Source: Ignavibacteria bacterium | GTDB lineage: Bacteria; Bacteroidota; Ignavibacteria; Kapaibacteriales; UBA4661 | Direction: 5' to 3' | Assembly (NCBI GenBank): GCA_013298775.1 | Contig: JAAFIV010000023.1 | Span: 1-64,000 of the forward strand | Length of the DNA: 64,000 bases | Notes under the pieces: model-generated | What the model was told of the DNA's origin: nothing | The model's database searches: none | Seen by the model: the letters and a program-made list of their open reading frames with translations, nothing else | Shown: positions 1 through 64,000 of the stretch, piece after piece | How positions within the stretch are numbered: the first letter of the stretch is position 1 | How the letters are laid out: each line of letters starts with the position of its first letter | Made by a program: the position numbers and the translations under genes

Positions 1-144
1 GTGGCATATAACTGGTGAAGGCGTTTTCTCTGCTTCACCGTCAGAGCGGCATTTGAGTGGATATTCATAGCACAAATTTACCCATTCTCAACCCATTTTT
101 TGAGTATAATCTTTTGAACCCATACAAATACGATTTACAAAGTA

Positions 145-207
145 TTACAATTTCCCATTTGCTTTTTCCCAATCCAATTTCGCCACCAAAACATCGTACA
201 CTGCCTG
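145..207 (-). pseudogene. 3'-terminal remnant of a TolC-like gene
   Basis: The minus strand reads QAVYDVLVAKLDWEKANGKL and a stop, nearly the same as the last residues of the outer-membrane factor at 942-2273, which ends ANGRL. Positions 158-201 are identical to 955-998 over 44 bases, and the similarity extends to the stop codon. Upstream of this, from about 208, no further TolC similarity can be seen. It is therefore a detached 3' end, left by duplication or recombination, with an unrelated membrane gene lying between the two copies. The rest of 1-291 holds nothing else I can recognise. Confidence 0.8.
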
Positions 208-291
208 AAAGCATCTCAACATCCATATTGCGGATGGAAAATGTTTTTTTCTGAAATTTTTAGAAATCTAACTAGAATCTTCGTACTGCAA

Positions 292-900
292 CTAAACTGC
301 ACGTTTTCTGAATAATGCCCGCAAAGAAAATCCGATATGCCACAAGACAATCCCAAGAGTTACGCCAAAGCTACTAAAAAGACAAAGTGCTTTCATCCTC
401 ACCAAAACTAAGCCTACAGAAATAAAACTACTCACATCTTGACTTCCAGAGGAACTAATTGCTGTTACAAAACACGTATTTTCAGCGATGTCAAAAAGCC
501 CCACACCCAATGGTAACAGCACAAATGAGCTGTTCAGAAGATTCTGAGCAAAAGAGTGATTGTAGCGTTTGAGAATATTCACCCAGAGAAGGCTAAGAGA
601 CCCAAAAACAACAAACGGCACTGCATTATCAAGAATAAAAAATGACCAATACATCTTTCGAGCTTCGATATTGTATGAGCGAATCAGGTTCATAGCCGCA
701 TCAACACTTAGTATGCTATTCCTATTTTCCAAATCAAGTAACGGTTGTCCGCTTACTTGAAAAAACAAACTACTAAATGCGTTTAATGTATAGGTCCAAA
801 ACGTAAAGAGTGCAAAAATTAGCAGAATGATAACAAGAAGATGGAGTGTCGAACCCCAGTCTCTTATGCGATTTGCCAGTGGTTTCATATTTGTTTTCAC
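292..900 (-). CDS. Hypothetical four-helix membrane protein
   Basis: I do not recognise this 202-residue protein. It has about four hydrophobic segments, near residues 18-45, 85-108, 123-142 and 172-192, with a loop of about 40 residues after the first. The C-terminus is basic (RALFRKRAV), which suggests a cytoplasmic end. It has no motif that would give a function. It lies in the same direction as the TolC-like gene, 41 bases beyond that gene's stop, and is bracketed by the two copies of the TolC 3' end. This suggests it arrived as an insertion. The start ATG at 900 is the first in frame and is followed by a short hydrophilic n-region. Confidence 0.6.
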   Translation of the reverse strand: MKTNMKPLANRIRDWGSTLHLLVIILLIFALFTFWTYTLNAFSSLFFQVSGQPLLDLENRNSILSVDAAMNLIRSYNIEARKMYWSFFILDNAVPFVVFGSLSLLWVNILKRYNHSFAQNLLNSSFVLLPLGVGLFDIAENTCFVTAISSSGSQDVSSFISVGLVLVRMKALCLFSSFGVTLGIVLWHIGFSLRALFRKRAV

Positions 901-941
901 TTAAAAAGAGGTTGAATCTGGAAATGTAATTTTATCGGTAT

Positions 942-2273
942 TTACAGTCGCCCGTTTGCTTTTTCCCAATCCAATTTCGCCACCAAAACATCGTACACCG
1001 CTTGTAAATACGAGCCTTGCGTGTCGCGCAGCGTCTGCTCGGCGTTCAGAACGTCTTGCTGCGTGGCTTGTCCTTGCTTAAAGCGCGTCGTGGTCGTGGA
1101 AAGAACTTCTTCGGCAATACCGATATTTTCTTTTTGAATCTGCACCGCACGAAGCGAGTTTTTAAGCGATGTTTGCGTGTTACTCAGTTCGTATTGCATC
1201 GTCTGGCGCAAGGAACGGAGCGTGTTTTCGTTTTTATCAAGCTGCAATGCCTGTTGCTGCACAAGCGGCGTGCGCGTGAACCAATCCATAATGGGAACAT
1301 TGACGCGCAGCCCAAGATACGACAACGGGAAGAAGTTCAGTTTGCTCACATCATTGGCAAAACCTTGTGTTCCGAGAAAGCCGTAGCCCGAAAGCGTTGG
1401 GTAATTCTGCTTTTGTATGCGCTGAAGGCTCTGCACGTTCATTTCGCGTTGGGCAAGTTCGGCGCGAGTATCGGTGCGTCCTTCAAATGCCGCATCGGTA
1501 CTTGCGTTTGCGAAAGTGGTGTCATTTCCCAGCAAATTGGACAAATTATCAGCAAGGCGAATATCCGCAGCATTTCCCTCGAAACCCAGTTGCAGAGCCA
1601 GATTCATGCGGCTCACAGCAAGCGCGTCGGCAGCTTTTTGGCGTTGGAGTTTTGCATTGGAAACGTTTAAGTATGCGGTGTTTAGCTCGGTTTTGAGGGC
1701 GTTGGCATTTTGAAATTTTGATTGCACATTGCTGTACAAATTTTCATTCCGCGAGAGCGTCGTTTCTGCTTGGCGGAGCTTTTCTTCATTCAGCACAACG
1801 GCGTAGTACGCTCGCATGACGTTCAGTTTCAAGGTATTTTTCGACAAGGCAGTATTCGCAGAAGCAAGATTTTGTGCGGCTTTTGCGTACTCTACGCCTG
1901 CGCTTGCACCAAAATCCAGAATCGGCGCATTGAGGTCGAGCGACGCGCTGGCGTTCCAGTTTGTGCCGAAGACTGCGGTTGTGAGTTCATCTTCCGCAGC
2001 GCGAGGATTGAAGGTGCGGGCTGGCAAAACCTGCGTGGCGAGTTGCGTGTTGTAGCGAGTGTCTATTGCACCTGTCAGCCTTGGCAAGAGCGCGTTTCCT
2101 GCTTCTTTGACCTTTTCCTCGCTGATGCGCTCATCCACGAGAGCATTGCGAAAAGCAGGATTGTTGGAAAGCGCGTAACTGACGGCTTCTTGAACGGTGA
2201 ATTGCTTGGTTTGCGCATGAATGCTGGTGGCGCAAAGGCAAAGCGTGAGGAATGTAGTGATGATGCGGTTCAT
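942..2273 (-). CDS. TolC-family outer-membrane efflux protein
   Basis: This 443-residue protein is an outer-membrane factor, the trimeric channel that carries substrate from an inner-membrane transporter to the outside. Residues 1-20 form a signal peptide ending in SIHA before QTK. Two OEP repeats follow, roughly 25-225 and 245-440, each rich in long heptad-like helices (for example the ALSKNTLKLNVMRAYYAVVL stretch). The length is typical for TolC. It is the last gene of a minus-strand cluster with an FtsX-type permease, a membrane fusion protein and an ABC ATPase, so a DevBCA-TolC type exporter is the likely complex. The substrate cannot be told from sequence; glycolipids or peptides are usual for this class. 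Confidence 0.9.
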   Translation of the reverse strand: MNRIITTFLTLCLCATSIHAQTKQFTVQEAVSYALSNNPAFRNALVDERISEEKVKEAGNALLPRLTGAIDTRYNTQLATQVLPARTFNPRAAEDELTTAVFGTNWNASASLDLNAPILDFGASAGVEYAKAAQNLASANTALSKNTLKLNVMRAYYAVVLNEEKLRQAETTLSRNENLYSNVQSKFQNANALKTELNTAYLNVSNAKLQRQKAADALAVSRMNLALQLGFEGNAADIRLADNLSNLLGNDTTFANASTDAAFEGRTDTRAELAQREMNVQSLQRIQKQNYPTLSGYGFLGTQGFANDVSKLNFFPLSYLGLRVNVPIMDWFTRTPLVQQQALQLDKNENTLRSLRQTMQYELSNTQTSLKNSLRAVQIQKENIGIAEEVLSTTTTRFKQGQATQQDVLNAEQTLRDTQGSYLQAVYDVLVAKLDWEKANGRL

Positions 2274-2307
2274 GGTTGGGAAATTAAATTGGACTAAAAT
2301 AGTTGGG

Positions 2308-2405
2308 GAACGCGGATTTAGAGGACTTTGGAGGACTGGTCAGGACTGAGGAACATTGGCGCAAACGTCCTCAAAAGTCCTCTCAAGTCCTCAAAATCCG
2401 CGTTC
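2308..2405. repeat. Palindromic repeat, family P3, copy a
   Basis: The outer arms are GAACGCGGATTT (2308-2319) and its exact complement AAATCCGCGTTC (2394-2405), with further GAGGACT/AGTCCTC complementarity inside. The same element occurs at 7536-7643 and, degenerate, at 60584-60677. It fills the gap between the permease and TolC genes. Confidence 0.85.
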
Positions 2406-2413
2406 AAAAAAAA

Positions 2414-3541
2414 TCAACCGCGAAAGACCGTTGCCGGCTCAAGTGTGGTGATGCGTCGAATAGCAAATACCGCTCCAAAGACAGAAATGACAACGGTAAT
2501 GACGAAAAATCCAAAGCGAATTGTCGGTGAATACTCAAACAGCACACCGCCTTGCGAGATGCCAAACTTGAAGCCTTGCAAAAGAATTGTGCTAAACACA
2601 TAGCCCACAAGTGCGAGAATAACGCACTGCAACAAAATAAGCCGTGTAATGAAGCCATTTGTAGAGCCAATCGCCTTCAAGGTGGCGTAATCTCTAATGC
2701 GGTCAATCGTTGCTGAGTACAGCGTGAGACCGATAATAATCAAGCCCGACAAAATTGCGAAGACAATGAGCGTTCCTGTGGAAATGGCGATACCGCTTGT
2801 GCTAAGAACAAAGGACACCGTTGAGCTTGATAAATCCTCCGCTTTCCATGCACGCACACCAAAAATACTTGCATTGATGCGGTCTCGCACGACAGCGGTG
2901 TCTGCACCTGGCTCTAAATCTACCAAAATCGCACTCACTTTGTCGGACGAGATGCGTCCGTACGCACGGGCGCGTTCCACCGTTGAAAACATATACACCC
3001 CGCCGAATCCCCGTGCACCACGTGTTTGTGCGGCAATGCTGGCTTTTTTGCCACCGAGTTCAAAGTTTGTTCCGAGCGTCGCGCCGCCAAGTGCTTTTTG
3101 GTCAAATTCATCGCACGTGAACGTGCCTTCAGGCATGATGTCAAGGGCGTTTCCTTTGCTCATATTCCACGGACCGCCCTTAAATTCAGGATACTGCGAG
3201 CCGACAATCACGGCAGCAGACGTTTTTCCATTTTCAAATTTTGCTTCGGCAGCCGCAAGCACAAGCGGATACGCCCGCGCCACGCCCGGAATAGATTCTA
3301 CCTCGCGTTGAAGGCGGCTATCCAAGAGTCCGAGTGAATTTGCATTGGTCGTGGCACTATTGATAACCCACAGCCCGACCTTACCTTTGGTGCTGTTCGG
3401 CAGCCCTGCCATCAGTCCTGTGAGGAACAAGAAAATACCGACCTGCTGCCCGATGAGGAAAATGGAAATAATGATGCCGAAGAGTGCGCCAAACGACTTG
3501 GGTTTGTCGTAGAGAAGGAAGCGTAATGCGTTTTTTAACAT
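2414..3541 (-). CDS. DevC-like FtsX-family ABC transporter permease
   Basis: This 375-residue permease has the FtsX/MacB-type layout. One N-terminal helix at about 18-42 is followed by a large periplasmic domain (about 45-240) and three helices near 255-280, 303-328 and 345-366, ending with the coupling segment RRITTLEPATVFRG. The opening LRFLLYDKPKSFGALFGIIISIFLIGQQ is characteristic of DevC-type permeases. It would pair with the ATPase at 5248-5976 and the fusion protein at 4098-5135. The GxxExxY cassette separates it from the fusion protein, but all genes keep the same direction. The start ATG at 3541 gives the expected short cytoplasmic N-terminus. Confidence 0.88.
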   Translation of the reverse strand: MLKNALRFLLYDKPKSFGALFGIIISIFLIGQQVGIFLFLTGLMAGLPNSTKGKVGLWVINSATTNANSLGLLDSRLQREVESIPGVARAYPLVLAAAEAKFENGKTSAAVIVGSQYPEFKGGPWNMSKGNALDIMPEGTFTCDEFDQKALGGATLGTNFELGGKKASIAAQTRGARGFGGVYMFSTVERARAYGRISSDKVSAILVDLEPGADTAVVRDRINASIFGVRAWKAEDLSSSTVSFVLSTSGIAISTGTLIVFAILSGLIIIGLTLYSATIDRIRDYATLKAIGSTNGFITRLILLQCVILALVGYVFSTILLQGFKFGISQGGVLFEYSPTIRFGFFVITVVISVFGAVFAIRRITTLEPATVFRG

Positions 3542-3560
3542 GATGTTTTTGATTATTTGT

Positions 3561-4031
3561 TTATGGTGATTTTTTTGACACAGATTGAACAGATTCGACT
3601 GATGAGGAATGATGCGGAGTTTGAGGTAAATGTTTTTTCAAATGATTTTCAAAGATTTTGCGATGAGGTTTTGGCTCAATCGTGCCAAAATTCAATAAAA
3701 GTCCCACTTCAATTTCAGTTGCGCGGAGATAATTGACAAGTTGAGCAAAATGCGATTCATGAATATCCTTAATGGCTTTTAACTCTACCAAAACCGTTTT
3801 TTCTACAATCATATCTGCCCGATACTCTCCAATAACTTGACCTTTGTAGTAAACTGTTATAGGCACTTGCGTTTCTACAGAAAGCCCCATTGCATGAAGC
3901 TCTATTTTGAGGGCTTCTTCATAACATTTCTCAAGAAACCCCGTGCCAAGATTGTTATACACGGAATAGTATGCACCAATAATTTTTTGTGTAATATCAC
4001 TGTGTTTGTACTGTTTTTCAATCATTTTCAT
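3561..4031 (-). CDS. GxxExxY protein (PD-(D/E)XK-like family)
   Basis: The name-giving motif is at residues 31-37 (G-FL-E-KC-Y), followed by the conserved stretch with ADMIVEKTVLVELKAI, an Asp/Glu-x-Lys arrangement like that of PD-(D/E)XK nucleases. The 156 residues fit the family, whose biochemical role is unknown. The C-terminal tail (VESVQSVSKKSP) is low-complexity and is encoded by the flanking repeat. The gene sits inside a transporter operon with which it has no evident functional link, and is flanked by an inverted repeat (see 3568-4091). It looks like a passenger cassette inserted in the sense direction. Confidence 0.85.
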   Translation of the reverse strand: MKMIEKQYKHSDITQKIIGAYYSVYNNLGTGFLEKCYEEALKIELHAMGLSVETQVPITVYYKGQVIGEYRADMIVEKTVLVELKAIKDIHESHFAQLVNYLRATEIEVGLLLNFGTIEPKPHRKIFENHLKKHLPQTPHHSSSVESVQSVSKKSP

Positions 4032-4091
4032 ATCATTTCTATTCCATCAGTTTTTATCAGTTCCATCAGTCAAATCAGTGTCAAAAAAATC
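3568..4091. mobile_element. Putative cassette carrying the GxxExxY gene
   Basis: The left edge GATTTTTTTGACACAGATT (3568-3586) and the right edge AATCAGTGTCAAAAAAATC (4073-4091) are inverted copies with 18 of 19 bases matching. Just inside lie short iterations of ACAGATT and ATCAGT type. The segment contains only the GxxExxY gene. No transposase is present and no target duplication is clear, so calling it mobile is inference. Confidence 0.55.
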
Positions 4092-4097
4092 TAAAAA

Positions 4098-5135
4098 TTA
4101 CTTCACCGCAATAACACACTCCACGCGGCTATTCAAGAGCAGCGCACCAGCATTATTCAAGCGCACCCGCACTTCGCGCACACGGCGGTCTTCGAGCGCA
4201 CCAGCTTCATCAGAAAACAACGATTTCTTCTTCAAATACGGTCCAATCGCGCTCACAACGCCATCGGCAACAATTTCCGTGTTTCCCTGCAAGCGAATCT
4301 GTGCCTTCTGACCAACAGCCACGCTGGAAACAAATAATTCATCCACCTCGCACAATACCGTAACTGCACCTTTTGGAGCAAAATCGCCCACTGCCGCACC
4401 AACAGCCACCGCGCTACCAACATTTGGCGTGAGCTTCAGCAACACCCCGTCCGTTGGTGCTTTCAGGACTTTTCGGCGAATCTCTGCACTCGACACGCGA
4501 GCATCGGCGCGGAGTTCCGCGAGGCGGCTTTCGGCAGAACGCAATGAGGATTGCAAACGCTCTACTTCGCGCTCGGCGGTATCGAAATCGGTTTTTGCAT
4601 TGTCGAGGTTTTGCCGAGTTTCCGCGCCATTGTCAAAGATATTTTTCAAACGATTGTAGCGTTCGCGGAAGTTTTGTGCTTTGGTTTCTGCGGATTGAAT
4701 TTGCGAGCGAATGCCCTTCAAATCTTCTTCCTGTGTGCGTACACGTGCCTCCGCAAGCTGCAACCGTGCGGACTCCACGCTATGGTCGAGTTCCAAAATG
4801 GTGCTTCCTGCTTGCAAATTATCGCCATCCTGTGCCGTTACTTTACTGACAATACCAGGCGTTTCCATGCTGAGAGCGGTGATTTGGTCTTCTGGCTCAA
4901 CGCGCCCAAGGGCAGTTACTTTGCTGACTTCGCTAGGATTGATGCGCTGTGCAGACGATACCGTCTTTGTGCCAGCATTCGCGCTTTCTTCGGTTTTCGC
5001 GCCATCGGCAGCTTTTGCGTCTTTCGAGCCGCAACTTGTGACGAGCGACCCTGTGAAGCCCAGTATTGACGCGCTAACAAGGGCAATACCTGTGCGACGA
5101 AAGGTGAGTGGAGAAATGAACAACATAGTTTTCAT
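4098..5135 (-). CDS. DevB/HlyD-type membrane fusion lipoprotein
   Basis: This 345-residue periplasmic adaptor bridges the inner-membrane ABC permease and the TolC channel. The N-terminus has a hydrophobic segment ending in LVTSC near residue 35, a lipobox, so it is probably a lipoprotein. A biotinyl-lipoyl half-motif (GIVSKVTAQDGDNLQAGSTILELD) precedes a long coiled-coil hairpin at about 110-220, rich in Q, E, R and A. After it come the second lipoyl half (VLKAPTDGVLLKLTPNVGSAV) and a beta-barrel domain. The order and length match DevB. The next upstream gene is the ATPase, with a small hairpin repeat between them. Confidence 0.88.
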   Translation of the reverse strand: MKTMLFISPLTFRRTGIALVSASILGFTGSLVTSCGSKDAKAADGAKTEESANAGTKTVSSAQRINPSEVSKVTALGRVEPEDQITALSMETPGIVSKVTAQDGDNLQAGSTILELDHSVESARLQLAEARVRTQEEDLKGIRSQIQSAETKAQNFRERYNRLKNIFDNGAETRQNLDNAKTDFDTAEREVERLQSSLRSAESRLAELRADARVSSAEIRRKVLKAPTDGVLLKLTPNVGSAVAVGAAVGDFAPKGAVTVLCEVDELFVSSVAVGQKAQIRLQGNTEIVADGVVSAIGPYLKKKSLFSDEAGALEDRRVREVRVRLNNAGALLLNSRVECVIAVK

Positions 5136-5200
5136 ACAATATCTGAGAAATGGTAAAAGTGGTGATATTTTCTTGATGTGTGCGGCAAAACCTAGACGGC

Positions 5201-5232
5201 GTGAGGCTCTGACTTCCTCGTCAGGGTCTCAC
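5201..5232. repeat. Hairpin repeat, family P4, single
   Basis: GTGAGGCTCTGA (5201-5212) pairs with TCAGGGTCTCAC (5221-5232) over 12 bp with two G-T wobbles and an 8-base loop. Related hairpins are at 6039-6174, 32359-32386 and 62271-62357. It lies between the ATPase and fusion-protein genes and could shape operon mRNA stability. Confidence 0.75.
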
Positions 5233-5247
5233 TTTCGCTTGTTTCGC

Positions 5248-5976
5248 CTAATGCGAATGATTAGCAACCAGTTCTTCTGCCGTTACTTCGCGGGCAATGC
5301 CGTTTTCTACTTCAATAATGCGGTGCGCGTAGTGCCGAAGGCGCATATCGTGGGTAACAACCGCCAACGCCCGCCCAGAATCAGCAATCTCGCGGAGTTC
5401 CTTCATCACGATTTCAACGGATTTTACATCCAGCGCAGCCGTTGGTTCATCGCAGAGCATGAGTTTTGGCTCGCTCACAAGGGCGCGGGCAATGGCGATA
5501 CGCTGCTGCTGACCGCCCGACAACTGGCGCGGAAGCTGCTTGCGGCGGTCGCTCATACCAACGCGCTCAATCACAGCGTGGGCGCGGTTACGAGCTTCTT
5601 TTTCGGGAATGCCCTGCAAGCGAAGTGGCATCATCACGTTCTCTTCGGCAGAAAGCGGCGCGACGAGATTAAAACTTTGAAACACAAAGCCGATGTTGTT
5701 GAGGCGCAAATCCGCCATTTGCTTTGCGTTCAGATTATTCGTGTCCGTGCCGTTGATGTTTACAACGCCTTCCGACGGATAAATTACGCAGCCAAGTAAG
5801 GAAAGAAGCGTAGTTTTGCCCGAACCCGATGGACCGATGATAAGCAAAAGCTCGCCTTTGCGGACTTCCATCGTGGTTGGTTGCAGCGCAATAATCTCGG
5901 TGTCGCCCGTTTTATAGACCTTCGACGCGCCGCGCACGTGGGCGATTGTTTGGCTAGTTGGTGGTGAAATTGTCAT
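5248..5976 (-). CDS. DevA/LolD-type ABC transporter ATPase
   Basis: The 242-residue ATP-binding subunit has all nucleotide-binding motifs intact: Walker A GPSGSGKT (residues 48-55), signature LSGGQQQR, Walker B LMLCDEP with the catalytic Glu, D-loop AALD and the switch His in VVTHD. The motif set and the opening (TSQTIAHVRGASKVYKTGDTEIIAL) place it in the LolD/MacB/DevA subclass that drives FtsX-like permeases. It is the first gene of the exporter cluster after the MFS gene and is separated from that gene by about 190 bases of paired hairpins. It powers export through the permease, fusion protein and TolC-like channel downstream. Confidence 0.92.
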   Translation of the reverse strand: MTISPPTSQTIAHVRGASKVYKTGDTEIIALQPTTMEVRKGELLLIIGPSGSGKTTLLSLLGCVIYPSEGVVNINGTDTNNLNAKQMADLRLNNIGFVFQSFNLVAPLSAEENVMMPLRLQGIPEKEARNRAHAVIERVGMSDRRKQLPRQLSGGQQQRIAIARALVSEPKLMLCDEPTAALDVKSVEIVMKELREIADSGRALAVVTHDMRLRHYAHRIIEVENGIAREVTAEELVANHSH

Positions 5977-6038
5977 TATTTTTGTGGTGAATGTATTGAA
6001 GAAAAATATCTACAAAGCTGATACATACTGCTCTCGGC

Positions 6039-6174
6039 GCGAGGGTCTCACTTCTTCGTGAGGCTCTCGCTTTATTGCTTGCTTTGTTTCCCGCTTGTTT
6101 GTTTGCTTCGTTGTCTGCTCCATCGCTCGCTTCGTTGCCGAGTGAGACCCTCGCTGAAGAAGCGAGAGCCTCAC
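6039..6174. repeat. Paired hairpin repeat, family P4
   Basis: Two inverted hairpins frame a pyrimidine-rich spacer. The first is GCGAGGGTCTCAC (6039-6051) with GTGAGGCTCTCGC (6058-6070). The second is GTGAGACCCTCGCT (6142-6155) with AGCGAGAGCCTCAC (6161-6174). The second hairpin overlaps the last codon position of the MFS gene and supplies its TGA stop at 6171-6173. Confidence 0.8.
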
Positions 6175-7436
6175 GCCTCAGCCTTGATACTTGATTCTTG
6201 TGGCGATCCTTGACCTTGCCCAAACCCGCTTGGCATCGGGAGTTGCTGCACTTGCCGCACGATGTAGAGCGAAAGAACCGTCACGCCGACGGCGAAAAAT
6301 CCAATCCAGTTGTAATGCTGCAAAAGCCCGTCCGCGCCTTTTGCTACAACAAAACCTGCAATGAACGTCCCTGCGGCGGAACTAAGTTGCTGCACCGACG
6401 AGCTAATGCTTGTAAAACTGCCTCTGTGCTGCGGCAGCACCGTTCCTTGCACGAGAGCCATGCCAGGAATCATGCGCCCGTTAATACAGACAAACAATAG
6501 CGTTGTAGCGAAAAACACAGCAACGACGGGCGTTGCGGGCGGAAAGTTCGTAATAATCAAAATTGGGAAAATAGATGCAATTGCAGCGACCGTGTAAATG
6601 CGAGCTTTATTGAATTTATCCGCCATGATGCCGATAATTGGTGAAGCCACCACCGTCGTCGCGCCACCAATCAAGTACATAAGCGGGAGTTGCGCTTCGG
6701 TGATGCCGACGTTTGCCACCAAAAAAGCGGTCAAAAATGGTAAAATGGAAAATTGCCCGAGTGCAATCGAAATCACGAGCGCACACGCAAAGAGTTGATT
6801 GCGGTCGTTCAAAATACTCGTGATAACCTCAGGCGGTGTGCGGCGTGGCGCGTTCAAGTGTCCCGTGAGCGAGGGAACGGCAATGGCAACCAACACCTGC
6901 ACAATGAGGCTTAATCCCACCAACACAAGGAACGGTGCGTGCCAATCCCACAAATTTGCAAAGTACAACCCGCCCGGAACGCCCAAAATAGACGCAAGCG
7001 AAAACGACGCTGTTACCAAGCCAAACGAGCGGGCGCGGCGTTCTGCGGGAATCACATCGCCAATAATGGAAAAAACCATTGTTCCCATAAGCCCACCGAA
7101 CATTCCAGCAATGATGCGCCCTACAAGCAATGTCGGGTAATTCGGCGCAAGCCCGCACAGAAGCGTTGCTGCCGTCAGCCCAGCAAAGAGCAGCGTGAGG
7201 AGCTTTTTACGGTCGTATTTATCAATGAAAAACGCGCCCAAAAAGCCGCAAATACCCGCCGTGAGGATGTACGCGCCCACCGCAATACCAAATTCTTTTG
7301 TGCCAATGCTCCAGAGTTTGATGAGCTTTGGTGCGAGCGGCGGCATAATCATAAAGTCCACCACCGCGATAAACTGCACGAGTGCAAGCGTTGCAAGCAA
7401 GAACATTTCTTGCTTTGTTGTCAGTTGTTTGTTCAT
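6171..7436 (-). CDS. MFS transporter (drug/sugar efflux type)
   Basis: This is a 12-helix major facilitator protein of 421 residues. Helix 1 contains LALVQFIAVVDFMIMPPLAP, the pattern of proton antiporters of the YfcJ/AraJ efflux type, and loop 2-3 holds the MFS signature in the form GAFFIDKYDRKKLL. I place the start at the ATG at 7436 (MNKQLTTKQEM). An in-frame ATG at 7511 would add 25 residues with no obvious role. The last codons and the TGA stop run into a palindromic repeat. The substrate is unknown. The neighbouring ABC exporter suggests an efflux-oriented region, but co-transcription is not proved because hairpins separate the two. Confidence 0.85.
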   Translation of the reverse strand: MNKQLTTKQEMFLLATLALVQFIAVVDFMIMPPLAPKLIKLWSIGTKEFGIAVGAYILTAGICGFLGAFFIDKYDRKKLLTLLFAGLTAATLLCGLAPNYPTLLVGRIIAGMFGGLMGTMVFSIIGDVIPAERRARSFGLVTASFSLASILGVPGGLYFANLWDWHAPFLVLVGLSLIVQVLVAIAVPSLTGHLNAPRRTPPEVITSILNDRNQLFACALVISIALGQFSILPFLTAFLVANVGITEAQLPLMYLIGGATTVVASPIIGIMADKFNKARIYTVAAIASIFPILIITNFPPATPVVAVFFATTLLFVCINGRMIPGMALVQGTVLPQHRGSFTSISSSVQQLSSAAGTFIAGFVVAKGADGLLQHYNWIGFFAVGVTVLSLYIVRQVQQLPMPSGFGQGQGSPQESSIKAEA

Positions 7437-7535
7437 AGCGATAAAAAATGTTGTCCAACCAAAAAGAAATTCGCACAAATTTAGCGTGTTTTGGGCGGAT
7501 ACAAAGAGCATAATTTACAACTGGTCTTTGATTAA

Positions 7536-7643
7536 GGAACGCGGATTTTGAGGACTGAAGAGGACTTCTCAAGGACGCGAGTGATAATTTTGGAACAAAA
7601 AAAGTCCTAATCAGTCCTTCAAAGTCCTCAAAATCCGCGTTCC
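7536..7643. repeat. Palindromic repeat, family P3, copy b
   Basis: A perfect 20-bp terminal inverted repeat is present: GGAACGCGGATTTTGAGGAC at 7536-7555 and its complement at 7624-7643. Immediately to the right, CGTTCCCTGACGA is repeated twice in tandem. No target duplication is visible. Confidence 0.85.
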
Positions 7644-7676
7644 CTGACGACGTTCCCTGACGAATAGCCTCATTAG

Positions 7677-8141
7677 CTATCGAATCCCCTGAACAAAGGA
7701 TTTTACGCGCCCTTCGGCAAATTCACCCGTAACCCGCGTCCGCACTTGCCCTGAAGCATCCACAAAGAGTGCCGTAAAACCGTCTTTGTAGCCGTATTTG
7801 TCGCCCATAATGCCGTCCCAGTCGCATAAAACGGGAGTTTTAGCGTATGTACTTTTCACTTCATCCCGCGCCCAGCTTTTCGGCACGAAAAACGGCATTC
7901 CTTTGAAATACGCCACTCGCACGATGTGAAGCGGCTCCGAGGACAGTTGTTTCCTCAATGATTCTTCCCACCGTGGCATTTCTTTCAATCCCGCACGGTC
8001 GCCAATCATCACGATTGTTTGTTTGCCTTTGAACTCAATATTTTGCTGCATCTCGAATTGGTCAGCAAGCGAAAAATCGGCTGTGATGGCTGAAAGGCTC
8101 ATGACGACAAGGGTGAAGGTAAAAAGGAGCATGATTTTCAA
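7677..8141 (-). CDS. Secreted thioredoxin-fold protein without CXXC
   Basis: The 154-residue protein has a signal peptide (about residues 1-25, MKIMLLFTFTLVVMSLSAITA). The mature part resembles redoxin/YtfJ-like domains: a beta strand IVMIGDRAG, a helix with WEESLRKQL, a central PVLCDWDGIMGDKYGYKDGFTALFVDASGQV and a final GRVKSFVQGI helix. There is only one Cys, in PVLCDWD, and no CXXC, so thiol-disulfide exchange of the usual kind is unlikely. It follows a SOUL-family gene by 21 bases in the same direction, and the two probably form an operon. The function is unknown. Confidence 0.65.
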   Translation of the reverse strand: MKIMLLFTFTLVVMSLSAITADFSLADQFEMQQNIEFKGKQTIVMIGDRAGLKEMPRWEESLRKQLSSEPLHIVRVAYFKGMPFFVPKSWARDEVKSTYAKTPVLCDWDGIMGDKYGYKDGFTALFVDASGQVRTRVTGEFAEGRVKSFVQGIR

Positions 8142-8162
8142 AAGAGAAAGATAGTGTATAAA

Positions 8163-8774
8163 TTACTCTGTGAATCCCACAAGGCGCACCAATACTTCGT
8201 TTCGGCGACCAATCATTTGCGTTGGTGGGTTGTAGTAGAGATACTCTGCGTTGCCGTCGTGCTGCACACCTTGTGCCTGCAAGAGAGCAAACAAGCGGTC
8301 TCGGAGCGCATTCATCTCTGCAAGTTGTGGAAAGCCGCTTACGCTGAGGACTGCCGCATACATGGGTTCGGTGGTGGTAAAGGCGATAAAATCAGAGTTC
8401 GGACGCGGGCGCGATTGCAACGAAAAATTCTGCGGCATTGTAAACGCCATTGTCCCAGCAAGCCCGCTATCACTTGCGCCGACGGTCATCACAACGGGCG
8501 CGGTCATGGCAATTTGCTCGCGGCGTTCATTATTGCCAAAAATGTAGCCGCCAAGCTCGCGGAAGCCGCGATTGCGCATGAAATCGTAATCTCCTTCGCG
8601 GCTCATCACCTGCACATTGGCGCGGTGCGCTGGCGGATAAAAGCGTATTTCAAATCCATTGCCACGCCCATCCAGAACGCGGTATTGCTGCTGTTCGGTG
8701 CTGTTTGCCATAATGGTCATGTAGGTTTGCCACGCAAGAAAAAGCGCGAGTGCGGTGGTGGTGAGAATGAACAT
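8163..8774 (-). CDS. SOUL family haem-binding protein
   Basis: This 203-residue protein has an N-terminal membrane anchor or signal segment (MFILTTTALALFLAWQTYM). Behind it is a full SOUL domain: YRVLDGRGNGFEIRFYPPAHRANV, then FRELGGYIFGNNERREQIAMTAPVVM, the family hallmark NxxxxxIxMTxPV, and a C-terminal LYYNPPTQMIGRRNEVLVRL. SOUL proteins bind haem or related tetrapyrroles, with a weakly conserved ligand. The protein would face the periplasm. Its downstream neighbour is the thioredoxin-fold gene. The haem oxygenase operon at 26-34 kb is a possible functional partner but is not adjacent. Confidence 0.9.
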   Translation of the reverse strand: MFILTTTALALFLAWQTYMTIMANSTEQQQYRVLDGRGNGFEIRFYPPAHRANVQVMSREGDYDFMRNRGFRELGGYIFGNNERREQIAMTAPVVMTVGASDSGLAGTMAFTMPQNFSLQSRPRPNSDFIAFTTTEPMYAAVLSVSGFPQLAEMNALRDRLFALLQAQGVQHDGNAEYLYYNPPTQMIGRRNEVLVRLVGFTE

Positions 8775-8812
8775 AGTTTTTGGTGAAATTGCCTTGAAAA
8801 ATTTGGTACGAA

Positions 8813-8893
8813 TCCTCCCGTCCTACCGCTTCTTAACGGTAGAACGGGTTTCCCAGAAGTGGTGATAGCTGTACCGTGAAACCCGTGGGAGGA
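8813..8893. repeat. Multi-arm palindrome with CCCGTYCTAC hairpin
   Basis: The outer arms TCCTCCC (8813-8819) and GGGAGGA (8887-8893) enclose two hairpins. One is CCCGTCCTACCG/CGGTAGAACGGG (8817-8848, one G-T pair) and the other ACGGGTTT/AAACCCGT (8844-8851 with 8879-8886). The two hairpins compete for shared bases. A relative with a compensated stem is at 44325-44356. The hairpin followed by GGAGGAT resembles right ends of IS200/IS605 elements, which is only a hypothesis. Confidence 0.6.
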
Positions 8894-8977
8894 GCATTGC
8901 TTTCAAAGACGCAATGAAAATCTAGTTATTGTAGTGCGGCTTTGAATTACTTTATCAAAAAACATATTCAATGACGA

Positions 8978-9041
8978 ACTATATTTGCAAAGTTATTCAA
9001 AAGCGTACTATATTTGCAAGTAAAATTATTCAAACTTGAAT
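8978..9041 (+). promoter_or_regulatory. Promoter/operator region of the MarR-like gene
   Basis: ACTATATTTGCAA occurs twice, at 8978-8990 and 9007-9019, 29 bp apart. Each copy contains TATATTTG, a match to the Bacteroidota -7 consensus TAnnTTTG. ATTCAA follows each copy, and the last one forms the palindrome ATTCAA-AC-TTGAAT (9028-9041), 20 bp before the start codon. Repeated and palindromic sites suggest autoregulation by the encoded winged-helix protein. Confidence 0.5.
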
Positions 9042-9060
9042 TTTATTTTGCAGATTTGTT

Positions 9061-9933
9061 ATGAAATACGCTCGCATCCAAGAAATCATCAGCCTTTGGC
9101 AAGAATTTGAATTGCTCGAGGAATCCCACGACCTTGCAAAAACAGAAGCAAAAGAGTACGATTTTAGCCGCTTTGCCGTCTGGTTAAGCCGCCGCGTGAG
9201 TGAGGAAAAGCGCGTCAGTGCTGAATTCAACAAAGAATTCAAAAAAGAGTTCAAAAAAGGTCTCAAAGAAAAATTCAACCACAACATCCCAAAAAGCGAC
9301 CTCAAAAAAAGCAAAAAGCAGCAAGGAAAGATGTCGTTTCAAGAGCAGCGAGAAGCAGTGATGAAGAACGGTGCAGAGTTTGAGAGGCGCGTGCAACGCG
9401 GTGAGGAGGGCGTGATGGAATTTCACCAATATTTACCCTTGGAGGCGCAAATCGCCGCACTTCTGACGCGTATGAACCGTTTTTCTATCTTCTACACGAA
9501 AAAAGCATTTCAGGGATTACTGATTAGCAATGCAACGGAGTTTGGTATTTTGGCGGGTATAAAATCACTCGGAAACCCGCGCAAAACCGACATTATTAAC
9601 TTCAATTTACTTGAAAAAACAACTGGAACAGAACTGCTCAAGCGCATGATTGCTGATGGCTTGATTATTGAATCCGATGATGCTGATGACAAACGCTCAA
9701 AACGTGTCCAGCTGACACGCACAGGGGAAAAGCTCGTGGAGGAAGCATCTGTGCGGCTTTTGGAGATAAGCTCTATCATCACGGGAAATTTGACGCACGA
9801 ACAAAAGCAAGAAATGGCGCAGGTGCTACATGAATTAGGCGATTTTCATAACAACATTTATTTTAACCAAACAGAATTAAGCGTCCGCGAAATTATTGAG
9901 CAGAATGTGGTAAAAATAGGGGAAAATGGTTAA
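9061..9933 (+). CDS. MarR-like winged-helix regulator with long N-terminal extension
   Basis: The C-terminal half (about 125-285) reads as a MarR-type regulator: an N-terminal dimer helix, a helix-turn-helix around NPRKTDIINFNLLEKTTGTELLKRMIADGLI, and a wing with ESDDADDKRSKRVQLTRTGEKLVEEA. The first 125 residues are unusual for the family, very rich in Lys and Glu (FNKEFKKEFKKGLKEKF), and predicted helical. I cannot assign them. At 290 residues it is about twice the normal size. The upstream region holds repeated and palindromic sites, which suggests it represses its own transcription. It is transcribed alone, divergently from the SOUL gene, and followed by a chemoreceptor. Confidence 0.7.
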   Translation: MKYARIQEIISLWQEFELLEESHDLAKTEAKEYDFSRFAVWLSRRVSEEKRVSAEFNKEFKKEFKKGLKEKFNHNIPKSDLKKSKKQQGKMSFQEQREAVMKNGAEFERRVQRGEEGVMEFHQYLPLEAQIAALLTRMNRFSIFYTKKAFQGLLISNATEFGILAGIKSLGNPRKTDIINFNLLEKTTGTELLKRMIADGLIIESDDADDKRSKRVQLTRTGEKLVEEASVRLLEISSIITGNLTHEQKQEMAQVLHELGDFHNNIYFNQTELSVREIIEQNVVKIGENG

Positions 9934-9996
9934 GATTTTAGATATTACCATTTCTTAACATGCAAGATTTTATGCTATGCGTGGGGGTGTTTTTTG

Positions 9997-10004
9997 TATG
10001 TTTG
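9997..10004 (+). promoter_or_regulatory. Possible -7 element for the chemoreceptor
   Basis: TATGTTTG matches the Bacteroidota -7 consensus TAnnTTTG and lies about 60 bases before the ATG at 10064. No convincing -33 element was identified. Confidence 0.3.
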
Positions 10005-10063
10005 CCAAAACTTCATTTCTTAGATGAAGAGGGTGTTTTTTGGGATTTTATCACGCGAGGCTC

Positions 10064-12115
10064 ATGGTACGTTTGCGTTTATCCTTATACCGCAAAATTG
10101 TGGGGTTGGCTCTCATTATTCTCGTATTTTGCGGAGTAATTATTCTTTTAGCAATGTGGCAACGCGAAGCACTCAATGAGCGTGGTGCTTTGCGTTTAGC
10201 GAAAACCCTCTTTTTGGAAGCACGTCAAGCCGAACATGACTTTTTCAGCAAACGTATCGAAAAGTACCATCGTAACGCCGAAACCTCATTAACCTCCCTA
10301 CAAGCAACACTTTCTGCGCACAATGACACAAGAATTACAGATCTCCAAGCACCGCTCACAACCTATAAAACAGCATTTCAAGATTTCGTACAAGCTCTCA
10401 AAGAGCGTGGTCTGACGCAAGATTCAGGTATTGAGGGGAAATTCCGAAAGCAAGTTCGCGCCGTTGAAGAATCAACAACAAAAACCAACCAACTGCTCCT
10501 CCTTGTCGATATGTACCTTGCGCGACGGCACGAGAAAGACTTTATCAATCGTGGTTCGGAAAAATACGTTGTCAGTACCCGCGAAACAGTTCAAAAATTT
10601 CTTTCCGACCTTGATAAAACCTCGCTCCCAGACGATACGAAGCGTCAATTACGCGACCAAATGCTGACGTATCAGCAAGGATTTGATGAGTATGTTGCGG
10701 TTACCAAGCGTATCACCACAAAGCAAGCAGCATTGGACAGCATCGCCCTTGTGATTTCGCCCACTATGGATGCACTTGTCAAAGACCGCGATACAAAAGC
10801 AGACCAATATCAAGCAATTACGCGCATTGCGATTATCGGCAGCTTTGTCCTTGCTTTGGTGATAGCTCTCGTGCTGGCACGACGAATCACAGAGCCAGTA
10901 CGCACACTCACTCGCGCAGCGAAACAAATTGCCGCAGGTGATGCCACTATTCGTGTTCACCTTCAAACAGGTGATGAAATGGAGAGTTTGGCAGATTCTT
11001 TCAATGAAATGCTTGGTAGTTTGAACGATTCTCTGACGGAGATTCGCATAAAAAATGAGGAATCGGCAACGGCGGTACAAATTGCACAAGCCGCGCAGCA
11101 GCAGCTGAAAGAAGAACAACTTCAACTTGCACAAAGTATTCAACGTATGCTGCTCGCTATGCAGAATTTTGCCAAAGGCGACCTCACCACCAAACTTCCG
11201 TATGATGCCGATGAGGCATTGAATAAACTCTTTCACGGATTTAACGATGTTGTTTTCGATATTTGTAAACTCGTTTTGGAGGTCATCAACGCGAGTGAGG
11301 AAATTGCCCGCGCCAGTACACAGATTGCGGGCAGCACCGATGATATTGCCTCTGGCATGGAAGCGCAAAAACAACGAACCTTCGACATCGCTTCGGCAGT
11401 GGAGCAGATAAGTGTGAGCATGACCACTCGCGCCGACGTAGCAAATACGATTGCCGATGAGTCGAAAGAATCCAGTATTGTAGCGGTGCGAGGCGGCGAA
11501 ACAATGCAAAAAATGCAGTCGAATATCACGAATGTAACCCATGCGGTGCGGGATTCTGCGTCCACCATTCAACAACTTGGGCAAGCAAGCGAAAGCATTG
11601 GCGACATTGTGTCGGTTATCAATGAAATTGCCGACCAAACCAATCTCCTCGCTCTGAACGCTGCCATTGAAGCGGCTCGTGCAGGTGAGCAGGGACGCGG
11701 CTTTGCGGTCGTTGCCGATGAAGTGCGCAAACTCGCCGAGCGCACTCAGCAAGCCACACGCGAGATTTCAAGCACTATCAAGCACATTCAATCCAGCACC
11801 AGCAATGCCGTTTCCGCCATGAATACCGCAAGCAGTCTTGTTGAGCAAAGTGAAATGTATGTTCGGGAGACTTCAGACGCATTGCTACGCATTATTGAGA
11901 AGACCCGCAATGTTGCGGATTTCATGCAAGAACTCACCGCCACAAGCCGTGAACAAGCCGATACCAGTTTGCTCATTGCTGAAAATATCAGTGCGGTGAG
12001 CAATACGACCGAACAATCTGCCTCCAAAACACAGGCGATTGCTCATGCGGCAGATAATCTTGAGGCATTAACATACAAATTACAAGGCGTAGTGAGTAAG
12101 TTTACCATTGGCTAA
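10064..12115 (+). CDS. Methyl-accepting chemotaxis protein (HAMP type)
   Basis: This 683-residue transmembrane chemoreceptor has a first helix near residues 10-32, then a helical sensor domain of about 225 residues that is mostly alpha, like a four-helix bundle. The second helix is near 258-275 ([20 protein letters not shown]). A HAMP domain ([25 protein letters not shown]) follows, with a second HAMP-like linker around [28 protein letters not shown]. The C-terminal signalling hairpin carries the canonical tip [21 protein letters not shown] chose the ATG at 10064; an upstream TTG would add eight residues. No che genes are nearby, so the partner CheA/CheW must be encoded elsewhere. It lacks the C-terminal CheR-docking pentapeptide. 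Confidence 0.9.
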
Positions 12116-12349
12116 TCCTTGCATTGCGTGGTATTGCGTGCTGTGGAAAAGTTTTACGACGAGATAACAAAGGATTTACGAGGTTCTTATATGGATTTTT
12201 TTTATCATTGTACTTTACAAACAAGACTCTACGCGCTGTATAGCACGCCATTGTGCAATAGCTATTATCATCTCGGTCTTTTCAATTCGCTTCTTTCAAT
12301 TCGCTTCTTTCAGCAAATCCCTCTTTTTAACACCATCTAAGTAAATGTT

Positions 12350-15300
12350 ATGAAACGAGTGTTTCTCCTCTTCGGTGTTTGTGCCTTGATACTCTTCAAT
12401 GCCGCACCAAATCTCCGTGCGCAGGGCGTTACAACCTCTGCTTTGTCGGGCGTTATTTCCGACGGAACGGATTATTTACGCCAAATGGATGATGCTCTTG
12501 CGGGCAAAATCACAATGGACCAAATTAAATTGCGCGGTCTTCCGGGAGCGCGTGTTTCCGCCCTCCACGTGCCAAGCGGTACGCAATTCAACACGATTGC
12601 TCGTGCTGATGGTAATTTCAACCTGCGCGGCTTGCGCGTGGGCGGTCCGTACACGATTACCGTGACCATGCTCGGCTTCAAAAAAGAAGAGCTGAAAGAT
12701 ATTACGCTGGGTTTGGGCGAAAATCGTCGCGTGGATATTTCTATGAATTCACAAGACGTAGAAATTAAGGGCGTTCAAGTAACGGCGAACCGCGAAAAAG
12801 CGGCTTCGCGCATCGGTGCCGGTAGCGAGATTTCCACCGCACAGCTTGAGCGCACACCGAACATTTCCCGCTCCTTGCAAGAGATGACCCGCACAAACGC
12901 GCTTGTTGTCGGCTCCAACGTCGGTGCGGGCGACAACGTCGGCGGTATCAACATTGCAGGACAAAATAACCGCTACAACAACATCCAAGTGGACGGCGCG
13001 GTGATTAACGATTTGTTTGGACTCTCCAGCACGGGTGCGCCCGGCGGGCAAGCAGCAGCACAGCCGATTAGCTTGGATGCGATTGAGCAGATTCAAGTGT
13101 CCGTCGCGCCCTTCGATGTGCGTCAAAGTGGCTTCACAGGCGGCTTGGTGAATTCTGTTACGCGCTCTGGCACAAACACGCTCAGTGGCTCGGCGTATGC
13201 ACTGTATCGGAATCAAGACCTCTCTGGTCTTAGCCCCAGCGATGAAGCCGCGCAACGGACACGCCTTTCCAATTTCACCGATTTTACCGTTGGCGCACGT
13301 TTGGGCGGTGCAATTATTCAGGATAAACTCTTTTTCTTTGCCAACGTGGAAACACGCCGCGTCTCGCAACCGCTCGAATTGGCGATTAACCAGCCAGGCG
13401 CGGCACTCAATTTCCCTGTTCCCCGCGCAACGCTCGACCGCATCAAATCTATCGCCATGTCGCGCTACAACTACGACCCGGGCAATTACGATACCTTCAA
13501 TCAGCAAATTTCCGACATCAAAGGTTTTGCGCGTTTGGATTGGAACATTTCCGACGAGCACCGCCTCACACTCCGGCACAACATCGTGAGCGCGTCGCAG
13601 GACAGAGGTGTAGATAGAACACCGCTTGCACTCTCGTTTTCTGGCTTGAAGTACGTGTTTTCGAGTGTTCAAAACAACACCGTTTTGCAACTCAACAGCA
13701 ACTTTGGTAGCGATGCGGCAAATGAATTCCGCGTGTCGTACATGAGCATTAACGACCGTCGTGGTGATTTTGCGGGCGGCGTGTTTCCATTTGTTACCAT
13801 TTTTGCTGGACCCAAAGGCGAGGCTGTAACGATGGGCGTGGAGCCATTTTCGCAAGCAAATTCGCTCAATCAAAGTATTTTTGAAATCACCAACGACTTT
13901 ACGATGTTTTTGGGTAGCCACTCGCTGACCATCGGGACGCACAACGAGTTCTTCAACTCTGCAAACGTCTTCTTCCCGTGGTATTTTGGCAATTATTTGT
14001 TTGGCAGCGTGGACGATTTCGACAAAGGCACACCCTTTGGCTACATCAACCGCTTCAGCACAGACGTAAGCAAATACGGCAAAACTCCGACAGCAAACTT
14101 TGCTTCCGCGCAACTTGGCTTGTACATTCAAGACGAGTGGGATGTGAGCAAAATTCTTCGCCTTACGGCTGGTGTGCGGGCAGATATGTTCTTGCTTCCA
14201 ACACAACCATACCAAAATCCCGCCGCACAACAAGCATTTAACCGCTCTACTTCGACCGTTCCCGCTGCCGCTATTTTGCTGGCTCCGCGCATTGGATTCG
14301 ACCTCGACTTGTCCGACGGCAACCGCCAAACCAAGCTGCGTGGCGGTGGAGGCTTGTTTACAGGTCGCTCGCCGATTGTGTGGCTCTCGAATCAGTACAG
14401 CAACACGGGCGTTGATATTTCCTCAAACTTCATCTTCGATGGCTCGGTGACACGCGCTCGCTATCCGCAGCAGTTTATGAATCCGAATAATCCACCCGCA
14501 CAGCAAACGGGCTTAACGCCTGGCAATTACTTCGCTACGGTGAATTTTATTGACCCAAATTTCAAATTGCCACAAACATGGCGCGGCAACGTCGCTTTTG
14601 AGCAACAGCTTCCGCTTGGCTTCAGTGCTTCGGTGGAGGGTATTTACTCGAAATTGGTTAATCAGCCCTTGTACCAAAACTTGCGTCTTGGCTCATCCAC
14701 ACCAAACCGCATTGATACTCGTCCAATTTTCAAGCGCGACGGTGGAACAGGCATGGTTGCGAATAGCTTCGGCGATGCGTTCTTGCTCACGAACACGCAG
14801 GAAGGTTATCAATTTAATATCATTGCACAAATTCAGAAACCGATTGGCTACACAGGCGTAAAGGGCGATGCAAGCGAATCGGTCTGGAAAAATTTCGGAA
14901 TGAATTTGGCGTACACCTACGGCGAATCCTGGGATGTGAACTCGAATCCAGGCTTTATTGCAGATGAAAACTTCTTCGTTCCCGCCCGCGACCCGAATAA
15001 CTTGCCGCTTACACGCTCGCTTTTCGACATTCCGCACCGCATCGTAGCATTCTTGTCGTACCGCTTTGAATACGGCGGCGGCGAAGGAACTGCGCCATTT
15101 GCAACGACCGTGAGCTTGCGCTACGAAGGACGCTCTGGACGCACCTTTAGCTATGCCTACAACGGCGACCCAGCAAATCTTGGTGGTTTGTTTGGCGAGC
15201 AGGTTAATCACGCACTGTTTTTTGTTCCGCGCGACCGCAGCCAAGTATCTATGAGCGATGCAGGCTGGACAGCACTCAACAATTTCATTACCGCCGACCC

Positions 15301-15667
15301 AACGCTTTCGCAATATCGCGGCGATTTCGCGCCCCGCAATTCCGGACGCGAGCCGTGGGTAAATGAATTGGATTTGACCGTTGTGCAGGATATTCCGACA
15401 GGTTTAGGACGTGTGCAAATCACGGCAAACGTGCTGAACGTCTTAAATTTGCTCAATCCATCGTGGGGCTTCATTCAGTATGTTACGCGCCCATCGCAAG
15501 GCGACTTTAGCGGTCAAACGCGCTACGGCATTGCGAAATTTAACGGCTACGAAACCGACGGACGCATGAAATTGGACTTCCAAACACCGCAAGGCGGCTC
15601 GGTCTTTGTACGGGATAATCTTATCTCACGCTGGCAGATGCAGCTTGGCTTGCGCTTTACGTTTTAA
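12350..15667 (+). CDS. Oar-like TonB-dependent receptor with carboxypeptidase-like domain
   Basis: This 1105-residue outer-membrane protein has a signal peptide ending LRAQG near residue 26. A carboxypeptidase-regulatory-like domain covers about 55-125 (GARVSALHVPSGTQFNTIARADGNFNLRGL), then a plug at about 150-270 (LQEMTRTNALVVGSNVGAGDNVGGINIAGQNNRYNNIQVDG) and a 22-strand barrel. The last residues, WQMQLGLRFTF, end in Phe as is usual for Bam substrates. The plug wording is that of Oar/OmpA-related TonB receptors of Bacteroidota and myxobacteria. No TonB box was clearly recognised. The substrate is unknown. An ECF sigma gene follows downstream, but a terminator separates them. The upstream 230 bases hold a direct repeat of TTCAATTCGCTTC (12288-12313) and no gene. 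Confidence 0.88.
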   Translation: MKRVFLLFGVCALILFNAAPNLRAQGVTTSALSGVISDGTDYLRQMDDALAGKITMDQIKLRGLPGARVSALHVPSGTQFNTIARADGNFNLRGLRVGGPYTITVTMLGFKKEELKDITLGLGENRRVDISMNSQDVEIKGVQVTANREKAASRIGAGSEISTAQLERTPNISRSLQEMTRTNALVVGSNVGAGDNVGGINIAGQNNRYNNIQVDGAVINDLFGLSSTGAPGGQAAAQPISLDAIEQIQVSVAPFDVRQSGFTGGLVNSVTRSGTNTLSGSAYALYRNQDLSGLSPSDEAAQRTRLSNFTDFTVGARLGGAIIQDKLFFFANVETRRVSQPLELAINQPGAALNFPVPRATLDRIKSIAMSRYNYDPGNYDTFNQQISDIKGFARLDWNISDEHRLTLRHNIVSASQDRGVDRTPLALSFSGLKYVFSSVQNNTVLQLNSNFGSDAANEFRVSYMSINDRRGDFAGGVFPFVTIFAGPKGEAVTMGVEPFSQANSLNQSIFEITNDFTMFLGSHSLTIGTHNEFFNSANVFFPWYFGNYLFGSVDDFDKGTPFGYINRFSTDVSKYGKTPTANFASAQLGLYIQDEWDVSKILRLTAGVRADMFLLPTQPYQNPAAQQAFNRSTSTVPAAAILLAPRIGFDLDLSDGNRQTKLRGGGGLFTGRSPIVWLSNQYSNTGVDISSNFIFDGSVTRARYPQQFMNPNNPPAQQTGLTPGNYFATVNFIDPNFKLPQTWRGNVAFEQQLPLGFSASVEGIYSKLVNQPLYQNLRLGSSTPNRIDTRPIFKRDGGTGMVANSFGDAFLLTNTQEGYQFNIIAQIQKPIGYTGVKGDASESVWKNFGMNLAYTYGESWDVNSNPGFIADENFFVPARDPNNLPLTRSLFDIPHRIVAFLSYRFEYGGGEGTAPFATTVSLRYEGRSGRTFSYAYNGDPANLGGLFGEQVNHALFFVPRDRSQVSMSDAGWTALNNFITADPTLSQYRGDFAPRNSGREPWVNELDLTVVQDIPTGLGRVQITANVLNVLNLLNPSWGFIQYVTRPSQGDFSGQTRYGIAKFNGYETDGRMKLDFQTPQGGSVFVRDNLISRWQMQLGLRFTF

Positions 15668-15717
15668 GCGGAAACAGTTTCGTCAGAATTGTGCATGATA
15701 ATTGCACACAAGTTAAA

Positions 15718-15748
15718 GACCCTAACGTTGTCGTTGGGGTCTTTTTTT
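15718..15748 (+). terminator. Rho-independent terminator after the Oar-like receptor
   Basis: GACCCTAACG (15718-15727) pairs with CGTTGGGGTC (15732-15741), with one wobble and a short TTGT loop, and is followed by seven T residues. Confidence 0.85.
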
Positions 15749-15823
15749 GTTAGATTGAGGATGTTCTCGAATAATTCATAACTGCAGCAAATTGTAACAG
15801 TTTTATCCAAAATATACTCCACT

Positions 15824-16744
15824 ATGCAGCACACTCCAGACACTCTCGCACAAGATTTCATGCAGCTTCGCGGCTATTTGACGCGCCTTGCCTACAACGT
15901 TCTGGGAGTACGGCAAGAAGCGGAAGATATTGTGCAGGATGTTGTTGCAGGAATGCTAGCAAAGGTGCAAGAGATCATAAATACTGATGTTGAAAGCAGT
16001 TCGCTCGCTTCCATTACCATTACCAATCCCAAAGCATATTTTGGGAGAGCCGTTCTGAACCGCGCTCTGAACCGCAAACACACGATGCAGCGCGAGATTG
16101 CCGCATCGTACTGGGGCGTGTGGCTGCCAGAGCCAGAGGTGCATGAATTCACAACGACACCAACATTTGACCAACACTCGGTGAGCCTTGGTTTATTGCG
16201 CCTTATGGAGATTCTTACGCCGTCGGAACGTGCTGTGTATGTACTGGTGGAGCTTTTTGAGGAATCCTACGCCGACACCGCACAAATGCTGGATATTTCC
16301 CAAGAAACTGCCCGAAAACAGCTCCAACGCGCAAAGGAAAAGCTAGAAGGCGGCAAACAACGCTTCACCGCTTCGCGTGAGCGGCATGTGCAATTCTTTC
16401 AAGCATTTTCGCTTGCCATGCAAGAAGGCAGTATTGATGAGCTTCGCAGCCTTTTGAAAGAAGATGCGTGCAGCTATTCCGACGGCGGCGGAAAAGTAGT
16501 TGCTTCCAGAATCGTTGTGCAAGGACGCGAAAAGTGTATTCTTGCATTGCTCAATATTGCGGAATGGGCAAAAAAGGCAGAACCCGCAACATGGCTCCCT
16601 TGCTGGGTCAATGGTCGTATTGGTGCAAGCGCACGGCACAATGAGACAGGAAGAATTATTACCATTCTGACCCTAGAAGCCGACGACGACGGCATCACCG
16701 AGCTGTACTCCGTGCGGAATCCAGATAAACTGCCGCTCGTATGA
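15824..16744 (+). CDS. ECF41-type RNA polymerase sigma factor with SnoaL-like domain
   Basis: The 306-residue protein has sigma region 2 at about 10-90 (FMQLRGYLTRLAYNVLGVRQEAEDIVQDV), region 4 at about 120-178 (LTPSERAVYVLVELFEESYADTAQMLDIS) and a C-terminal SnoaL-like domain at about 185-300. All three ECF41 hallmarks are visible: WLPEP in the linker (100-104), DGGGK (220-224) and NPDKL (299-303). In ECF41 factors the C-terminal domain regulates activity in place of an anti-sigma factor. The usual partner, a COE-type carboxymuconolactone decarboxylase, oxidoreductase or epimerase, is absent. Neighbours are an Oar-like receptor and a chemoreceptor, each separated by intergenic DNA, so it is probably monocistronic. 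Confidence 0.92.
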   Translation: MQHTPDTLAQDFMQLRGYLTRLAYNVLGVRQEAEDIVQDVVAGMLAKVQEIINTDVESSSLASITITNPKAYFGRAVLNRALNRKHTMQREIAASYWGVWLPEPEVHEFTTTPTFDQHSVSLGLLRLMEILTPSERAVYVLVELFEESYADTAQMLDISQETARKQLQRAKEKLEGGKQRFTASRERHVQFFQAFSLAMQEGSIDELRSLLKEDACSYSDGGGKVVASRIVVQGREKCILALLNIAEWAKKAEPATWLPCWVNGRIGASARHNETGRIITILTLEADDDGITELYSVRNPDKLPLV

Positions 16745-16798
16745 ATAATTGACATTATACAGATTAGGCTCTGAAAGGCTAGAAATAGTATAAATACT

Positions 16799-16890
16799 GG
16801 CTTCAGTGGCTTGAGACTTCCTGTCTGTGTTTGTTGCCTGAATCCCGCACCAATACTCATAGACAAGAATGTCTGTGCCACTACTGAAGA
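16799..16890. repeat. P1 family repeat, copy A (core only)
   Basis: This is the core of the P1 element with the arm GTGGCTTGAGACTTCCTGTC on the left and AGACAAGAATGTCTGTGCCA on the right, joined by the GCACCAATACTCA spacer. The outer 18-bp ends seen in other copies are not recognisable. The gap 16745-17087 holds this repeat and no gene I can support. An apparent minus-strand reading frame here is only the repeat. Confidence 0.8.
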
Positions 16891-17087
16891 ACGAAAATCA
16901 CTCATCCATATAATGTCTAATACGGAATGCTTGTAACGTTGAACAGATAATCGCACAAATAATTCTTCAACCATTGATGAATACTCACTATTTCGTGAAA
17001 AAAGTTTGTATTTTGTAACGATTCATTTACCACGTTTTCTTCATTGTTTCCAATCATTTTCCACCACTATTGCGGGGAACCGTTGCC

Positions 17088-18851
17088 ATGCTTCAGCCAT
17101 TTTTTCAGTATTTTATTCCCGACTCTTTGCGCACGAATCCCGATACTTTTCGCCGCGCACGCCTGATTGTTACTATCTCCTTGACGCTTATCATGTTGTC
17201 TTTTCTTGTCTTGCTGCAGGGATTAGCTGTCGTGGGAGTGACCGTTAATACAGGGATTATGACAGGTGCGAATGCGCTGAGTATTGCAGGATTATTTTTG
17301 CTTCGCTCGCGAGCATCGGTGCGCTTGAGCGGGAATTTTCTCACGATTATCTACTTGTTGGTTATTACCTTCATCTGCTATTTCTCTAATAGTGGCTTAA
17401 AAGCGTCGATTGGGCAGTATTTTTTCTTAGCAGCCCCGATTATTGCGGCGTTGGCAAACGGTATCGTTTCGGCATGGTCATATATGGGCATTGTTTTGGT
17501 GATTTGCAGTATATTTTTCACGCTCAATCTCAATAGTTATGCGTTTCCGATACCACCATTTGCGCAAGAAGTGTTATTTCGGCAGCAATTTATCACCTAC
17601 TTCTTTTTGGCAATACTCATCACGGGGCTAGTGGTACAGTTCATACGCGCAAAAGATGAAGCACTTGCAATGGTAGATACATTGCAAGAAGAGAATGCAA
17701 AAAAAGCGGCGGAAGATTACCACAAACTGGAAGAATTAAAAGTGGAAAATGAACGCCGCGCTGTCGCCGACCTTGCTGCTTCAGAAGCCCAAAAACAATA
17801 CCTTGCACACAGCATAGATACTATCTTGCAGAGCATTCGCCGCGTGGCAGATGGCGATTTAACCATTCGCATCCCCGTTACGTCGGAGGATGATATTGGC
17901 AAACTTGCTGGCTCGCTGAATCAAACTATTGAAACCATTGAGACCATGTTCGGCAGAGTTGCCGACAGCGCGAACCGTACCATTACTGCCGTGCGTGATA
18001 TTTCTTCTGCCACCGAAGGTCTGGCAAATGCTGCCGGACAGCAATCGCTGCAAGCTACTCAAGTAGCAAGCGCAGTGGAGGAAATGTCCGCGACAATTGC
18101 CGAAACGACGCAGCAAACCTCCGTCGCAGCGCATGAAGCCTCGCTTGCCAATGATGACGCGCAAAATGGCAATGCTGCAATGTCCAAGATGGTAGAAAAT
18201 GTGCGGCGTGTGGCGGATGTCGTGATTCAAGCAGCAGAGAAAATCTCGACGCTTGGGAAATCCAGCGAACAGATTGGCGAAATCGTGCAGGTGATTGATG
18301 AAATTGCTGACCAAACAAATCTGCTCGCGCTCAATGCTGCTATCGAAGCTGCCCGTGCAGGCGAGCAAGGACGCGGCTTTGCGGTCGTTGCCGATGAAGT
18401 GCGAAAACTTGCCGAGCGCACACAACAAGCCACAAAGGAGATTTCATCAACGATTCGGATTATTCAGAAAGAAACCTACGAAGCAGTCAGCTCCATGCAA
18501 ACAGGGACAAAACTTGTGCAGGATGGCGAAAAAACAATTGAACAAACTGCCGCCGCCTTCAATGCAATTCTGGAGCGCACCGAGCGCGTTTCCGACGTAA
18601 TGTCGCAGCTTGCCACCGCAAGCGAGGAACAATCCAGCACCAGCGATGCCATGGCGCAGAGCGTGAGCGTTATCACGGGAAGTATTGAAGAATCGGCACA
18701 GGATGTTGGCAACATAGCCCAGTCTGCAAGCGGCTTACAGGAGCTTGCCGATGAACTCCGCCGTTTAATTGGGCAGTTTGTCATTGACCAAAGCGGGAAC
18801 GCACCACGCAATATTCAGGGAAGCAAGCAACCACGCGCTTTACGGGCGTGA
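17088..18851 (+). CDS. Methyl-accepting chemotaxis protein with multi-helix membrane sensor
   Basis: This 587-residue receptor begins with a membrane domain of about six helices (residues 24-190: [20 protein letters not shown], then [17 protein letters not shown], and so on) with very short loops, like MASE-type integral sensors rather than a periplasmic ligand domain. A coiled coil (about 195-250) and a HAMP-like stretch ([29 protein letters not shown]) follow. The signalling hairpin has the same tip as the receptor at 10064-12115, and the signalling halves are close paralogues. I prefer the ATG at 17088 (MLQPFFQYF), preceded by GGGGA. A TTG at 17070 would add six residues. No chemotaxis partner is nearby. 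Confidence 0.88.
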
Positions 18852-18898
18852 TTTTACTGGCGAAACCTCGAAAAACATTTCACTTCTCACGTCTGAAC

Positions 18899-19049
18899 CT
18901 TTGTACACGACAAAACCCCTGAGAAGTTCGTAAAATCAGGCTTCAGTGGCACAGGCATTCTTGCCTGTGTTTGTCGCTTGAACCTCGCACCAACACTCAC
19001 AGACAAGAATGTCTGTGCTACTGTGAAAAAAAAATTGTCGTGTAAAGAG
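18899..19049. mobile_element. P1 family miniature element, copy B
   Basis: The left end CTTTGTACACGACAAAAC (18899-18916) has a decayed inverted partner around 19034-19049 (TTGTCGTGTAAAGAG). Flanking 9-mers CGTCTGAAC (18890-18898) and CTTCTGAAC (19050-19058) agree at 8 of 9 positions, as expected for an old target duplication. The length is 151 bp, the same as copy F. Confidence 0.75.
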
Positions 19050-19086
19050 CTTCTGAACACATTTCCACCGCCTATTTTTATCAGCT

Positions 19087-21621
19087 ATGCAGCACCAACA
19101 CCGCATTCAAACTAGCCTCGTAGTAGGTATTATCATTGCATTGTCTGCCACAATTCATCTCCCAAGCGTTATTGCGCAAACTACAAGCGCGACGATTTCT
19201 ACCAAAGTTGCAACGATGCAAAAATTCACGGGATTTTTCACGTTCTACTACGATGCAAAAGCTGATAAAATCTGGCTTGAAGTGGAGAAATCCATTCTCA
19301 ATCGCGATGTTCTCTACGCCGTTTCCTTGCCACAAGGCATTGGCTCGAACGATATTGGCTTGGATAGAGGACAACTAAGCGGCGAGCGCGTTGTGCGCTT
19401 CGAGCGGCATGGCACAAAAATTTTACTTGTACAGCCAAACCTCAGTTTTCGCGCCATTACCACCAATGCGAGCGAGCAACGCGCTGTGCAGGAATCCTTT
19501 GCGCAATCGGTCTTGCACGGTTTCAAGGTTGAAGCCGAAGAAGGAACACGTATGCTCGTTGATGCAACCTCGTTTTTGCTGCGCGATGCTCACGGGGTAG
19601 CGCAGACACTCAAGCGCACGGGACAAGGCACGTACACGCTTGCCTTGGAGCAATCTGCGTTGTATCTCCCGCGCACAAAAAACTTTCCGCAAAACACTGA
19701 GTTTGAGGCAATTATCACGCTTACGGGCGAGGCGCAGGGGCAATTTATCCGCGATGTAACGCCTACGCCGCAGTTTGTCAGCGTCCGCCAGCATCATTCC
19801 TTTATCGAATTGCCTGAATTGAACATTTCGCAAAATGCTTCTTCGCAAAATGCTTCTTCGCAAAATGCTTCTTCGCAAAGCTACTCTATGCGCAGCTTCG
19901 ACCCGCGCTCTGGCTATTTCCCCATGATGTACATGGACTACGCCACGCCCATTGACGAGCCAATAGTGAAGCGGTTTATCACGCGCCACCGTTTGCAAAA
20001 AAAGAACCCCGATGCGGCAAAAAGTGAAGCTGTGAAGCCGATTGTCTATTACATTGACCATGCCGCACCAGAGCCAATTCGCTCGGCACTGCTTGAGGGC
20101 GCGACGTGGTGGAATGAGGCGTTTGAGGCGGCGGGATTCCAAAACGCATTTCAGGTGAAAACTTTACCTGATTCCGCCGACCCGATGGATGTGCGCTACA
20201 ATGTTGTTCAATGGGTGCATCGCGCAACACGAGGCTGGTCTTACGGTGCGAGCATCACCGACCCGCGCACGGGCGAGATTTTGAAAGGACACGTAACGCT
20301 TGGTTCTTTGCGTGTTCGGCAGGATTTTTTGATTGCCTCTGGCTTGATTGCTGCCTACGAAGAAGGCAAGCAAGTGCCAGAATCGCTGAAGCAAATGGCG
20401 TTGGCGCGGCTTCGGCAGCTCTCGGCGCATGAAATCGGGCATACGCTTGGCTTGGCGCATAATTTCGCCTCAAGTACGATGGGCGCGGACGGGCGTTCTT
20501 CGGTGATGGATTACCCACATCCGCTCGCCGTGAAGGATTCAGCCACAGGCGCAATCAGCCTTGCAAACGCCTATTCACGCGGTATTGGAGAATGGGACAA
20601 GATTTCTATTCGCTATGGCTATGAAGAATTCAAAACAAACGAGAAGCAAGAACTAGAGCGGCTCTTGAGCGATGCCCAAAAACGTGGCTATTACTTCATC
20701 ACCGACGAAGATGCTCGCCCGCAAGGTGGGGCGCACCCTGCGGCGCATTTGTGGGATAACGGAAAAAATGCGATTGATGAATTGCAGCGAATACTCAAGC
20801 TGAGAGGCGAGGTTTTACGCGGCTTTGGAGCAAAAAACATCCCCACAGGACGACCACTTTCCACGCTAGACGAAACGCTCGTGCCAATGTACTTTTTGCA
20901 CCGTTACCAAACCGATGCTGTAAGCAAGATTCTGGGCGGTCTGGACTACCGTTACGCGCTGCGTGGCGATGGGCAACCAGCAGCAAACATCATCTCTGCA
21001 AGCGAGCAACGACGAGCATTGCAAGCACTTTTGTCCACGTTGAACGTAGAAGCACTTGCCTTGCCGGAATCCCTCCTCGCGCTCATTCCACCGCCCGCCT
21101 ACGGCTTCGACCGCACCCGCGAATCCTTCAAACACCGCACCGGACTTCCCTTCGACGCACTTGCCGCACCCGAAGCCGCCGCAAATTTTACCCTCAGCTT
21201 TTTGCTCCACCCAGAACGTGCGGCGCGGCTTGTGGAATACAACGCCCGCAATAAAGAGCTTCCCTCGCTCGGTGAAGTGTTGGAAAAATTGATGCAACAA
21301 ACCTGGAAAGCTGCTCCAATCCAAGATTCCTACAAAGCAGAAGTACAACGCACTATCAACATGGCTGTACTGCAAGCAATGATGCGGCTTGTGCAGGATG
21401 AAGACGCAAGTGCGCAGGTTCGCGCTCTGACGCTGTTGCAGCTTGAAAATGTACGAATGTGGCTCGAAAAAGAGCGGGCGAAAAGCACAAACGACAGCCA
21501 GAAAGCAGCGTATTTACTAGCTTCTACGCAGATTGCTGAATTTGTGAAAAATCCGAAAACTGTTGTTCTTCCGAAGCCGCTTCCTGCGCCGCCTGGGCAG
21601 CCAATTGGTTGCGGGGAGTGA
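19087..21621 (+). CDS. Secreted zinc-dependent metalloprotease (DUF5117 type)
   Basis: The 844-residue protein has a signal peptide to about residue 31 (LPSVIAQ). A beta-rich N-terminal region (MQKFTGFFTFYYDAKADKIWLEV, the DUF5118/DUF5117 type) leads into the catalytic zinc site HEIGHTLGLAH (His 448, 452, 458; Glu 449), the extended HExxHxxGxxH of metzincin-like peptidases. A Met-turn-like SSVMDYPHP follows. Residues around 249-265 contain three perfect 15-base repeats (19831-19875, encoding QNASS), which vary linker length without changing frame. It stands alone with repeat-rich gaps on both sides. Substrate unknown, likely periplasmic or surface located. Confidence 0.9.
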   Translation: MQHQHRIQTSLVVGIIIALSATIHLPSVIAQTTSATISTKVATMQKFTGFFTFYYDAKADKIWLEVEKSILNRDVLYAVSLPQGIGSNDIGLDRGQLSGERVVRFERHGTKILLVQPNLSFRAITTNASEQRAVQESFAQSVLHGFKVEAEEGTRMLVDATSFLLRDAHGVAQTLKRTGQGTYTLALEQSALYLPRTKNFPQNTEFEAIITLTGEAQGQFIRDVTPTPQFVSVRQHHSFIELPELNISQNASSQNASSQNASSQSYSMRSFDPRSGYFPMMYMDYATPIDEPIVKRFITRHRLQKKNPDAAKSEAVKPIVYYIDHAAPEPIRSALLEGATWWNEAFEAAGFQNAFQVKTLPDSADPMDVRYNVVQWVHRATRGWSYGASITDPRTGEILKGHVTLGSLRVRQDFLIASGLIAAYEEGKQVPESLKQMALARLRQLSAHEIGHTLGLAHNFASSTMGADGRSSVMDYPHPLAVKDSATGAISLANAYSRGIGEWDKISIRYGYEEFKTNEKQELERLLSDAQKRGYYFITDEDARPQGGAHPAAHLWDNGKNAIDELQRILKLRGEVLRGFGAKNIPTGRPLSTLDETLVPMYFLHRYQTDAVSKILGGLDYRYALRGDGQPAANIISASEQRRALQALLSTLNVEALALPESLLALIPPPAYGFDRTRESFKHRTGLPFDALAAPEAAANFTLSFLLHPERAARLVEYNARNKELPSLGEVLEKLMQQTWKAAPIQDSYKAEVQRTINMAVLQAMMRLVQDEDASAQVRALTLLQLENVRMWLEKERAKSTNDSQKAAYLLASTQIAEFVKNPKTVVLPKPLPAPPGQPIGCGE

Positions 21622-21762
21622 TGTTTGCAATTGTTACTCATAAGGTCAGTCATTGTGATTACTTGCAACTATTTCCTTAAAATTTCGTAGATTCCTTCTT
21701 GCTTTTTCAACAAGCAATTTCCCTCCACAAAACCCTCACAAGCCCGAAAGGACGCGCCCTCT

Positions 21763-22236
21763 ATGGCAAAATTCAAATTGACTATCAACAGCAAAGCTGT
21801 GAACGTGGACGCGGAAGCAGAAACACCGCTTTTGTGGGTCATTCGCGACGCTGCTGGACTGACGGGAACCAAGTTCGGATGCGGCATTGCACAATGTGGC
21901 GCGTGTACCGTGCATCTGAATGGTGCGCCCGTGCGCTCTTGCTCGGTGCCAGTGTCGGCGGCGGCGGGACAGAAAATCACGACGATTGAAGGGCTTTCCG
22001 CCGATAACTCCCACGTGCTTCAGCAAGCCTGGATTGCAGAGCAGGTGCCGCAGTGCGGGTATTGTCAATCCGGACAAATCATGTCGGCGGCGGCACTCTT
22101 GGCGAATAATCCAACCCCAAGCGATACCGATATTGACGATGCAATGCAAGGAAATATCTGCCGTTGCGGGACGTATCCGCGTATTCGCCGCGCCATCCAC
22201 CGCGCTGCGGCGATGAAGAAAAACGGAACGAATTAA
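21763..22236 (+). CDS. iorA: Isoquinoline 1-oxidoreductase-type alpha subunit, 2Fe-2S protein
   Basis: This 157-residue electron-transfer subunit belongs to a molybdenum hydroxylase. It has both 2Fe-2S sites of the xanthine oxidase family: the plant-type set Cys 40, 45, 48 and 60 ([15 protein letters not shown]) and the helical set Cys 98, 101, 133 and 135 ([23 protein letters not shown]). It passes electrons from the molybdopterin subunit encoded downstream at 22468. The gap of 231 bases contains a P1 repeat, so the pair may once have been more tightly coupled. The true substrate may be any N-heterocycle or aldehyde. The Ior name rests on the two-subunit arrangement without a separate FAD subunit. 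Confidence 0.88.
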
Positions 22237-22315
22237 AAGAAAGGATGAGGGATGAGATATGAGGGATGAAATATGAGGGATGAAACACCCTTGTAAGCTC
22301 TTCAAAGCCTTGTAA

Positions 22316-22425
22316 AATCAGGCTTCAGTGGCACAGACATTCTTGTCTGTGGTTGTCGTCTGAAACCCGCGCCAATACCCACAGACAAGCTGAAGGAAGC
22401 CCTCAGGTCTGTGCTACCATTGGTT
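22316..22425. repeat. P1 family repeat, copy C (core, with inner insertion)
   Basis: The core reads CTTCAGTGGCACAGACATTC at the left and GTCTGTGCTACCA at the right. The right arm ACAGACAAG...GTCTGTG is interrupted by about 16 extra bases (near 22390-22406). It lies between iorA-like and iorB-like genes. Confidence 0.75.
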
Positions 22426-22467
22426 GTTAATTTTTTCAACTCAAATCAGTTAGCACCAATTACCACT

Positions 22468-24717
22468 ATGAAAACTCCACAAACTTCCTTGCAAGGCTCA
22501 TCAGAACTTGCTTCAGAACGAATTGCACACGAAAATTCACGCAGAAATTTTTTACAACTTTCGGCAACACTCGGAACAGGCTTGGTGCTGGGGATGAGTG
22601 TTGGCGCGTCATCGGAGCTTTTTGCCGCAACCTCGCTTGATGAACAATCATTCACGGAACCCGCCCCAACAGCGCATGAAATCACGCCGTTTGTGATGAT
22701 TGCTGCAAGTGGCGCAGTGACGCTCTTCAATCCTCGTCCCGATATGGGACAAGGCTCATTTCAAGCCATGCCAGCCTTGCTCGCCGAAGAACTTGGTATC
22801 AGCCTTGATAAGGTAAGCATTGTGCAAACCGAAGGTGCGGAAAAGCATGGCAGCCAGAACGCGGGCGGTAGCGGCAGCGTGCGGGGCTTGTGGATTCCGC
22901 TTCGCACGGCGGGCGCGGCGGCACGGGAAATGCTCATTGCAGCAGCAGCAAAGGACTGGAGCGTTCCTGCGAGCGAGTGCTACGTGGAAAATGGTCGCGT
23001 GATTCATTCGCCCAGCAAAAAATCCCTTGGCTACGGCGAACTTGCCGCAAAAGCAGCAACCATGCCTATTCCAAAAGAACCAAAACTCAAAGACCCCAAA
23101 AATTTCACCATTCTCGGCAAACCCGGTACCCGCCCCGATGTTCCGCTCAAAGTCAATGGTACAGCCAAGTTTGGAATTGATGCCGCAATGCCCGGAATGC
23201 TCTACGCCAGCATTGAACGCGCTCCCACGATTAGCGCGAAAGTTGCCTCCTTCGATGACAGCAAAGCCCGTACAATCAAGGGTGTGAAGCATGTGCTAAA
23301 ATCCGAGCGTCCGCTTTTTGGGAAAGTGTTGCAGGGTGTAGCGGTCGTTGCCGATAGCTATTATGCGGCATTGCAGGGACGCAAAGCATTGGCAGTGAAA
23401 TGGGAATCCGCGCCATCGGACAAATTTAATACGGATGATTTCTACAAAACCATGCGAGAGACCGCACAAAAGCAGGGTATTCGCGTAGAAAGCTCGAAAG
23501 GCGAATTTTACAAAACAAGCAATAACGGCGCGACCACACTCGAAGCCCTGTACGAAACGCCCTTCGTTGCGCACGCCCCACTTGAGCCAGAGGCAGTTGT
23601 GGCGCATTACAAGCCCGATGGTACGATTGAGGTTTCTGCCTCCACGCAAGGTGCTGTCTGGACGAAACGCTCCATTGCCAAGCAGTTTGGTGTGAAGGTA
23701 GAAAATATCACGGTGCATCCGCAGTTTTTAGGTGGGAGCTTTGGTCGCAAGGGTGGTCTGGACGATTTTATCATGGAAGCGGTACATTTGTCGAAAGCCG
23801 TGAACGCGCCTGTAAAGCTCATCTGGACACGCGAGGACGACATCACGCAAGGACCATTTCGCCCAGGCATGGTGAATGCGCTGAAAGCAACGATTGATAA
23901 AAATGGCGTGGTTACTGGCTTGCTGCACCGCATTGTTGGTCCATCCATTCAATTTCAAAGCAACCCCAACTCCGCAGGAAAAGCCGATGATTGGGCGACC
24001 GAAGGCGTAGAACCTGCCGACAGCCCGTACCTCATTCCCAATTTCGAGGTAGAATTTGCGCACTGTCCGGCGGACGTTCCCGTCATGTGGTGGCGTTCGG
24101 TCTATGCCTCAACAAATATGTTCGGGCATGAAAGTTTTGTGGATGAAATTGCCCACGCACTGAAAAAAGACCCGTTAGAATTTCGCTTAGAACTTTTAGC
24201 AAAAAGCACCGACCCCATTGCAGCAAGATTTCATGCGGTCTTGACGACATTGAAAGAAAAAGCTCGGTGGACGGAAAAACTCCCGCAAGGAACGGCGCGT
24301 GGTGTGGCGATTGCCCGCTCGTTCGAGAGCATTTGCGCTCATGCCGTTACGGTGCGCAGTGGCGCAGAAGGAAAAATTACGATTGAAAAGGTCGTCGTGG
24401 TGCTGGATTGCGGGATGCACGTGAATACGGATAACGTGATTGCGCAAACTGAAGGCAACGTGGTGATGGGCTTGAGCGCGGCGGTGAAGGACGCAATCAC
24501 GTTCAAAAATGGTCGCACCGAGCAGTCGAATTTTGACACGTACCGCGTGCCACGCATCCACGAAATTCCGCCGATTGAAGTGGTTGTTATGCCCAGTACA
24601 AATGCGCCTGGTGGAGTTGGCGAGCCAGGTTTGCCGCCCTTTGCGCCCGCGCTGGCGAATGCTATTTTTGCCGCCACGGGCAAGCGTCATCGTGCGCTGC
24701 CGATAGTGATTGCGTAA
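22468..24717 (+). CDS. iorB: Isoquinoline 1-oxidoreductase-type beta subunit (molybdopterin)
   Basis: This 749-residue catalytic subunit of the xanthine dehydrogenase family carries the molybdopterin cytosine dinucleotide site. A twin-arginine signal is present (SRRNFLQ at residues 24-30, then a hydrophobic stretch), so the folded complex is probably exported by Tat. Recognisable family stretches are RPDMGQGSFQAMPALLAEEL, GGSFGRKGGLDDFIMEAVHL and, near the end, NAPGGVGEPGLPPFAPALANAI with the catalytic Glu in GVGEPG. I chose the ATG at 22468, because frame-open sequence upstream is repeat DNA. It partners with the 2Fe-2S subunit upstream. The next gene, a TROVE protein, starts only 21 bases later. 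Confidence 0.9.
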   Translation: MKTPQTSLQGSSELASERIAHENSRRNFLQLSATLGTGLVLGMSVGASSELFAATSLDEQSFTEPAPTAHEITPFVMIAASGAVTLFNPRPDMGQGSFQAMPALLAEELGISLDKVSIVQTEGAEKHGSQNAGGSGSVRGLWIPLRTAGAAAREMLIAAAAKDWSVPASECYVENGRVIHSPSKKSLGYGELAAKAATMPIPKEPKLKDPKNFTILGKPGTRPDVPLKVNGTAKFGIDAAMPGMLYASIERAPTISAKVASFDDSKARTIKGVKHVLKSERPLFGKVLQGVAVVADSYYAALQGRKALAVKWESAPSDKFNTDDFYKTMRETAQKQGIRVESSKGEFYKTSNNGATTLEALYETPFVAHAPLEPEAVVAHYKPDGTIEVSASTQGAVWTKRSIAKQFGVKVENITVHPQFLGGSFGRKGGLDDFIMEAVHLSKAVNAPVKLIWTREDDITQGPFRPGMVNALKATIDKNGVVTGLLHRIVGPSIQFQSNPNSAGKADDWATEGVEPADSPYLIPNFEVEFAHCPADVPVMWWRSVYASTNMFGHESFVDEIAHALKKDPLEFRLELLAKSTDPIAARFHAVLTTLKEKARWTEKLPQGTARGVAIARSFESICAHAVTVRSGAEGKITIEKVVVVLDCGMHVNTDNVIAQTEGNVVMGLSAAVKDAITFKNGRTEQSNFDTYRVPRIHEIPPIEVVVMPSTNAPGGVGEPGLPPFAPALANAIFAATGKRHRALPIVIA

Positions 24718-24738
24718 TAGGTCAATTGCCCTATTTTC

Positions 24739-26259
24739 ATGATTTCCCCGCTCTCATACTTTTCGCTTTTTTCTATGGCAACTCCGCAAACATCAGCAAA
24801 GACAAGGCTTTCAAGCGACGGCGTTCTCCCTCCACATACTCTTCCTCCGAATATTCTCCCTCCGAATATTCTCCCTACGAATGTTCTCCCTCCGAATATT
24901 CTCCCTACGATTGCAGCACAAGCCTTGCATCGCATACAAGAGCGAACAATCCTCCCCAATGAAGCACTGATGCGGCTTGTAAGCATGGGCAGTCTCAGCA
25001 ATACCGTCATTGCTCCCGCAGAAACGCAGGTGGATGAACTTTGTGCGCTCTGCTTGGCAGAAGAGCAGGAGAACAAGCATGAAAGCCGCGTACAGACTGT
25101 TGCAGCGTTTATTATTCCGTCGCTCGTTCTGGCGAAAGCTGCAATATTTGCACGGGAATCGCTAAAGAATTTAAGCACGCAACAATCGCTGTACACCGCA
25201 CAAAATCACACTATTCCCGCCCTTCTGACGGCACTTCTTTCCACACGCCCCGAAACAGAATTGCTGAAAGCCGTTTTTCCTCGCACGATAGATACTGTGC
25301 CGCTTCTACGCCTTTTCGTGTACATCATGCGCTCCGGAATGATTGGTCGGCATTCGCTCGGAACATTACCCAAACGCCTCGTGTTGGACTGGCTTGCTGC
25401 ACGGAGCGATGAAGAAATTTATCACGCATCGCTGGAAACATCAGGTGTGGCAGGGCATTTGCCAACACTCACCGATATTATTCGCATGGTGCATCCAAAG
25501 CCAGAAACCGCATCACGACGAGCATTGTACGGTTTTTTGCTAGGTAGATTTTACGACGAGGCAGATTTGCCCGTGATTGTACGTGCAACAGAATTAGACG
25601 CATCTCAACCAAAAGCAGCAGTATCAGAAAGCAAGCCTATACCCACATTGCACGGCAAAGTACATGTGTTTGTGGATGTTTCGCGTTCACTGCACAGCGA
25701 ATACGCGCCCTCTGTGCGTTTTCTCGACCTTGCAGCGGAAATTATTTCTACCTTAAAGCAAGCAAATCCAAGCGTAGAATGCGCTGCGTTTGCGCAAAAC
25801 GTAATCCCCTTGCGCATTGAGACGGAAACAAGCACATCGGAAATTGCGACCATGCTCACTGCTTTTGATGGCAAAGAAACAAGCTGCCATGCGGCTTTGC
25901 GCTATGTGAATGAACACGCGCTCTCGCCCGACATGGTGATACTGCTTTCGGATAATGAATCGTGGAGAACACTCAATGCACCTACAAACATAGCCTTTAT
26001 GCGGGAATGGGAGCAGTTTCGCCACCGCAAGCCAGATGCACGCTTGCTTTGCTACGACCTTCAGCCAGATACTTTCCCAGTGCAGCATTCTACCCCACAA
26101 ACGGAAAGAGCAGATATTCTGCGGCTTGGCGGTTATTCCCCTGATATTTTTCAGACAATCGCACAATTTTCACACGGCGCATTTACGCCAGAACATTGGC
26201 AGAATGCGCTTCAATCCTTGCGTATTGATGCGTACAAGTTTAGTGTGATGCAGAATTAA
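24739..26259 (+). CDS. TROVE domain (Ro60/Rsr-like) RNA-binding protein
   Basis: The 506-residue protein resembles bacterial Ro orthologues, ring-shaped proteins that bind Y RNAs and misfolded RNAs. The HEAT-like TROVE part (about 60-290) includes the Ro-typical FVYIMRSGMIGRHSLGTLPKRLVLDWL. The C-terminal vWA domain (about 300-500) keeps the MIDAS DxSxS (DVSRS) and the Ro-type DNESW. An N-terminal tail has six 15-base repeats coding for LPPNI-like units. An ATG at 24778 (MATPQTS) is an alternative start. Rsr usually has a Y RNA gene beside it; I see none here. Its neighbour is a molybdenum hydroxylase, an unexpected partner. Confidence 0.85.
   Translation: MISPLSYFSLFSMATPQTSAKTRLSSDGVLPPHTLPPNILPPNILPTNVLPPNILPTIAAQALHRIQERTILPNEALMRLVSMGSLSNTVIAPAETQVDELCALCLAEEQENKHESRVQTVAAFIIPSLVLAKAAIFARESLKNLSTQQSLYTAQNHTIPALLTALLSTRPETELLKAVFPRTIDTVPLLRLFVYIMRSGMIGRHSLGTLPKRLVLDWLAARSDEEIYHASLETSGVAGHLPTLTDIIRMVHPKPETASRRALYGFLLGRFYDEADLPVIVRATELDASQPKAAVSESKPIPTLHGKVHVFVDVSRSLHSEYAPSVRFLDLAAEIISTLKQANPSVECAAFAQNVIPLRIETETSTSEIATMLTAFDGKETSCHAALRYVNEHALSPDMVILLSDNESWRTLNAPTNIAFMREWEQFRHRKPDARLLCYDLQPDTFPVQHSTPQTERADILRLGGYSPDIFQTIAQFSHGAFTPEHWQNALQSLRIDAYKFSVMQN
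24826..24915 (+). repeat. Six 15-bp tandem repeats inside the TROVE gene
   Basis: The unit is CTCCCTCCGAATATT with small variants, in frame, encoding a proline-rich LPPNI/LPTNV tail before the TROVE ring. Copy number can change without a frameshift. Confidence 0.9.
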
Positions 26260-26349
26260 AATAAATAATAAGAACAGAAAAAGTCTGAAGAGCTGATAAA
26301 TACTAGCTTTGTGAGAATAGTTCTGGCACTGTAATTTTACCGCTCAGGA

Positions 26350-29025
26350 CTACAACGTAACACCCACCGTCACATACACACTTCGCGCCTCCGCAGGAAT
26401 AATGCCAGGTCCAGGATAACCTTCGGCGCGGCGCGTAAAATATCGTGCATCAAACAAATTATTCACTCCCGCCTCAATCGTCCATTTGATGCCGTCTCCA
26501 AGGTATTTATAGCTTGCAGAAATATCCGAAACCGCATAACTCGGAATAATGCCGTTCACCGCCGTTGAAGTGCGAATGGCGTTGGTCGCATCGGTGAAAT
26601 GGCGGTGGACGTAGGAATACTGCGCTGTTGCTTGAAACATTCCTGAAAGCGTGTATTCACGCCATGTTATGCCTGTGCGCAGCATCATCGGCGGCACGAG
26701 TTCCACTTCTTTGTTCAAAATAGAAAGGTCGTCGGTGTTGATGTAGCGAGCATCGGTGAAGGAAGAATTGACGAAGACCGATACGCTGCGAGAGCCGCCA
26801 TTACTTGCGTTTGAGCCAATTCCTTCAATCTCTCGCGCAAAAAACCATTTCCACACATCCACCTCAACCAAAGATTCTATGCCGAGTGTACGCGAATCTG
26901 CTATGTTCGTACGATAGCGATACGGCAAGTACAAGGGCGGCGCGTCTGCCTTCAACAGAAGCCCAATACGCTTGTCATAGTTCATTGCAAATGCCGACAC
27001 ATCCCAGTACAACACGCCATCCACGCGCCCGCGCACTCCCACATCAGCATTGAAGCCGCGTTCATCCTGCAAGTTTGGATTGACGGCAAAATTTGGATTC
27101 ACAATGCGCACATCCGAGAATTCAATCGCACGATAGTTTTGCGAAAAATTTCCATAGATTTCGAGCGCGACCGGCATCGTACCACGAGCGTCCGTGATAG
27201 ATTCCATGCGGGGTTTGTAGCTCACCCCCACGCCCGCCAGCAAAAACGAGCGTTCACGGTTAATCGTTTCATTCGTGCGCGTCTCGGCAACCATATTTCC
27301 TGCAAAATCGAACACGCGATTTTTGAAATAGCCATCGCCATAGGTGCCAATAAATTCCCAACGAACACCAGGCGTGATGCTAAGTTCAGGCGTTATCGCA
27401 AAAATATGTTCGGCAAACGCGGCAACGTTGCTGCTTGGGAAAATGTAGTCGGAATTTTCAAGATTACTCGGATTGCGATACTGAAAGCGCGGAAGCGAGG
27501 AATTATCGCCCTCGCCTTGCTGCTTTTCCGTCCAGCCCTTGAAAAGCCGCACACCCGCAAGTGCTGTCGAAGGTTTGTCATGCCCAAAGAGCGGAAGCGT
27601 GTAGTGATGCACGATGCGGGTCTCATTGCCAAGATTTTGGTTCATATCGCGTATCATGGTGCGATTTTGCCCAAAGTCAATGACGTTGATGCGCTCGAAA
27701 ATCCCCAGCGCGTCGCGTCCCGTGAAGGTCGCCCACGAGCGGCTTTCCAAGCGGGTTTCATCGGAAATGCGATAGTCCAACGTCAGCGAAAGCAAGTTCC
27801 ATTTTACTTGAAACCAATTCCGCTCGCGCGTGGATTGGAGCGGGTTTTGCTCGAACATAACATCGGTCAAGCCGCCCGGCTGCTGGGCTTGATATTGCAT
27901 GAAGGTATAATCGCTCGTCAAAGTGAGATTCCGTGCGGGTTTCCACTGGAGCGAGGCAAATGCTTGATGCTGCCAGAAGCCGGAATTTGGTCGCCAGCCG
28001 TCGCCGCGCTTGAATTGGTAGAGAGCAGTGTAATTGAGCGTTGGGGTGAATTGGTTCAAAGCAAGATTTGATGCGTCATTTGAGGTGTCTTTATTCAATA
28101 AAATCGTTCCGCCAACCGACGTAAACGAATTCAGAAAGCCAAACGAACCACCCGTGAGGCGGCTTGAAACCTCGATTGACTTATTGGCTGCGCCACGTTT
28201 GAACATAAAATTAAGCATTCCGCCAAACTGCGTTCCGTATTGCAAACTCGCTGCACCCCTCACCACTTCTATCCGCTCCAATGCTTCTACTGGTGGTGTG
28301 TAATAGCTTTCGGGATAACCAAGCGGGTCGGCGGCGATGTCGTAGCCATTTTGCCGCGTGTTGAAGTTCGCCGTGCGATTCGGACTCAGCCCGCGTGCGC
28401 CAATGTTCAGTTGCAAGCCCGAACCATCATTTTCCCAAATGTTCAAGCCTGCAACCTTCGCAAATACTTGCCGCGCGTTGTTGGCGGCTTTATTTGCCGT
28501 GATGTCGTCCAAGCGAATCACTTCCGTTTTTTTTGCTTCGTAAATTGCCGCACCTTCCACCGAGCGCAGCGCACCAATTCCCATGCCGTTGTCGTTTCTA
28601 TCCCGCACCATTACTTGTTTTGTGGTGAAGGCGCGTTCTTTCAAACGGAGCGTCAAAAGTTGTTCCGTTGGGATTGTGAGGTTCATTCTTAGGGTATCGT
28701 ACAACGCTGCCGACACCATGCAACGGTAGATTCCATGCGGTACAGAGGGAATTGCGAATGTACCGTCTGCTTGGGAAATCGCACCAAAGACCGCATTATT
28801 ACTGCCGTTCAGGATAATTCTTGCACCCGCAATAGCTTTCCCATTTGCAACCGAACCACGTACAGTTGAGGTTTCTTGCGCCTTTGCAGGAATACTCCAC
28901 AAAATCATCAATAGTGGCACAGACATTCTTATCTGTGTTTTGTATTTGAAGCACGCACCAATACTCACAGACAAGAAGTCTCGAGCCAATGAAAGGAGAA
29001 GACTATGTAAATGTAAAAATTGCAT
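26350..29025 (-). CDS. FecA-like TonB-dependent siderophore/citrate receptor
   Basis: The outer-membrane iron-complex receptor has a carboxypeptidase-like regulatory domain at about 55-125, a plug at about 150-290 (RQVFAKVAGLNIWENDGSGLQLNIGARGLSPNR; ALERIEVVRGAASLQYGTQFGGMLNFMFKRG) and a barrel ending GVTL. The ATG at 29025 follows the HTTM stop codon directly (TAAATG), which suggests translational coupling. A P1 repeat is inserted in frame within the signal-peptide region. Joining MQFLHLHSLLLSLA to LLMILWSIPAKAQ across it restores a normal leader. After insertion, translation may instead start at the ATG at 28926, within the repeat (MSVPLLMILWSIPAKA). It is the last gene of the iron operon. 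Confidence 0.88.
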   Translation of the reverse strand: MQFLHLHSLLLSLARDFLSVSIGACFKYKTQIRMSVPLLMILWSIPAKAQETSTVRGSVANGKAIAGARIILNGSNNAVFGAISQADGTFAIPSVPHGIYRCMVSAALYDTLRMNLTIPTEQLLTLRLKERAFTTKQVMVRDRNDNGMGIGALRSVEGAAIYEAKKTEVIRLDDITANKAANNARQVFAKVAGLNIWENDGSGLQLNIGARGLSPNRTANFNTRQNGYDIAADPLGYPESYYTPPVEALERIEVVRGAASLQYGTQFGGMLNFMFKRGAANKSIEVSSRLTGGSFGFLNSFTSVGGTILLNKDTSNDASNLALNQFTPTLNYTALYQFKRGDGWRPNSGFWQHQAFASLQWKPARNLTLTSDYTFMQYQAQQPGGLTDVMFEQNPLQSTRERNWFQVKWNLLSLTLDYRISDETRLESRSWATFTGRDALGIFERINVIDFGQNRTMIRDMNQNLGNETRIVHHYTLPLFGHDKPSTALAGVRLFKGWTEKQQGEGDNSSLPRFQYRNPSNLENSDYIFPSSNVAAFAEHIFAITPELSITPGVRWEFIGTYGDGYFKNRVFDFAGNMVAETRTNETINRERSFLLAGVGVSYKPRMESITDARGTMPVALEIYGNFSQNYRAIEFSDVRIVNPNFAVNPNLQDERGFNADVGVRGRVDGVLYWDVSAFAMNYDKRIGLLLKADAPPLYLPYRYRTNIADSRTLGIESLVEVDVWKWFFAREIEGIGSNASNGGSRSVSVFVNSSFTDARYINTDDLSILNKEVELVPPMMLRTGITWREYTLSGMFQATAQYSYVHRHFTDATNAIRTSTAVNGIIPSYAVSDISASYKYLGDGIKWTIEAGVNNLFDARYFTRRAEGYPGPGIIPAEARSVYVTVGVTL
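28912..28989. repeat. P1 family repeat, copy D, inside the receptor's signal-peptide region
   Basis: The core arm AGTGGCACAGACATTCTTAT at the left and GACAAGAAGTCTCGAGCCAA at the right match the other P1 copies. On the minus strand the repeat contributes about 23-26 in-frame codons and the candidate start codon ATG TCT GTG CCA CTA (28926-28912). Confidence 0.85.
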
Positions 29026-30399
29026 TTATTCACGAAAAGGGAGAATCCATTTTTTTTGAGAAAAATCGTCCTGAAGCCGCGTCAAATCTATGCTGGAATC
29101 AATGTACAAGCGACTCGGACGACCATTGAGCGTTACATACACCTCCGCCCGAACACGAGGATTGATAACGCCTCGCGCGGCATAGTGTTTTTTCAACACT
29201 TTTGCAAAATGCAATATCATATCGGGCTGCATTGCCATTTGCTTTTCTTGATGCGCGTTCAAAAATTCGCGGTTCAGAGCCACGCCTTCGCGCCCTGTTT
29301 GTGCGTCTTTCACGAAAAATGTTGCGTCGCCAGCTTTTTCCATCAGCATCACGCGCCAAGCAAATCGGTAGCCTTCTTCAGTCCAGAACGTATTGCCGTC
29401 GTAGAGCCAGATGCGGCATGGAATCAGGAGTTGGAGGAGGCAGTGAATGATAAGAATTTCCCTCACCCCAACCCCTCTCCCAGAGGGCGAGGGGCTTTCT
29501 AAACTCCCTCTCCCTGTGGGAGAGGGTTGGGGTGAGGGAAACACTCTTTGCAGCCAAGCAATTACGCGCTTGTGCCACTCTTCCGAAAAATAAATCGGCG
29601 TAACAAGGCACATCACAAGCGGAAAAACACCAATTTGAAACATCCAGCCTGTAAGCGCGTGAAAGACAACAACCGCCGTGTACGCCAGTATCCGTGAGCG
29701 TTTCCACGACAGCCAGAGCGGAATGGTACAATCAAACAGCATTCCCGCCCACGAAAACAGGTACGCGGTTTCTTTGTAGCGTAACGCCCAGCCCACAAGC
29801 GGCATCGTATCATTTGCTGGAAGCCAGATTGCAAGCGGCATTGCACGAAACAGCCAATCGCTGTTTATTTTTGCAATGCCCGCAAACACGTACACAATTC
29901 CTACCTGGAATTTCACCACGTCAATCATCCAGCGCGGCACGGAATCCAGTTCCAGTGCGGGTTTGCGGCGAACATCTATCGAAAATGTACGGTGCGCTGG
30001 AAGGAGCATCAGCACAAAACTCATCACGCTCACGAAGTAGTAGTGGTTCAGATAGTAGGTTTTATCCAAGAGTTCGACGTAGGTGAACACAAGGAAAAAC
30101 GCCACGCTCGCCACACGATACCACGCACCCAGCATCATTCCAAGCGCGGCAAGCATCATTACGCCAAAGACCGCATACATACTTGCTTCTGGTAAGCCGT
30201 ATTCCTGCAAAGGCTTCACCCATTCAAAGCCATAGTACGGAAAATGGACTTTTGGAGCGATGTACTGCTCACGCACCCAGCCCAACGCAAGAAACCGCGC
30301 CGTACTCAGCACCATTGCCGCACCAAACAGCATACGAAAAACCGCCAGAGGCGCACTACTACTTGTTTGGGCGAAATACTTGGTAAGAATTATTTTCAT
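29026..30399 (-). CDS. HTTM domain membrane protein (vitamin K-dependent carboxylase-like)
   Basis: The 457-residue protein has the horizontally transferred transmembrane (HTTM) domain shared with gamma-glutamyl carboxylase. Hallmarks are HFPYYGFEWVKPL, DKTYYLNHYYF and FQVGIVYVFAGIAKINSDWL, with about seven hydrophobic helices, then a soluble C-terminal part. Carboxylases oxidise reduced vitamin K, and in Bacteroidota HTTM genes occur in iron loci, but their reaction there is not known. I chose the ATG at 30399 (MKIILTKYFAQTS). A 138-base open stretch upstream is repeat DNA. Between about residues 285 and 315 the protein is interrupted by repeat-encoded PSPQPSPTGRGS and PSPSGRGVGVRE. It lies between imelysin and the FecA-like receptor. 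Confidence 0.85.
   Translation of the reverse strand: MKIILTKYFAQTSSSAPLAVFRMLFGAAMVLSTARFLALGWVREQYIAPKVHFPYYGFEWVKPLQEYGLPEASMYAVFGVMMLAALGMMLGAWYRVASVAFFLVFTYVELLDKTYYLNHYYFVSVMSFVLMLLPAHRTFSIDVRRKPALELDSVPRWMIDVVKFQVGIVYVFAGIAKINSDWLFRAMPLAIWLPANDTMPLVGWALRYKETAYLFSWAGMLFDCTIPLWLSWKRSRILAYTAVVVFHALTGWMFQIGVFPLVMCLVTPIYFSEEWHKRVIAWLQRVFPSPQPSPTGRGSLESPSPSGRGVGVREILIIHCLLQLLIPCRIWLYDGNTFWTEEGYRFAWRVMLMEKAGDATFFVKDAQTGREGVALNREFLNAHQEKQMAMQPDMILHFAKVLKKHYAARGVINPRVRAEVYVTLNGRPSRLYIDSSIDLTRLQDDFSQKKWILPFRE
29460..29538. repeat. CCCTCTCCC palindrome (family P5) inside the HTTM gene
   Basis: Perfect 15-bp ends CCCTCACCCCAACCC (29460-29474) and GGGTTGGGGTGAGGG (29524-29538) enclose smaller CCTCTCCC/GGGAGAGG hairpins. 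The reading frame stays open through it and encodes proline- and glycine-rich sequence within a membrane protein. A related copy is at 47474-47572. Confidence 0.9.
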
Positions 30400-30403
30400 G
30401 AGG

Positions 30404-30518
30404 ACTTTCGCAAAATGGCATTTTTTTAAGCAGACAAGAGTGTCTGCTCTACCGAAGCCGCATAAAATCTCGTTCTGATGGTAGCACAGACACTCTTGTC
30501 TGCGTCGTTTGCGAAAGT
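30404..30518. repeat. Palindromic element (family P7) at the HTTM start
   Basis: The outer ends ACTTTCGCAAA (30404-30414) and TTTGCGAAAGT (30508-30518) are exact complements. Inside lie GCAGACAAGAGTGTCTG and GACACTCTTGTCTGC arms with GGTAG/CTACC. The element starts four bases before the HTTM start codon, so its end forms the translation initiation region. No target duplication is evident. Confidence 0.75.
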
Positions 30519-30558
30519 ATTCTTCTTCATCCCTCAAACCTCAGATTTCATCCTTTCC

Positions 30559-31674
30559 TCAGTCTCCATCGCTGCTGCTGAAAGTGATTTGCAAGCCGAG
30601 AAGCGAGGACATATCGCTTTTGAAGAAGCGTGTCATCTTCTGAAGCTCGGTAAATGCTGCGTTCACGCTTGGTGCGCTTGATTCGATACTCCGTGCAAGC
30701 GTGGTGGTTACTGGGATTGCGGCGAGGGCGTTTTTGGTATTTGCCAGTTGTGTTTTGGTGTTTGTAATCAAGTCTTTGCCGCCTTGTACGCTGTTCAAAT
30801 ACTCTTCAAAGCCCGTGAAATCTTGTCCCGCTTTGCTTTTTCCTGCCCACACATTTTCAACAGCAGCAAGATGTTCTTTCGCATACTTCAACGATTGTCC
30901 GCTCCAGTATGCCTCCACACGCTGAGATTCTGCGCGGGTTTGACCAGCACGAAGTCCTGCGGGAACGCCGAATTTGAAGTTTTTTAATTGCTCATAATGT
31001 CCAGCGAAGGTATTGAAAAGGAAGGATGTTCCACTGCCAACATTTGTGCCGTCATTTGCAATGAAAGCCGCGCGGTAACTGGTGCGCCACGCTGTTACGA
31101 CGTTCCCAGCTTTCGTTTTGATGTCCAGCATCATTGCCCGCAGCACCGATGCCCGCGCTGTATCGCTTGTAAAGCGCATCACAACACGTTCTGCGGGTGG
31201 TGCAAGTGTGGAATCGCTAAAGAGCAGATACTCCATTGCGGGAAAACCGCGGGTGTCGCGCTGGAAATTATTTGTGGTGAAATTACGTTGGCGAATTGCT
31301 GCTTCAATAAGGTTTTTTGCGCTTGGGAAAGTGCCGAGTTCTTGAGAAAGCATACCAAGTGCTTGGTCGGCGGGACCGAAATCAAAGCCCGCGCAGTGTT
31401 GCCATGCCGTGTATGCCTTGTCCCATGCGGCTTGCGCGGCGGTAAGCGTGGTCGCGCTTGGCGTTGCGGTGAACGCATTGACCGCCGTTTCTAGCTCGTT
31501 TACTGATGTTTGGAGGTCGGTGTAGTTTGGAAGAATGAGCTTATCGGCGTAGTCTTCCAGCATCTTTTTGCGGTCGAAGCCAGTATTTGTGCCGCCTTGA
31601 CTGGGATTGTTTGGCGGACACGCTGTCAAAAATATGGCGCAGAGGCATATCAAACAAAGGCTGAAAAGGCGCAT
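30559..31674 (-). CDS. Imelysin family lipoprotein
   Basis: The 371-residue protein is a predicted lipoprotein: signal segment MRLFSLCLICLCAIFLTAC with the lipobox Cys at residue 19, then a PPNNPSQGG linker. The imelysin fold, a pair of four-helix bundles, is recognised from the helical repeat pattern and the stretch DTRGFPAMEYLLFSD, a variant of the family's GxHxxEYLLF motif in which His is replaced. The family includes periplasmic and outer-membrane iron-regulated proteins such as IrpA and EfeO relatives. Here it is the third gene of the iron operon, between haem oxygenase and the HTTM gene. The role in binding iron or haem is inferred from context. Confidence 0.88.
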   Translation of the reverse strand: MRLFSLCLICLCAIFLTACPPNNPSQGGTNTGFDRKKMLEDYADKLILPNYTDLQTSVNELETAVNAFTATPSATTLTAAQAAWDKAYTAWQHCAGFDFGPADQALGMLSQELGTFPSAKNLIEAAIRQRNFTTNNFQRDTRGFPAMEYLLFSDSTLAPPAERVVMRFTSDTARASVLRAMMLDIKTKAGNVVTAWRTSYRAAFIANDGTNVGSGTSFLFNTFAGHYEQLKNFKFGVPAGLRAGQTRAESQRVEAYWSGQSLKYAKEHLAAVENVWAGKSKAGQDFTGFEEYLNSVQGGKDLITNTKTQLANTKNALAAIPVTTTLARSIESSAPSVNAAFTELQKMTRFFKSDMSSLLGLQITFSSSDGD

Positions 31675-31730
31675 GAATACTGGAATTGTGGTGGTGTAAT
31701 TCTTGGTCTATGATATTTGTATAGCAACGT

Positions 31731-32333
31731 TTACTCAGCAACCAACCATGTTTCGATTGCTCCAAAGGTGCGCTGTGCGGCTTCAATGATGGTCTTTTCC
31801 GTCGCCTCGTCGTTATTGGCAACGGTAGCAAGTGCCATACAAAAATTCTTCCACATCTCGCCGACACGTGCGCCGTAGCTGGAGAAATATGCGGAGGCTT
31901 GCGGAGTGTCGGGGTGAGCGTGAGCAATGATACGCTCGACGTGCCGCGCTTGGATTTGCCCGCCGAGCGTTGAGCCTTCCAGCACGTACATTGCGCCAAA
32001 GGCTTCGGCAATGCTTGTAAACTGCGGTGCGGGCTGCATGGCTGGTAGATTCTCAATTTCCGCCGCATTCATCCCAAGGGTGCGGAGGTCGGCGGCGATG
32101 AATTCTATTTTGCTGCGTTCTTGCATATTCAAGCGAAAATCATCCCATTGAAACCGCTCAAATTCTTGCTCGATTGCCTTATGAACGCTATAAAATTTTT
32201 GCAGATAGAGCTTGTAATCCAGCAGCGTCATTGAACCGTCCATCATGGTCTTGGTGAAGCGGTTTTGTTCGATGCTGTCGTGCTGCGGACGTGTTTGTTC
32301 CTTGATTGCGGTAAGAATGCGTGGTCGTTCCAT
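31731..32333 (-). CDS. Biliverdin-producing haem oxygenase
   Basis: This 200-residue cytoplasmic enzyme opens haem to biliverdin, CO and ferrous iron. The proximal ligand is probably His 18 in TRPQHDSIE. The distal helix shows the family pattern EAFGAMYVLEGSTLGGQIQARHVERI, with the flexible Gly residues over the haem. The length is normal for bacterial HemO/BphO enzymes. No phytochrome gene is adjacent, and the position inside an operon with a TonB receptor and imelysin points to iron release from haem rather than chromophore synthesis. It follows the DUF4856 gene by 76 bases that contain a perfect 10-bp hairpin. Confidence 0.92.
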   Translation of the reverse strand: MERPRILTAIKEQTRPQHDSIEQNRFTKTMMDGSMTLLDYKLYLQKFYSVHKAIEQEFERFQWDDFRLNMQERSKIEFIAADLRTLGMNAAEIENLPAMQPAPQFTSIAEAFGAMYVLEGSTLGGQIQARHVERIIAHAHPDTPQASAYFSSYGARVGEMWKNFCMALATVANNDEATEKTIIEAAQRTFGAIETWLVAE

Positions 32334-32358
32334 GGTGATTGAAGAAAGTGAAATGAAG

Positions 32359-32386
32359 GAGGCTCTCGCTTCACAACGAGAGCCTC
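32359..32386. repeat. Hairpin repeat, family P4, between DUF4856 and haem oxygenase
   Basis: GAGGCTCTCG (32359-32368) and CGAGAGCCTC (32377-32386) form a perfect 10-bp stem with an 8-base loop. Confidence 0.8.
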
Positions 32387-32409
32387 ACAAATGTTGTGTT
32401 TACTGGGTT

Positions 32410-33570
32410 TTAGCGCATTTGCTCATTTACCAAATTGCGACGGAACAAGTCCATTTGTGCATCGGTGAAACCGTAAATGCCACGTAGTTCCGTGATGACC
32501 GTTTGTACATTTGCCAAGAAATTCACGGGGTCGGTAACAAGCTGCGATGCGGTTGCCGCGCCATTTGCAGGTGTTCCGTCAATAGGTGCTTTCAAGAGCG
32601 TCAAAAAGCGGTCAATTTGTGCATCAGAGATACGCTTTCGTGCAATGCCGCGCCAGCCTGCAAGCAAGGCTACGCCTTCGCTGTACGAATGCAAGGCGCG
32701 GGCGTGGTCTTCTCGTGTGGTGGTGGTTTTGCTCATCGTTGTTGTAACGGCGAGGCAGTAATTGAGCGCGGTTGCGGCTTGGGCGCGTTCCCAGTTCAGC
32801 AAGAGCGAATCTACGGCGGCGGTGCGGTCAGAATTGTAGCGCGAACCCGCTTTCACTGCCGCTTGGAGTTTGATAAAATCTGCTTGAATGCGGCGATACA
32901 AGCCGCTTGGCGTGTTGTCGCACCGGCGGGCAGCGTAGGCAGCGAGGAAAAAATCGCGGAGGTCGCCGTGTCGTGTGGCGTTGTCGCTATTGCGGAAAAC
33001 GGGTGTCGTGCCATAGAGTGCGAGCGCTTTATCAACATTGGCAAGGGTTACATCGCCTGTAAGCAGCGTTACTGCTTGATTGTACTGCATTCCGCCATAC
33101 ACAGATTTTTCAATCATTTCGCCTAATTCCAAACCGTTTTCATCCAGCAAATACCGCGCTGTTCCAGCACTGAACACGCCACCTTGCCCATTTTGTGCGG
33201 GTGTGCGCGTGGGGTCGTAGGTGCCGCCGCTTGCTTTGGCGATTTCGGTGATGTATGTGTTGATGCGGGCGCGTGTTGCGGGCAGCGTAAGGCTGCTCAC
33301 GCTTGGAGAACCGCTTGAATACAGCGTTTGCAAGGTTGATTCGCTGATTTTATAGCCATCGGCGCGTCCTGCTCGGAGGGAATCCAACATTGCCGCAACG
33401 GTAGATTTCAAGCGGAGTTCCGTCGCCGCATTACCGCGAAAATTTGTGCTATCGTAGCTTTGGGGAATAGTAAGTGCTTCGGGCGGGAATAAATCGCACG
33501 AAGTCAAAACAAGCGAAGCGACAAACGCCGCACAAATACTTGCATACACAAAAAAACGTTGCATTTTCAT
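32410..33570 (-). CDS. DUF4856 family lipoprotein
   Basis: The 386-residue secreted lipoprotein has the leader MKMQRFFVYASICAAFVASLVLTSC, with the lipobox Cys at residue 25 (start ATG at 33570). The mature sequence begins with the pattern IPQSYDSTNFRGNAATELRLKSTVAAMLDSLRAG, typical of DUF4856, and is largely helical. DUF4856 proteins are known from iron-repressed loci of Bacteroidota together with imelysin; no activity is established. As first gene of the operon it lies directly behind the palindromic boxes. The last residues, LRGIYGFTDAQMDLFRRNLVN, are typical for the family. Confidence 0.85.
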   Translation of the reverse strand: MKMQRFFVYASICAAFVASLVLTSCDLFPPEALTIPQSYDSTNFRGNAATELRLKSTVAAMLDSLRAGRADGYKISESTLQTLYSSGSPSVSSLTLPATRARINTYITEIAKASGGTYDPTRTPAQNGQGGVFSAGTARYLLDENGLELGEMIEKSVYGGMQYNQAVTLLTGDVTLANVDKALALYGTTPVFRNSDNATRHGDLRDFFLAAYAARRCDNTPSGLYRRIQADFIKLQAAVKAGSRYNSDRTAAVDSLLLNWERAQAATALNYCLAVTTTMSKTTTTREDHARALHSYSEGVALLAGWRGIARKRISDAQIDRFLTLLKAPIDGTPANGAATASQLVTDPVNFLANVQTVITELRGIYGFTDAQMDLFRRNLVNEQMR

Positions 33571-33608
33571 ACCAACAAAATTAGTGAAAAGAAATGAATT
33601 GCCATAGC

Positions 33609-33693
33609 TTATTTGAACTAAATCTAAATAGCAGTTCAAATTTATGACAAGTTTTGTTGGCTTGCAAGGTTTATTTGGATTGAATCTAAATAA
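33609..33693 (-). promoter_or_regulatory. Promoter with two palindromic operator boxes for the iron operon
   Basis: Box 2 (33671-33693) is TTATTTGGATT, one base, then AATCTAAATAA, nearly perfectly self-complementary. Box 1 (33609-33630) is a weaker copy of the same sequence. Between them on the minus strand lie TTG (33667-33665), a 20-base spacer and TAAATTTG (33644-33637), matching the Bacteroidota -33/-7 promoter. Transcription would begin near 33630, inside box 1. A Fur- or DtxR-type iron repressor is the likely ligand; this is inference. Confidence 0.55.
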
Positions 33694-33806
33694 GCAATTT
33701 TGAATTCATGAAGGAGATTTGAATTCATGAAGGAGAACTTCCACGATGCTACGTCATTTTTTCAGGAATGTTGTAAAATGTCATTCTGTGCGGTACAGAT
33801 AGGTAG

Positions 33807-33911
33807 AGTGTACATCTGATATAGTGTACTTCTGATATAGTGTACTTCTGATATAGTGTACTTCTGATATAGTGTACTTCTGATATAGTGTACTTCTGAT
33901 ATAGTGTACAC
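33807..33911. repeat. Tandem 16-bp repeat, six full copies
   Basis: The unit AGTGTACTTCTGATAT is repeated head to tail from 33807 to 33902, with one variant base in the first copy, then part of a seventh. It contains GTAC- and ATAT-type palindromic cores. It lies between the iron operon's boxes and the 3' end of the next gene. Otherwise the gap 33571-33944 holds no gene. Confidence 0.92.
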
Positions 33912-33944
33912 TGCGTTTCAGAGGGAGGTATAGAGTACAACCCC

Positions 33945-34718
33945 TCAATACTTATTCGTAATCGCGAACACACTATCTTTCAAGCGCATTTCCACTGTGC
34001 GGATTTGTACATTGCGCTCTAAACCGCCCGCAATAGGCTGAAGTTCCGGCATTCTCGCCAGAAGCTGCATATCCAAACGTCCGATAATTGCTTGTTCGGA
34101 GCGGGCAAGTTCGTAATCAACAGGTGCTTTCAAGTTGGGTAATTTCTTTAAGCCGCTCCATTGAAAAAATTCAGTCATTTTTACAGGAGCAAAAACTCGT
34201 GCCGTTACCTCTTGCCATTGGGCATTTTCAAACGTAAAAAAACGCACTTCGCTTGTGGAACCCTGCCCCGCCCAACGGCGTTTGCACCAGCCGATAAGTG
34301 GCTTCATTATTGGTTTCTTTGCTTTCGGAGGAAGCGTTTTATACGTCCACTGCGCAACGGAGAAAGATGTCCCTTTATCGCTTTCTGGCGTATTGATAAC
34401 CAAGAATGTTTTGAAGGTTTCCAGCGCACCCAAGAAAAAATCAACACCGTTCATCCGAGCAGAATCGCTTGTGCCAGATTGTAAGATAAGTCGCCGCGAT
34501 TTTGTATCGAATGGCTTCATTTTACCTTCATACTCGAACAAAGACTCTGGCAAAAGCAAGAAATAATCAGCCACAGAATAGGGCGGACGGAGTGTTTTGA
34601 GTAATGAGGTCTCAAATTTGCCATCGAACTTCAACTGCTGATTTTCTTGAGCAGTAGTTGTTGTTCGGGAGAAAGACAAAAGAAAAAAGCATACAAGAAT
34701 AAAGCACAGAAGCCTCAT
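33945..34718 (-). CDS. Secreted protein of unknown function
   Basis: The 257-residue protein has a signal peptide (MRLLCFILVCFFLLSFSRTTTTAQ, cleavage near residue 24) when started at the ATG at 34718. An in-frame ATG at 34790 would add a hydrophilic segment before it. I do not recognise the mature domain. It contains PPYSVADYFLLLPESLFEYEG early, a basic GWCKRRWAGQGSTSEVRFFTFENAQWQE in the middle and no clear catalytic motif. It is transcribed in the same direction as the iron operon and ends 375 bases before its start, with tandem repeats between, so it probably is a separate unit. Confidence 0.7.
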   Translation of the reverse strand: MRLLCFILVCFFLLSFSRTTTTAQENQQLKFDGKFETSLLKTLRPPYSVADYFLLLPESLFEYEGKMKPFDTKSRRLILQSGTSDSARMNGVDFFLGALETFKTFLVINTPESDKGTSFSVAQWTYKTLPPKAKKPIMKPLIGWCKRRWAGQGSTSEVRFFTFENAQWQEVTARVFAPVKMTEFFQWSGLKKLPNLKAPVDYELARSEQAIIGRLDMQLLARMPELQPIAGGLERNVQIRTVEMRLKDSVFAITNKY

Positions 34719-34887
34719 ATATACTCGCTTGTGAGGAAGTAAAGAGTGTTGAGCGAGATGAAAAAGGTTTTGTTGTAATGATGCAAGCATATCTCAATGT
34801 TTGGTGGTTCAACTGGTGATTCAACAAAATTCCCCTCAATCTACAAAAATCATGCTATTTGCAAGGCAAAATACGTTGAAAGGGGCA

Positions 34888-36846
34888 TTATTCCTGTAAA
34901 AAATACGTCGTCATTTTCCCGCGTCCTTTGATGTTGATTTCCCCGCGATGAAGAAACGTAAAGCCAAGATGTTGCTCCGTTTCCCCATTGCAAAGATGTG
35001 TTTTTACTGCTTCCGAAACATGCACTTTTCCGCTCTCCCCGTGAGATTCCATACGGCTTGCGATGTTTACCGTATCGCCCCACAGGTCGTAGGCGAATTT
35101 CTTTTTGCCAATCACACCCGCCACCACTGCGCCTGTGTGGATGCCGCAGCGCACATTTAAGCCGTCCAGCTTCAATTCCTGCGCAATGCTTTTTACTTCC
35201 GCTATCGCACGCAGAGCCATTCGCGCAACGCGCTCAGAATGGTCTTGAGAGCGCATCGGCAAGCCACCGACAACCATATAGGCATCGCCAATAGTTTTAA
35301 TTTTTTCCAAGCGCAATTCTTCGGCAATGGCATCGAATCGAGAAAACATTTCATCTAGCACAGCGACGAGTTCTTCAGGTTCGGTGCGGCTTGCAAGGTT
35401 GGTAAAGCCAGAGACATCAATAAATAGTACGCTGACGGAATCAAACCGCTCGGCAATCGTGGTTTCGCCTTTTTCTAAACGCTCGGCAATAGAGGCAGGT
35501 AAAATGTTCAGAAGCAAGGTTTGAACGCGGTTGCGGGCAGCTTGTAAGTCTTCGTTGTTTTCCATAAGTGCGTAATTCGCCATCGTAATTTCATCTTTTT
35601 GGTCTTCCAAAATATGCTGCTGGCGCACCACTTCTTGATTTCGCTCGTATAAACGTGTATTCAAGCGGCGTGTGTACAATATCCCCACAAGCAGGAGCAA
35701 TGTAAAAACCACGCCCACAATCATCAGCGCAATGAGTTGATTCCGTACACGCGCTTCGGCTTCGCGCTCTTTACGGAGCATTTCAATTTTTTGCTGTTGC
35801 TGCTGAAGTTCGTATTTCACGCTCATACGCTCCACTTCACGGCGACCACTTTCGCTGAAAAGCGAGTCCCGAAGAGCGATATAGCGTTCTTGATACACAG
35901 TTGCTTGTTCGTATTGCTTTAGCGCAATGTAAATGCCCGTCAGTGTTTTATAGCCTTCGGCGAAGCGGATTTTCACGCTTGTTTTCTGCGCCCGCTCCAA
36001 ACCTTGCTTTGTCGATACCAGTGCTTCTTGATATTTCCCCACCGAAGCGAGCAAACTTCCAATATCTATCAGCGTTGCAGAACTTTCGTCGTTGTCCTTT
36101 GCTTGTTCGGAAAAGTGCAGTGCTTGTTTGTAGGAGTTTAATGCCGCTTCAAAATTCCCTTTCGCTCTGTACACCGCACCAATCCTCCGCAGCGAACCCG
36201 CCGCACGGTAGCCGTCATTGGTGGCTTCGCAAATCTGCAATGCACGCTGGTACGCTGCAAGCGAGGAATCAAGCCGTTTTTCGCTTTGGTAAATTTCACC
36301 CAAACGGATATTGGCGAAATACTGCCCCTGAATATGATTGATACTTTGAAACATCACATAGCCGCGATATACGTAGGCGAGAGCTTGCGTGAGGTTCTTT
36401 TCGTAGCGATACACCTCACCAATGTTCGTCATGGAAAATGCGAGTTCCACCGTGAGACCATGCCGCTCGGCAATCTCACGTGCTTCGGTAAAACACGCCA
36501 TTGCTTTGGGATAATCACCAATATTGCGATGGACAATCCCAGTAAAATTGCGGTTCTCCGCCATTGCTTGAAAAAAATTCAACTCTTTGGCAAGCCTATA
36601 GCCTTCATTCGCATACTCAAAGGAGCGAAGTTCGTCTTTATTGCGATATTCCCAGCACAAAGCGTTCAGAACCCGCACCCGTGTTGTATCGGAGGCAGTT
36701 CGGAGGGCATTGTGCAGACTATCAATTTTATTGGCAACAGCGAAATGTTGTGCGAAAAGAAAGGAAAGAGACAGCACAGCAAACCCGCACAAAACCTTGC
36801 GCAGGAGTGTTTTTATTCCAAGCAGTATTTCCCTTTGAAGAAGCAT
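34888..36846 (-). CDS. Membrane TPR-adenylate/guanylate cyclase
   Basis: This 652-residue protein has an N-terminal signal or anchor (about 17-37), then six or so TPR units at about 45-330 (AYVYRGYVMFQSINHIQGQYFANIRLGEIY and repeats). After a coiled coil comes a transmembrane helix near 375-397 (QLIALMIVGVVFTLLLLVGILY), a second coiled coil and a class III cyclase domain at about 460-650. Metal-binding Asp residues sit in VLFIDVSGF and IKTIGDAYM; DLWGDTVNIASRME holds the transition-state Asn and Arg. Lys in EKIKTIGD and Asp in DLWGD fit ATP specificity. Periplasmic TPRs would sense a protein or peptide and control cAMP synthesis inside. It is a paralogue of 37013-38896. Confidence 0.9.
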   Translation of the reverse strand: MLLQREILLGIKTLLRKVLCGFAVLSLSFLFAQHFAVANKIDSLHNALRTASDTTRVRVLNALCWEYRNKDELRSFEYANEGYRLAKELNFFQAMAENRNFTGIVHRNIGDYPKAMACFTEAREIAERHGLTVELAFSMTNIGEVYRYEKNLTQALAYVYRGYVMFQSINHIQGQYFANIRLGEIYQSEKRLDSSLAAYQRALQICEATNDGYRAAGSLRRIGAVYRAKGNFEAALNSYKQALHFSEQAKDNDESSATLIDIGSLLASVGKYQEALVSTKQGLERAQKTSVKIRFAEGYKTLTGIYIALKQYEQATVYQERYIALRDSLFSESGRREVERMSVKYELQQQQQKIEMLRKEREAEARVRNQLIALMIVGVVFTLLLLVGILYTRRLNTRLYERNQEVVRQQHILEDQKDEITMANYALMENNEDLQAARNRVQTLLLNILPASIAERLEKGETTIAERFDSVSVLFIDVSGFTNLASRTEPEELVAVLDEMFSRFDAIAEELRLEKIKTIGDAYMVVGGLPMRSQDHSERVARMALRAIAEVKSIAQELKLDGLNVRCGIHTGAVVAGVIGKKKFAYDLWGDTVNIASRMESHGESGKVHVSEAVKTHLCNGETEQHLGFTFLHRGEINIKGRGKMTTYFLQE

Positions 36847-36863
36847 TGTAGGAGAGAAAATTA

Positions 36864-37007
36864 GTAACGAGTGAGGTATTCTCCCGTCGGGCGGCTGTTA
36901 TCACAAGTACAGTAGCCGTCTGGCGGGTACGGCGCAAGAAGTAAACCCGCCGGACGGCAGCATTCCTGCACTCTTCAGCCGCCCGACGGGAAGACCTAAG
37001 CAGTTAC
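36864..37007. mobile_element. P2 family miniature element, copy 1 (IS66-like ends)
   Basis: The ends GTAACGAGTGAGGTA and GACCTAAGCAGTTAC are imperfect inverted repeats beginning GTAA. Flanking 8-mers GAAAATTA (36856-36863) and GAACATTA (37008-37015) agree at 7 of 8. The right flank includes the TAA stop of the downstream-reading cyclase gene. Each arm is itself a hairpin of CCCGYCGGRCGGCT type. Confidence 0.8.
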
Positions 37008-37012
37008 GAACA

Positions 37013-38896
37013 TTATTCGTCATCAACCAAGAACCATGTTTTCATCATGCCTTTGCCCTTTATCTGCATTGGCTCGCGCTGCTCGAATGTCAGCCGATAC
37101 TGACGTGCTTCGTCCGAAAATTGTTGCATAAGAATGCCATACACCGCATCGGAAATATGAACGCGACCAGCCTCACCATGAGATTCCATGCGGCTTGCCG
37201 TATTGACGGTATCGCCCCAGAGGTCGTAGGAAAATTTCTTTTTGCCAATCACACCCGCCACCACTGCGCCCGTGTGAACACCGATGCGAATTTGCAACTG
37301 CGCATTAGTTGCATCGCTCAAACGCCGCACAGAATCTCGCATTTCAAGTGCCATGCGACAAATTGCCCACGCATGGTCGGCGCGTGGCGTGGGAATGCCG
37401 CCAACAATCATGTAGCAATCGCCAATCGTCTTGATTTTTTCTAAGCCGTACTTTTCTGCTAACGCATCGAAATCACTAAAAATTACATCCAACATTTCGA
37501 CCAATTCTTGCGGCGTGGTGCGGGCGGAAAGCTGCGTAAAACCTACGATGTCGGCAAAAAGAACCGTAACATTATCGAAGCTATCGGCAATGGTCTTTTC
37601 GCCCTGCTTGAGGCGCGTTGCTATTGCTTTTGGCAGGACGTTTAGCAGCAAACGCTCGGATTCATCGTGCATCTGGACAATGGTCATATTACGCTCTTCC
37701 AAAACCGCATTCGCAATTTCAATACTTGATGCTTGCTCGTCCAGAATCTCCATTTGGCGATGGATTTCGGCGTTTGCTGCCGCGAGTTCTTTGTTTTTCA
37801 ATCGTTCAATTTCCGCATCGCGCTCAGATTTTTCCGTTGCCGCGCTTGTTTGCAAGGTGCGAAGCCGTGTTGCGGTCTCATTACTCAGCACTTCTTCTTT
37901 GATGGCATGAAATTTTTTGAAATGCTCGAAGGCTTTTTCCACCTGCCCTGCACGCTCGAAGGATTCTGAAAGTGCGTGATGAATTTCATAAATTTTTGGC
38001 TTTACACCAATTTCTTCTGCGTACTCTAATGCCGTAAGCAAGTGTGTATGCGCCTTTGCGAACTCTCGCTGCGTAGCATAAACAATACCGAGATGAAGTA
38101 AACTCGTAATTTCGCTTGCACGATTTTTCACCGCACGGCGCAGAGACAGGCTTTCTTCATGGCATTTTTCTGCTTCAGCAATATTCCCGAGTTTGAAATA
38201 CACAAGTCCCATATCGTTCAGAGAACGCGCCTCACCAAGCGCATTGCCCGACGAGCGGTGCATTTCCAGTGCTTTGCGGCTATATTCCAAGGATTCTTCA
38301 TTATTGCCCATGGCTTCTAAGGCAAGCGCGAGACCATTCATCACGCGGGCTTGCCCAATGATACTGCCAATATGCTCAAAGGCGCGTAACGACTTGTCAA
38401 AATACACAACCGACTGGTCAATATCGCCCATACTTTGGTGAATTCCGCCCATGATATTCCAGCCCCAGCCCGAAAACTCATCTTGCTCATGCTCAAGAAC
38501 CTTGATTCCTGCAAAAGCGTGTGTGAGGGCGAGGTCGAAACTGCCTGTGGACCAGTGCAATGCTGCCATTGCCATACGTGTACGAGCCGCAGAAACACTA
38601 TCGCCGACCTTTTCGGCAAGATACATCCCTTTTACTTGGTAGGTGAGCGCAGTATCGTAGTCGGAAAGCATGTAGTAGCCAAATCCTAAGCTCAAATATG
38701 CCCCAATCATGCCACTTTCAAAGTTGAGTTTTTCCGCGAAAGCTAAGGATTCATGCGCGATACGAATTGCTTCAGGTGTATTAACAAAACGGTATAAAAA
38801 TGCAATACGATTCAAAAGGTCAATGCGCTGGTGTTCGTCATGCGTGATGTCAAGCTGCTTGCGAAGCTCGTGTACGTCTTGTTCTACGTGGCTCAT
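37013..38896 (-). CDS. Cytoplasmic TPR-adenylate/guanylate cyclase
   Basis: The 627-residue protein lacks signal peptide and membrane helix. Residues 1-340 form TPR repeats (for example ARMAMAALHWSTGSFDLALTHAFAGIKVLEHE), then a coiled coil at about 345-415, then a class III cyclase domain at about 430-625 with VTVLFADIVGFTQLSARTTPQEL, EKIKTIGDCYMIVGG and DLWGDTVNTASRMES. The two metal Asp residues and the Asn/Arg pair are present. It aligns along its C-terminal half with the cyclase at 34888-36846, so the pair is a tandem duplication whose sensor halves diverged, one soluble and one membrane-bound. Its stop codon sits within the target duplication of a P2 element. Confidence 0.9.
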   Translation of the reverse strand: MSHVEQDVHELRKQLDITHDEHQRIDLLNRIAFLYRFVNTPEAIRIAHESLAFAEKLNFESGMIGAYLSLGFGYYMLSDYDTALTYQVKGMYLAEKVGDSVSAARTRMAMAALHWSTGSFDLALTHAFAGIKVLEHEQDEFSGWGWNIMGGIHQSMGDIDQSVVYFDKSLRAFEHIGSIIGQARVMNGLALALEAMGNNEESLEYSRKALEMHRSSGNALGEARSLNDMGLVYFKLGNIAEAEKCHEESLSLRRAVKNRASEITSLLHLGIVYATQREFAKAHTHLLTALEYAEEIGVKPKIYEIHHALSESFERAGQVEKAFEHFKKFHAIKEEVLSNETATRLRTLQTSAATEKSERDAEIERLKNKELAAANAEIHRQMEILDEQASSIEIANAVLEERNMTIVQMHDESERLLLNVLPKAIATRLKQGEKTIADSFDNVTVLFADIVGFTQLSARTTPQELVEMLDVIFSDFDALAEKYGLEKIKTIGDCYMIVGGIPTPRADHAWAICRMALEMRDSVRRLSDATNAQLQIRIGVHTGAVVAGVIGKKKFSYDLWGDTVNTASRMESHGEAGRVHISDAVYGILMQQFSDEARQYRLTFEQREPMQIKGKGMMKTWFLVDDE

Positions 38897-39027
38897 ACGA
38901 CAGATTTGGTAGGAAAATGCTTTGGTAAAATTGCTACCAGAGAGGCAAGTAAATTAGCCAAAGTCTGCAGCAAATCAAACAAAGAAATGGGAACGCGCAG
39001 AAAATGGAACGCATTCCCCCAGAAACG

Positions 39028-39060
39028 CAAAAAGCCCGTTGCAATGCGTCGCAACGAGCT
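39028..39060 (-). terminator. Rho-independent terminator, probably of the DinB-MarR unit
   Basis: On the minus strand AGCTCGTTGC (39060-39051) pairs with GCAACGGGCT (39042-39033) with one wobble, followed by a run of T. A P1 element lies between it and the MarR stop codon. Nothing else is seen in the gap 38897-39271. Confidence 0.7.
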
Positions 39061-39074
39061 TGTAAGCAATTGTG

Positions 39075-39227
39075 CCATGTACACGACCAAACCTTTCTGA
39101 GAAGCTGGTAAAATCAGGCTTCGGTGGCTTGAGACTTCTTGTCTGTATTCATCGCCTGAATCCCTCACCAATACTTGCAGACAAGAATGTCTGTGCCACG
39201 ATGAAGAAAGTTTTGTCCTGTACAGAG
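39075..39227. mobile_element. P1 family miniature element, copy E
   Basis: The left end CCATGTACACGACCAAAC and right end GTTTTGTCCTGTACAGAG are degenerate inverted copies of the 18-bp P1 terminus, with the usual core arms between them (GTGGCTTGAGACTTCTTGTC; AGACAAGAATGTCTGTGCCA). Flanking sequences CAATTGTGC and GAATTCTGC agree at 7 of 9, a possible decayed duplication. Confidence 0.78.
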
Positions 39228-39271
39228 GAATTCTGCACTTCATTCCTCACACTTCAGATTTTATCTTTTCC

Positions 39272-39751
39272 TCAAGCAGTTTCCTCCCGCAAGAGCTTCA
39301 GCAACGCCCGCGCAAAAGCGGGAGCTTGTGGACCGAGAAGGTCAAAAAATGTGTCATCAGCAGATTCTACGCGCTTTACAGCTTTCTTGACCAAGAGTTT
39401 TCCTTCTTTGGTAAGCTCTACTTTTTTTGCACGTGTATCGGTTTCATGCTCCAAACGCCTCACCAATGCTTTCTCTTCCAACGACCGAACGAGTGTGGAC
39501 ATCATCATTTTATCAATTTTAGCATGATTGGCAATATCTGTTTGTGTGGCAGACGCACCAGAGCGCGTCAGCCACGCCGTTGCAGCAAGCACGACAAACT
39601 GCCCATGCGTGAGGTGAAGGTCGCTGAGAGCCGCATTGATACGGCGTTGCCAGAGCATCGAAACTTGCCACATCAAAAAGCCCGTGCTTTCTTCAGGCTC
39701 TTTGAAGCTAAAGCCGTCGGAGTTTGATGTTTGCTTGCGTTGAGAGGGCAT
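39272..39751 (-). CDS. MarR family transcriptional regulator
   Basis: The 159-residue regulator has the standard MarR order: dimerisation helix (TGFLMWQVSMLWQRRINAALSDLHLTHGQFVVLAATAWL), helix-turn-helix (ATQTDIANHAKIDKMMMSTLVRSLEEKALVRR), a wing (EHETDTRAKKVELTKEGKLLV) and a C-terminal helix. I chose the ATG at 39751 (MPSQRKQ), 35 bases after the stop of the DinB gene. The ATG at 39790 would overlap it. The two are probably co-transcribed, with the upstream AT-rich repeats at 40364-40415 as a candidate operator. MarR-DinB pairs commonly respond to small-molecule stress; the ligand here is unknown. Confidence 0.88.
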   Translation of the reverse strand: MPSQRKQTSNSDGFSFKEPEESTGFLMWQVSMLWQRRINAALSDLHLTHGQFVVLAATAWLTRSGASATQTDIANHAKIDKMMMSTLVRSLEEKALVRRLEHETDTRAKKVELTKEGKLLVKKAVKRVESADDTFFDLLGPQAPAFARALLKLLREETA

Positions 39752-39786
39752 ACTTTTGAGAAAAAAAATAAAAAAACGTTCTAAAA

Positions 39787-40335
39787 TCACGCAATCCCAT
39801 TCGCCGTCAAGTACGCATCAATACGTGCTTTCTGGTGCTGATGATGCTTAAAGTGCATTGCCAAAATATGATACCAATCCTTCGCGCCCAAAAAGCCAAA
39901 ACGCGGATGGGGCGTTTTTCCCGTACCCTTCCCTGCCTTCGCAGCCTCATCAATACTTGCGGCGAGGCGTTCCATCATCGCCTCAACTTCCGTAAACATT
40001 GCCTCAATTTGCGCATGGCTTTCTGGCTGCGGAGGCGTATATTGCGGCGACGGTGGCACTTTTATTGGGTCGGGCGGCATTTCGCCTTTGGCAAGCATTT
40101 CGAGAGCAAAAGGATTGGTTTCGCCTGCGCTGTTTTCCTCCGATTGCAAGCACACTTCTACTTGCTTCCCATGAAAACGCAACGCTGAACCCAAAATATG
40201 CAAATACACCTGCCCGATTGACCACGAATCAGCATCTGGCTGGGCAATGAGTTGAGCATTAGAATAGCCCGTCAGTGCTTGCTTCCAAGCGGAAGAGGTT
40301 GTGCGAAATTGTCCGGAAATTTCTTGTGTTGTCAT
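39787..40335 (-). CDS. DinB family metal-dependent protein
   Basis: The 182-residue protein is a four-helix-bundle DinB/YfiT-like protein. The three-His metal site can be read from GQVYLHILGSALR (His 46) and the C-terminal AMHFKHHQHQKARI. The N-terminal SWSIGQVYLHILGSAL corresponds to the family's SxxxHxxHL pattern. DinB proteins include thiol transferases (bacillithiol, mycothiol) and proteins of unknown role. The gene leads an operon with a MarR regulator. An extended proline-rich loop (KVPPSPQYTPPQPES) separates helices 2 and 3. Confidence 0.85.
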   Translation of the reverse strand: MTTQEISGQFRTTSSAWKQALTGYSNAQLIAQPDADSWSIGQVYLHILGSALRFHGKQVEVCLQSEENSAGETNPFALEMLAKGEMPPDPIKVPPSPQYTPPQPESHAQIEAMFTEVEAMMERLAASIDEAAKAGKGTGKTPHPRFGFLGAKDWYHILAMHFKHHQHQKARIDAYLTANGIA

Positions 40336-40363
40336 AACGTACCGTCAGAATAGTAGTGATGTA

Positions 40364-40415
40364 GATAGTAATCTATTTTATAGTAAATATCAATATAGTA
40401 AATATAACTACTATC
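40364..40415 (-). promoter_or_regulatory. Candidate MarR operator upstream of the DinB gene
   Basis: An inverted pair GATAGTA (40364-40370) and TACTATC (40409-40415) surrounds two direct copies of TATAGTAAATAT (40379-40390 and 40394-40405). The location, 29-80 bases before the DinB start, fits an operator for the co-transcribed MarR protein. Confidence 0.45.
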
Positions 40416-40548
40416 TGCAAAATATTTTCTCCATTGAATTCAAATTTCGATAAAAACATCAAAAAAACTTTTAATTCATGCTGCTTCTGCCGAGGTACGG
40501 TACCACCTTTGCTGTGGCAGCACATTCATATTTTTTATTTTTTTAACC

Positions 40549-41163
40549 ATGAAGACTTTTCAAAATACTCTTCAACGCCGCATGATTACGTGCGCGGCAA
40601 TGATTCTTTGCTACTTCGCTTCTTCCGAACATCATCTCTTGTTTGCGCAGCAACAAACCTTTCCCAAAAACTGGACAGGCGGCGGGAAAGGCTATGAAAT
40701 CTCGCTGGATGCACAAAATAAGCGCACAGGAAAAGCGGGTGTCAGTATTAAATTTACGGGAAAAGAAGTTGAGCAAAACGCCTTCGGTACTATCACGCAG
40801 GGCATTGCTGCCGATATGTATCACGGTAAGCGTGTTCGCCTGACGGGCTACATCAAAACCGCCGATGCCGATAAAGCCTCGCTCTGGATGCGTGTTGATG
40901 GAAAAGATGAAAAAGCCAGAAGTCTTGCTTTCGATAATATGCAAAACGGACGCGAAGTAAAAGGTACGCAAGAATGGCGTAAATGCGAGGTTGTGCTGGA
41001 TGTCAGCGATGAAGCAAAAGCGGTGTATTTCGGTAGCTTGCTCTCTGGCAAAGGTCAGATGTGGGTGGATGATTTGCAGCTTGAATTCGTTGGAAAAGAT
41101 GTGCCAGTTACAGATATGGTTATGCTGCCCAAAGAGCCGAAAAATCTTGGGTTTGAGGAGTAA
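40549..41163 (+). CDS. Secreted jelly-roll (carbohydrate-binding-like) protein
   Basis: The 204-residue protein has a signal peptide (about 1-34, ending EHHLLFAQ). One beta-sandwich domain follows with the wording GVSIKFTGKEVEQNAFGTITQGIAADMYHGKRVRLTGYIKT, LWMRVDGKDEKARSLAFDNMQN and VVLDVSDEAKAVYFGSLLSGKGQMWVDDLQLEFV. This pattern recurs in many bacterial proteins, some annotated as carbohydrate-binding or attached to regulators. The ligand is unknown. It stands alone, followed by a P2 element. Confidence 0.75.
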   Translation: MKTFQNTLQRRMITCAAMILCYFASSEHHLLFAQQQTFPKNWTGGGKGYEISLDAQNKRTGKAGVSIKFTGKEVEQNAFGTITQGIAADMYHGKRVRLTGYIKTADADKASLWMRVDGKDEKARSLAFDNMQNGREVKGTQEWRKCEVVLDVSDEAKAVYFGSLLSGKGQMWVDDLQLEFVGKDVPVTDMVMLPKEPKNLGFEE

Positions 41164-41212
41164 CACTCAGAGGATTCTTCAGATTTTCATTTTGCCCCAA
41201 CAACGATATTTT

Positions 41213-41379
41213 GTAACTGGTCAGGTATTCCCCCCGTCGGGCGGCTGTTATCACAGATACAGTAGCCGTCCGGCGGGTGTACACGGGACGCTTTTATTGA
41301 GTACGCGCCCAAGAACCCGCCGGACGGCTACTGCGCTTGTGATAACAGCCGCCCGACGAGATAGTACCTGACCAGTTAC
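41213..41379. mobile_element. P2 family miniature element, copy 2 (best preserved)
   Basis: The 15-bp ends GTAACTGGTCAGGTA (41213-41227) and TACCTGACCAGTTAC (41365-41379) are exact complements. An 8-bp duplication GATATTTT flanks it (41205-41212 and 41380-41387). GTAA ends and 8-bp duplications are IS66-family traits. The 167-bp body holds GC-rich hairpins and no gene. The gap 41164-41511 contains this element and the terminator-like hairpin after it. Confidence 0.9.
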
Positions 41380-41437
41380 GATATTTTTTATTGGCTACTC
41401 CATATTTTTCCCGTAACTTACAACGATTAAAAACACG

Positions 41438-41475
41438 AAAGGCGTTGCTCTACATTGAGGTAACGCCTTTTTTTG
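41438..41475 (+). terminator. Terminator-like hairpin before the WG-repeat gene
   Basis: AAAGGCGTT (41438-41446) pairs with AACGCCTTT (41462-41470), and the T-run extends to 41475. It ends 36 bases before the next start codon. It may end the upstream transcript or act as a leader hairpin. Confidence 0.6.
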
Positions 41476-41511
41476 TTCAATTTTTTCAACTTTTTTATGG
41501 AGTTTTTTGTA

Positions 41512-43233
41512 ATGAACACATTCCTGAATGCTGCTCGTTGTGGGGTGGCGAAAAGACTGGGCTTGCTGGCACTTGCTGTTGGTGTAGTCTGTGGTACGCC
41601 AGATTCTGCCTTTGCGCAAGGCAAAGTCTTCGAGAAGGGCGGAAAATGGGGGCTGATGAATGCCGCCGACAACACCCTTCTCGCCGAACCGAAGTACGAT
41701 GAAATGGGCGGTCTGGACAACGGATGGCTTAAAATCAAGCTCGGTGGCAAGTATGGTTTGATGAATCCTGTGGGGAAAGAAATTATTACCCCAAAATTTG
41801 GGTCGCTTGACCTAAAGAAACTGCAAAATGACAACTTTTTGGTGATTGGTGATGGCAAAAGTGGCGTGGTTTCTACCGCCGACGGCAAAGAGATTATCCC
41901 TGCCAAATACGATGCGATTGACCTCTACGCAAATGGAAAATATGAAATCAAATTGGCTGGAAAGTCAGGAATTACCGATGGTGCGGGCAAAGAACTCATT
42001 GCGCCAAAGTACGACGAAATCCAAATGGGTCAAGACGGACGCGCGTTTGTGAAACTTGCAGGAAAGACGGGCATTCTGGATGATAAAGGCAAGGAAATTA
42101 TCGCACCAAAATACGAAACCGTTGAAATGCAAAAAAGCGGTCGTGCGAAAGTAACCGAAGGCGGGAAAATCGGCTATTTGAACGAAGCGGGCAAAGAAAT
42201 TATTCCGCCAAAATTCGATGCCGTAAAGTTTTTCACCAATGGTCGCGCGGAGGTGAAACTCGGCACCAAAACTGGCTATTTCACCACCGACGGCAAGCAA
42301 ATTGTTCCAGCAGAATTCGACGAAGTGAAGTTTGTGGCAAACGACCGCGTTGAAGTGAAAAATGGCGGTAAAGTTGGTTTTTACGACGTGCAAGGAAATC
42401 TGCTTATCCCCTGCAAGTACGATGGAATCTTGTTCGCGCTAGATGGTCGTGCGCAAGTGAAGTCGGGCGGGAAGTTTGGTGCGGTCTGTCCGAATGGTGC
42501 GGGCAAGGAATACAAAGAATATCTTGCGCCAAAATACGACGATGTAAAAATGATGAAAATGCTTGCAATGGCAGTATTGGCGGGCAAAGCAAGCTATTTC
42601 ACCACCGAAGGTACGGAATATACCGCGTTCGATGAACCTGCACAAGGCGCACCAATGCTCTATCGCGTGAAACGTGGCGGAAAAACTGGCTTCTTGGACG
42701 CAAATGCAAAAGAGCTTGTGCCATGCCAATACGATTCCTTGCAAGCCTTTTCCGAAAACGTTGCACTTGCTCAGAATGCTGGAAAATGGGGCTTCGTGGG
42801 CGCAGATGGCAAAGAAAAAACTGCTCCCAAATATGATGCTGGAGAGGCGATAAAAGGCGGCGTTGCACGTGTGCAAGCGGGCGGAAAATGGGGCTTGGTC
42901 GGCAAAGACGGTGTGGAAATTCTTGCGCCGAAATACGATTCTGTAAAAACCTTTGCAGAGAACGTCCTTCCCGCCAAACTCGGCACCACGTGGGGCTTTG
43001 TGGCACTTGACGGCAAAGAACTCGTTGCCCCGAAATATGATGCCGCAGACCTCATGAGCGAAGGTTTGGCGCGGGTTTCATTGGCAGGAAAAGTTGGCTT
43101 TGTGGATGCGACGGGCAAAGAAGCGATTGCGCCGCAATTCGACGAAGCAGAAGCATTCAAAAATGGCGTTTCCAACGTGAAACTTTCTGGAAAAGCGATG
43201 ATTATTGACAAAACTGGAAAGGAGAAAAAATAA
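41512..43233 (+). CDS. Secreted WG-repeat protein
   Basis: The 573-residue protein has a signal peptide (MNTFLNAARCGVAKRLGLLALAVGVV, cleavage near SAFAQ). The mature part is made of about 20 beta-repeats of roughly 24 residues with the pattern GGKWGLMNAADNTLLAEPKYD, the WG (KWG) repeat. The repeats are even and in frame, without a second domain. WG-repeat proteins form beta-propeller-like or solenoid surfaces, and their ligands are generally unknown. The ATG at 41512 gives the best leader; one at 41473 would add hydrophobic codons. Its stop TAA overlaps the start of the next gene (TAATG), a sign of translational coupling. Confidence 0.9.
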   Translation: MNTFLNAARCGVAKRLGLLALAVGVVCGTPDSAFAQGKVFEKGGKWGLMNAADNTLLAEPKYDEMGGLDNGWLKIKLGGKYGLMNPVGKEIITPKFGSLDLKKLQNDNFLVIGDGKSGVVSTADGKEIIPAKYDAIDLYANGKYEIKLAGKSGITDGAGKELIAPKYDEIQMGQDGRAFVKLAGKTGILDDKGKEIIAPKYETVEMQKSGRAKVTEGGKIGYLNEAGKEIIPPKFDAVKFFTNGRAEVKLGTKTGYFTTDGKQIVPAEFDEVKFVANDRVEVKNGGKVGFYDVQGNLLIPCKYDGILFALDGRAQVKSGGKFGAVCPNGAGKEYKEYLAPKYDDVKMMKMLAMAVLAGKASYFTTEGTEYTAFDEPAQGAPMLYRVKRGGKTGFLDANAKELVPCQYDSLQAFSENVALAQNAGKWGFVGADGKEKTAPKYDAGEAIKGGVARVQAGGKWGLVGKDGVEILAPKYDSVKTFAENVLPAKLGTTWGFVALDGKELVAPKYDAADLMSEGLARVSLAGKVGFVDATGKEAIAPQFDEAEAFKNGVSNVKLSGKAMIIDKTGKEKK

Positions 43234-44261
43234 TGAACTTCCAATATAAAAACTCTTTCAGCCCCCTTGAATCACGTCTTCGTGGCGGGGGCAGCGAATG
43301 CAATGAGCGGGGGATTTTCGGCAATGCGCACACTCAAATCCCCCGTTCCCCCTTTATCAAGGGGGCGAATGAGTTGTTTTCACGGGCATTTTTGATTGCA
43401 CTTGTCCTCATCGCAAGCCTCACCATTGCTCAAGCGCAGCCACCACAGACACGTGCAATCTTGGACAAAGAACGTGCGAAAATGCAAGCGCAGAAAATTG
43501 ACAGCGTTGTGGTCTGGGAATATGCTCTCAAGGGCAATAAACCTGAGAAAACAGGCAGAATGGATATGCTGATTCGCTACGATAAAAATGGCAATAAAAC
43601 GCTGGAAGGTCGCTACAACAAAGCGGAAATTGATACGAAGCAGGAATTTGTGTACAACGACAAAAATTATCTTGCTGAACAAACTTCCTTCATGCAGTAT
43701 AACACGCCCGGCTTTACGTGGAAATATCAGTACGACGACAAAGGTCGCCCCACCGAAGCCGTGTATTCAAGCGAGATGAGCAAATCTAGCCAGCGTCAGA
43801 CCTTCCACTACCGCGAAGGTTTATTTACCGCAAATGACGGTGTACTTTTAGAGGTAAAATTTTACATTACCAAAGATAAAGTCGGCTACCGCGACGTGTA
43901 TTCCTACGACGATAAGGGCGTTTGCACGAAATCTATGCGTTTTCGCATTGATGACAGCATCGAAAAGAAAGAAGAATACAAGTACGATGCGAATGGCAAA
44001 CTGAGCGAAATTGCGGTCTTTGGCGGTATGGAGTTCGATGAAAAAACAGCAAAACTGGTGAGCAAAAAAGTCTTTACCTACGACGACAAAGGCAATCTCA
44101 CAAGCGAAGCAGAGACCAATGCAAAAAATCAACTCACCTCCAAGCTCGTCCACACCTACGATGCAGACGGGCGCGTAACGGAAACAAATGTTTCTTCTGG
44201 CAAAAAACCACCTGTGAAGCCTGTAACGGTGCGGAAGTATGTGTATGCGCTGTTTCCGTAA
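43233..44261 (+). CDS. Secreted YD-like repeat protein with repeat-interrupted leader
   Basis: The 342-residue protein shows about seven units of the type YDDKGRPTEAVYS, YKYDANGKLSEIAVF and FTYDDKGNLTSEAET, resembling RHS/YD repeats, after a signal peptide. The leader is unusual: MNFQYKNSF, then about 34 residues encoded by a dispersed palindrome (43260-43376), then LFSRAFLIALVLIASLTIAQAQ, which is a good hydrophobic core and cleavage site. Deleting the insert leaves a normal leader. GGAG lies 9 bases before the start, and the ATG overlaps the stop of the WG-repeat gene. Whether the lengthened n-region is still exported is unknown. Confidence 0.75.
   Translation: MNFQYKNSFSPLESRLRGGGSECNERGIFGNAHTQIPRSPFIKGANELFSRAFLIALVLIASLTIAQAQPPQTRAILDKERAKMQAQKIDSVVVWEYALKGNKPEKTGRMDMLIRYDKNGNKTLEGRYNKAEIDTKQEFVYNDKNYLAEQTSFMQYNTPGFTWKYQYDDKGRPTEAVYSSEMSKSSQRQTFHYREGLFTANDGVLLEVKFYITKDKVGYRDVYSYDDKGVCTKSMRFRIDDSIEKKEEYKYDANGKLSEIAVFGGMEFDEKTAKLVSKKVFTYDDKGNLTSEAETNAKNQLTSKLVHTYDADGRVTETNVSSGKKPPVKPVTVRKYVYALFP
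43260..43376. repeat. CCCCC/GGGGG dispersed palindrome (family P6) in a leader sequence
   Basis: The segment contains AGCCCCCTTG near its left end, GGGGGATTT paired with AAATCCCCC, and CCCCCTTTATCAAGGGGG at the right. It is read in frame within the signal-peptide region of the YD-like gene. Confidence 0.8.
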
Positions 44262-44324
44262 TTTTTTGTGAATCTTTTTGTGAAACCATTCTGTGAAACC
44301 TTTCCGTGAAATCTTTCCGTGAAA

Positions 44325-44356
44325 CCCGTTCTACGCTTCAGAAAGCGTAGGACGGG
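44325..44356. repeat. CCCGTYCTAC hairpin, second copy
   Basis: CCCGTTCTACGCTT (44325-44338) pairs with AAGCGTAGGACGGG (44343-44356), 14 bp with one G-T pair and a CAGA loop. Compared with the copy at 8817-8848, the inner stem bases differ on both arms together, which supports selection for a hairpin. Confidence 0.7.
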
Positions 44357-44432
44357 ACAGATACAAGGTGTAGCTTGCTTTTGGAGCGGGCTACACTTCG
44401 TTTTTTTATTTACCCATTTTTCCTCGCACATT

Positions 44433-45440
44433 ATGAAAACCCTGATAAATACTTGTTTTGTGGCGATAATACTTTTTATTCAACTCCCAGCATACGCTCA
44501 AGAACAGCCAATAGTACAAGAACACAGTACCCAAGCGACCTTGAGACTTCCTAAGAGCCTTGAATCTGCTTACAAAACCGTTACTGAATTATCTATCGTT
44601 TCCACCTACGCAACAGTACATTCAACCTCGTCCAATGCCCTTGATTCTCTCTCTCGGAAGGATGATTCTGCAATTATCGTTACCGCTCTTTCAACATCCG
44701 ATGTAGGAATTGGCGGAAAATTGTGGGTTACCGAGCAAACTGTGATAAGGGCTTATTTGAATATGGGCTTAAATCTTCAGCTTGGTTTACCAGTGAACAT
44801 AGATCGCGGACAGATCTATGCTCCATACCAACGTACTGTTCAAAATACCTCGTCAATTGATGCAATTTTTTATCCTGGAGTATCTAATAATTCAAGCCTT
44901 AGTGCTTCATTGAGTATAGAAAAACATATCTTTCCTCGCCGTACAATATCGCCATTTTTGGGAGTGGGAATTGATGTGAGTGTACGATTTAGCCAATTGA
45001 TACGAGGAAATACTCAATCCAAAAGATTTACTGATTCAACATATTTTACGAATGCTCCTGCCGCTTCATACCAAACTACTTCACAAAGCAGTTCAGGTGA
45101 GCAATCATTAAATTTTATTGATTCGTACAAGATTGGAGGTAGCGTATTTGCTGGAGTTGAATATTTTGTTTTGCCTTCGGTTTCACTTTCTGCACAGGTC
45201 GGTGTCGCTGCAGGTGTACGATTAGCTTATCAACTTGGCATCAATAATTCAACAACAGTTCCCAATCAAACCGTTCTAAATCCCAATCAAAATGTTTATT
45301 CAAATCAGCAAATCAAGGTAAATCCTACCATTGGATTTGAGGGCAATACGTGGTTCGGAATTTCTGGGCTGGTGTATTTAGGAAGAGGTGCTGCTAAAGA
45401 ATTTGAGAATGCTTTTCTCAGCATATTTTCATCTTGGTAA
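44433..45440 (+). CDS. Predicted outer-membrane beta-barrel protein
   Basis: The 335-residue protein has a signal peptide (MKTLINTCFVAIILFIQLPAYAQ). The rest is an alternating pattern of polar and aromatic residues typical of a small beta-barrel (GIGGKLWVTEQTVIRAYLNMGLNLQLGL; SPFLGVGIDVSVRFSQL; VFAGVEYFVLPSVSLSAQVGVAAGVRLAY; EGNTWFGISGLVYLGRG). I see no family-specific motif. Base composition is more AT-rich than the neighbours, which may indicate recent acquisition. It is preceded by a hairpin repeat and followed by a toxin-antitoxin pair. Confidence 0.7.
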   Translation: MKTLINTCFVAIILFIQLPAYAQEQPIVQEHSTQATLRLPKSLESAYKTVTELSIVSTYATVHSTSSNALDSLSRKDDSAIIVTALSTSDVGIGGKLWVTEQTVIRAYLNMGLNLQLGLPVNIDRGQIYAPYQRTVQNTSSIDAIFYPGVSNNSSLSASLSIEKHIFPRRTISPFLGVGIDVSVRFSQLIRGNTQSKRFTDSTYFTNAPAASYQTTSQSSSGEQSLNFIDSYKIGGSVFAGVEYFVLPSVSLSAQVGVAAGVRLAYQLGINNSTTVPNQTVLNPNQNVYSNQQIKVNPTIGFEGNTWFGISGLVYLGRGAAKEFENAFLSIFSSW

Positions 45441-45533
45441 AACTTGAATTCAAGAAGTATCTCCCGCATTTTTCATAAATTTGCGCATGACAGCAACACC
45501 AAACAATTCTCCCACACATTTCCAAAAGTAAGT

Positions 45534-45746
45534 ATGGAACGCATCACCATTCGCCCCGAGCAATGCGGTGGTCGCCCGTGTATTCGCGGTATGCGCATTC
45601 GCGTCATTGATGTGCTTGAATTGCTTGCAGGGGGCTTGAATCCTGAGCAAATTCTGGAAGAATTACCCGACCTTGAGCGCGAAGATATTCATGCGTGTTT
45701 GCAGTATGCGGCAAAACAACTTGATTTTGCGGTGGTTGCAGTATGA
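45534..45746 (+). CDS. DUF433 antitoxin
   Basis: The 70-residue DUF433 protein opens MERITIRPEQCGGRPCIRGMRIRV, the family's typical N-terminus, with a winged-helix-like core (VIDVLELLAGGLNPEQILEELPDLEREDIHACLQYA). DUF433 proteins are antitoxins of the PIN-like DUF5615 toxins. The start at 45534 is the ATG that gives the standard length. The gene overlaps the next one by four bases (ATGA), so the two are translationally coupled. It is the first gene of a four-gene set running to 49329. Confidence 0.9.
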   Translation: MERITIRPEQCGGRPCIRGMRIRVIDVLELLAGGLNPEQILEELPDLEREDIHACLQYAAKQLDFAVVAV

Positions 45747-46084
45747 CGTTTTGGATTGACCAACAACTCTCGCCAGCACTTGCTTCATGGTTGCGCACAG
45801 AACACAGCCTAGATGCCGTTTCCGTGCGCTCTTTGGGCTTCCATAATGCCGATGATAAAAATATTTTCTTTGCTGCACAGAAAATAGGTATAGTTGTCAT
45901 TACCAAAGACCGTGATTTTGTGCAGCTTGTAGAGCAGTTTGGTATTCCACCGCAAATTCTTTGGATTTCTTTTGGAAACACCTCAAATGCAGTCATCAAG
46001 AGTGTTCTAAGCAAGGCACTACCACAAATTCTACCGCTTATTGAACGCGGTGAACAAATTATTGAACTTCGTCAAAAATTTTGA
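45743..46084 (+). CDS. DUF5615 PIN-like toxin
   Basis: The 113-residue protein is a Mut7-C/PIN-like nuclease toxin: MTFWIDQQLSPALASWL (Asp 6), IVVITKDRDFVQLVEQFG (Asp residues near 52-56), and a C-terminal SFGNTSNAVIKSVL. The acidic residues could hold metal for RNA cleavage. It is paired with the DUF433 antitoxin just upstream. Three bases after its stop begins a ClpB-like gene, so this module is the front of a longer operon. Confidence 0.88.
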   Translation: MTFWIDQQLSPALASWLRTEHSLDAVSVRSLGFHNADDKNIFFAAQKIGIVVITKDRDFVQLVEQFGIPPQILWISFGNTSNAVIKSVLSKALPQILPLIERGEQIIELRQKF

Positions 46085-46087
46085 ATT

Positions 46088-47428
46088 ATGACCGACCTCA
46101 CCATCAAACAATCCACACGCAAACGCCTCAGCGAAATTGACCGCGACCTCGCCGAACTCCGCTCCACGCGCGACGGCTTAAAAGCTCGTTGGAAGGTGGA
46201 AAAAGAAGCGATTCAGCGCATTCAGGGCTTGAAAGCTGCCATCGAACTCTCCAAAAACGAGGCTGCCGAATACGAGCGGCAAGGCGACTTGGGCAAAGTG
46301 GCGGAAATCCGCTACGGGCGCATGACGCAGCTTGAAAAAGAAGTCGTAGAAGCAAATGAGGCTCTGAAAGCCGCACAACAACAAGGCACAATGCTCAAAG
46401 AACAAGTTGATGCCGACGACATTGCCGAAACCATTTCGCGCTGGACACGCATTCCTGTTCAGCGAATGCTGGAGACCGAGCGGACAAAATTACTCAAAAT
46501 GGAAGAGCGTTTGCACGAGCGCGTGATTGGGCAGCAAGAAGCGGTGCGGGCTGTGAGCAATGCCATTCGCCGCGCACGGGCGGGCTTGCAGGACGCGAAT
46601 CGTCCCATCGGTTCGTTTATTTTCTTGGGAACAACAGGCGTTGGCAAAACCGAGCTTGCACGCGCGTTGGCGGAGTTTTTGTTTGACGACGAGCAAGCAA
46701 TGGTGCGCCTCGACATGAGCGAGTACATGGAAAAACACGCCGTCTCCCGCATGATTGGTGCGCCACCCGGCTACGTCGGCTACGATGAAGGCGGACAGCT
46801 GACCGAAGCCGTGCGGACACGCCCATACTCGGTAATTTTGTTTGATGAAATCGAAAAGGCGCACCAAGACGTGTTTAACGTGCTGTTGCAGGTGTTGGAC
46901 GACGGTCGCCTCACCGACGGCAAGGGGCGCGAAGTGAATTTTCGCAATACGATTATCATCATGACCTCCAACATCGGCACAGAAATCATCCAAGATTCCT
47001 TGCAAAATCTGGATGACCGCAAAAGTCAATTCGAGCTTGAAGAAACGCTGGATAAAGTGCGCGACAAAGTGGTAAACTTGCTCAAAACCCGCGTCCGTCC
47101 TGAGTTCTTTAACCGCATTGACGACGTAATTTTGTTCCGTCCGCTTATGCGAAAAGATGTGCGCAGCATTGCGCAGGTGCAGATAAAACGCTTGGAAGAA
47201 CTGATGAAGGAAACCGCATTGACACTAGATATTACCGATACTGCGCTTGATTGGCTCGCGGTTCACGGCTACGAAATAAGCTACGGAGCGCGTCCCTTGA
47301 AGCGGCTCATTCAGCGAAGCATCGCCGACCCGCTTGCAATCAAGGTCTTGTCGGGCGATATTGTTTCTGGCGACACCGTGCAGGTAGATATGAACATGAA
47401 TGGTGAATTAGGAATCACAAAAGCATGA
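46088..47428 (+). CDS. ClpB reduced to middle-domain fragment plus second AAA+ module
   Basis: The 446-residue protein matches only the C-terminal half of ClpB, normally about 860 residues. The first 100 residues are part of the coiled-coil middle domain (LKARWKVEKEAIQRIQGLKAAIELSK; EYERQGDLGKVAEIRYGRMTQLEKEV). The complete second AAA+ module follows: Walker A GTTGVGKTE, pore loop GYVGYDEGG, Walker B VILFDEIEKAH, sensor 1 IIMTSN, arginine finger RVRPEFFNRID, sensor 2 GARPLKR. The N-domain and first ATPase module are absent, and nothing resembling them lies upstream, where the toxin gene ends three bases away. The reading frame is undamaged, which argues for a working short form. It overlaps the next gene by four bases. 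Confidence 0.88.
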   Translation: MTDLTIKQSTRKRLSEIDRDLAELRSTRDGLKARWKVEKEAIQRIQGLKAAIELSKNEAAEYERQGDLGKVAEIRYGRMTQLEKEVVEANEALKAAQQQGTMLKEQVDADDIAETISRWTRIPVQRMLETERTKLLKMEERLHERVIGQQEAVRAVSNAIRRARAGLQDANRPIGSFIFLGTTGVGKTELARALAEFLFDDEQAMVRLDMSEYMEKHAVSRMIGAPPGYVGYDEGGQLTEAVRTRPYSVILFDEIEKAHQDVFNVLLQVLDDGRLTDGKGREVNFRNTIIIMTSNIGTEIIQDSLQNLDDRKSQFELEETLDKVRDKVVNLLKTRVRPEFFNRIDDVILFRPLMRKDVRSIAQVQIKRLEELMKETALTLDITDTALDWLAVHGYEISYGARPLKRLIQRSIADPLAIKVLSGDIVSGDTVQVDMNMNGELGITKA

Positions 47429-49329
47429 AACAGCTCATCAATGCTGGTCTATATCAGAATCCTCGCACTTTTTCCCTCATCCCCCGCCTTCTCTCAGTGG
47501 GAGAAGGAGCTAAGAAAGAGGAAATTGGGCGTATCCAAAGCCCTCTCCCTCTGGGAGAGGGTTGGGTGAGGGATAACAGCACAAAATTTCTTTTGTGCGC
47601 AATCTGCATCATTGCCCTTTTTTCCATGCGCAGCGTTGCACAAGATTCCTCCAACGCAAGTATTTATCGTGGTCCGACGGTACAAAAAGCGAATGAACTC
47701 CCCGATAGCATCTTTGCAATTCTCTCGGCATCGGGCGCGAAAAGCGAGTATTTCTCAGGCTTGAAGCGGCGCACGGAAACAACAATGACAACGCTTCCCT
47801 CCCGCGTAAAAATCATGCGCATCACCGAGAGAAATGTACAAAATGGTGATTTCGCAAACCCGAATCCGCAAGCAAACGTGCGCCTTTCAGCGATTGTGCT
47901 GGATGGCTTGGGAAATTTTCTACCGAGTTTGCACAATGATTCCGCGCATCAATTCTTGCTTGTGGCAGAATGCGTGAAAATGAAAAGCCAGACTGCACCC
48001 ACATCGCAAGCACTTTCCGCGCTCGGCATTCAAAGCATTCGTGAGCAATCATTGTACAATTCCAGCGACCTCAGCATCGCGCTCTGTACCGACAAAGCGG
48101 GATATATGCAGCGTTTCGGGGCGCAAACGGAAGTGGCGTATCAAGCATTTTTCTCGGCATTTGGTGCAAATGTTGAGAAAATCCGCGTCCAATACGACCA
48201 CCGCATAGCAACGGATTCGCTGGCAATGAAAGGCGAAACCGCGCCAAATCTGGGCTTGACTGCCCTCTACAAAGCAAGCTACAAAGCGGCTTCGCTCTTG
48301 AAATACTCCGAGCGCAAGCACAAAGCTCTCGTCATTCTTTCGGGCGGCGCAGACGATGCCTCGATTGTCTATACCTTGCGCGATGTGCTAGAAGTGGTGC
48401 GGGCTTCAGGCATTACCGTCTATGCGATTGCACTCGGTTCGGGCGCGGACACCTACGCGCTGCGCACAATGGCACATAGCTCTGGCGGTCGGTTTTATGC
48501 GGTGGATGAGGTTTCTTTCGGAAATGCTTCGTCAAATATTACGCGCGAACTTATTGCCGTATTGCAGGAAATTGCCAATTCATACAAAGTTTTTTATGAA
48601 ATCACGCCGAGCGTGAACACCGCATCAAATCAAGATTCTTCGAGTGATTTTTGTGCTGAATCGGATATTGCACTTACCTTGACGAGCAATGTACAACATA
48701 CTTCAACGCAAAGAATCCGCGAAGCCGCACCGTATCTTGCTGCGCAGGATGCGTATTTTCCCAAGCATCAAATTATTGCCACCTTTGCCCCGCTTTCGGC
48801 AACGATTCAAGACGACTACGAAGGTCTTATTTCCACGCTTGGCGAGACCTTGAAAGATAATCCAACGAAGGTGATTGAACTCATCGGACATACCGACCAA
48901 ACAGGCAACGACGAAAATAACCGTAATTTTGCCCTTCGACGGGCGCAAGCCGTGAAGCGGTATTTGCTACTTATGGGCGTGAATCCCGCACAAATACGCC
49001 TTCGCAGCGTCGGGCGCGAAAAGCCGATTTTTTACTTTGAAAAGGAAGACTGGAAATCCCGCGCTAACAGGCGTGTGGAATTACGTTGGCTTGACCCCTC
49101 GCTTGTGCCGTTTGAAATTTTTGCCCAAGTTGTCTCCACCGAAGAAGACGCAATGCGCCTCGAAGCGGAATGGAACGGGCGTGGTTACGAAGCGTACTAC
49201 GAGGCGTTTCTCATCAATCGCATTCCCGTCTATCGCCTGAAACTCTGGGGCTTCCCGACGCTGGAAAGCGCGGAAAAAGTCAAGCGTGAGCTTCAGGAAA
49301 AATATCGGTTGCGTTTGTCGGTTCAGTAA
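47425..49329 (+). CDS. vWA-OmpA-SPOR envelope protein with repeat-interrupted leader
   Basis: The 634-residue protein starts inside the ClpB-like gene's stop (ATGA). The leader is split: MKQLINAGLYQNPRTF, then 33 residues encoded by a CCCTCTCCC-type palindrome, then NSTKFLLCAICIIALFSMRSVAQ. After it come a vWA-like domain (about 190-385; RKHKALVILSGGADDASIVYTLRDVLE), an OmpA peptidoglycan-binding domain (about 440-555; IELIGHTDQTGNDENNRNFALRRAQAVKRYL) and a SPOR-like end (IPVYRLKLWGFPTLESAEKVKRELQ). The vWA MIDAS is degenerate. It probably binds peptidoglycan in the periplasm. Its coupling to a ClpB fragment and a toxin pair is unexplained. Confidence 0.85.
   Translation: MKQLINAGLYQNPRTFSLIPRLLSVGEGAKKEEIGRIQSPLPLGEGWVRDNSTKFLLCAICIIALFSMRSVAQDSSNASIYRGPTVQKANELPDSIFAILSASGAKSEYFSGLKRRTETTMTTLPSRVKIMRITERNVQNGDFANPNPQANVRLSAIVLDGLGNFLPSLHNDSAHQFLLVAECVKMKSQTAPTSQALSALGIQSIREQSLYNSSDLSIALCTDKAGYMQRFGAQTEVAYQAFFSAFGANVEKIRVQYDHRIATDSLAMKGETAPNLGLTALYKASYKAASLLKYSERKHKALVILSGGADDASIVYTLRDVLEVVRASGITVYAIALGSGADTYALRTMAHSSGGRFYAVDEVSFGNASSNITRELIAVLQEIANSYKVFYEITPSVNTASNQDSSSDFCAESDIALTLTSNVQHTSTQRIREAAPYLAAQDAYFPKHQIIATFAPLSATIQDDYEGLISTLGETLKDNPTKVIELIGHTDQTGNDENNRNFALRRAQAVKRYLLLMGVNPAQIRLRSVGREKPIFYFEKEDWKSRANRRVELRWLDPSLVPFEIFAQVVSTEEDAMRLEAEWNGRGYEAYYEAFLINRIPVYRLKLWGFPTLESAEKVKRELQEKYRLRLSVQ
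47474..47572. repeat. CCCTCTCCC palindrome (family P5) in the OmpA gene leader
   Basis: The element runs from CCCTCATCCCCC to GGGTTGGGTGAGGG with inner CCCTCTCCCTCTGGGAGAGGG. It is 99 bases, exactly 33 codons, so the frame is kept. Confidence 0.85.
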
Positions 49330-49437
49330 ATGCACACAAAATTGCGTTAATCATTGCGTATAGAAAGATTACACAGCTCAAATCTCATTAACGCAAGAAT
49401 TTTTTTTTATCATACCACTTCTGCAAAAGGAAAAAGA

Positions 49438-49606
49438 GCAAGAGACCTTTGTACACGACAAAACTTCTTCAGCAGTGGCACAGACATTCTTGTCTGTGGG
49501 TGTTGGTGCGGGATTCAGGGGAGAAACACAGACAGGAAGTCTCAAGCCACTAAAGCCTGATTCTACGAGCTTTTCAGAGGTTTTGTCGTGTACAAAGGCA
49601 AGAGAC
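49438..49606. mobile_element. P1 family miniature element, copy F, with perfect ends and target duplication
   Basis: The ends CTTTGTACACGACAAAAC (49447-49464) and GTTTTGTCGTGTACAAAG (49580-49597) are exact complements. GCAAGAGAC occurs directly on each side (49438-49446 and 49598-49606), a perfect 9-bp target duplication. The 151-bp body holds two hairpin arms of CACAGACATTCTTGTCTGTG type and no gene. The region 49330-49804 holds this element and the terminator after it and no other feature. Confidence 0.93.
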
Positions 49607-49665
49607 AGAGCAATCCAATCTCTCGCCACAAAATGCTTTTTTTCCCTACGTCCGAAAGATACAGC

Positions 49666-49717
49666 AAAAAAAAACGGGGTCTCACACTCAGCAAAATGGC
49701 TGAAGGTGAGACCCCGT
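49666..49717 (-). terminator. Rho-independent terminator of the TonB-C gene
   Basis: A 12-bp perfect stem ACGGGGTCTCAC (49674-49685) with GTGAGACCCCGT (49706-49717), extended by TCAGC/GCTGA. On the minus strand it is followed by a T-run (49674-49666). Confidence 0.9.
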
Positions 49718-49804
49718 ATAGTTTAGAGAAACATCATTCGAGAACGGTATTCATCAATATCAAAGGCAACGAGGCGATAGAATGATGTCGAAGGGAACCT
49801 TGAT

Positions 49805-50374
49805 TTATTGCACGAAACGAATCGGAATTTTCACAATGCTGTTCACGGGCTTGTTATCGCGGTATGCGGGCGTGAAGCGGCATTTTTTTACGGCATCGAA
49901 GGCAGCAAGAGTAAACTCATTTTCTTCGATATTGCTTGCATCTTTTACAAAATTTAAGCTCATAATGCTTCCTTCTGCATTCAGATACGCAATCACATCA
50001 ATTTGAGCTTCTCTGCCTTGAAGCAGTGCGGGCATCGGGTATTGCAAATGCTTCGTCAAATCGGTCTTATTGATACTTGCCGGAACGTAGGTGTATTGTG
50101 TAGATTCCGGAAGAATCGCTTTTTGCTGCACAGGTGCGGTGGACTCGCTATTCGCACGTGGCGCATTATTGCTATATGCTGCAAGAGGAAGGGATGTATT
50201 TCCAGAATGTTTGCTGGATTCTGCTTCTTGCGCAACAACGGATGAGTGTACGCCGAGGAAAGAACTTGCTGCAAAAAACGCGGCAACAAGAAGACGAGAA
50301 AAACGCGATGGCGTTTGTGCGGGTGTTTGTACGCCAGAGAGGCGACGGCTGGGGGAAAACATCAAGGGATTCAT
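49805..50374 (-). CDS. TonB C-terminal domain protein
   Basis: The 189-residue protein (start ATG 50374) has a basic n-region, a hydrophobic stretch (about 22-40, SRLLVAAFFAASSFLGVHSSVVAQ) that may be signal peptide or anchor, a short linker, and a C-terminal TonB domain (about 105-189): YPMPALLQGREAQIDVIAYLNAEGSI, ENEFTLAAFDAVKKCRFTPAYRDNKPVNSIVKIPIRFV. It lacks the long proline-rich spacer of classical TonB, so it may be a periplasmic TonB-like protein rather than the main energy transducer. No ExbB/ExbD genes are adjacent. It has its own terminator. Confidence 0.82.
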   Translation of the reverse strand: MNPLMFSPSRRLSGVQTPAQTPSRFSRLLVAAFFAASSFLGVHSSVVAQEAESSKHSGNTSLPLAAYSNNAPRANSESTAPVQQKAILPESTQYTYVPASINKTDLTKHLQYPMPALLQGREAQIDVIAYLNAEGSIMSLNFVKDASNIEENEFTLAAFDAVKKCRFTPAYRDNKPVNSIVKIPIRFVQ

Positions 50375-50596
50375 ACGAACCTCAGTATAGTGAAACAAGT
50401 GATTATGCACCAGTGAGAGTGCATACATGATATGGTTGGGCGCGTTATCAATTTGGTGCGCTACCGTAACTCACAGTACAAATATACGAGGATGATTATG
50501 AATATTCGATGAATTGAACATTAACAATGAGCGTAATTACATTTTCAGCGAAATTTCGCTAACAGACAATTTATACTTTTCTCTAAACAATCAGCT

Positions 50597-51919
50597 TTAC
50601 TTCGTCATTGCCTCGAAATCACGCCAGTATTCGGGATATGATTTCGCTACACACGCTGGATTTTCGATAACAACATTCGGCACACGCAAGCCGACAAGTG
50701 AAAAGCACATTGCAATGCGATGGTCGTCGAAGGTAGGAAGCTGTGCGCCGTGCAGTGCCTGTGCGCTTGGTTCAATGACGAGTGCATCGCCTTCGGTGTA
50801 CGCTTTTCCGCCTAAACGCTCAATGTTTTCTATCACAGCAGCAATGCGGTCGGATTCTTTATAGCGTAAATGCTCAATATTCCGCAAAATACTTTTTGTT
50901 TCGGCGAATAGCGCGATAACAGCAACCGTAGGAACAATATCAGGACACGTATTCATATCACGCTCAACACCGCGTAAAGTCTTACTTCCTTGTACGCGCA
51001 CGCCGCCTTCGGTCAGCCACGTAATTTCCGCACCAAAATCGCGCAGAATATCAATAATTTCGCGGTCGCCTTGCAAAGAATCGTGTACCACATTCCGCAC
51101 CGTAACGTCGCTGGCGCAAATAGCCGCCGCCGCGAGCGGATACGAAACGGCAGAATAATCTCCCTCCACCGTGTATTCATGCTGCTTGTAGTGCTGCCCG
51201 CCTTCGATACGGTAGCCAGAGGCTTCCTCGTGAATCACAATCCCTGCTTGCCGCATTTGCGCTATGGTCATATCGGAATACGATTTTGAAGCAATTTCAC
51301 CTTCGCAGCGAATATGTGTTGTTCCCTCCAGAAGCGGCGCAATGAGCAGCAATGCCGAGAGAAACTGTGAAGATTTCGACGCATTTACTGTTACCGTACC
51401 GCCACGCGTCAAGGTTTTGGTAATGCGAATCGGCAAGAAGCCGTGAGAAGACTGCAGTTCCGCGCCAAGCTCCTGCAATGGTGCGATAAGCTCTTGCATC
51501 GGACGCTGACGCATGCGCGACGAGCCGTCAATTTCGAGAAAGCTCTCCACGCCACCAGCAAGCGAAGACTCTGCAAGTGGCTGTACTGCTGCAATTGCGG
51601 TCAGAAGACGTGCGCTGGTGCCAGAATGGTGAATGTCAATTGTTACTGGAAAACGAGGAATGAAGCGCTTTCCGCTAAATTCCACCCGCTCAATCAGACG
51701 TTCCTGCTCAACAATGTTCGCCTCAAAGCCCATTGCTTGCAAAGCTGCCAGCGTCAGCGTCGTATCATCGCTGCGAAGCGGCGAATGCACGAGCGCAGTT
51801 TTTTGTCCTTGCAATGCTGAAAATGCAGCGATAATCAAAGCACGATGTGTAAGGCTTTTGGAGGTCGGAACAGAAAGCGTTCCTGCAAAGCGAGAAGGCG
51901 TGATGTGGCGTAATTCCAT
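50597..51919 (-). CDS. aroA: 3-phosphoshikimate 1-carboxyvinyltransferase (EPSP synthase)
   Basis: The 440-residue enzyme of the shikimate pathway joins shikimate-3-phosphate and phosphoenolpyruvate. Recognised residues are the substrate-binding SVPTSKSLTHRA (Lys 21, Arg 26), HSGTSARLLTAI, the catalytic Asp in CPDIVPTVAVIALFAE, RYKESDRIAAVIENI and FDDHRIAMCFSLVGL. The phosphoenolpyruvate site has HSGTSARLL in place of the more common NAGTAxRxL, so it belongs to a variant subgroup whose glyphosate response cannot be predicted from sequence alone. The gene stands alone between the TonB-C gene and a toxin-antitoxin operon. Confidence 0.96.
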   Translation of the reverse strand: MELRHITPSRFAGTLSVPTSKSLTHRALIIAAFSALQGQKTALVHSPLRSDDTTLTLAALQAMGFEANIVEQERLIERVEFSGKRFIPRFPVTIDIHHSGTSARLLTAIAAVQPLAESSLAGGVESFLEIDGSSRMRQRPMQELIAPLQELGAELQSSHGFLPIRITKTLTRGGTVTVNASKSSQFLSALLLIAPLLEGTTHIRCEGEIASKSYSDMTIAQMRQAGIVIHEEASGYRIEGGQHYKQHEYTVEGDYSAVSYPLAAAAICASDVTVRNVVHDSLQGDREIIDILRDFGAEITWLTEGGVRVQGSKTLRGVERDMNTCPDIVPTVAVIALFAETKSILRNIEHLRYKESDRIAAVIENIERLGGKAYTEGDALVIEPSAQALHGAQLPTFDDHRIAMCFSLVGLRVPNVVIENPACVAKSYPEYWRDFEAMTK

Positions 51920-52044
51920 CGGTGAACGGGAAAGAAATGGGTGGAAGAAGAACAGATTTTATCGTAGAAGTTTTTTTGTATGGGATGTATTCAATGTTGA
52001 ATCCAAGACAGGCAAAACATGCTTCAAATGGTATATTTGCTACC

Positions 52045-52350
52045 TTAGAGTTCAGCTAAAGTACCATTCTCATGCAAAACATTTGGCTCAATAAAAGCAA
52101 TCATGTCCGTAGGATGATGAAAAAGTGGTGCATCGTTTTCTGCCTTCATCATATAGTAGTGCAAACCTTTGGGAGATGGTACTTCTTGACCACTCTCAAT
52201 CAAACCTTCAAAGTGAAATTCGAGAGCTTCCTTCATCATTTCCAATACTTCCTCTACCGTCGCGCCCGTTGTACCGCAGCCTTCCACATCGGGGCTGTAA
52301 GCGGCGTAATTGCTTGGTGCTTTCTCGATGATAATTGTATATGCGTACAT
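52045..52350 (-). CDS. hicB: HicB-type antitoxin
   Basis: The 101-residue protein has the HicB partial RNase H fold: YAYTIIIEKAPSNYAAYSPDVEGCGTTGATVEEVLEMMKEALEFHFEGLIESGQEVPSP. The C-terminal 35 residues lack a clear DNA-binding domain. It follows hicA by 14 bases in the usual toxin-first order and would neutralise that toxin. Confidence 0.93.
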   Translation of the reverse strand: MYAYTIIIEKAPSNYAAYSPDVEGCGTTGATVEEVLEMMKEALEFHFEGLIESGQEVPSPKGLHYYMMKAENDAPLFHHPTDMIAFIEPNVLHENGTLAEL

Positions 52351-52364
52351 TCTTCGCGCTCCTG

Positions 52365-52553
52365 TTATTTTTTGAGACCTGACTTTTTCAAAATATTATG
52401 CTCTGTCCCTTTTGGAATATCATCGCTAGGATGCCCCGGAACAGTGATAACATGAGGGTTTTGAGGATGTCTGAACTGACGATGACTACCCTTTTGTCGT
52501 TGGATTGTCCAGCCATGTTGTTCCAGAAGCCTGATAATGTCAATTACCTTCAT
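52365..52553 (-). CDS. hicA: HicA-type mRNA interferase toxin
   Basis: The 62-residue toxin has a double-stranded RNA-binding fold. The catalytic His is in QKGSHRQFRHP (His 24), and the C-terminal VPGHPSDDIPKGTEHNILKKSGL is typical. The gene starts three bases after the stop of the endonuclease-like gene upstream, so these genes are probably one transcript. It is complete and shows no disabling change. Confidence 0.93.
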   Translation of the reverse strand: MKVIDIIRLLEQHGWTIQRQKGSHRQFRHPQNPHVITVPGHPSDDIPKGTEHNILKKSGLKK

Positions 52554-52556
52554 AAT

Positions 52557-53696
52557 TTAGACTGCCTGTGTCAAATATGGCTTTTTATCGTGCATTGCTG
52601 CGGCGTACTCGAATGCTTGTTTGTGCAAATAGAGGTCGGCGAGGCTCGTAATTTCCTTCTTTTGCTCGCCATCTTCGGTAAAAAGTCCTAAATATTTTTT
52701 CGGAGTGTTGAAGTAGAAACGGCATATTTGCTGCTTTGTATTGCCATCGAGCAGCACATTGAAATAATTGAGTGTGTCTTTCGGCTGGACGCGCTCTGGC
52801 TTCACAACATCGTAGAGCAATGCCCGCACAGTATAGAAGCCTTCCCATTCCTCAGCCGTTGTGACAATCTCTTTTGCGGCGGAAGCCGCTTGATTACTTG
52901 CTTCTGATGAAACCGCGCCGTTGTTCACTTCGAGAGAATGTTGCTCTTGCGCCGCGCCAGACTGTGAAGTTTTCAGGGCTTGATGAACTTTATTTTGAAT
53001 GAGGTTGTGCAATGATTTTCTTACAATACCCCGCATAATATCAATGTTCTTCGTAGTTACTTTTGCGTTGGCATCGCTGGCATTGATAAGAAGGCGCACA
53101 AACTCGTCGGTTGGAGTTTCCAATTGCCGCACCAAATACGCTTTCACGCTTTCGGAATACTTCAGGTGATTGGCGGTTTCGGCGAGATTATCCAAGTTCA
53201 GAAATTCCCGCGTAAAGTGCTTCAATTCTTCAATCATAATCAGCTCCGGCTTGGTGAAATCAATAACAAAAAACGGGGAATCGTCTAAAACATTCGGATT
53301 ATCGCTATCGGTATAAAAAAGATACCGAATGCCATCGGTAAGAATAGCAATTTTACAGGCAGTGAGCGCAGTGAAATAACGAAAAAGCTGCGAGGAATGG
53401 TCGCGCTCCAATTTTGCACCAGGCATTTTGCATTCCATGATAAACGCCAACTTTCCTTCCTTAAAGAGCGCGTAATCAACTTTCTCGCCTTTTTTCAAGC
53501 CAATATCCGCAACAAATTCTGGCACAACTTCAAAAGAATTGAAAATATTCCAACACAAAACGTAATGCAAGAAAGGCAGCACCAGAGCGTGTTTCGCGGC
53601 TTCTTCCGTAGCACATTGCTTGGCGTAGGTTTTGATGTGGTTTACCAAACCATGCACATTGCGCTCGATTTGTTCTTCGATGGTTTCTGGTTTCAT
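52557..53696 (-). CDS. HsdR N-terminal-like PD-(D/E)XK endonuclease
   Basis: The 379-residue protein has the N-terminal nuclease domain of type I restriction subunit R (HSDR_N): FLHYVLCWNIFNSFEVVPEF, then the active-site pattern EKVDYALFKEGKLAFIMECKM (Asp and Glu-x-Lys) and QLFRYFTALTACKIAILTDGIRYLFYTD. It lacks the helicase motor and has no methylase or specificity subunit nearby, so it is an orphan nuclease-like protein. The C-terminal half (about 190-379) contains helices and a TEDGEQKKEITSLADLYLHKQAFEYA segment I cannot assign. It is transcribed with hicA-hicB downstream. I chose the ATG at 53696. Confidence 0.8.
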   Translation of the reverse strand: MKPETIEEQIERNVHGLVNHIKTYAKQCATEEAAKHALVLPFLHYVLCWNIFNSFEVVPEFVADIGLKKGEKVDYALFKEGKLAFIMECKMPGAKLERDHSSQLFRYFTALTACKIAILTDGIRYLFYTDSDNPNVLDDSPFFVIDFTKPELIMIEELKHFTREFLNLDNLAETANHLKYSESVKAYLVRQLETPTDEFVRLLINASDANAKVTTKNIDIMRGIVRKSLHNLIQNKVHQALKTSQSGAAQEQHSLEVNNGAVSSEASNQAASAAKEIVTTAEEWEGFYTVRALLYDVVKPERVQPKDTLNYFNVLLDGNTKQQICRFYFNTPKKYLGLFTEDGEQKKEITSLADLYLHKQAFEYAAAMHDKKPYLTQAV

Positions 53697-53730
53697 AGAA
53701 TGAAGCAAAAAAATTCAGGAATGAGTTTGC

Positions 53731-53770
53731 AGTACCAATCAGTACCAATCAGTACCAATCAGTACCAATG
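53731..53770. repeat. Four tandem 10-bp repeats upstream of the endonuclease gene
   Basis: AGTACCAATC is repeated four times, the last ending in G, starting 35 bases upstream of the endonuclease start. The repeat count could alter promoter spacing. Confidence 0.9.
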
Positions 53771-53896
53771 CACAAACAATGTTGTCGTGAATTGAAGTGT
53801 TGTATGGACAACAAATATAGCAAAAACGAGAAAAGTCGCGTTGCACAATGTATCACTGTACTTCCTTTTTTGCTTTGAACGTTTTCTGCAATAATC

Positions 53897-56086
53897 CTAC
53901 ACAACCCGCACCACAACAAAGGTCATGTCATCGTTCAGAGGCGCACCGCTCGCCCACGTTTCCGCGTGCTGAATGCAATGCGTGATAATTTCCTGCGCTG
54001 ACATCCCCGCAACGCTGGCACAGGCTTCTTTGGCAATATCGTAGCCTAACACTTCGTCCTGCGCATTGAAGCGTTCAGGAAAACCGTCGCTCATTAAAAT
54101 CAGTGCATCGCCGCGTAGAAGCTCGATTTCGCGGTCTTCGTAAGGAAAATTCGCCATTGTGCCGAGTGGCATTGATTTCAGCAAAACCTCTTCTATTCTG
54201 TTTTCTTGCGCCCGAAACACGAGCGCGGACGGCATTCCTGCATTCGACAGCAATACGCGCATTCCCTGAAGACTAGGTTTTATGCGGGCTACCGCCAATG
54301 CCATAAACATTGACCGTAAATTCATGCGCTTCAAAATTGGCGAACTTGGCTTCAAGACATTCGCCGAGCCGCTTATCGTCTCGTCTTGCGCAATCACCGC
54401 GAGCAAACTTTTTGTTGCCGCGACCATTGTTCCAGCTTTTACGCCGTGTCCAGTGGCATCGCCAATAGCAATGGTGAGCATTCCACCTGGCGCAATGAAG
54501 TAATCGTAGTAATCGCCGCCCACTTCGGTTGCGGTTTGCATGAACATTGCAATATCCAAGCCTTGTACACTTGGCATGGTCTGAGGCAGCATAGAAAGCT
54601 GGAGTTTGCGAGCGTCTTCGAGTTCTTGGGTTTTGCGGTCGTTGTCGGCTTGGAGGACTTTGCGCTCTACTTCCCGCGTAATTGCTACATCGGTGAGGGT
54701 TTGTACCTCGACGAGCTTTCCCGCAAGTTCGTTATTGGTTGCAGCAATTTTCCGCGACATAAAGATTGACATTGCGAGTGGAATGCTGAAAAAACTGATA
54801 ACAACAAGGATGGAGCCGTTGAAAGGCAAGGTAATGTACGTATTTTCCGCAAGAATTGCCAGCCCCAAGCACATCGCAAAACAAAAGCCGCCAAACCCCA
54901 GAAGCCACGCCCCAGCTTGTTTGCGAAGAATTGCGCGAATGACAATCCGCATAATGTCGGCAAAAATAATTGCCATAAACAGCAAGAATGCACGATTGCC
55001 CGTCTGCAAAAAAGGAATAACGGCAGAACCCCAAAATAGCGGGATTGGCGAAAAGCCTACGAGCCAAATACCTATCGGGCGTTTGGTGGAAAACATTGCA
55101 TAGAAAAAGCCTAGACACGCGATAAAACCAAAGATGAGAATGTATTGATTGAAAAAAAGCAGCCACGTCAGCAATTCCACGTGATATTCAAACCACTTTT
55201 CCGCCACGCGCACCGCAAAGTGCCACGCAATGCTGCCTGTAAACAAACTATACAGCAAATGCGCCCTCCAGCGCGTGAAAATGAGCAAATTGATGTGCAG
55301 AAAGCACAGAGCCGCCATACCGCCCACGATAAGCAGCATAAACGTGTACCAACTATCCTGCGAGCGGAAGTTTTCTTTAAGCAGACGAGCAGTGGCAAAA
55401 TCCATGTTGAATCCTACAACGTTGCGGCTTGCAATCCAGCGACGATACCGCTCCCACGTCCATGTATCCGAGTAGCGCACCGCAATCGTGTGAACATCAT
55501 TCGGCGTGGGACGCAGCATGAAGTACAGCAAGGCGTGGTCGCCGAAGGGACGCATAGTTTGTTCGTTTGCGCGGGTTGCGGCGGGCGTACCGAAGTTGCC
55601 CAATAATGTGCCATCCACGTAGATTTCCGACGCGCCACGATGCCCTAAATCCAAGCCCACAAGCTGTGTGTAAGCGGCAGAATCTGTCCGAAACCGCGTA
55701 CGAAACCAGCCAATATTTTTCCAATCCTGCTCTTTCAATGAATCCAAAATAAACACCGAAGCACCAACAACTTTCCACGCGCTATCTTGAAAGTCTGCCG
55801 ACGCAAAAAGCTCATGATTACTGGGTTCGTCGCCTGCAAAATATCGCCAGGGTATTGTCGAAAGGGAAGACGTGGTTGTGTTTAACGTTGCCAACGTAAA
55901 AAATGGTAGCTTGCTGACATCAAGGTTTTGTGAGGTCTGCGGCATTTGCAGTCCGACATTGGTAGAAGCACCAGCACCGGCGCGAGCAGAGTCAGACACA
56001 AAAGCAAGTAACCATGCGGCAAAGAGCAGCATAGCGATTGTACATGACCGAAGGAATTGTTTCATTGATTGCATAGTTTTTTTCAT
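53897..56086 (-). CDS. 7TM-DISM SpoIIE-type serine phosphatase
   Basis: The 729-residue protein has a signal peptide, an extracellular jelly-roll domain at about 70-235 (DFQDSAWKVVGASVFIL; LGHRGASEIYVDGTLLGNFG), seven membrane helices at about 245-455 (7TMR-DISM type), a coiled coil and a C-terminal PP2C/SpoIIE domain at about 500-729. The metal-binding acidic residues are visible in GGDYYDYF, IGDATGHG, MSDGFPE and NDDMTFV. Such proteins dephosphorylate anti-anti-sigma factors; no STAS partner is adjacent. It overlaps the upstream Uma2 gene by four bases (ATGA). Confidence 0.9.
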   Translation of the reverse strand: MKKTMQSMKQFLRSCTIAMLLFAAWLLAFVSDSARAGAGASTNVGLQMPQTSQNLDVSKLPFFTLATLNTTTSSLSTIPWRYFAGDEPSNHELFASADFQDSAWKVVGASVFILDSLKEQDWKNIGWFRTRFRTDSAAYTQLVGLDLGHRGASEIYVDGTLLGNFGTPAATRANEQTMRPFGDHALLYFMLRPTPNDVHTIAVRYSDTWTWERYRRWIASRNVVGFNMDFATARLLKENFRSQDSWYTFMLLIVGGMAALCFLHINLLIFTRWRAHLLYSLFTGSIAWHFAVRVAEKWFEYHVELLTWLLFFNQYILIFGFIACLGFFYAMFSTKRPIGIWLVGFSPIPLFWGSAVIPFLQTGNRAFLLFMAIIFADIMRIVIRAILRKQAGAWLLGFGGFCFAMCLGLAILAENTYITLPFNGSILVVISFFSIPLAMSIFMSRKIAATNNELAGKLVEVQTLTDVAITREVERKVLQADNDRKTQELEDARKLQLSMLPQTMPSVQGLDIAMFMQTATEVGGDYYDYFIAPGGMLTIAIGDATGHGVKAGTMVAATKSLLAVIAQDETISGSANVLKPSSPILKRMNLRSMFMALAVARIKPSLQGMRVLLSNAGMPSALVFRAQENRIEEVLLKSMPLGTMANFPYEDREIELLRGDALILMSDGFPERFNAQDEVLGYDIAKEACASVAGMSAQEIITHCIQHAETWASGAPLNDDMTFVVVRVV

Positions 56087-57051
56087 ACATCCTCAGGATT
56101 GATGCCGAGTGCAAGCAGTTTTGCTGCTAGACGTTCAGCGCGTTCACGTTCTTGTGCGGCAACGATAGTTGCTTGCTCTGCACGAGATTTTTCCTCATCT
56201 GCACGAGATTTTTCCTCATCTGCACGATGCTTTTCCTCTTCGGCTCGCTTACATTCTCGTTGCCCACGCTCGCGTCCTGTGGGTAGGAGTTCGTGCGTTG
56301 CGGGGTCGCGCCAGCGTAGCCACGTATCCCATCGGCAATCGTACTCGCCTTCCCACAGAACAAGCTCCAAATCAAGCTCCGCGCTCATAAAGACCACATC
56401 CGAATACTCGGTTTTGTACAATTCTACTTCTTCATAATTCAAATGCTTGCTCCCATTCCCGCGAAGGCGATAGGCTTCAAAAACGTTGCGGTCCACATCA
56501 TGCAAAATATACTCCGGAACCCGCAGTACATCTTGATAAATCTCTTTTTTGATGCCTCTATCGTTTGCTTTGGTGCTGTCCGAAAGCAGTTCAATAACGA
56601 GATTTGGCGAGCGTCCTTCTTGCCACATCACCCACGATTTTCGGTGCGTCGCACGTGGCTTCGTGCCAAGCGCGACGAAGAAATCTGGTGCGCGGAAACT
56701 CTGCTTTTCTGCCTGTTCCAAGCTAAAATACATCGCCAAATTCCCGTGAATGGCAACATCTTTCCTGCCAAGATCGTTGTAATAATGCGTCAGCGTTTGG
56801 ATGAGCAAGGTCATTTGCGACAAGTGTTTTTCTGATTCCGTTGGTTCTCCGTCAGAGTAGGGCAATTCATCTTCGAGCGGAGGCATTTCGATGCCGCCCG
56901 GTAACATTGTACGGGGTTTCTTTTTCCATTCGGGTACGGAAGAATCTTGCTCAATACTTGATTCATGTATTGGCAATTCAAGTTCCGCAACCTCAGATTC
57001 TACGCTGTGTTCAATGAGATTTTCCATGACAATTTTCTTGGTTAATGGCAT
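56083..57051 (-). CDS. Uma2 family (DUF820) putative endonuclease
   Basis: The 322-residue protein contains a Uma2 domain at about 75-235: MYFSLEQAEKQSFRAPDFFVAL, SPNLVIELLSDSTKANDRGIKKEIYQ and VPEYILHDVDRNVFEAYRL, a PD-(D/E)XK-like core with Asp and Glu in the expected places. The family's Glu-x-Lys is seen as ELLSDST only, so activity is uncertain. The C-terminal tail is a charged helix with three 21-base repeats encoding RADEEKS units. It overlaps the phosphatase gene by four bases. A P2 element ends 19 bases before the start. Confidence 0.85.
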   Translation of the reverse strand: MPLTKKIVMENLIEHSVESEVAELELPIHESSIEQDSSVPEWKKKPRTMLPGGIEMPPLEDELPYSDGEPTESEKHLSQMTLLIQTLTHYYNDLGRKDVAIHGNLAMYFSLEQAEKQSFRAPDFFVALGTKPRATHRKSWVMWQEGRSPNLVIELLSDSTKANDRGIKKEIYQDVLRVPEYILHDVDRNVFEAYRLRGNGSKHLNYEEVELYKTEYSDVVFMSAELDLELVLWEGEYDCRWDTWLRWRDPATHELLPTGRERGQRECKRAEEEKHRADEEKSRADEEKSRAEQATIVAAQERERAERLAAKLLALGINPEDV

Positions 57052-57069
57052 TGTTTCTATTCTCGTGTG

Positions 57070-57211
57070 GTAATCATTGAGGTATTCCCGCCCAAGCGGC
57101 TGTTATTACTAGCGCAGTAGCCGTCCGGCGGGTGGTGTGCAGACCGATTCACCCGCCGGACGGCAGCGTGTCTCCACTCCTCAGCCGCCCGACGGGAGAA
57201 ACCGACAAACA
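57070..57211. mobile_element. P2 family miniature element, copy 3 (degenerate)
   Basis: The left end GTAATCATTGAGGTATTCCC is related to the other copies. The GC-rich arms AGCCGTCCGGCGGGT and ACCCGCCGGACGGC are well kept, but the right terminus is eroded. No target duplication is visible. The region 57052-57366 holds only this element. Confidence 0.7.
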
Positions 57212-57366
57212 AGCCCAAAAGATACAGCATTTTTCTCACCAGTGCAACGCACAAATGCGAACATTCCACAAATTTTTCCGTATTTTATGTGTTGTCCAAA
57301 TCGCAGTTTATTGTTTTGCACTTTCACCGCTCACCTTTCAAGAAAATTTTCAAGGAAATACGCGCT

Positions 57367-60300
57367 ATGAGCCTCACTTCTACGAGCATTCAACGCCCCG
57401 TGTTGTCTATCGTTATGTCCATCACGATTGTTCTTTTTGGCGTGATTGGCTTTCTTTTTCTCGGCGTGCGCGAGTATCCAAGCGTGGATACGCCTGTGGT
57501 GACGGTGCAGACCGCCTACGCGGGCGCGAACCCTGATGTGATTGAGGCGCAAATTACCGAGCCTCTGGAGGAGGCACTGAGCGGGATTCCGGGCTTGCGC
57601 TCTATCAAATCCACCAGCCGCGAGCAGCGTAGCGTCATTACCGTTGAGTTCACGCTTGAAACCGACCTCGAAACCGCCGCCAACGACGTGCGCGACCGCG
57701 TATCGCAGGCGGTGAGCCGCATTCCGCAAGATGCAGACCGCCCCATCGTCCAAAAAGCGGATGCTGACGCGGTGCCGATTGTATTTCTCAATATCAAAAG
57801 CTCGAAGCGTGATTTATTGCAGCTTTCCAAAATTGCCAACGATGTTTTTAAGGAAAATTTCCGCTCTATTCCGGGCGTTTCCGAAGTACAGATTTGGGGC
57901 GAGAAGCTCTATGCTATGCGCCTTTGGCTCGACCCGCAACGCCTCGCTGCGTACCGCCTCACCCCGCAAGATGTCCGCGCCGCGCTCCAACGCGAAAACG
58001 TAGAATTGCCCTCAGGGCGCATCGAGGGGAACGTTACGGAACTCACCATGCGGACGATGGGGCGCATCAATTCGTTGGATGAATTTAACAATTTGGTGGT
58101 GCGCGAAATTGATGGCAAAAAAGTTCGCCTTATGGATATTGGCTATGCCGAATTAGGCGCGGAAAACTATCGGACGCTGCTTCGCCGCGACGGTGTGCCA
58201 ATGGTTGGAACGGTTCTTATTCCTCAGCCCGGGGCGAATTACGTGAAAATTGTGGATGAATTTTACCGCCGTTTGGAAACGCTGAAAAAGAATGCTCCCG
58301 CAGATATTGAACTCGGCATCGGCTTCGACCAAACCAAGTACATTCGTAATTCCATTACCGAAGTAATTGAAACCCTCGCCATTGCGTTTGTCCTCGTCGT
58401 GCTGATAATTTTCCTTTTCCTCCGCGACTGGCGTGCTACCTTGATTCCTGTGCTGGCAATTCCCGTTTCGCTCATCGGCGCGTTTTTCATCATGTACATT
58501 TCCAATTTTTCCATCAATATCCTCACGATGCTCGGAATCGTGCTGGCTATCGGGATTGTGGTGGATGATGCGATTGTGGTACTGGAAAATATTTATGCAA
58601 AAATTGAAACAGGAATGGACGCAAAGCAAGCAGCCGTGCTGGGCGCAAAGGAAGTGTATTTGGCGGTGTTGGCAACCACCGTCGCGCTTGCAGCCGTGTT
58701 TTTGCCCGTTGTGTTCTTGCAAGGCGTTACGGGAAGGCTCTTCCGCGAGTTTGGCGTGGTGATGGCGGGTTCGGTGGTGATTTCCGCCTTTGTCGCGCTC
58801 ACGCTTACGCCCATGATGTGTTCGCGCCTCCTGAAACGCCACAAGACGCGAAGCCGCTTCTACGAAGCAACTGAGCCGTTTTTTGTAAACATGACTGAAA
58901 AATATCGCGCTGGATTGGCAACGTTTATGCGGCATCGCTGGCTAGGTTTTGTGGGAATGGCGGTATCACTGGGCTTAATTGTGCTGTTTGTTTCGCTTTT
59001 GCCGACCGAAGTCGCGCCGCTCGAAGACCGCTCTGGCTTGCGTCTCGCGCTCACCGCGCCCGAAGGCACGTCGTTTCAAGCAATGGACGAAATGATGATA
59101 ACGATGGGCGACACCGTGCGCTCCTACGTGCCAGAAAGTGAAGCAATTATCGCCGTTACCACGCCCGGACTTGGCACAGGCGCGACCAATTCAGGCTTTG
59201 TGCGCATTATTCTCCCCGACCCCGACAAACGCGACCGCACTCAACAAGATATTGCTGCAATGCTTTCGCAAGTAGCGCGGCGGCGCAACGAGGCGCGTGT
59301 GGCGGTGCTTCAAGAGCCGACTATTTCGACAGGCGGACGCGGGCGCGGGCTGCCGCTTCAGTACGTGCTTCGCGGGCAGAGCATTGAGAAACTACGTGCC
59401 ATTTTGCCAAAATTTCTTGATGAAGCCCGCAAAAATCCAAAGTTCGACGTGGTGGATGTCGATTTGAAATTCACCAAACCCGAAGCAATTATTGACATTA
59501 AGCGCAATGAAGCGCAGTCGCTTGGCGTTTCGACGCTGGATATTGCTGGAACGCTGCAAGCTGCTTTTTCTGGGCAACGCTTCGGCTATTTTCTCTACGA
59601 TGGCAAACAGTATCAAATCATCGGGCAAGTCGGCAAGCGCGACCGCGACGCGCCTGTGGATGTGCGCTCGCTCTACGTCCGCAACAACGCGGGGCAGCTT
59701 ATTCAAATGGATAATTTGATTTCCATTCGAGAACAAAGCGCGACCCCGCAACTGTACCGCTTCAACCGCTCCGTTGCGGCAACGGTTTCCGCCAGCATGG
59801 CGCGTGGTTACACGATTGGCGAAGGCATTCAAGTAATGGACGAGGTTGCGAAAAAAGTGCTGGATGAAACCTTTACAACAGGTCTGGACGGCGAGGCGCG
59901 TGATTTGGCAGAGAGTTCGTCGAGTTTGTCGTTGGCGTTTATTCTCGCACTCGTTTTGATTTACCTCGTGCTGGCAGCGCAATTCGAGAGCTTCCGCGAC
60001 CCGCTTATTATCTTGCTGACCGTGCCGCTCGCTTTGGCTGGTGCGCTTCTTAGCTTGTGGTATTTCAATCAAACGCTGAATATTTTTAGCCAAATTGGAA
60101 TTATCATGCTGATTGGCTTGGTGGCGAAAAACGGTATTTTGATTGTGGAATTTGCCAACCAACGCAAAGCGCACGGACTGTCCATTGCCGATGCCGTCCA
60201 AGAGGCAGCCGTAGAGCGGCTTCGACCGATTTTGATGACAAGTATTGCCATGGTGTTGGGAACGCTTCCCATTGCGCTCGCACTCGGCGCAGGCGCGGAA

Positions 60301-60486
60301 AGTCGTGTTTCGATGGGCATTGCAATTATTGGCGGGCTAGTATTTTCAACGTTCCTAACCTTGTACATCATTCCCGCGCTCTACACCTACATCACGGGAA
60401 AGGGTGTTTCGGTGGCGTTTGCGCAAGAGGCAAATCCAGCGACGGCAACGCACAAAAACGTCGAAACAGCGCATGAAACCTTGTAA
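57367..60486 (+). CDS. RND (HAE1-type) efflux pump inner-membrane subunit
   Basis: The 1039-residue AcrB-like proton antiporter has 12 membrane helices in two repeats, each with a large periplasmic loop. TM1 reads RPVLSIVMSITIVLFGVIGFLFLGVREYPSVDTP. The proton-relay Asp pair is in LAIGIVVDDAIVVLENI, and the matching Lys in LIGLVAKNGILIVEFANQ. I chose the ATG at 57367 (MSLTSTSIQRP), which gives the normal N-terminus. A GTG-like extension upstream is not needed. The membrane fusion protein and outer-membrane channel usually encoded alongside are missing, so it must use partners encoded elsewhere. A terminator follows directly. Confidence 0.93.
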   Translation: MSLTSTSIQRPVLSIVMSITIVLFGVIGFLFLGVREYPSVDTPVVTVQTAYAGANPDVIEAQITEPLEEALSGIPGLRSIKSTSREQRSVITVEFTLETDLETAANDVRDRVSQAVSRIPQDADRPIVQKADADAVPIVFLNIKSSKRDLLQLSKIANDVFKENFRSIPGVSEVQIWGEKLYAMRLWLDPQRLAAYRLTPQDVRAALQRENVELPSGRIEGNVTELTMRTMGRINSLDEFNNLVVREIDGKKVRLMDIGYAELGAENYRTLLRRDGVPMVGTVLIPQPGANYVKIVDEFYRRLETLKKNAPADIELGIGFDQTKYIRNSITEVIETLAIAFVLVVLIIFLFLRDWRATLIPVLAIPVSLIGAFFIMYISNFSINILTMLGIVLAIGIVVDDAIVVLENIYAKIETGMDAKQAAVLGAKEVYLAVLATTVALAAVFLPVVFLQGVTGRLFREFGVVMAGSVVISAFVALTLTPMMCSRLLKRHKTRSRFYEATEPFFVNMTEKYRAGLATFMRHRWLGFVGMAVSLGLIVLFVSLLPTEVAPLEDRSGLRLALTAPEGTSFQAMDEMMITMGDTVRSYVPESEAIIAVTTPGLGTGATNSGFVRIILPDPDKRDRTQQDIAAMLSQVARRRNEARVAVLQEPTISTGGRGRGLPLQYVLRGQSIEKLRAILPKFLDEARKNPKFDVVDVDLKFTKPEAIIDIKRNEAQSLGVSTLDIAGTLQAAFSGQRFGYFLYDGKQYQIIGQVGKRDRDAPVDVRSLYVRNNAGQLIQMDNLISIREQSATPQLYRFNRSVAATVSASMARGYTIGEGIQVMDEVAKKVLDETFTTGLDGEARDLAESSSSLSLAFILALVLIYLVLAAQFESFRDPLIILLTVPLALAGALLSLWYFNQTLNIFSQIGIIMLIGLVAKNGILIVEFANQRKAHGLSIADAVQEAAVERLRPILMTSIAMVLGTLPIALALGAGAESRVSMGIAIIGGLVFSTFLTLYIIPALYTYITGKGVSVAFAQEANPATATHKNVETAHETL

Positions 60487-60518
60487 AAATGTCTCTACCG
60501 TCGTACATTTCGAGCAAC

Positions 60519-60560
60519 AAAAAGCCCCAGATGATTATATGTTCATCTGGGGCTTTTTTC
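60519..60560. terminator. Bidirectional terminator after the RND pump
   Basis: AGCCCCAGATGA (60523-60534) pairs exactly with TCATCTGGGGCT (60543-60554), with A-run before and T-run after. Confidence 0.92.
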
Positions 60561-60583
60561 ATTTCTCCTCGAAGCATTTTGAG

Positions 60584-60677
60584 GATTGACAGGATGTTGA
60601 GGATAAAGATTTAAGGATAAAGATTTAAGGATAAAGAAACGTCCTCAACATCCTGAAAGTCCGGGCTTCATCCGCGT
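60584..60677. repeat. P3 family repeat, copy c (degenerate) with 14-bp tandem units
   Basis: GAGGATTGACAGGATGTTGA at the left is answered by TCAACATCC and ATCCGCGTTCC at the right. Within it AGGATAAAGATTTA is repeated nearly three times (60600-60637). Confidence 0.7.
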
Positions 60678-60713
60678 TCCAAATACTTGTTGCTTCATTC
60701 AAGAATCGTGTAT

Positions 60714-62165
60714 TTAGCGTTTCTCAATCGGCGCAATCGCAGGTATAATCTCGTTTTGCTCCGACATCATGCGTGGCTCTTGCGTAGAAAACGCATTGGA
60801 GAGCATTCCTTTTGCCGACGCTGCTGGGAACACGCCTGTTTGAATGTATTGCAATGCCGTGCGAAGGTAGGTTTCTTGCGCATCGCCGAAGTCGCGATCT
60901 ACGGGGTCGGTGAGAACACGGTCAGGCTGGAAGCCATCCAAAAAGTTTGCTTCGCCGCGTGCATTGGTGAATTTGAACGCGATTGGCTGCAACAAATACC
61001 CAGATTTTTCATGCAAAATAGAATATGAACCAACGGCTTTCCCGAAGGTTTTTGTGCCAATCAGCACCACATTGATAAACGGCTTGAGCGCATTGATAGT
61101 GAGTTCGCTAGCAGAGGCAGAGCCGCCATTGACAAGGAAAATCACGCGCTGTAAGCGGAGTGAACTCGGCAGAGAGGTCATGTTGATTGAGCGGTTATTG
61201 TTTTTGTAGAGGTCGTTGTGGGTATATTGCACGTAGGGTGTGCCTGAAAACTGCCCTGTAATCAAGCTGGAAAGCTGCCCTGCCGCTACGATGAAGCCGC
61301 CGCCATTCGAGCGTAAGTCCACGACCAATTCTTGTACATTCGCATCGCGCAAGGTCGCAAACGCGCTTGTTAGCTCGTCGCCAACCATGCCCGTAAAATT
61401 CACCAACGGGAAATACCCAACATTTTTTCCCGCAACGCTGAATACTTTCGTAAAGGGAATAGATTTTATTGTGAAGAACGCACGCATAAAACTCAGGGTG
61501 CGTCGGGTTTTGGTGGAATCTTCCACTTCCAAACTGAGCGAATTTCCCCATGCTTCAATAACTTTCCCATACGCTTCTGCACTCGAAGGAACGGGCTTCC
61601 CATCAATTGCCGTGATACGCATTCCACGCCGCAAGCCAGCAATATGCGCTGGAGAACCAGCAAATACACGTGTTACACGAAGATTCGTGTCGCTAAAATA
61701 CCATGTCGCAAAACCAAACAGAGGATTTGCAATCGCGCCGCTTTGAAGCTGCTGCAAATATCCTCGCCCGTCCTTGACAATAAAACTAAAACGGTCGTCG
61801 GGGCGAGTAATGGTGCGATTGAGGAGCGAATCTGGCATAGGGAAATTCGTGAGCGATGGAACAAGATTTTTCGGAACGCGAGTATTCCAAAAATACATAT
61901 CCAGCATTCCTGAATACAAAAAGTCGTTGATGTCAAGATTTGCTGCCTCCGTATTGCTTGTCAAGCCAGTAATGGTGCCGTCTTTGAACCAAGGCGTGGC
62001 TTTGTAGCTTGGCGGTGGCGGATTGAAAATATCGTTCAGTGCCGTGCAAGAATGCAGCAACAATGCCATGCAGCACACAGCAACAATAAAACCAGTTTTT
62101 TGAGCGACAGTATTGCGCCAAACACGAGATGTGACGCGCTCTGGAAGATGCAAGGATGTTAGCAT
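60714..62165 (-). CDS. S41 family C-terminal processing peptidase, lipoprotein
   Basis: The 483-residue protein has a leader ending ALLLHSC (lipobox Cys near residue 40), so it is probably a lipoprotein. A PDZ domain at about 155-235 (DTNLRVTRVFAGSPAHIAGLRRGMRITAIDGKPV) precedes the S41 catalytic domain at about 245-450. The nucleophile Ser is in NGGSASASELT, and the general-base Lys in GTKTFGKAVGSY, 20-30 residues later. The ATG at 62165 is used. The catalytic dyad is intact. The N-terminal 100 residues match the S41 N-terminal extension (DFLYSGMLDMYFW). Confidence 0.88.
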   Translation of the reverse strand: MLTSLHLPERVTSRVWRNTVAQKTGFIVAVCCMALLLHSCTALNDIFNPPPPSYKATPWFKDGTITGLTSNTEAANLDINDFLYSGMLDMYFWNTRVPKNLVPSLTNFPMPDSLLNRTITRPDDRFSFIVKDGRGYLQQLQSGAIANPLFGFATWYFSDTNLRVTRVFAGSPAHIAGLRRGMRITAIDGKPVPSSAEAYGKVIEAWGNSLSLEVEDSTKTRRTLSFMRAFFTIKSIPFTKVFSVAGKNVGYFPLVNFTGMVGDELTSAFATLRDANVQELVVDLRSNGGGFIVAAGQLSSLITGQFSGTPYVQYTHNDLYKNNNRSINMTSLPSSLRLQRVIFLVNGGSASASELTINALKPFINVVLIGTKTFGKAVGSYSILHEKSGYLLQPIAFKFTNARGEANFLDGFQPDRVLTDPVDRDFGDAQETYLRTALQYIQTGVFPAASAKGMLSNAFSTQEPRMMSEQNEIIPAIAPIEKR

Positions 62166-62270
62166 AAAGGAAAGGGAGAAAATCAAAAGAGATGCAATTA
62201 TTTTGGTAAACTACTTCGGTAAATTACGTTTTTTCTGAATGCTGGCAATGGGTAACTCATCGCTCATCGC

Positions 62271-62357
62271 GTGAGGCTCTCATTTCCTAATGAGGGTCTC
62301 ACTCCGTCCCTCGTGCTTGGAAAAGTGAGACCCTTGCTTGAGAAGCGAGAACCTCAC
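62271..62357. repeat. Paired hairpin repeat, family P4
   Basis: GTGAGGCTCTCATT (62271-62284) with AATGAGGGTCTCAC (62289-62302), and GTGAGACCCTTGCTT (62325-62339) with AAGCGAGAACCTCAC (62343-62357). It ends five bases from the stop of the oxidoreductase gene. Confidence 0.8.
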
Positions 62358-62362
62358 AAAGA

Positions 62363-64000
62363 CTAGCGTGTAGCCTTTTCCAGCAAATACACAAACGAGC
62401 GATATTCCTTGCCGACCGCCGTCGTCATGCCAAGTTCGCAGGTTGGATTGCTGGAATAATACCCGTCAAAGGGGCGTTCACGCGCTTCGCGGGCTTCGAG
62501 CATGGTCGCGTTTGCTGTGAGTTCTGGTGCAATCAAGCCTCTGTCGCCCGCGAAAGCGCAGCAGCCAGCATTTATCGGCACAGTAGCGTTTTCCGAACAC
62601 GCATTGGCAAGGTTTTGGAATTTCTCCGTCAAGCCCATTTTCATCACCGAACAGACGGGATGCAGCATCGCTGATTCCTTCAACGGCGTGATTGTACCGC
62701 GTTCCAAGAGCTTTGGCAAGAGTTCGTCGTGCGCGAATTCAATCGCATCCAAAATGCGAAGTTGTTGGAATTTTTCAAGCAATTTTGGGCTGTCCGCCAA
62801 GTCTTTACCAGCGTTGCGGAAGGTGTACGTGCAGGAACTCGCATCGGTCAATATCGGCAATCGCCCGCCGTCCGACCAGTCCCACATTTCTTCAATCGTC
62901 GCACCAATCATGTCCAAATAGGCAGGTTTGAAGCCCTTCGAGGAGAAGGGAGTGCCGCAGCAAAACTGTGTGCTTGTTGGGGGAATCCAGAGCCGCACTC
63001 CTGCTCGCTCGGCGATGCGCACGAGCATCTCCACTTGGTTCACGCCTGTCTCGCGTCCGTATTCGCGCTCGCCGCCCATCATGCGAGTAACGCAAGCGGG
63101 GAAGTAGATAGCATCAGCTTTGGTGCGGCTTGTCGCGGGCAATTTTATCGGCGCGGCAATGTTTTTATTCCACGACGGCAATCGCGCACCTAACAAGTCT
63201 CCAACAAAATCACCAACTTTATTCAACACATCACCGCCGCCAAAGTCAGCAATGGTGCGCCCTGCGCGGACACCGAACTTGGCAACCGTTTCAGCAAAAC
63301 CGAAGTTGCGGGCAATCGTGCGGGCGTTGTCTTGCGCGAAGTCTGAATGCTGCTTACCGCGTAAAACCTTGACTAAATCGCCGGTGTTGATATACACGGG
63401 GCAGTTCGTGGCGCACATTCCATCGGTGGCGCAGGTTTCCAAGCCGTAGTAATCGTAGTCGCGCTCCAGTTCCCATGCGGTAAAAGTCGCGTTTGCCAAA
63501 TGAACTCCAGTGCGAGTTGCCTCGCGGAGGCGCGTAATTTCTCGGCGCACGACAATTCGCTGGCGTGGAGTGAGCGTGAGTCCTTGGCTTGGGCATTTGC
63601 TTTCGCACCAGCCACATTCGATACAATTATCCACTTCCTTTTCGACCTGCGGAATGGGCTTCAAATTCTGCACGTGAATTTTCGGATTGTCGTTCAAAAT
63701 TACGCCCGGATTCACGATATTATGCGGGTCGAGCAGCTTTTTCAGGCGTTGCATAATCGAATACGCTTCCGCACCCCATTCCATTTCCACATACGGAGCC
63801 ATGTTCCGTCCTGTGCCGTGTTCTGCCTTCAAGGAGCCGTCGAACCGCTCCACGACAAGCGTTGCGATGTCATCCAGCAAGCCTTCAAATTGCTGTACGT
63901 CGGCTTCCGTGTCAAAGCTCTGCGCGAGCGTAAAATGGAGGTTTCCATCCTTTGCATGACCAAAGACCACGCCTTCGGGGTAATTGTGCTTGATAAACAG
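62363..64000 (-). CDS. FAD-linked and Fe-S oxidoreductase (D-lactate dehydrogenase-like), partial
   Basis: The gene runs off the right edge. The frame remains open to base 64000 (LFIKHNYPEG before VVFGHAKDG), so the N-terminal FAD-binding domain is outside the window. Present are the C-terminal part of the FAD oxidase domain (GHAKDGNLHF; GSLKAEHGTGRN; VNPGVIL), a 4Fe-4S ferredoxin unit (CIECGWCESKCP and CATDGMCATNCP), and two CCG-type half-domains with FCCGTPFSSKG and GCCAFAGDRG. This layout matches GlpC/Dld-type FAD-Fe-S D-2-hydroxyacid dehydrogenases that feed electrons to quinone. The natural substrate, D-lactate or another 2-hydroxyacid, cannot be settled here. Confidence 0.88.
   Translation of the reverse strand: MFIKHNYPEGVVFGHAKDGNLHFTLAQSFDTEADVQQFEGLLDDIATLVVERFDGSLKAEHGTGRNMAPYVEMEWGAEAYSIMQRLKKLLDPHNIVNPGVILNDNPKIHVQNLKPIPQVEKEVDNCIECGWCESKCPSQGLTLTPRQRIVVRREITRLREATRTGVHLANATFTAWELERDYDYYGLETCATDGMCATNCPVYINTGDLVKVLRGKQHSDFAQDNARTIARNFGFAETVAKFGVRAGRTIADFGGGDVLNKVGDFVGDLLGARLPSWNKNIAAPIKLPATSRTKADAIYFPACVTRMMGGEREYGRETGVNQVEMLVRIAERAGVRLWIPPTSTQFCCGTPFSSKGFKPAYLDMIGATIEEMWDWSDGGRLPILTDASSCTYTFRNAGKDLADSPKLLEKFQQLRILDAIEFAHDELLPKLLERGTITPLKESAMLHPVCSVMKMGLTEKFQNLANACSENATVPINAGCCAFAGDRGLIAPELTANATMLEAREARERPFDGYYSSNPTCELGMTTAVGKEYRSFVYLLEKATR

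Follow-up and report, generated by a model that had tools for sequence, protein, structure and literature searches.

A GxxExxY nuclease gene between inverted arrays of short units as a candidate small mobile element

The GxxExxY gene found within an ABC exporter operon of an Ignavibacteria bacterium is, with a rough probability of 0.55, part of a small mobile element that belongs to a widespread type, in which a PD-(D/E)XK nuclease gene lies between inverted arms built as unit arrays, in a manner resembling RAYT genes and REPINs. As far as sequence can tell, the existence of the element is supported by the presence of this architecture at over half of the sampled loci, its absence at the corresponding sites of relatives, the replacement of or re-entry into its slot, one pair of loci from different phyla that are alike only as far as the arms, and the large number of gene-less hairpins on the same arm plan, mostly in genomes with the gene. 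That the nuclease is its own mover is what we infer from these observations.

The analysed window comprises 64,000 nt, bases 1-64000 of contig C16 in a draft genome of 5.19 Mb (G000). On its minus strand lies an operon encoding, in order, an ABC ATPase (5248..5976), a membrane fusion protein (HlyD_D23/HlyD_3; 4098..5135), the GxxExxY protein (156 aa, PD-(D/E)XK nuclease fold, PF13366 and TIGR04256; 3561..4031), a permease (FtsX / MacB_PCD; 2414..3541) and a TolC type outer membrane efflux protein (942..2273). The profile matches, all on the minus strand, agree with the first-pass annotation, which had placed a single GxxExxY gene between the fusion protein and permease genes. The composition of the host site is that of a putative DevBCA-TolC type exporter, with its four components adjacent in the profile search. 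Another hairpin family (GTGAGACCCT...AGAGCCTCAC) flanks the ABC ATPase gene on both sides, at 5198-5233, about 6033-6068 and 6141-6177 of the window.

The gene is bounded on its upstream side by a 5' arm (4045..4091, minus strand), with the outer end GATTTTTTTGACAC followed by units ending (C/A)TGAT at a pitch of 9-11 nt, and on the other side by a 3' arm (3568..3614, minus strand). The 19-base inverted repeat with 18 matches noticed at first pass was recovered as the outermost 19 bases (18/19) of longer arms of 47 nt, which are 77% complementary and have 430 nt between them. The repeat had also been said to encode the last residues of the gene, and the arm pairing and coordinates indeed assign residues 140-156 to the 3' arm, with the stop codon (3561-3563) immediately beyond it. 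Disorder is predicted for residues 137-155 (pLDDT <50), which form a tail after the predicted fold of helices and strands (residues 11-126). When the 5' flank was locally aligned with the reverse-complemented 3' flank, the inverted-repeat (IR) score was 19.5, a value reached or exceeded at 2 of 1025 other offsets of the 64-kb window, both of them (5100, 5160) on one unrelated hairpin pair. Open reading frames and profile search revealed no DDE transposase between the cassette ends.

The gene between the arms matches PDDEXK_3/GxxExxY alone in Pfam and NCBIfam (PF13366, E 4.6e-42, 143.5 bits, cut-off 22; TIGR04256, E 1.4e-41, 141.5 bits, cut-off 35). The motifs D73, E83-x-K85, Q97 and G31xxE34xxY37 are conserved in 119 homologue rows, which include a few duplicates, with D73 and Y37 present in 119, E83 in 117, K85 in 116, E34 in 115 and Q97 in 114. 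Following the PD-(D/E)XK pattern, D73, E83, K85 and Q97 are taken to be the catalytic residues, and the protein is, judged by its sequence, an intact nuclease. The predicted model (mean pLDDT 84.9) is alpha/beta and nuclease-like, and lies closest to SSO0001 (4ic1), a Cas4, with a Foldseek E of 9.7e-4 and a VIA-align Z of 9.4 (rmsd 4.3, 107 residues, 19% identity). The next chains, mostly PD-(D/E)XK nucleases, gave Z 7.6 or lower; restriction enzymes, Holliday junction resolvases and other nuclease folds scored Z 5.7-7.6, too close to background for the protein to be placed among them. A search of solved structures by sequence returned chance-level matches only, and the PADLOC defence models gave 0 families at E 0.001. 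PF13366 is present in 150/296 sampled genomes of the phylum and also in bins of many other phyla, and nothing on the function of GxxExxY was found in the accessible portions of the open-licence PMC literature naming the family.

Inverted arms recur at other GxxExxY loci. In a first set of relatives (30 loci fetched, 5 dropped and 25 with full flanks scored), 15/25 had an IR score of at least 16, with a maximum of 14.5 for shuffled flanks. The largest set was drawn from the best 80 of 570 confirmed GxxExxY places, a sample that leans to relatives of the focal clade, and retained 76 loci from Bacteroidota, Ignavibacteriota, Chloroflexota, Acidobacteriota, Planctomycetota, Nitrospirota and other phyla after exclusion of four with short flanks (L095, L151, L155, L156). 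Scores of at least 16 were obtained at 51 of these 76 loci vs 0/539 same-locus control windows, and scores of at least 15 at 58 vs 3/539; the 18 loci scoring below 15 include some without visible arms (L121, L128, L133, L150). A further PF13366 sample (30 loci, 1 dropped) reached at least 16 at 15/29 loci vs 1/58 controls. The three sets are only partly independent of one another, their loci and genomes are not independent draws, and some high scores (e.g. L157, L118, L100) may reflect neighbouring hairpins or non-arm sequence.

The arms match within loci far more often than between them, with a score of at least 16 at 51/76 vs 187/1900 (best 80 of 570 places). A focal 19-mer common to other GxxExxY genes was rejected, and the second GxxExxY gene of G000 (L002) has a different arm. 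The first-pass annotation expected the same flanks at other GxxExxY genes and held that the repeats would be coincidental if these were lacking; taken literally they are lacking, as the focal 19-mer is absent there, and over half of the sampled genes have arms of their own on the same unit plan. By these comparisons, the arm sequence is particular to the locus in most cases but follows a common plan, inverted on the two sides. The consensus is AATRG-AACRCNGAT-NN-ACRCNGAT..., with about four degenerate 9-10-nt units per arm. Alignment on the first unit of 63 left and 51 right arms (best 80 of 570 loci) gave an identical logo, consisting of a weak (A/G)AT(A/G), RRACRCNGAT and then GAT at +9, +18 and +28, which is informative for the later units and outer bases only, because the first unit served to find the arms. 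Self-match within arms is 0.37-0.39 at lags 9-10 vs 0.26-0.28 in shuffled arms, with a smaller rise at 18-20, and other arm variants have CACAGAG, CGCAAAG or GAGGACT units.

The orientation of the gene was compared with that of its neighbours, taken as the longest ORFs without a gene finder; both neighbours run in the same direction at 55/75 loci and both are opposed at 3/75. The earlier proposal that insertion in the sense direction keeps the operon working stands as far as this orientation goes, and what it indicates is tolerance and not a mechanism, since any ordinary operon gene is also sense. Recurrent host operons, named by eye (L098, L112, L134, L155, L120, L159; L101, L128, L137, L150), contain sugar-nucleotide (capsule-type) genes or a peptidase-domain ABC exporter adjoining an HlyD-like protein.

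The unit plan is also present in hairpins without a gene. The pattern ACRCNGATN{1,3}ACRCNGAT has 904 matches in 296 genomes, compared with 15 for the reversed control. At least 2 matches were found in 72/150 genomes with PF13366 vs 12/146 without it, and at least 10 in 20 genomes with the family vs 0 without; 8 genomes lacking PF13366 have at least 3. Genome relatedness was handled by omitting one large family, f28, after which at least 2 matches remained in 71/144 genomes with vs 11/89 without the gene (p 3.7e-9). In G000 an arm-like DNA pattern has 2 matches, both in hairpins sharing the focal arm, and the outer 30 nt of the focal 5' arm (4056-4085) match mini-elements of the same genome at 93% (E 8.8e-6). 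At about 60570-60710 of the window there is a hairpin mini-element of the L002 type, ending ...GGGCTTCATCCGCGTTCC, beside a longer outer sequence ending CGTGTATTTAG. Gelidibacter has, next to the full gene, a degenerate GxxExxY copy with an internal deletion, seen by eye between arms.

Genome G104 combines 201 pattern matches with 4 GxxExxY genes. Many of the matches listed there form pairs that face inward and start 58 bp from each other, and among ten distinct hairpins the majority end AAT(A/G)G(A/C)AC...GT(T/G)C(T/C)AT. Four hairpin sites (E1-E4) in a 13-kb stretch of this genome were compared with relatives in the genus, some of which lack the mini-elements there. The E1 hairpin is missing in G138, G223 and G337, which have a short GCTAAN-type unit stretch there instead, and the E2 hairpin is missing in G138, G223, G336, G337 and G339, among others. 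At E1, the hairpin of G339, G341 and G333 shares the outer end but has different inner units, and an ORF that by eye resembles a four-helix-bundle gene takes its place in two further relatives, intact in G340 and broken in G334.

Some of the hairpins are nested in MITEs. Those of G000 with the focal arm form the interior of a MITE, mostly of 180-200 bp, with the TIR ATGC(C/G)AATTAAAAG (loci L260-L285). Examination covered 23 of 30 fetched loci, leaving aside the focal site, repeated sites and another type; both ends of the MITE were located in 21, of which 19 had perfect 5-bp duplications and all 21 agreed at 4 or more of 5 positions, compared with 7/147 at control offsets. A hairpin of the L002 type lies inside longer inverted ends in the inspected copy L056, and E3 and E4 of G104 lie inside or near a MITE with the TIR GAGACCTCTGAAAA. 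This nesting indicates that some of the amplification is probably ordinary transposition of the host MITE, and a DDE-type transposase probably multiplied the focal-arm hairpin copies in G000. The same MITEs, with their TIRs and duplications, would be expected if cassette and hairpins alike were passengers, moved in trans as MITEs by DDE transposases, and the nuclease had an unrelated job. This alternative is nevertheless rather unlikely, given that the focal cassette lacks the outer TIR of the G000 MITE type, that the arm plan is common across phyla yet the two MITE TIRs differ, that the TIR-less hairpins E1 and E2 are missing at the same sites in relatives, and that arm counts track the presence of PF13366.

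A comparable arrangement surrounds a second gene family, PF05635, at whose loci (L329-L358) inverted arms scoring at least 15 were found in 14/30 vs 0/60 controls. These arms have a period of 7, with self-match of 0.56-0.61 at lags 7, 14 and 21. They might be related to the heptamer arrays of unknown origin that the available part of PMC4679880 describes in Beggiatoaceae, Cyanobacteria and Bacteroidetes. The name of PF05635 points to rRNA intervening sequences (IVS), and the IVS of Coxiella consists, according to the available part of PMC4990558, of an ORF between terminal inverted repeats that is excised by RNase III. A four-helix-bundle-like gene seems to fill the E1 intergenic slot (L320, L326), which holds a GxxExxY-type hairpin in a relative.

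The outline shared with the Coxiella IVS (as given in that part of PMC4990558) is among the points that would fit arms acting as an RNA device, in which RNase III cuts a transcript stem, the operon mRNA tolerates the insert and mobility is incidental. The sense orientation within operons and the IVS-protein-like, four-helix-bundle ORF recognised by eye at E1 of G340 and G334 would fit it as well. Transitions between paired arms, however, comprise 80 that are G-U compatible vs 101 that are not (p 0.14), and with no G-U excess the comparison lends no support to selection on an RNA stem. This explanation also has no role for the gene-less hairpins or the fixed unit period, which makes it improbable.

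Comparison of the host slot among relatives bears directly on the mobile-element reading. A close homologue of the fusion protein occurs in 6/8 genus genomes searched (59-100% identity), followed by a GxxExxY gene with its own arms in G000, G005, G007 and G001. The slot is empty in G006, in which the permease start lies 28 nt past the fusion-protein stop codon, and in G002 as far as the contig reaches, with the same pre-permease sequence before the contig end, so that the empty operons anticipated in relatives do exist. Between G000 and G005, fourfold-site identity is 140/161 in the fusion protein, 92/124 in the ATPase and 117/189 in the permease (62-87%), whereas the GxxExxY gene is saturated at 11/31 in a test of 31 sites, with 21-44% in other slot pairs. 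As silent sites are saturated in the cassette and not in its neighbours, operon and cassette do not share a line of descent. The tree groups L002, which is located elsewhere in G000, with the four slot genes in a single clade at the level of the genus (SH-aLRT 92, short of the tool mark of 95) that is star-like, with similar distances throughout. Saturation and tree together argue that the slot is one that has been refilled or filled more than once, probably with cassettes drawn from a pool resident in the genus. A hypermutable cassette in place of replacement was rejected, since in L011/L025, from the same genus, cassette and flanks have changed alike (79% over 2.5 kb) and speed alone does not explain the slot.

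Other loci have apparently been inherited vertically (L101/L137, L109/L144, L116/L124, L011/L025), indicating that movement is rare. Arm identity is 77-97% in three of these four pairs, which is similar to the conservation of the gene; in the fourth, L101/L137, the right arm is not alignable. Loss of the same unit in step by both arms was rejected for L011/L025, in which the left arm alone lost 9 bp. Vertical inheritance of an accessory exporter gene, with the repeats a by-product such as terminators, would agree with such pairs, with the four genus members having GxxExxY in the slot and with their single clade, but it is already contradicted for this slot and very improbable overall, given saturation of the cassette and not its neighbours, star-like distances, the membership of L002 despite its location and the two operons without the gene.

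Between phyla, L123 (Bacteroidetes bin) and L145 (Methylobacter bin), two MAGs for which wrong binning is possible, share 76% identity over 459 bp. The similarity covers arms and gene only and stops at the outer arm ends, where 30-column identity, about 80% inside, drops to 40-60% (AATGGAACGC at one end, GCGTTCTAT at the other); a second pair, L099/L110, has a less clean end of similarity. In G020, two 97% identical GxxExxY copies lie close together (L017; 1284-1801 and 2538-3056), and the boundaries of this duplication are not at the arms and so give no definition of the unit. Inspection by eye revealed no target-site duplication at GxxExxY cassettes or free G104 mini-elements, in comparisons with strongly diverged sister species. 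In the search for a vehicle, there was no match among 50,697 phage records, the 8 plasmid records with a match were all labelled non-mobilizable, and of 42 stretches from a scan of viral contigs 0 were confirmed. Taken from these comparisons, it is well supported that arms and nuclease gene are a unit that comes, goes and is exchanged. Spread as a repeat-bounded cassette, the idea at first pass, is supported in part: the gene behaves as a unit with its arms, which are a candidate substrate of the spread, and the focal 19-mer is not common to other genes.

If the nuclease moves the element, it would recognise the arms of its own element, probably folded into a hairpin or cruciform in which the units form a helically phased binding array, and cut at them, starting copying or homing into intergenic sites. 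The gene-less hairpins would be internal-deletion, non-autonomous forms, related to the cassette as REPINs are to RAYTs. The absence of a G-U bias suggests that the arms would be kept at the DNA level and not as an RNA stem, and operons may tolerate the element because it is short, sense-oriented and open-framed. More speculatively, and with less confidence than for the element as such, GxxExxY proteins could supply the catalyst for a class of minimal mobile elements that is distinct and spans many phyla, in which one Cas4-like nuclease reads 9-10-nt arrays and copies itself and hairpins to intergenic sites, with the four-helix-bundle class and its 7-nt arms as a parallel. If this is true, enclosing one small gene in inverted arrays of short units would be a general means of mobility without a known type of transposase or recombinase. 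The common arm plan gives the large PF13366 family a testable role, the cutting of its own arms, and would explain a class of intergenic palindromes, and a nuclease-only type would join the list of small mobile elements. A tiny mobile-element family with these arms seems not to have been described previously, with no description of the arms found in the accessible portions of the open-licence PMC literature and an account elsewhere possible.

Among known systems, RAYT genes are themselves flanked by REPs. The likeness to RAYTs and REPINs lies in a GxxExxY gene between inverted repeats together with gene-less inverted doublets elsewhere. The present element differs in having a PD-(D/E)XK nuclease and no tyrosine (HUH) transposase between the arms, and in arms that are arrays of 9-10-nt units with their own sequence at most loci. 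REPINs, in the account given by the available part of PMC3116915, are gene-less inverted doublets that form hairpins, are extragenic and are tied to a catalytic RAYT gene. The IVS of 23S rRNA resembles the cassette in having a short ORF within an inverted-repeat stem, and PF05635 genes also have inverted-array arms, but the ORF is a four-helix-bundle S23p/PF05635 protein in place of PDDEXK_3, the PF05635 units are of 7 nt compared with 9-10 for GxxExxY, and the IVS is located in rRNA, from which RNase III excises it (PMC4990558, available part). MITEs moved by DDE transposases are likewise short, palindromic, intergenic and multicopy, and some contain hairpins of the GxxExxY class, whereas the focal cassette has its own nuclease gene and no outer TIR or TSD was seen at it. 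Cas4 carries an Fe-S cluster. The focal protein shares with the Cas4 / lambda-exonuclease branch its closest fold, that of SSO0001, and a D-ExK active site, but it is a short single domain with one cysteine, for which an Fe-S cluster is not expected. Free-standing homing endonuclease genes place a nuclease ORF between other genes, at sites that are occupied in some relatives and vacant in others and that different versions can reoccupy. The cassette resembles them as a nuclease ORF in a slot that is filled, empty and refilled, and differs from them in being bounded by inverted arrays.

What the first reader, a model, noticed from the sequence alone, without database searches (positions are those of the whole stretch)
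49438..49606. P1 element: miniature transposon with 18-bp ends and perfect 9-bp target duplication
This copy has exact inverted ends (CTTTGTACACGACAAAAC) and GCAAGAGAC on both sides. Copies at 18899-19049 and 39075-39227 keep decayed ends and partial duplications, and cores occur at 16799, 22316 and 28912. Equal lengths of about 151 bp and perfect ends at one copy suggest recent movement by a transposase supplied in trans. The 9-bp duplication narrows the possible IS families, for instance IS4/IS10-like, but does not settle it.
Basis: seen in the sequence. Interest (0 to 1): 0.65.

Follow-up and report, generated by a model that had tools for sequence, protein, structure and literature searches.

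The report
IS4-type mini-transposon carrying REP-like core
It is a 151-bp non-coding hitchhiker transposon, present in dozens of recent and decayed copies in this bacterium, whose ends match those of a single full-length IS4-family transposon in the same genome; its middle is a separate REP-like palindrome that also sits inside other, unrelated mini-transposons.

Summary
Observation confirmed. Window 49447-49597 is a 151-bp element with perfect 18-bp inverted ends and a perfect 9-bp duplication (GCAAGAGAC). Genome-wide, 124 end sequences (≤2 mismatches; control 3) and about 40 scored, nearly full-length copies were found. Of 56 full-length hits collected (a few double-counted), 36 after removing double counts carry an 8-9/9 target duplication, with 34 distinct 9-mers.

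Uninterrupted paralogous sites carry the 9-mer once, and the element is absent from four of five orthologous neighbourhoods in a congener. So this is a MITE, inferred to be moved in trans by an IS4-family transposase.

One correction: the "cores" are not all copies of this element. The core is a REP-dimer-like palindrome (575 arm hits) shared by at least one other well-supported end scaffold and two weaker ones. The core at 16799 lies in a different mini-element; 22316 joins two scaffolds. The genome belongs to the genus of a Kapaibacterium MAG. The MITE itself is ordinary; the shared core cassette is the unusual part.

The parts
49447..49597 (+). Intact MITE copy, 151 bp, non-coding; folds end to end as RNA (-67.5 kcal/mol, z -7.8)
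49447..49464 (+). Left terminal inverted repeat, 18 bp, CTTTGTACACGACAAAAC
   Evidence: matches the parent IS ends
49580..49597 (-). Right terminal inverted repeat, exact
49438..49446 (.). Left copy of the 9-bp target duplication GCAAGAGAC
49598..49606 (.). Right copy of the 9-bp target duplication GCAAGAGAC
49474..49551 (+). 78-bp REP-dimer-like core, AGTGGCACAGAC...GCCACT, found genome-wide also outside this MITE
18899..19049 (-). Older copy of the same MITE: exact left end, decayed right end, 8/9 duplication
39078..39227 (-). Decayed copy of the same MITE: ends with 2-3 mismatches, no duplication left
16749..16919 (.). Different mini-element (ends of TAGACATTATACAGATTA type, 171 bp) carrying the same core at 16805-16882; not a copy of the 49447 element
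22327..22417 (+). Core copy with this MITE's flank on the left and the GATTTCAGTTGGAAA-type scaffold's flank on the right (chimeric junction)
28913..28988 (+). Core copy in a decayed context with no recognisable ends

Best explanation
The element is a MITE: a non-autonomous derivative of an IS4-family insertion sequence (9-bp duplication and CT ends, as in the IS10 subgroup). The transposase of the single intact IS in the genome, or of a close relative now lost, binds the shared 18-bp ends, cuts the element out, and pastes it into targets resembling GTTNNNAAC, making 9-bp duplications; palindromic REP arms are preferred targets. The interior is a REP-dimer-like palindrome that did not come from the IS and is carried along. 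Shown: shared ends, duplications, empty sites, an intact transposase gene with the family's catalytic motifs, copies of graded age. Inferred: that this transposase mobilises the element in trans, cut-and-paste chemistry, and that the core is a passenger.
For: Parent IS L031:1602-2780 (G000:C14:80601-81779): right end 18/18 and left end 16/18 identical to the MITE ends, GGTACAGAC on both sides. 351-aa ORF, NF033591 IS4 family E=6e-60 above the curated cutoff, PF01609, YREK motif Y249-R252-E256-K263. Full-length MITE copies: 36 with 8-9/9 duplication, 34 distinct 9-mers, where random 9-mer pairs reach 8 or more in about 0.0003 of cases. Copies nearest the consensus keep their duplications best: 16 of 17 at 90% identity or more versus 5 of 13 at 80-85%. 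Empty sites: the IS target in L092/L096/L100 (91-95% identical across the junction) and the MITE L012 target at C1:130022-130133 each hold the 9-mer once. In congener G005 the element is missing at the loci orthologous to L003, L006, L016 and L021. Insertions into REP arms: 5 of 36 against 0.5% coverage, p about 1e-6.
Against: Only one intact IS copy stands against dozens of MITEs, and its left end differs from the MITE end at two bases. Clear homology between IS and MITE stops about 18 bp in. No transposition was observed. The orthologous G005 intergenic regions are diverged, so the exact single 9-mer is seen only at paralogous, not orthologous, empty sites. The 49447 copy itself has no testable empty site.
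Confidence: 0.93

Rival explanations
1. The copies are a REP/REPIN-type repeat spread by a Y1 (RAYT) transposase; the outer 18-bp ends are only part of a long palindrome.
For: The core looks like a REP dimer (GTGG tag plus hairpin, two in inverted order) and is several times more numerous than the ends. Two Y1_Tnp genes are in the genome.
Against: RAYT-type movement is not expected to make 9-bp duplications (established knowledge of IS200/IS605-type elements), yet these are regular. The ends match an IS4-family IS. Both RAYT genes are flanked by other palindromes (GTGAGGGTCTCA, GTGCGGGAGCCTCGCT), not by this core.
Confidence: 0.04
2. The core is a cassette that moves between or is exchanged among unrelated mini-transposon scaffolds, by REP-type insertion into palindromes or by recombination between copies, so that several transposases amplify it. 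This complements the best explanation rather than replacing it.
For: The same 78-bp core occurs in this scaffold, in a TAGACATTATACAGATTA scaffold (6 pairs), and in two weaker ones (2 pairs each). Chimeric copies exist, such as 22327-22417. In congener G007 the listed matches cover only or mainly the core, and core-only matches occur in another family of the order. REP dimers within palindromes are on record in other bacteria (PMC3733652).
Against: Scaffolds other than this one and the TAGACATTATACAGATTA one rest on few copies. Sequence next to the core (CTTCA / GAAGCC) is partly shared between scaffolds, so they may descend from one element with diverged ends.
Confidence: 0.35
3. The element is a selected regulatory hairpin or terminator kept in place rather than an actively moving repeat.
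For: Strong RNA fold, z -7.8; the 49447 copy lies between convergent genes (OmpA/VWA-type and TonB_C-type).
Against: Fresh duplications, low divergence among young copies and absence from orthologous sites show mobility. Long inverted repeats fold strongly by construction.
Confidence: 0.03

Closest known systems
IS4 family, IS10 subgroup (PMC2266710)
   Same: 9-bp duplication, ends beginning CT, DDE transposase with YREK motif, no frameshift, about 1.2 kb (table)
   Different: IS is 1179 bp, just under the listed 1200-1350 range; no subgroup tree was built; the transposase has no sequence match to any PDB chain at E up to 1
MITEAba12 / ISAba12 (PMC6382973)
   Same: MITE attributed to a co-resident IS on the basis of shared ends and 9-bp duplications
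   Different: Different host phylum; IS4 is not mentioned in that paper; no REP-like core noted in the passages read
REPINs (PMC3116915) and GTAG-tagged REP dimers (PMC3733652)
   Same: Two inverted REP-like hairpins with GTGG/GTAG tags, hundreds of copies; some REP dimers sit inside longer palindromes
   Different: Here the enclosing palindrome is a transposable element with identified ends and a co-resident IS with the same ends; no cognate RAYT found
IS elements that target REPs (PMC1525189)
   Same: IS and MITE insert repeatedly into REP-like palindromes
   Different: Preference is partial (5 of 36), and the MITE carries a REP-like core itself

Membership tests
MITE (non-autonomous IS derivative) | Short, non-coding, terminal inverted repeats | tested here: met
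   151 bp, 18-bp exact ends
MITE (non-autonomous IS derivative) | Target duplications of constant length at many sites | tested here: met
   36 copies with 8-9/9 duplications, 34 distinct 9-mers (list)
MITE (non-autonomous IS derivative) | Autonomous element with the same ends in the genome | tested here: met
   L031:1602-2780, intact transposase ORF
MITE (non-autonomous IS derivative) | Mobilised in trans by that transposase | not testable with these tools
   needs a transposition assay
IS4 family (parent IS) | DDE transposase with YREK motif, no frameshift | tested here: met
IS4 family (parent IS) | Duplication near 10 bp; 9 bp for the IS10 subgroup | tested here: met
   GGTACAGAC on both sides; range
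IS4 family, IS10 subgroup | Transposase clusters with IS10 members | not tested
   no tree built against named IS4 subgroups
REPIN (core only) | Two inverted REPs with tag and hairpin, high copy number | tested here: met
REPIN (core only) | Cognate RAYT flanked by the same REP | tested here: not met
   both Y1_Tnp genes are flanked by other palindromes; the assembly has 95 contigs, so a missed gene is possible

The most novel reading that the evidence does not exclude
A REP-dimer-like cassette parasitises several unrelated mini-transposon families: it enters or recombines into their palindromes, is amplified by their different transposases, and its arms in turn serve as landing sites for the same transposons, giving a two-tier selfish system.
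Probability: 0.25. Interest if true: 0.6.

Novelty: new variant of a known kind. Interest (0 to 1): 0.4.

Why it matters
It ties a very abundant repeat of a Kapaibacterium-related lineage to a named transposase family and gives a testable donor. The shared core suggests how REP-like repeats could multiply without a RAYT of their own, by riding inside DDE-transposon MITEs, and why such palindromes pile up in intergenic space.

Tried and rejected
No Rfam family matches. RAYT as the mover of the 151-bp element: rejected on the 9-bp duplications and the non-matching REPs around both RAYT genes. Empty-site test at the 49447 locus in G005: the upstream gene is conserved but what follows it is not, so no verdict. 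L010 locus in G005: a different core-bearing sequence sits there, so it is neither empty nor clearly shared. A full-length parent for the TAGACATTATACAGATTA scaffold was not apparent from the positions of its near-exact ends; the regions fetched for it were not analysed further. The homologous IS copies elsewhere look defective: an in-frame stop in the copy of genome G001 and, by reading, a small insertion that shifts the frame in L070.

Full report
What is there. The 151 bp at 49447-49597 have exact 18-bp inverted ends and GCAAGAGAC on both sides. The same element occurs throughout the 5.19-Mb, 95-contig genome: the search listed 49 matches, 40 of them long copies, from 100% down to 74% identity (only 40 candidates were scored), and 124 end sequences with up to two mismatches against 3 for the reversed control pattern. 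The genome is in the same genus as G001, whose IS copy corresponds in position and identity to a record titled Candidatus Kapaibacterium sp.; that is the basis for the taxonomic placement.

Duplications. In the 30 loci first fetched, most copies have 8 or 9 matching bases of 9 on the two sides, nearly all with their own 9-mer; random 9-mer pairs reach this about 3 times in 10,000. Over 56 full-length hits (a few counted twice from overlapping loci), 36 pass after double counts were removed, with 34 distinct 9-mers. Retention falls with distance from the consensus, as expected of a family with younger and older members: 16 of 17 at 90% identity or more, 13 of 17 at 85-90%, 5 of 13 at 80-85% (these bands are before removal of double counts). 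The pooled 9-mers show a weak symmetric preference, G-T-T-N-N-N-A-A-C.

The parent. Among end sequences not spaced as in the MITE, one pair encloses 1179 bp. It holds a 351-aa ORF that matches NCBIfam IS4-family transposase NF033591 above its cutoff and Pfam DDE_Tnp_1, with a complete YREK motif. The IS is flanked by GGTACAGAC on both sides. It is the only full copy found; one fragment at 75% identity remains on C45. Related transposases at 86-88% identity occur in a Kapaibacterium MAG and an Ignavibacteria MAG; the latter shows the same ends. By the table in PMC2266710, CT ends and a 9-bp duplication point to the IS10 subgroup; this was not tested by a tree.

Empty sites. The IS sits in a core of the GATTTCAGTTGGAAA-type element; uninterrupted relatives of that element (L092, L096, L100) run straight through with one copy of the 9-mer (one base different). 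MITE copy L012 sits in a GTAG-type palindrome; uninterrupted copies at C1:130022-130133, 150777-150888 and 252847-252956 hold AGCGCAGAC once. In congener G005 the loci orthologous to L003, L006, L016 and L021 lack the MITE, though the intergenic DNA there is diverged.

The core. The middle 78 bp, AGTGGCACAGACATTCTTGTCTGTG and its inverted partner, is a REP-dimer-like unit with 575 arm hits in the genome against none for the reversed control. In 1.2 Mb, 114 core-family hits were found, 57 with flanks of this MITE by the criteria used; several of the remainder also look, by eye, like decayed copies of it. The same core lies inside a different element type, often 171 bp, with TAGACATTATACAGATTA ends (6 end pairs with core, including window 16749-16919) and in two rarer scaffolds with 2 pairs each. 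Some copies join two scaffolds, e.g. 22327-22417. In G007 and in G084 of another family, the listed matches to the MITE cover only or mainly the core. The two Y1/RAYT genes in this genome are bounded by other palindromes, so a RAYT for this core was not found. PMC3733652 records REP dimers placed within longer palindromes in other bacteria, so the arrangement has precedents; here the enclosing element is tied to an IS with the same ends.

Target choice. Five of 36 insertions with good duplications fall in REP arms that cover 0.5% of the sampled genome (p about 1e-6), and the IS itself is in one. REP targeting by IS elements is known (PMC1525189).

Verdict. A MITE family of an IS4-family element, new as a member, with an unusual REP-like interior shared across scaffolds. 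Mobilisation in trans, and the route by which the core came to lie in several scaffolds, remain inferences.

Noticed in passing
33788-33915: Tandem array of a 16-bp unit (TATAGTGTACTTCTGA), several units.
   Followed up: no
36883-36991, 41233-41361, 57088-57197: Another family of GC-rich palindromic repeats (CCCGTCGGGCGGCTG type), several copies in the window.
   Followed up: no
L009, L012, L014, L015, L029 flanks: A second REP-like palindrome family tagged GTAG (GTAGCGCAGACACTCTTGTCTGCG), related to the core and hit by several MITE insertions.
   Followed up: partly
L003:1371-1460: A further repeat of about 90 bp (GTTTATCTCGAATAAGGTTTTTAGAG...), 96-98% identical in dozens of places in congener G005.
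   Followed up: no
L031:1602-1618: The stop codon of the parent transposase gene is formed by the last bases of the IS end, so its last codons lie inside the inverted repeat.
   Followed up: partly
49675-49715: Terminator-like hairpin (ACGGGGTCTCAC...GTGAGACCCCGT) just downstream of the 49447 element, between the two convergent genes; read by eye.
   Followed up: no
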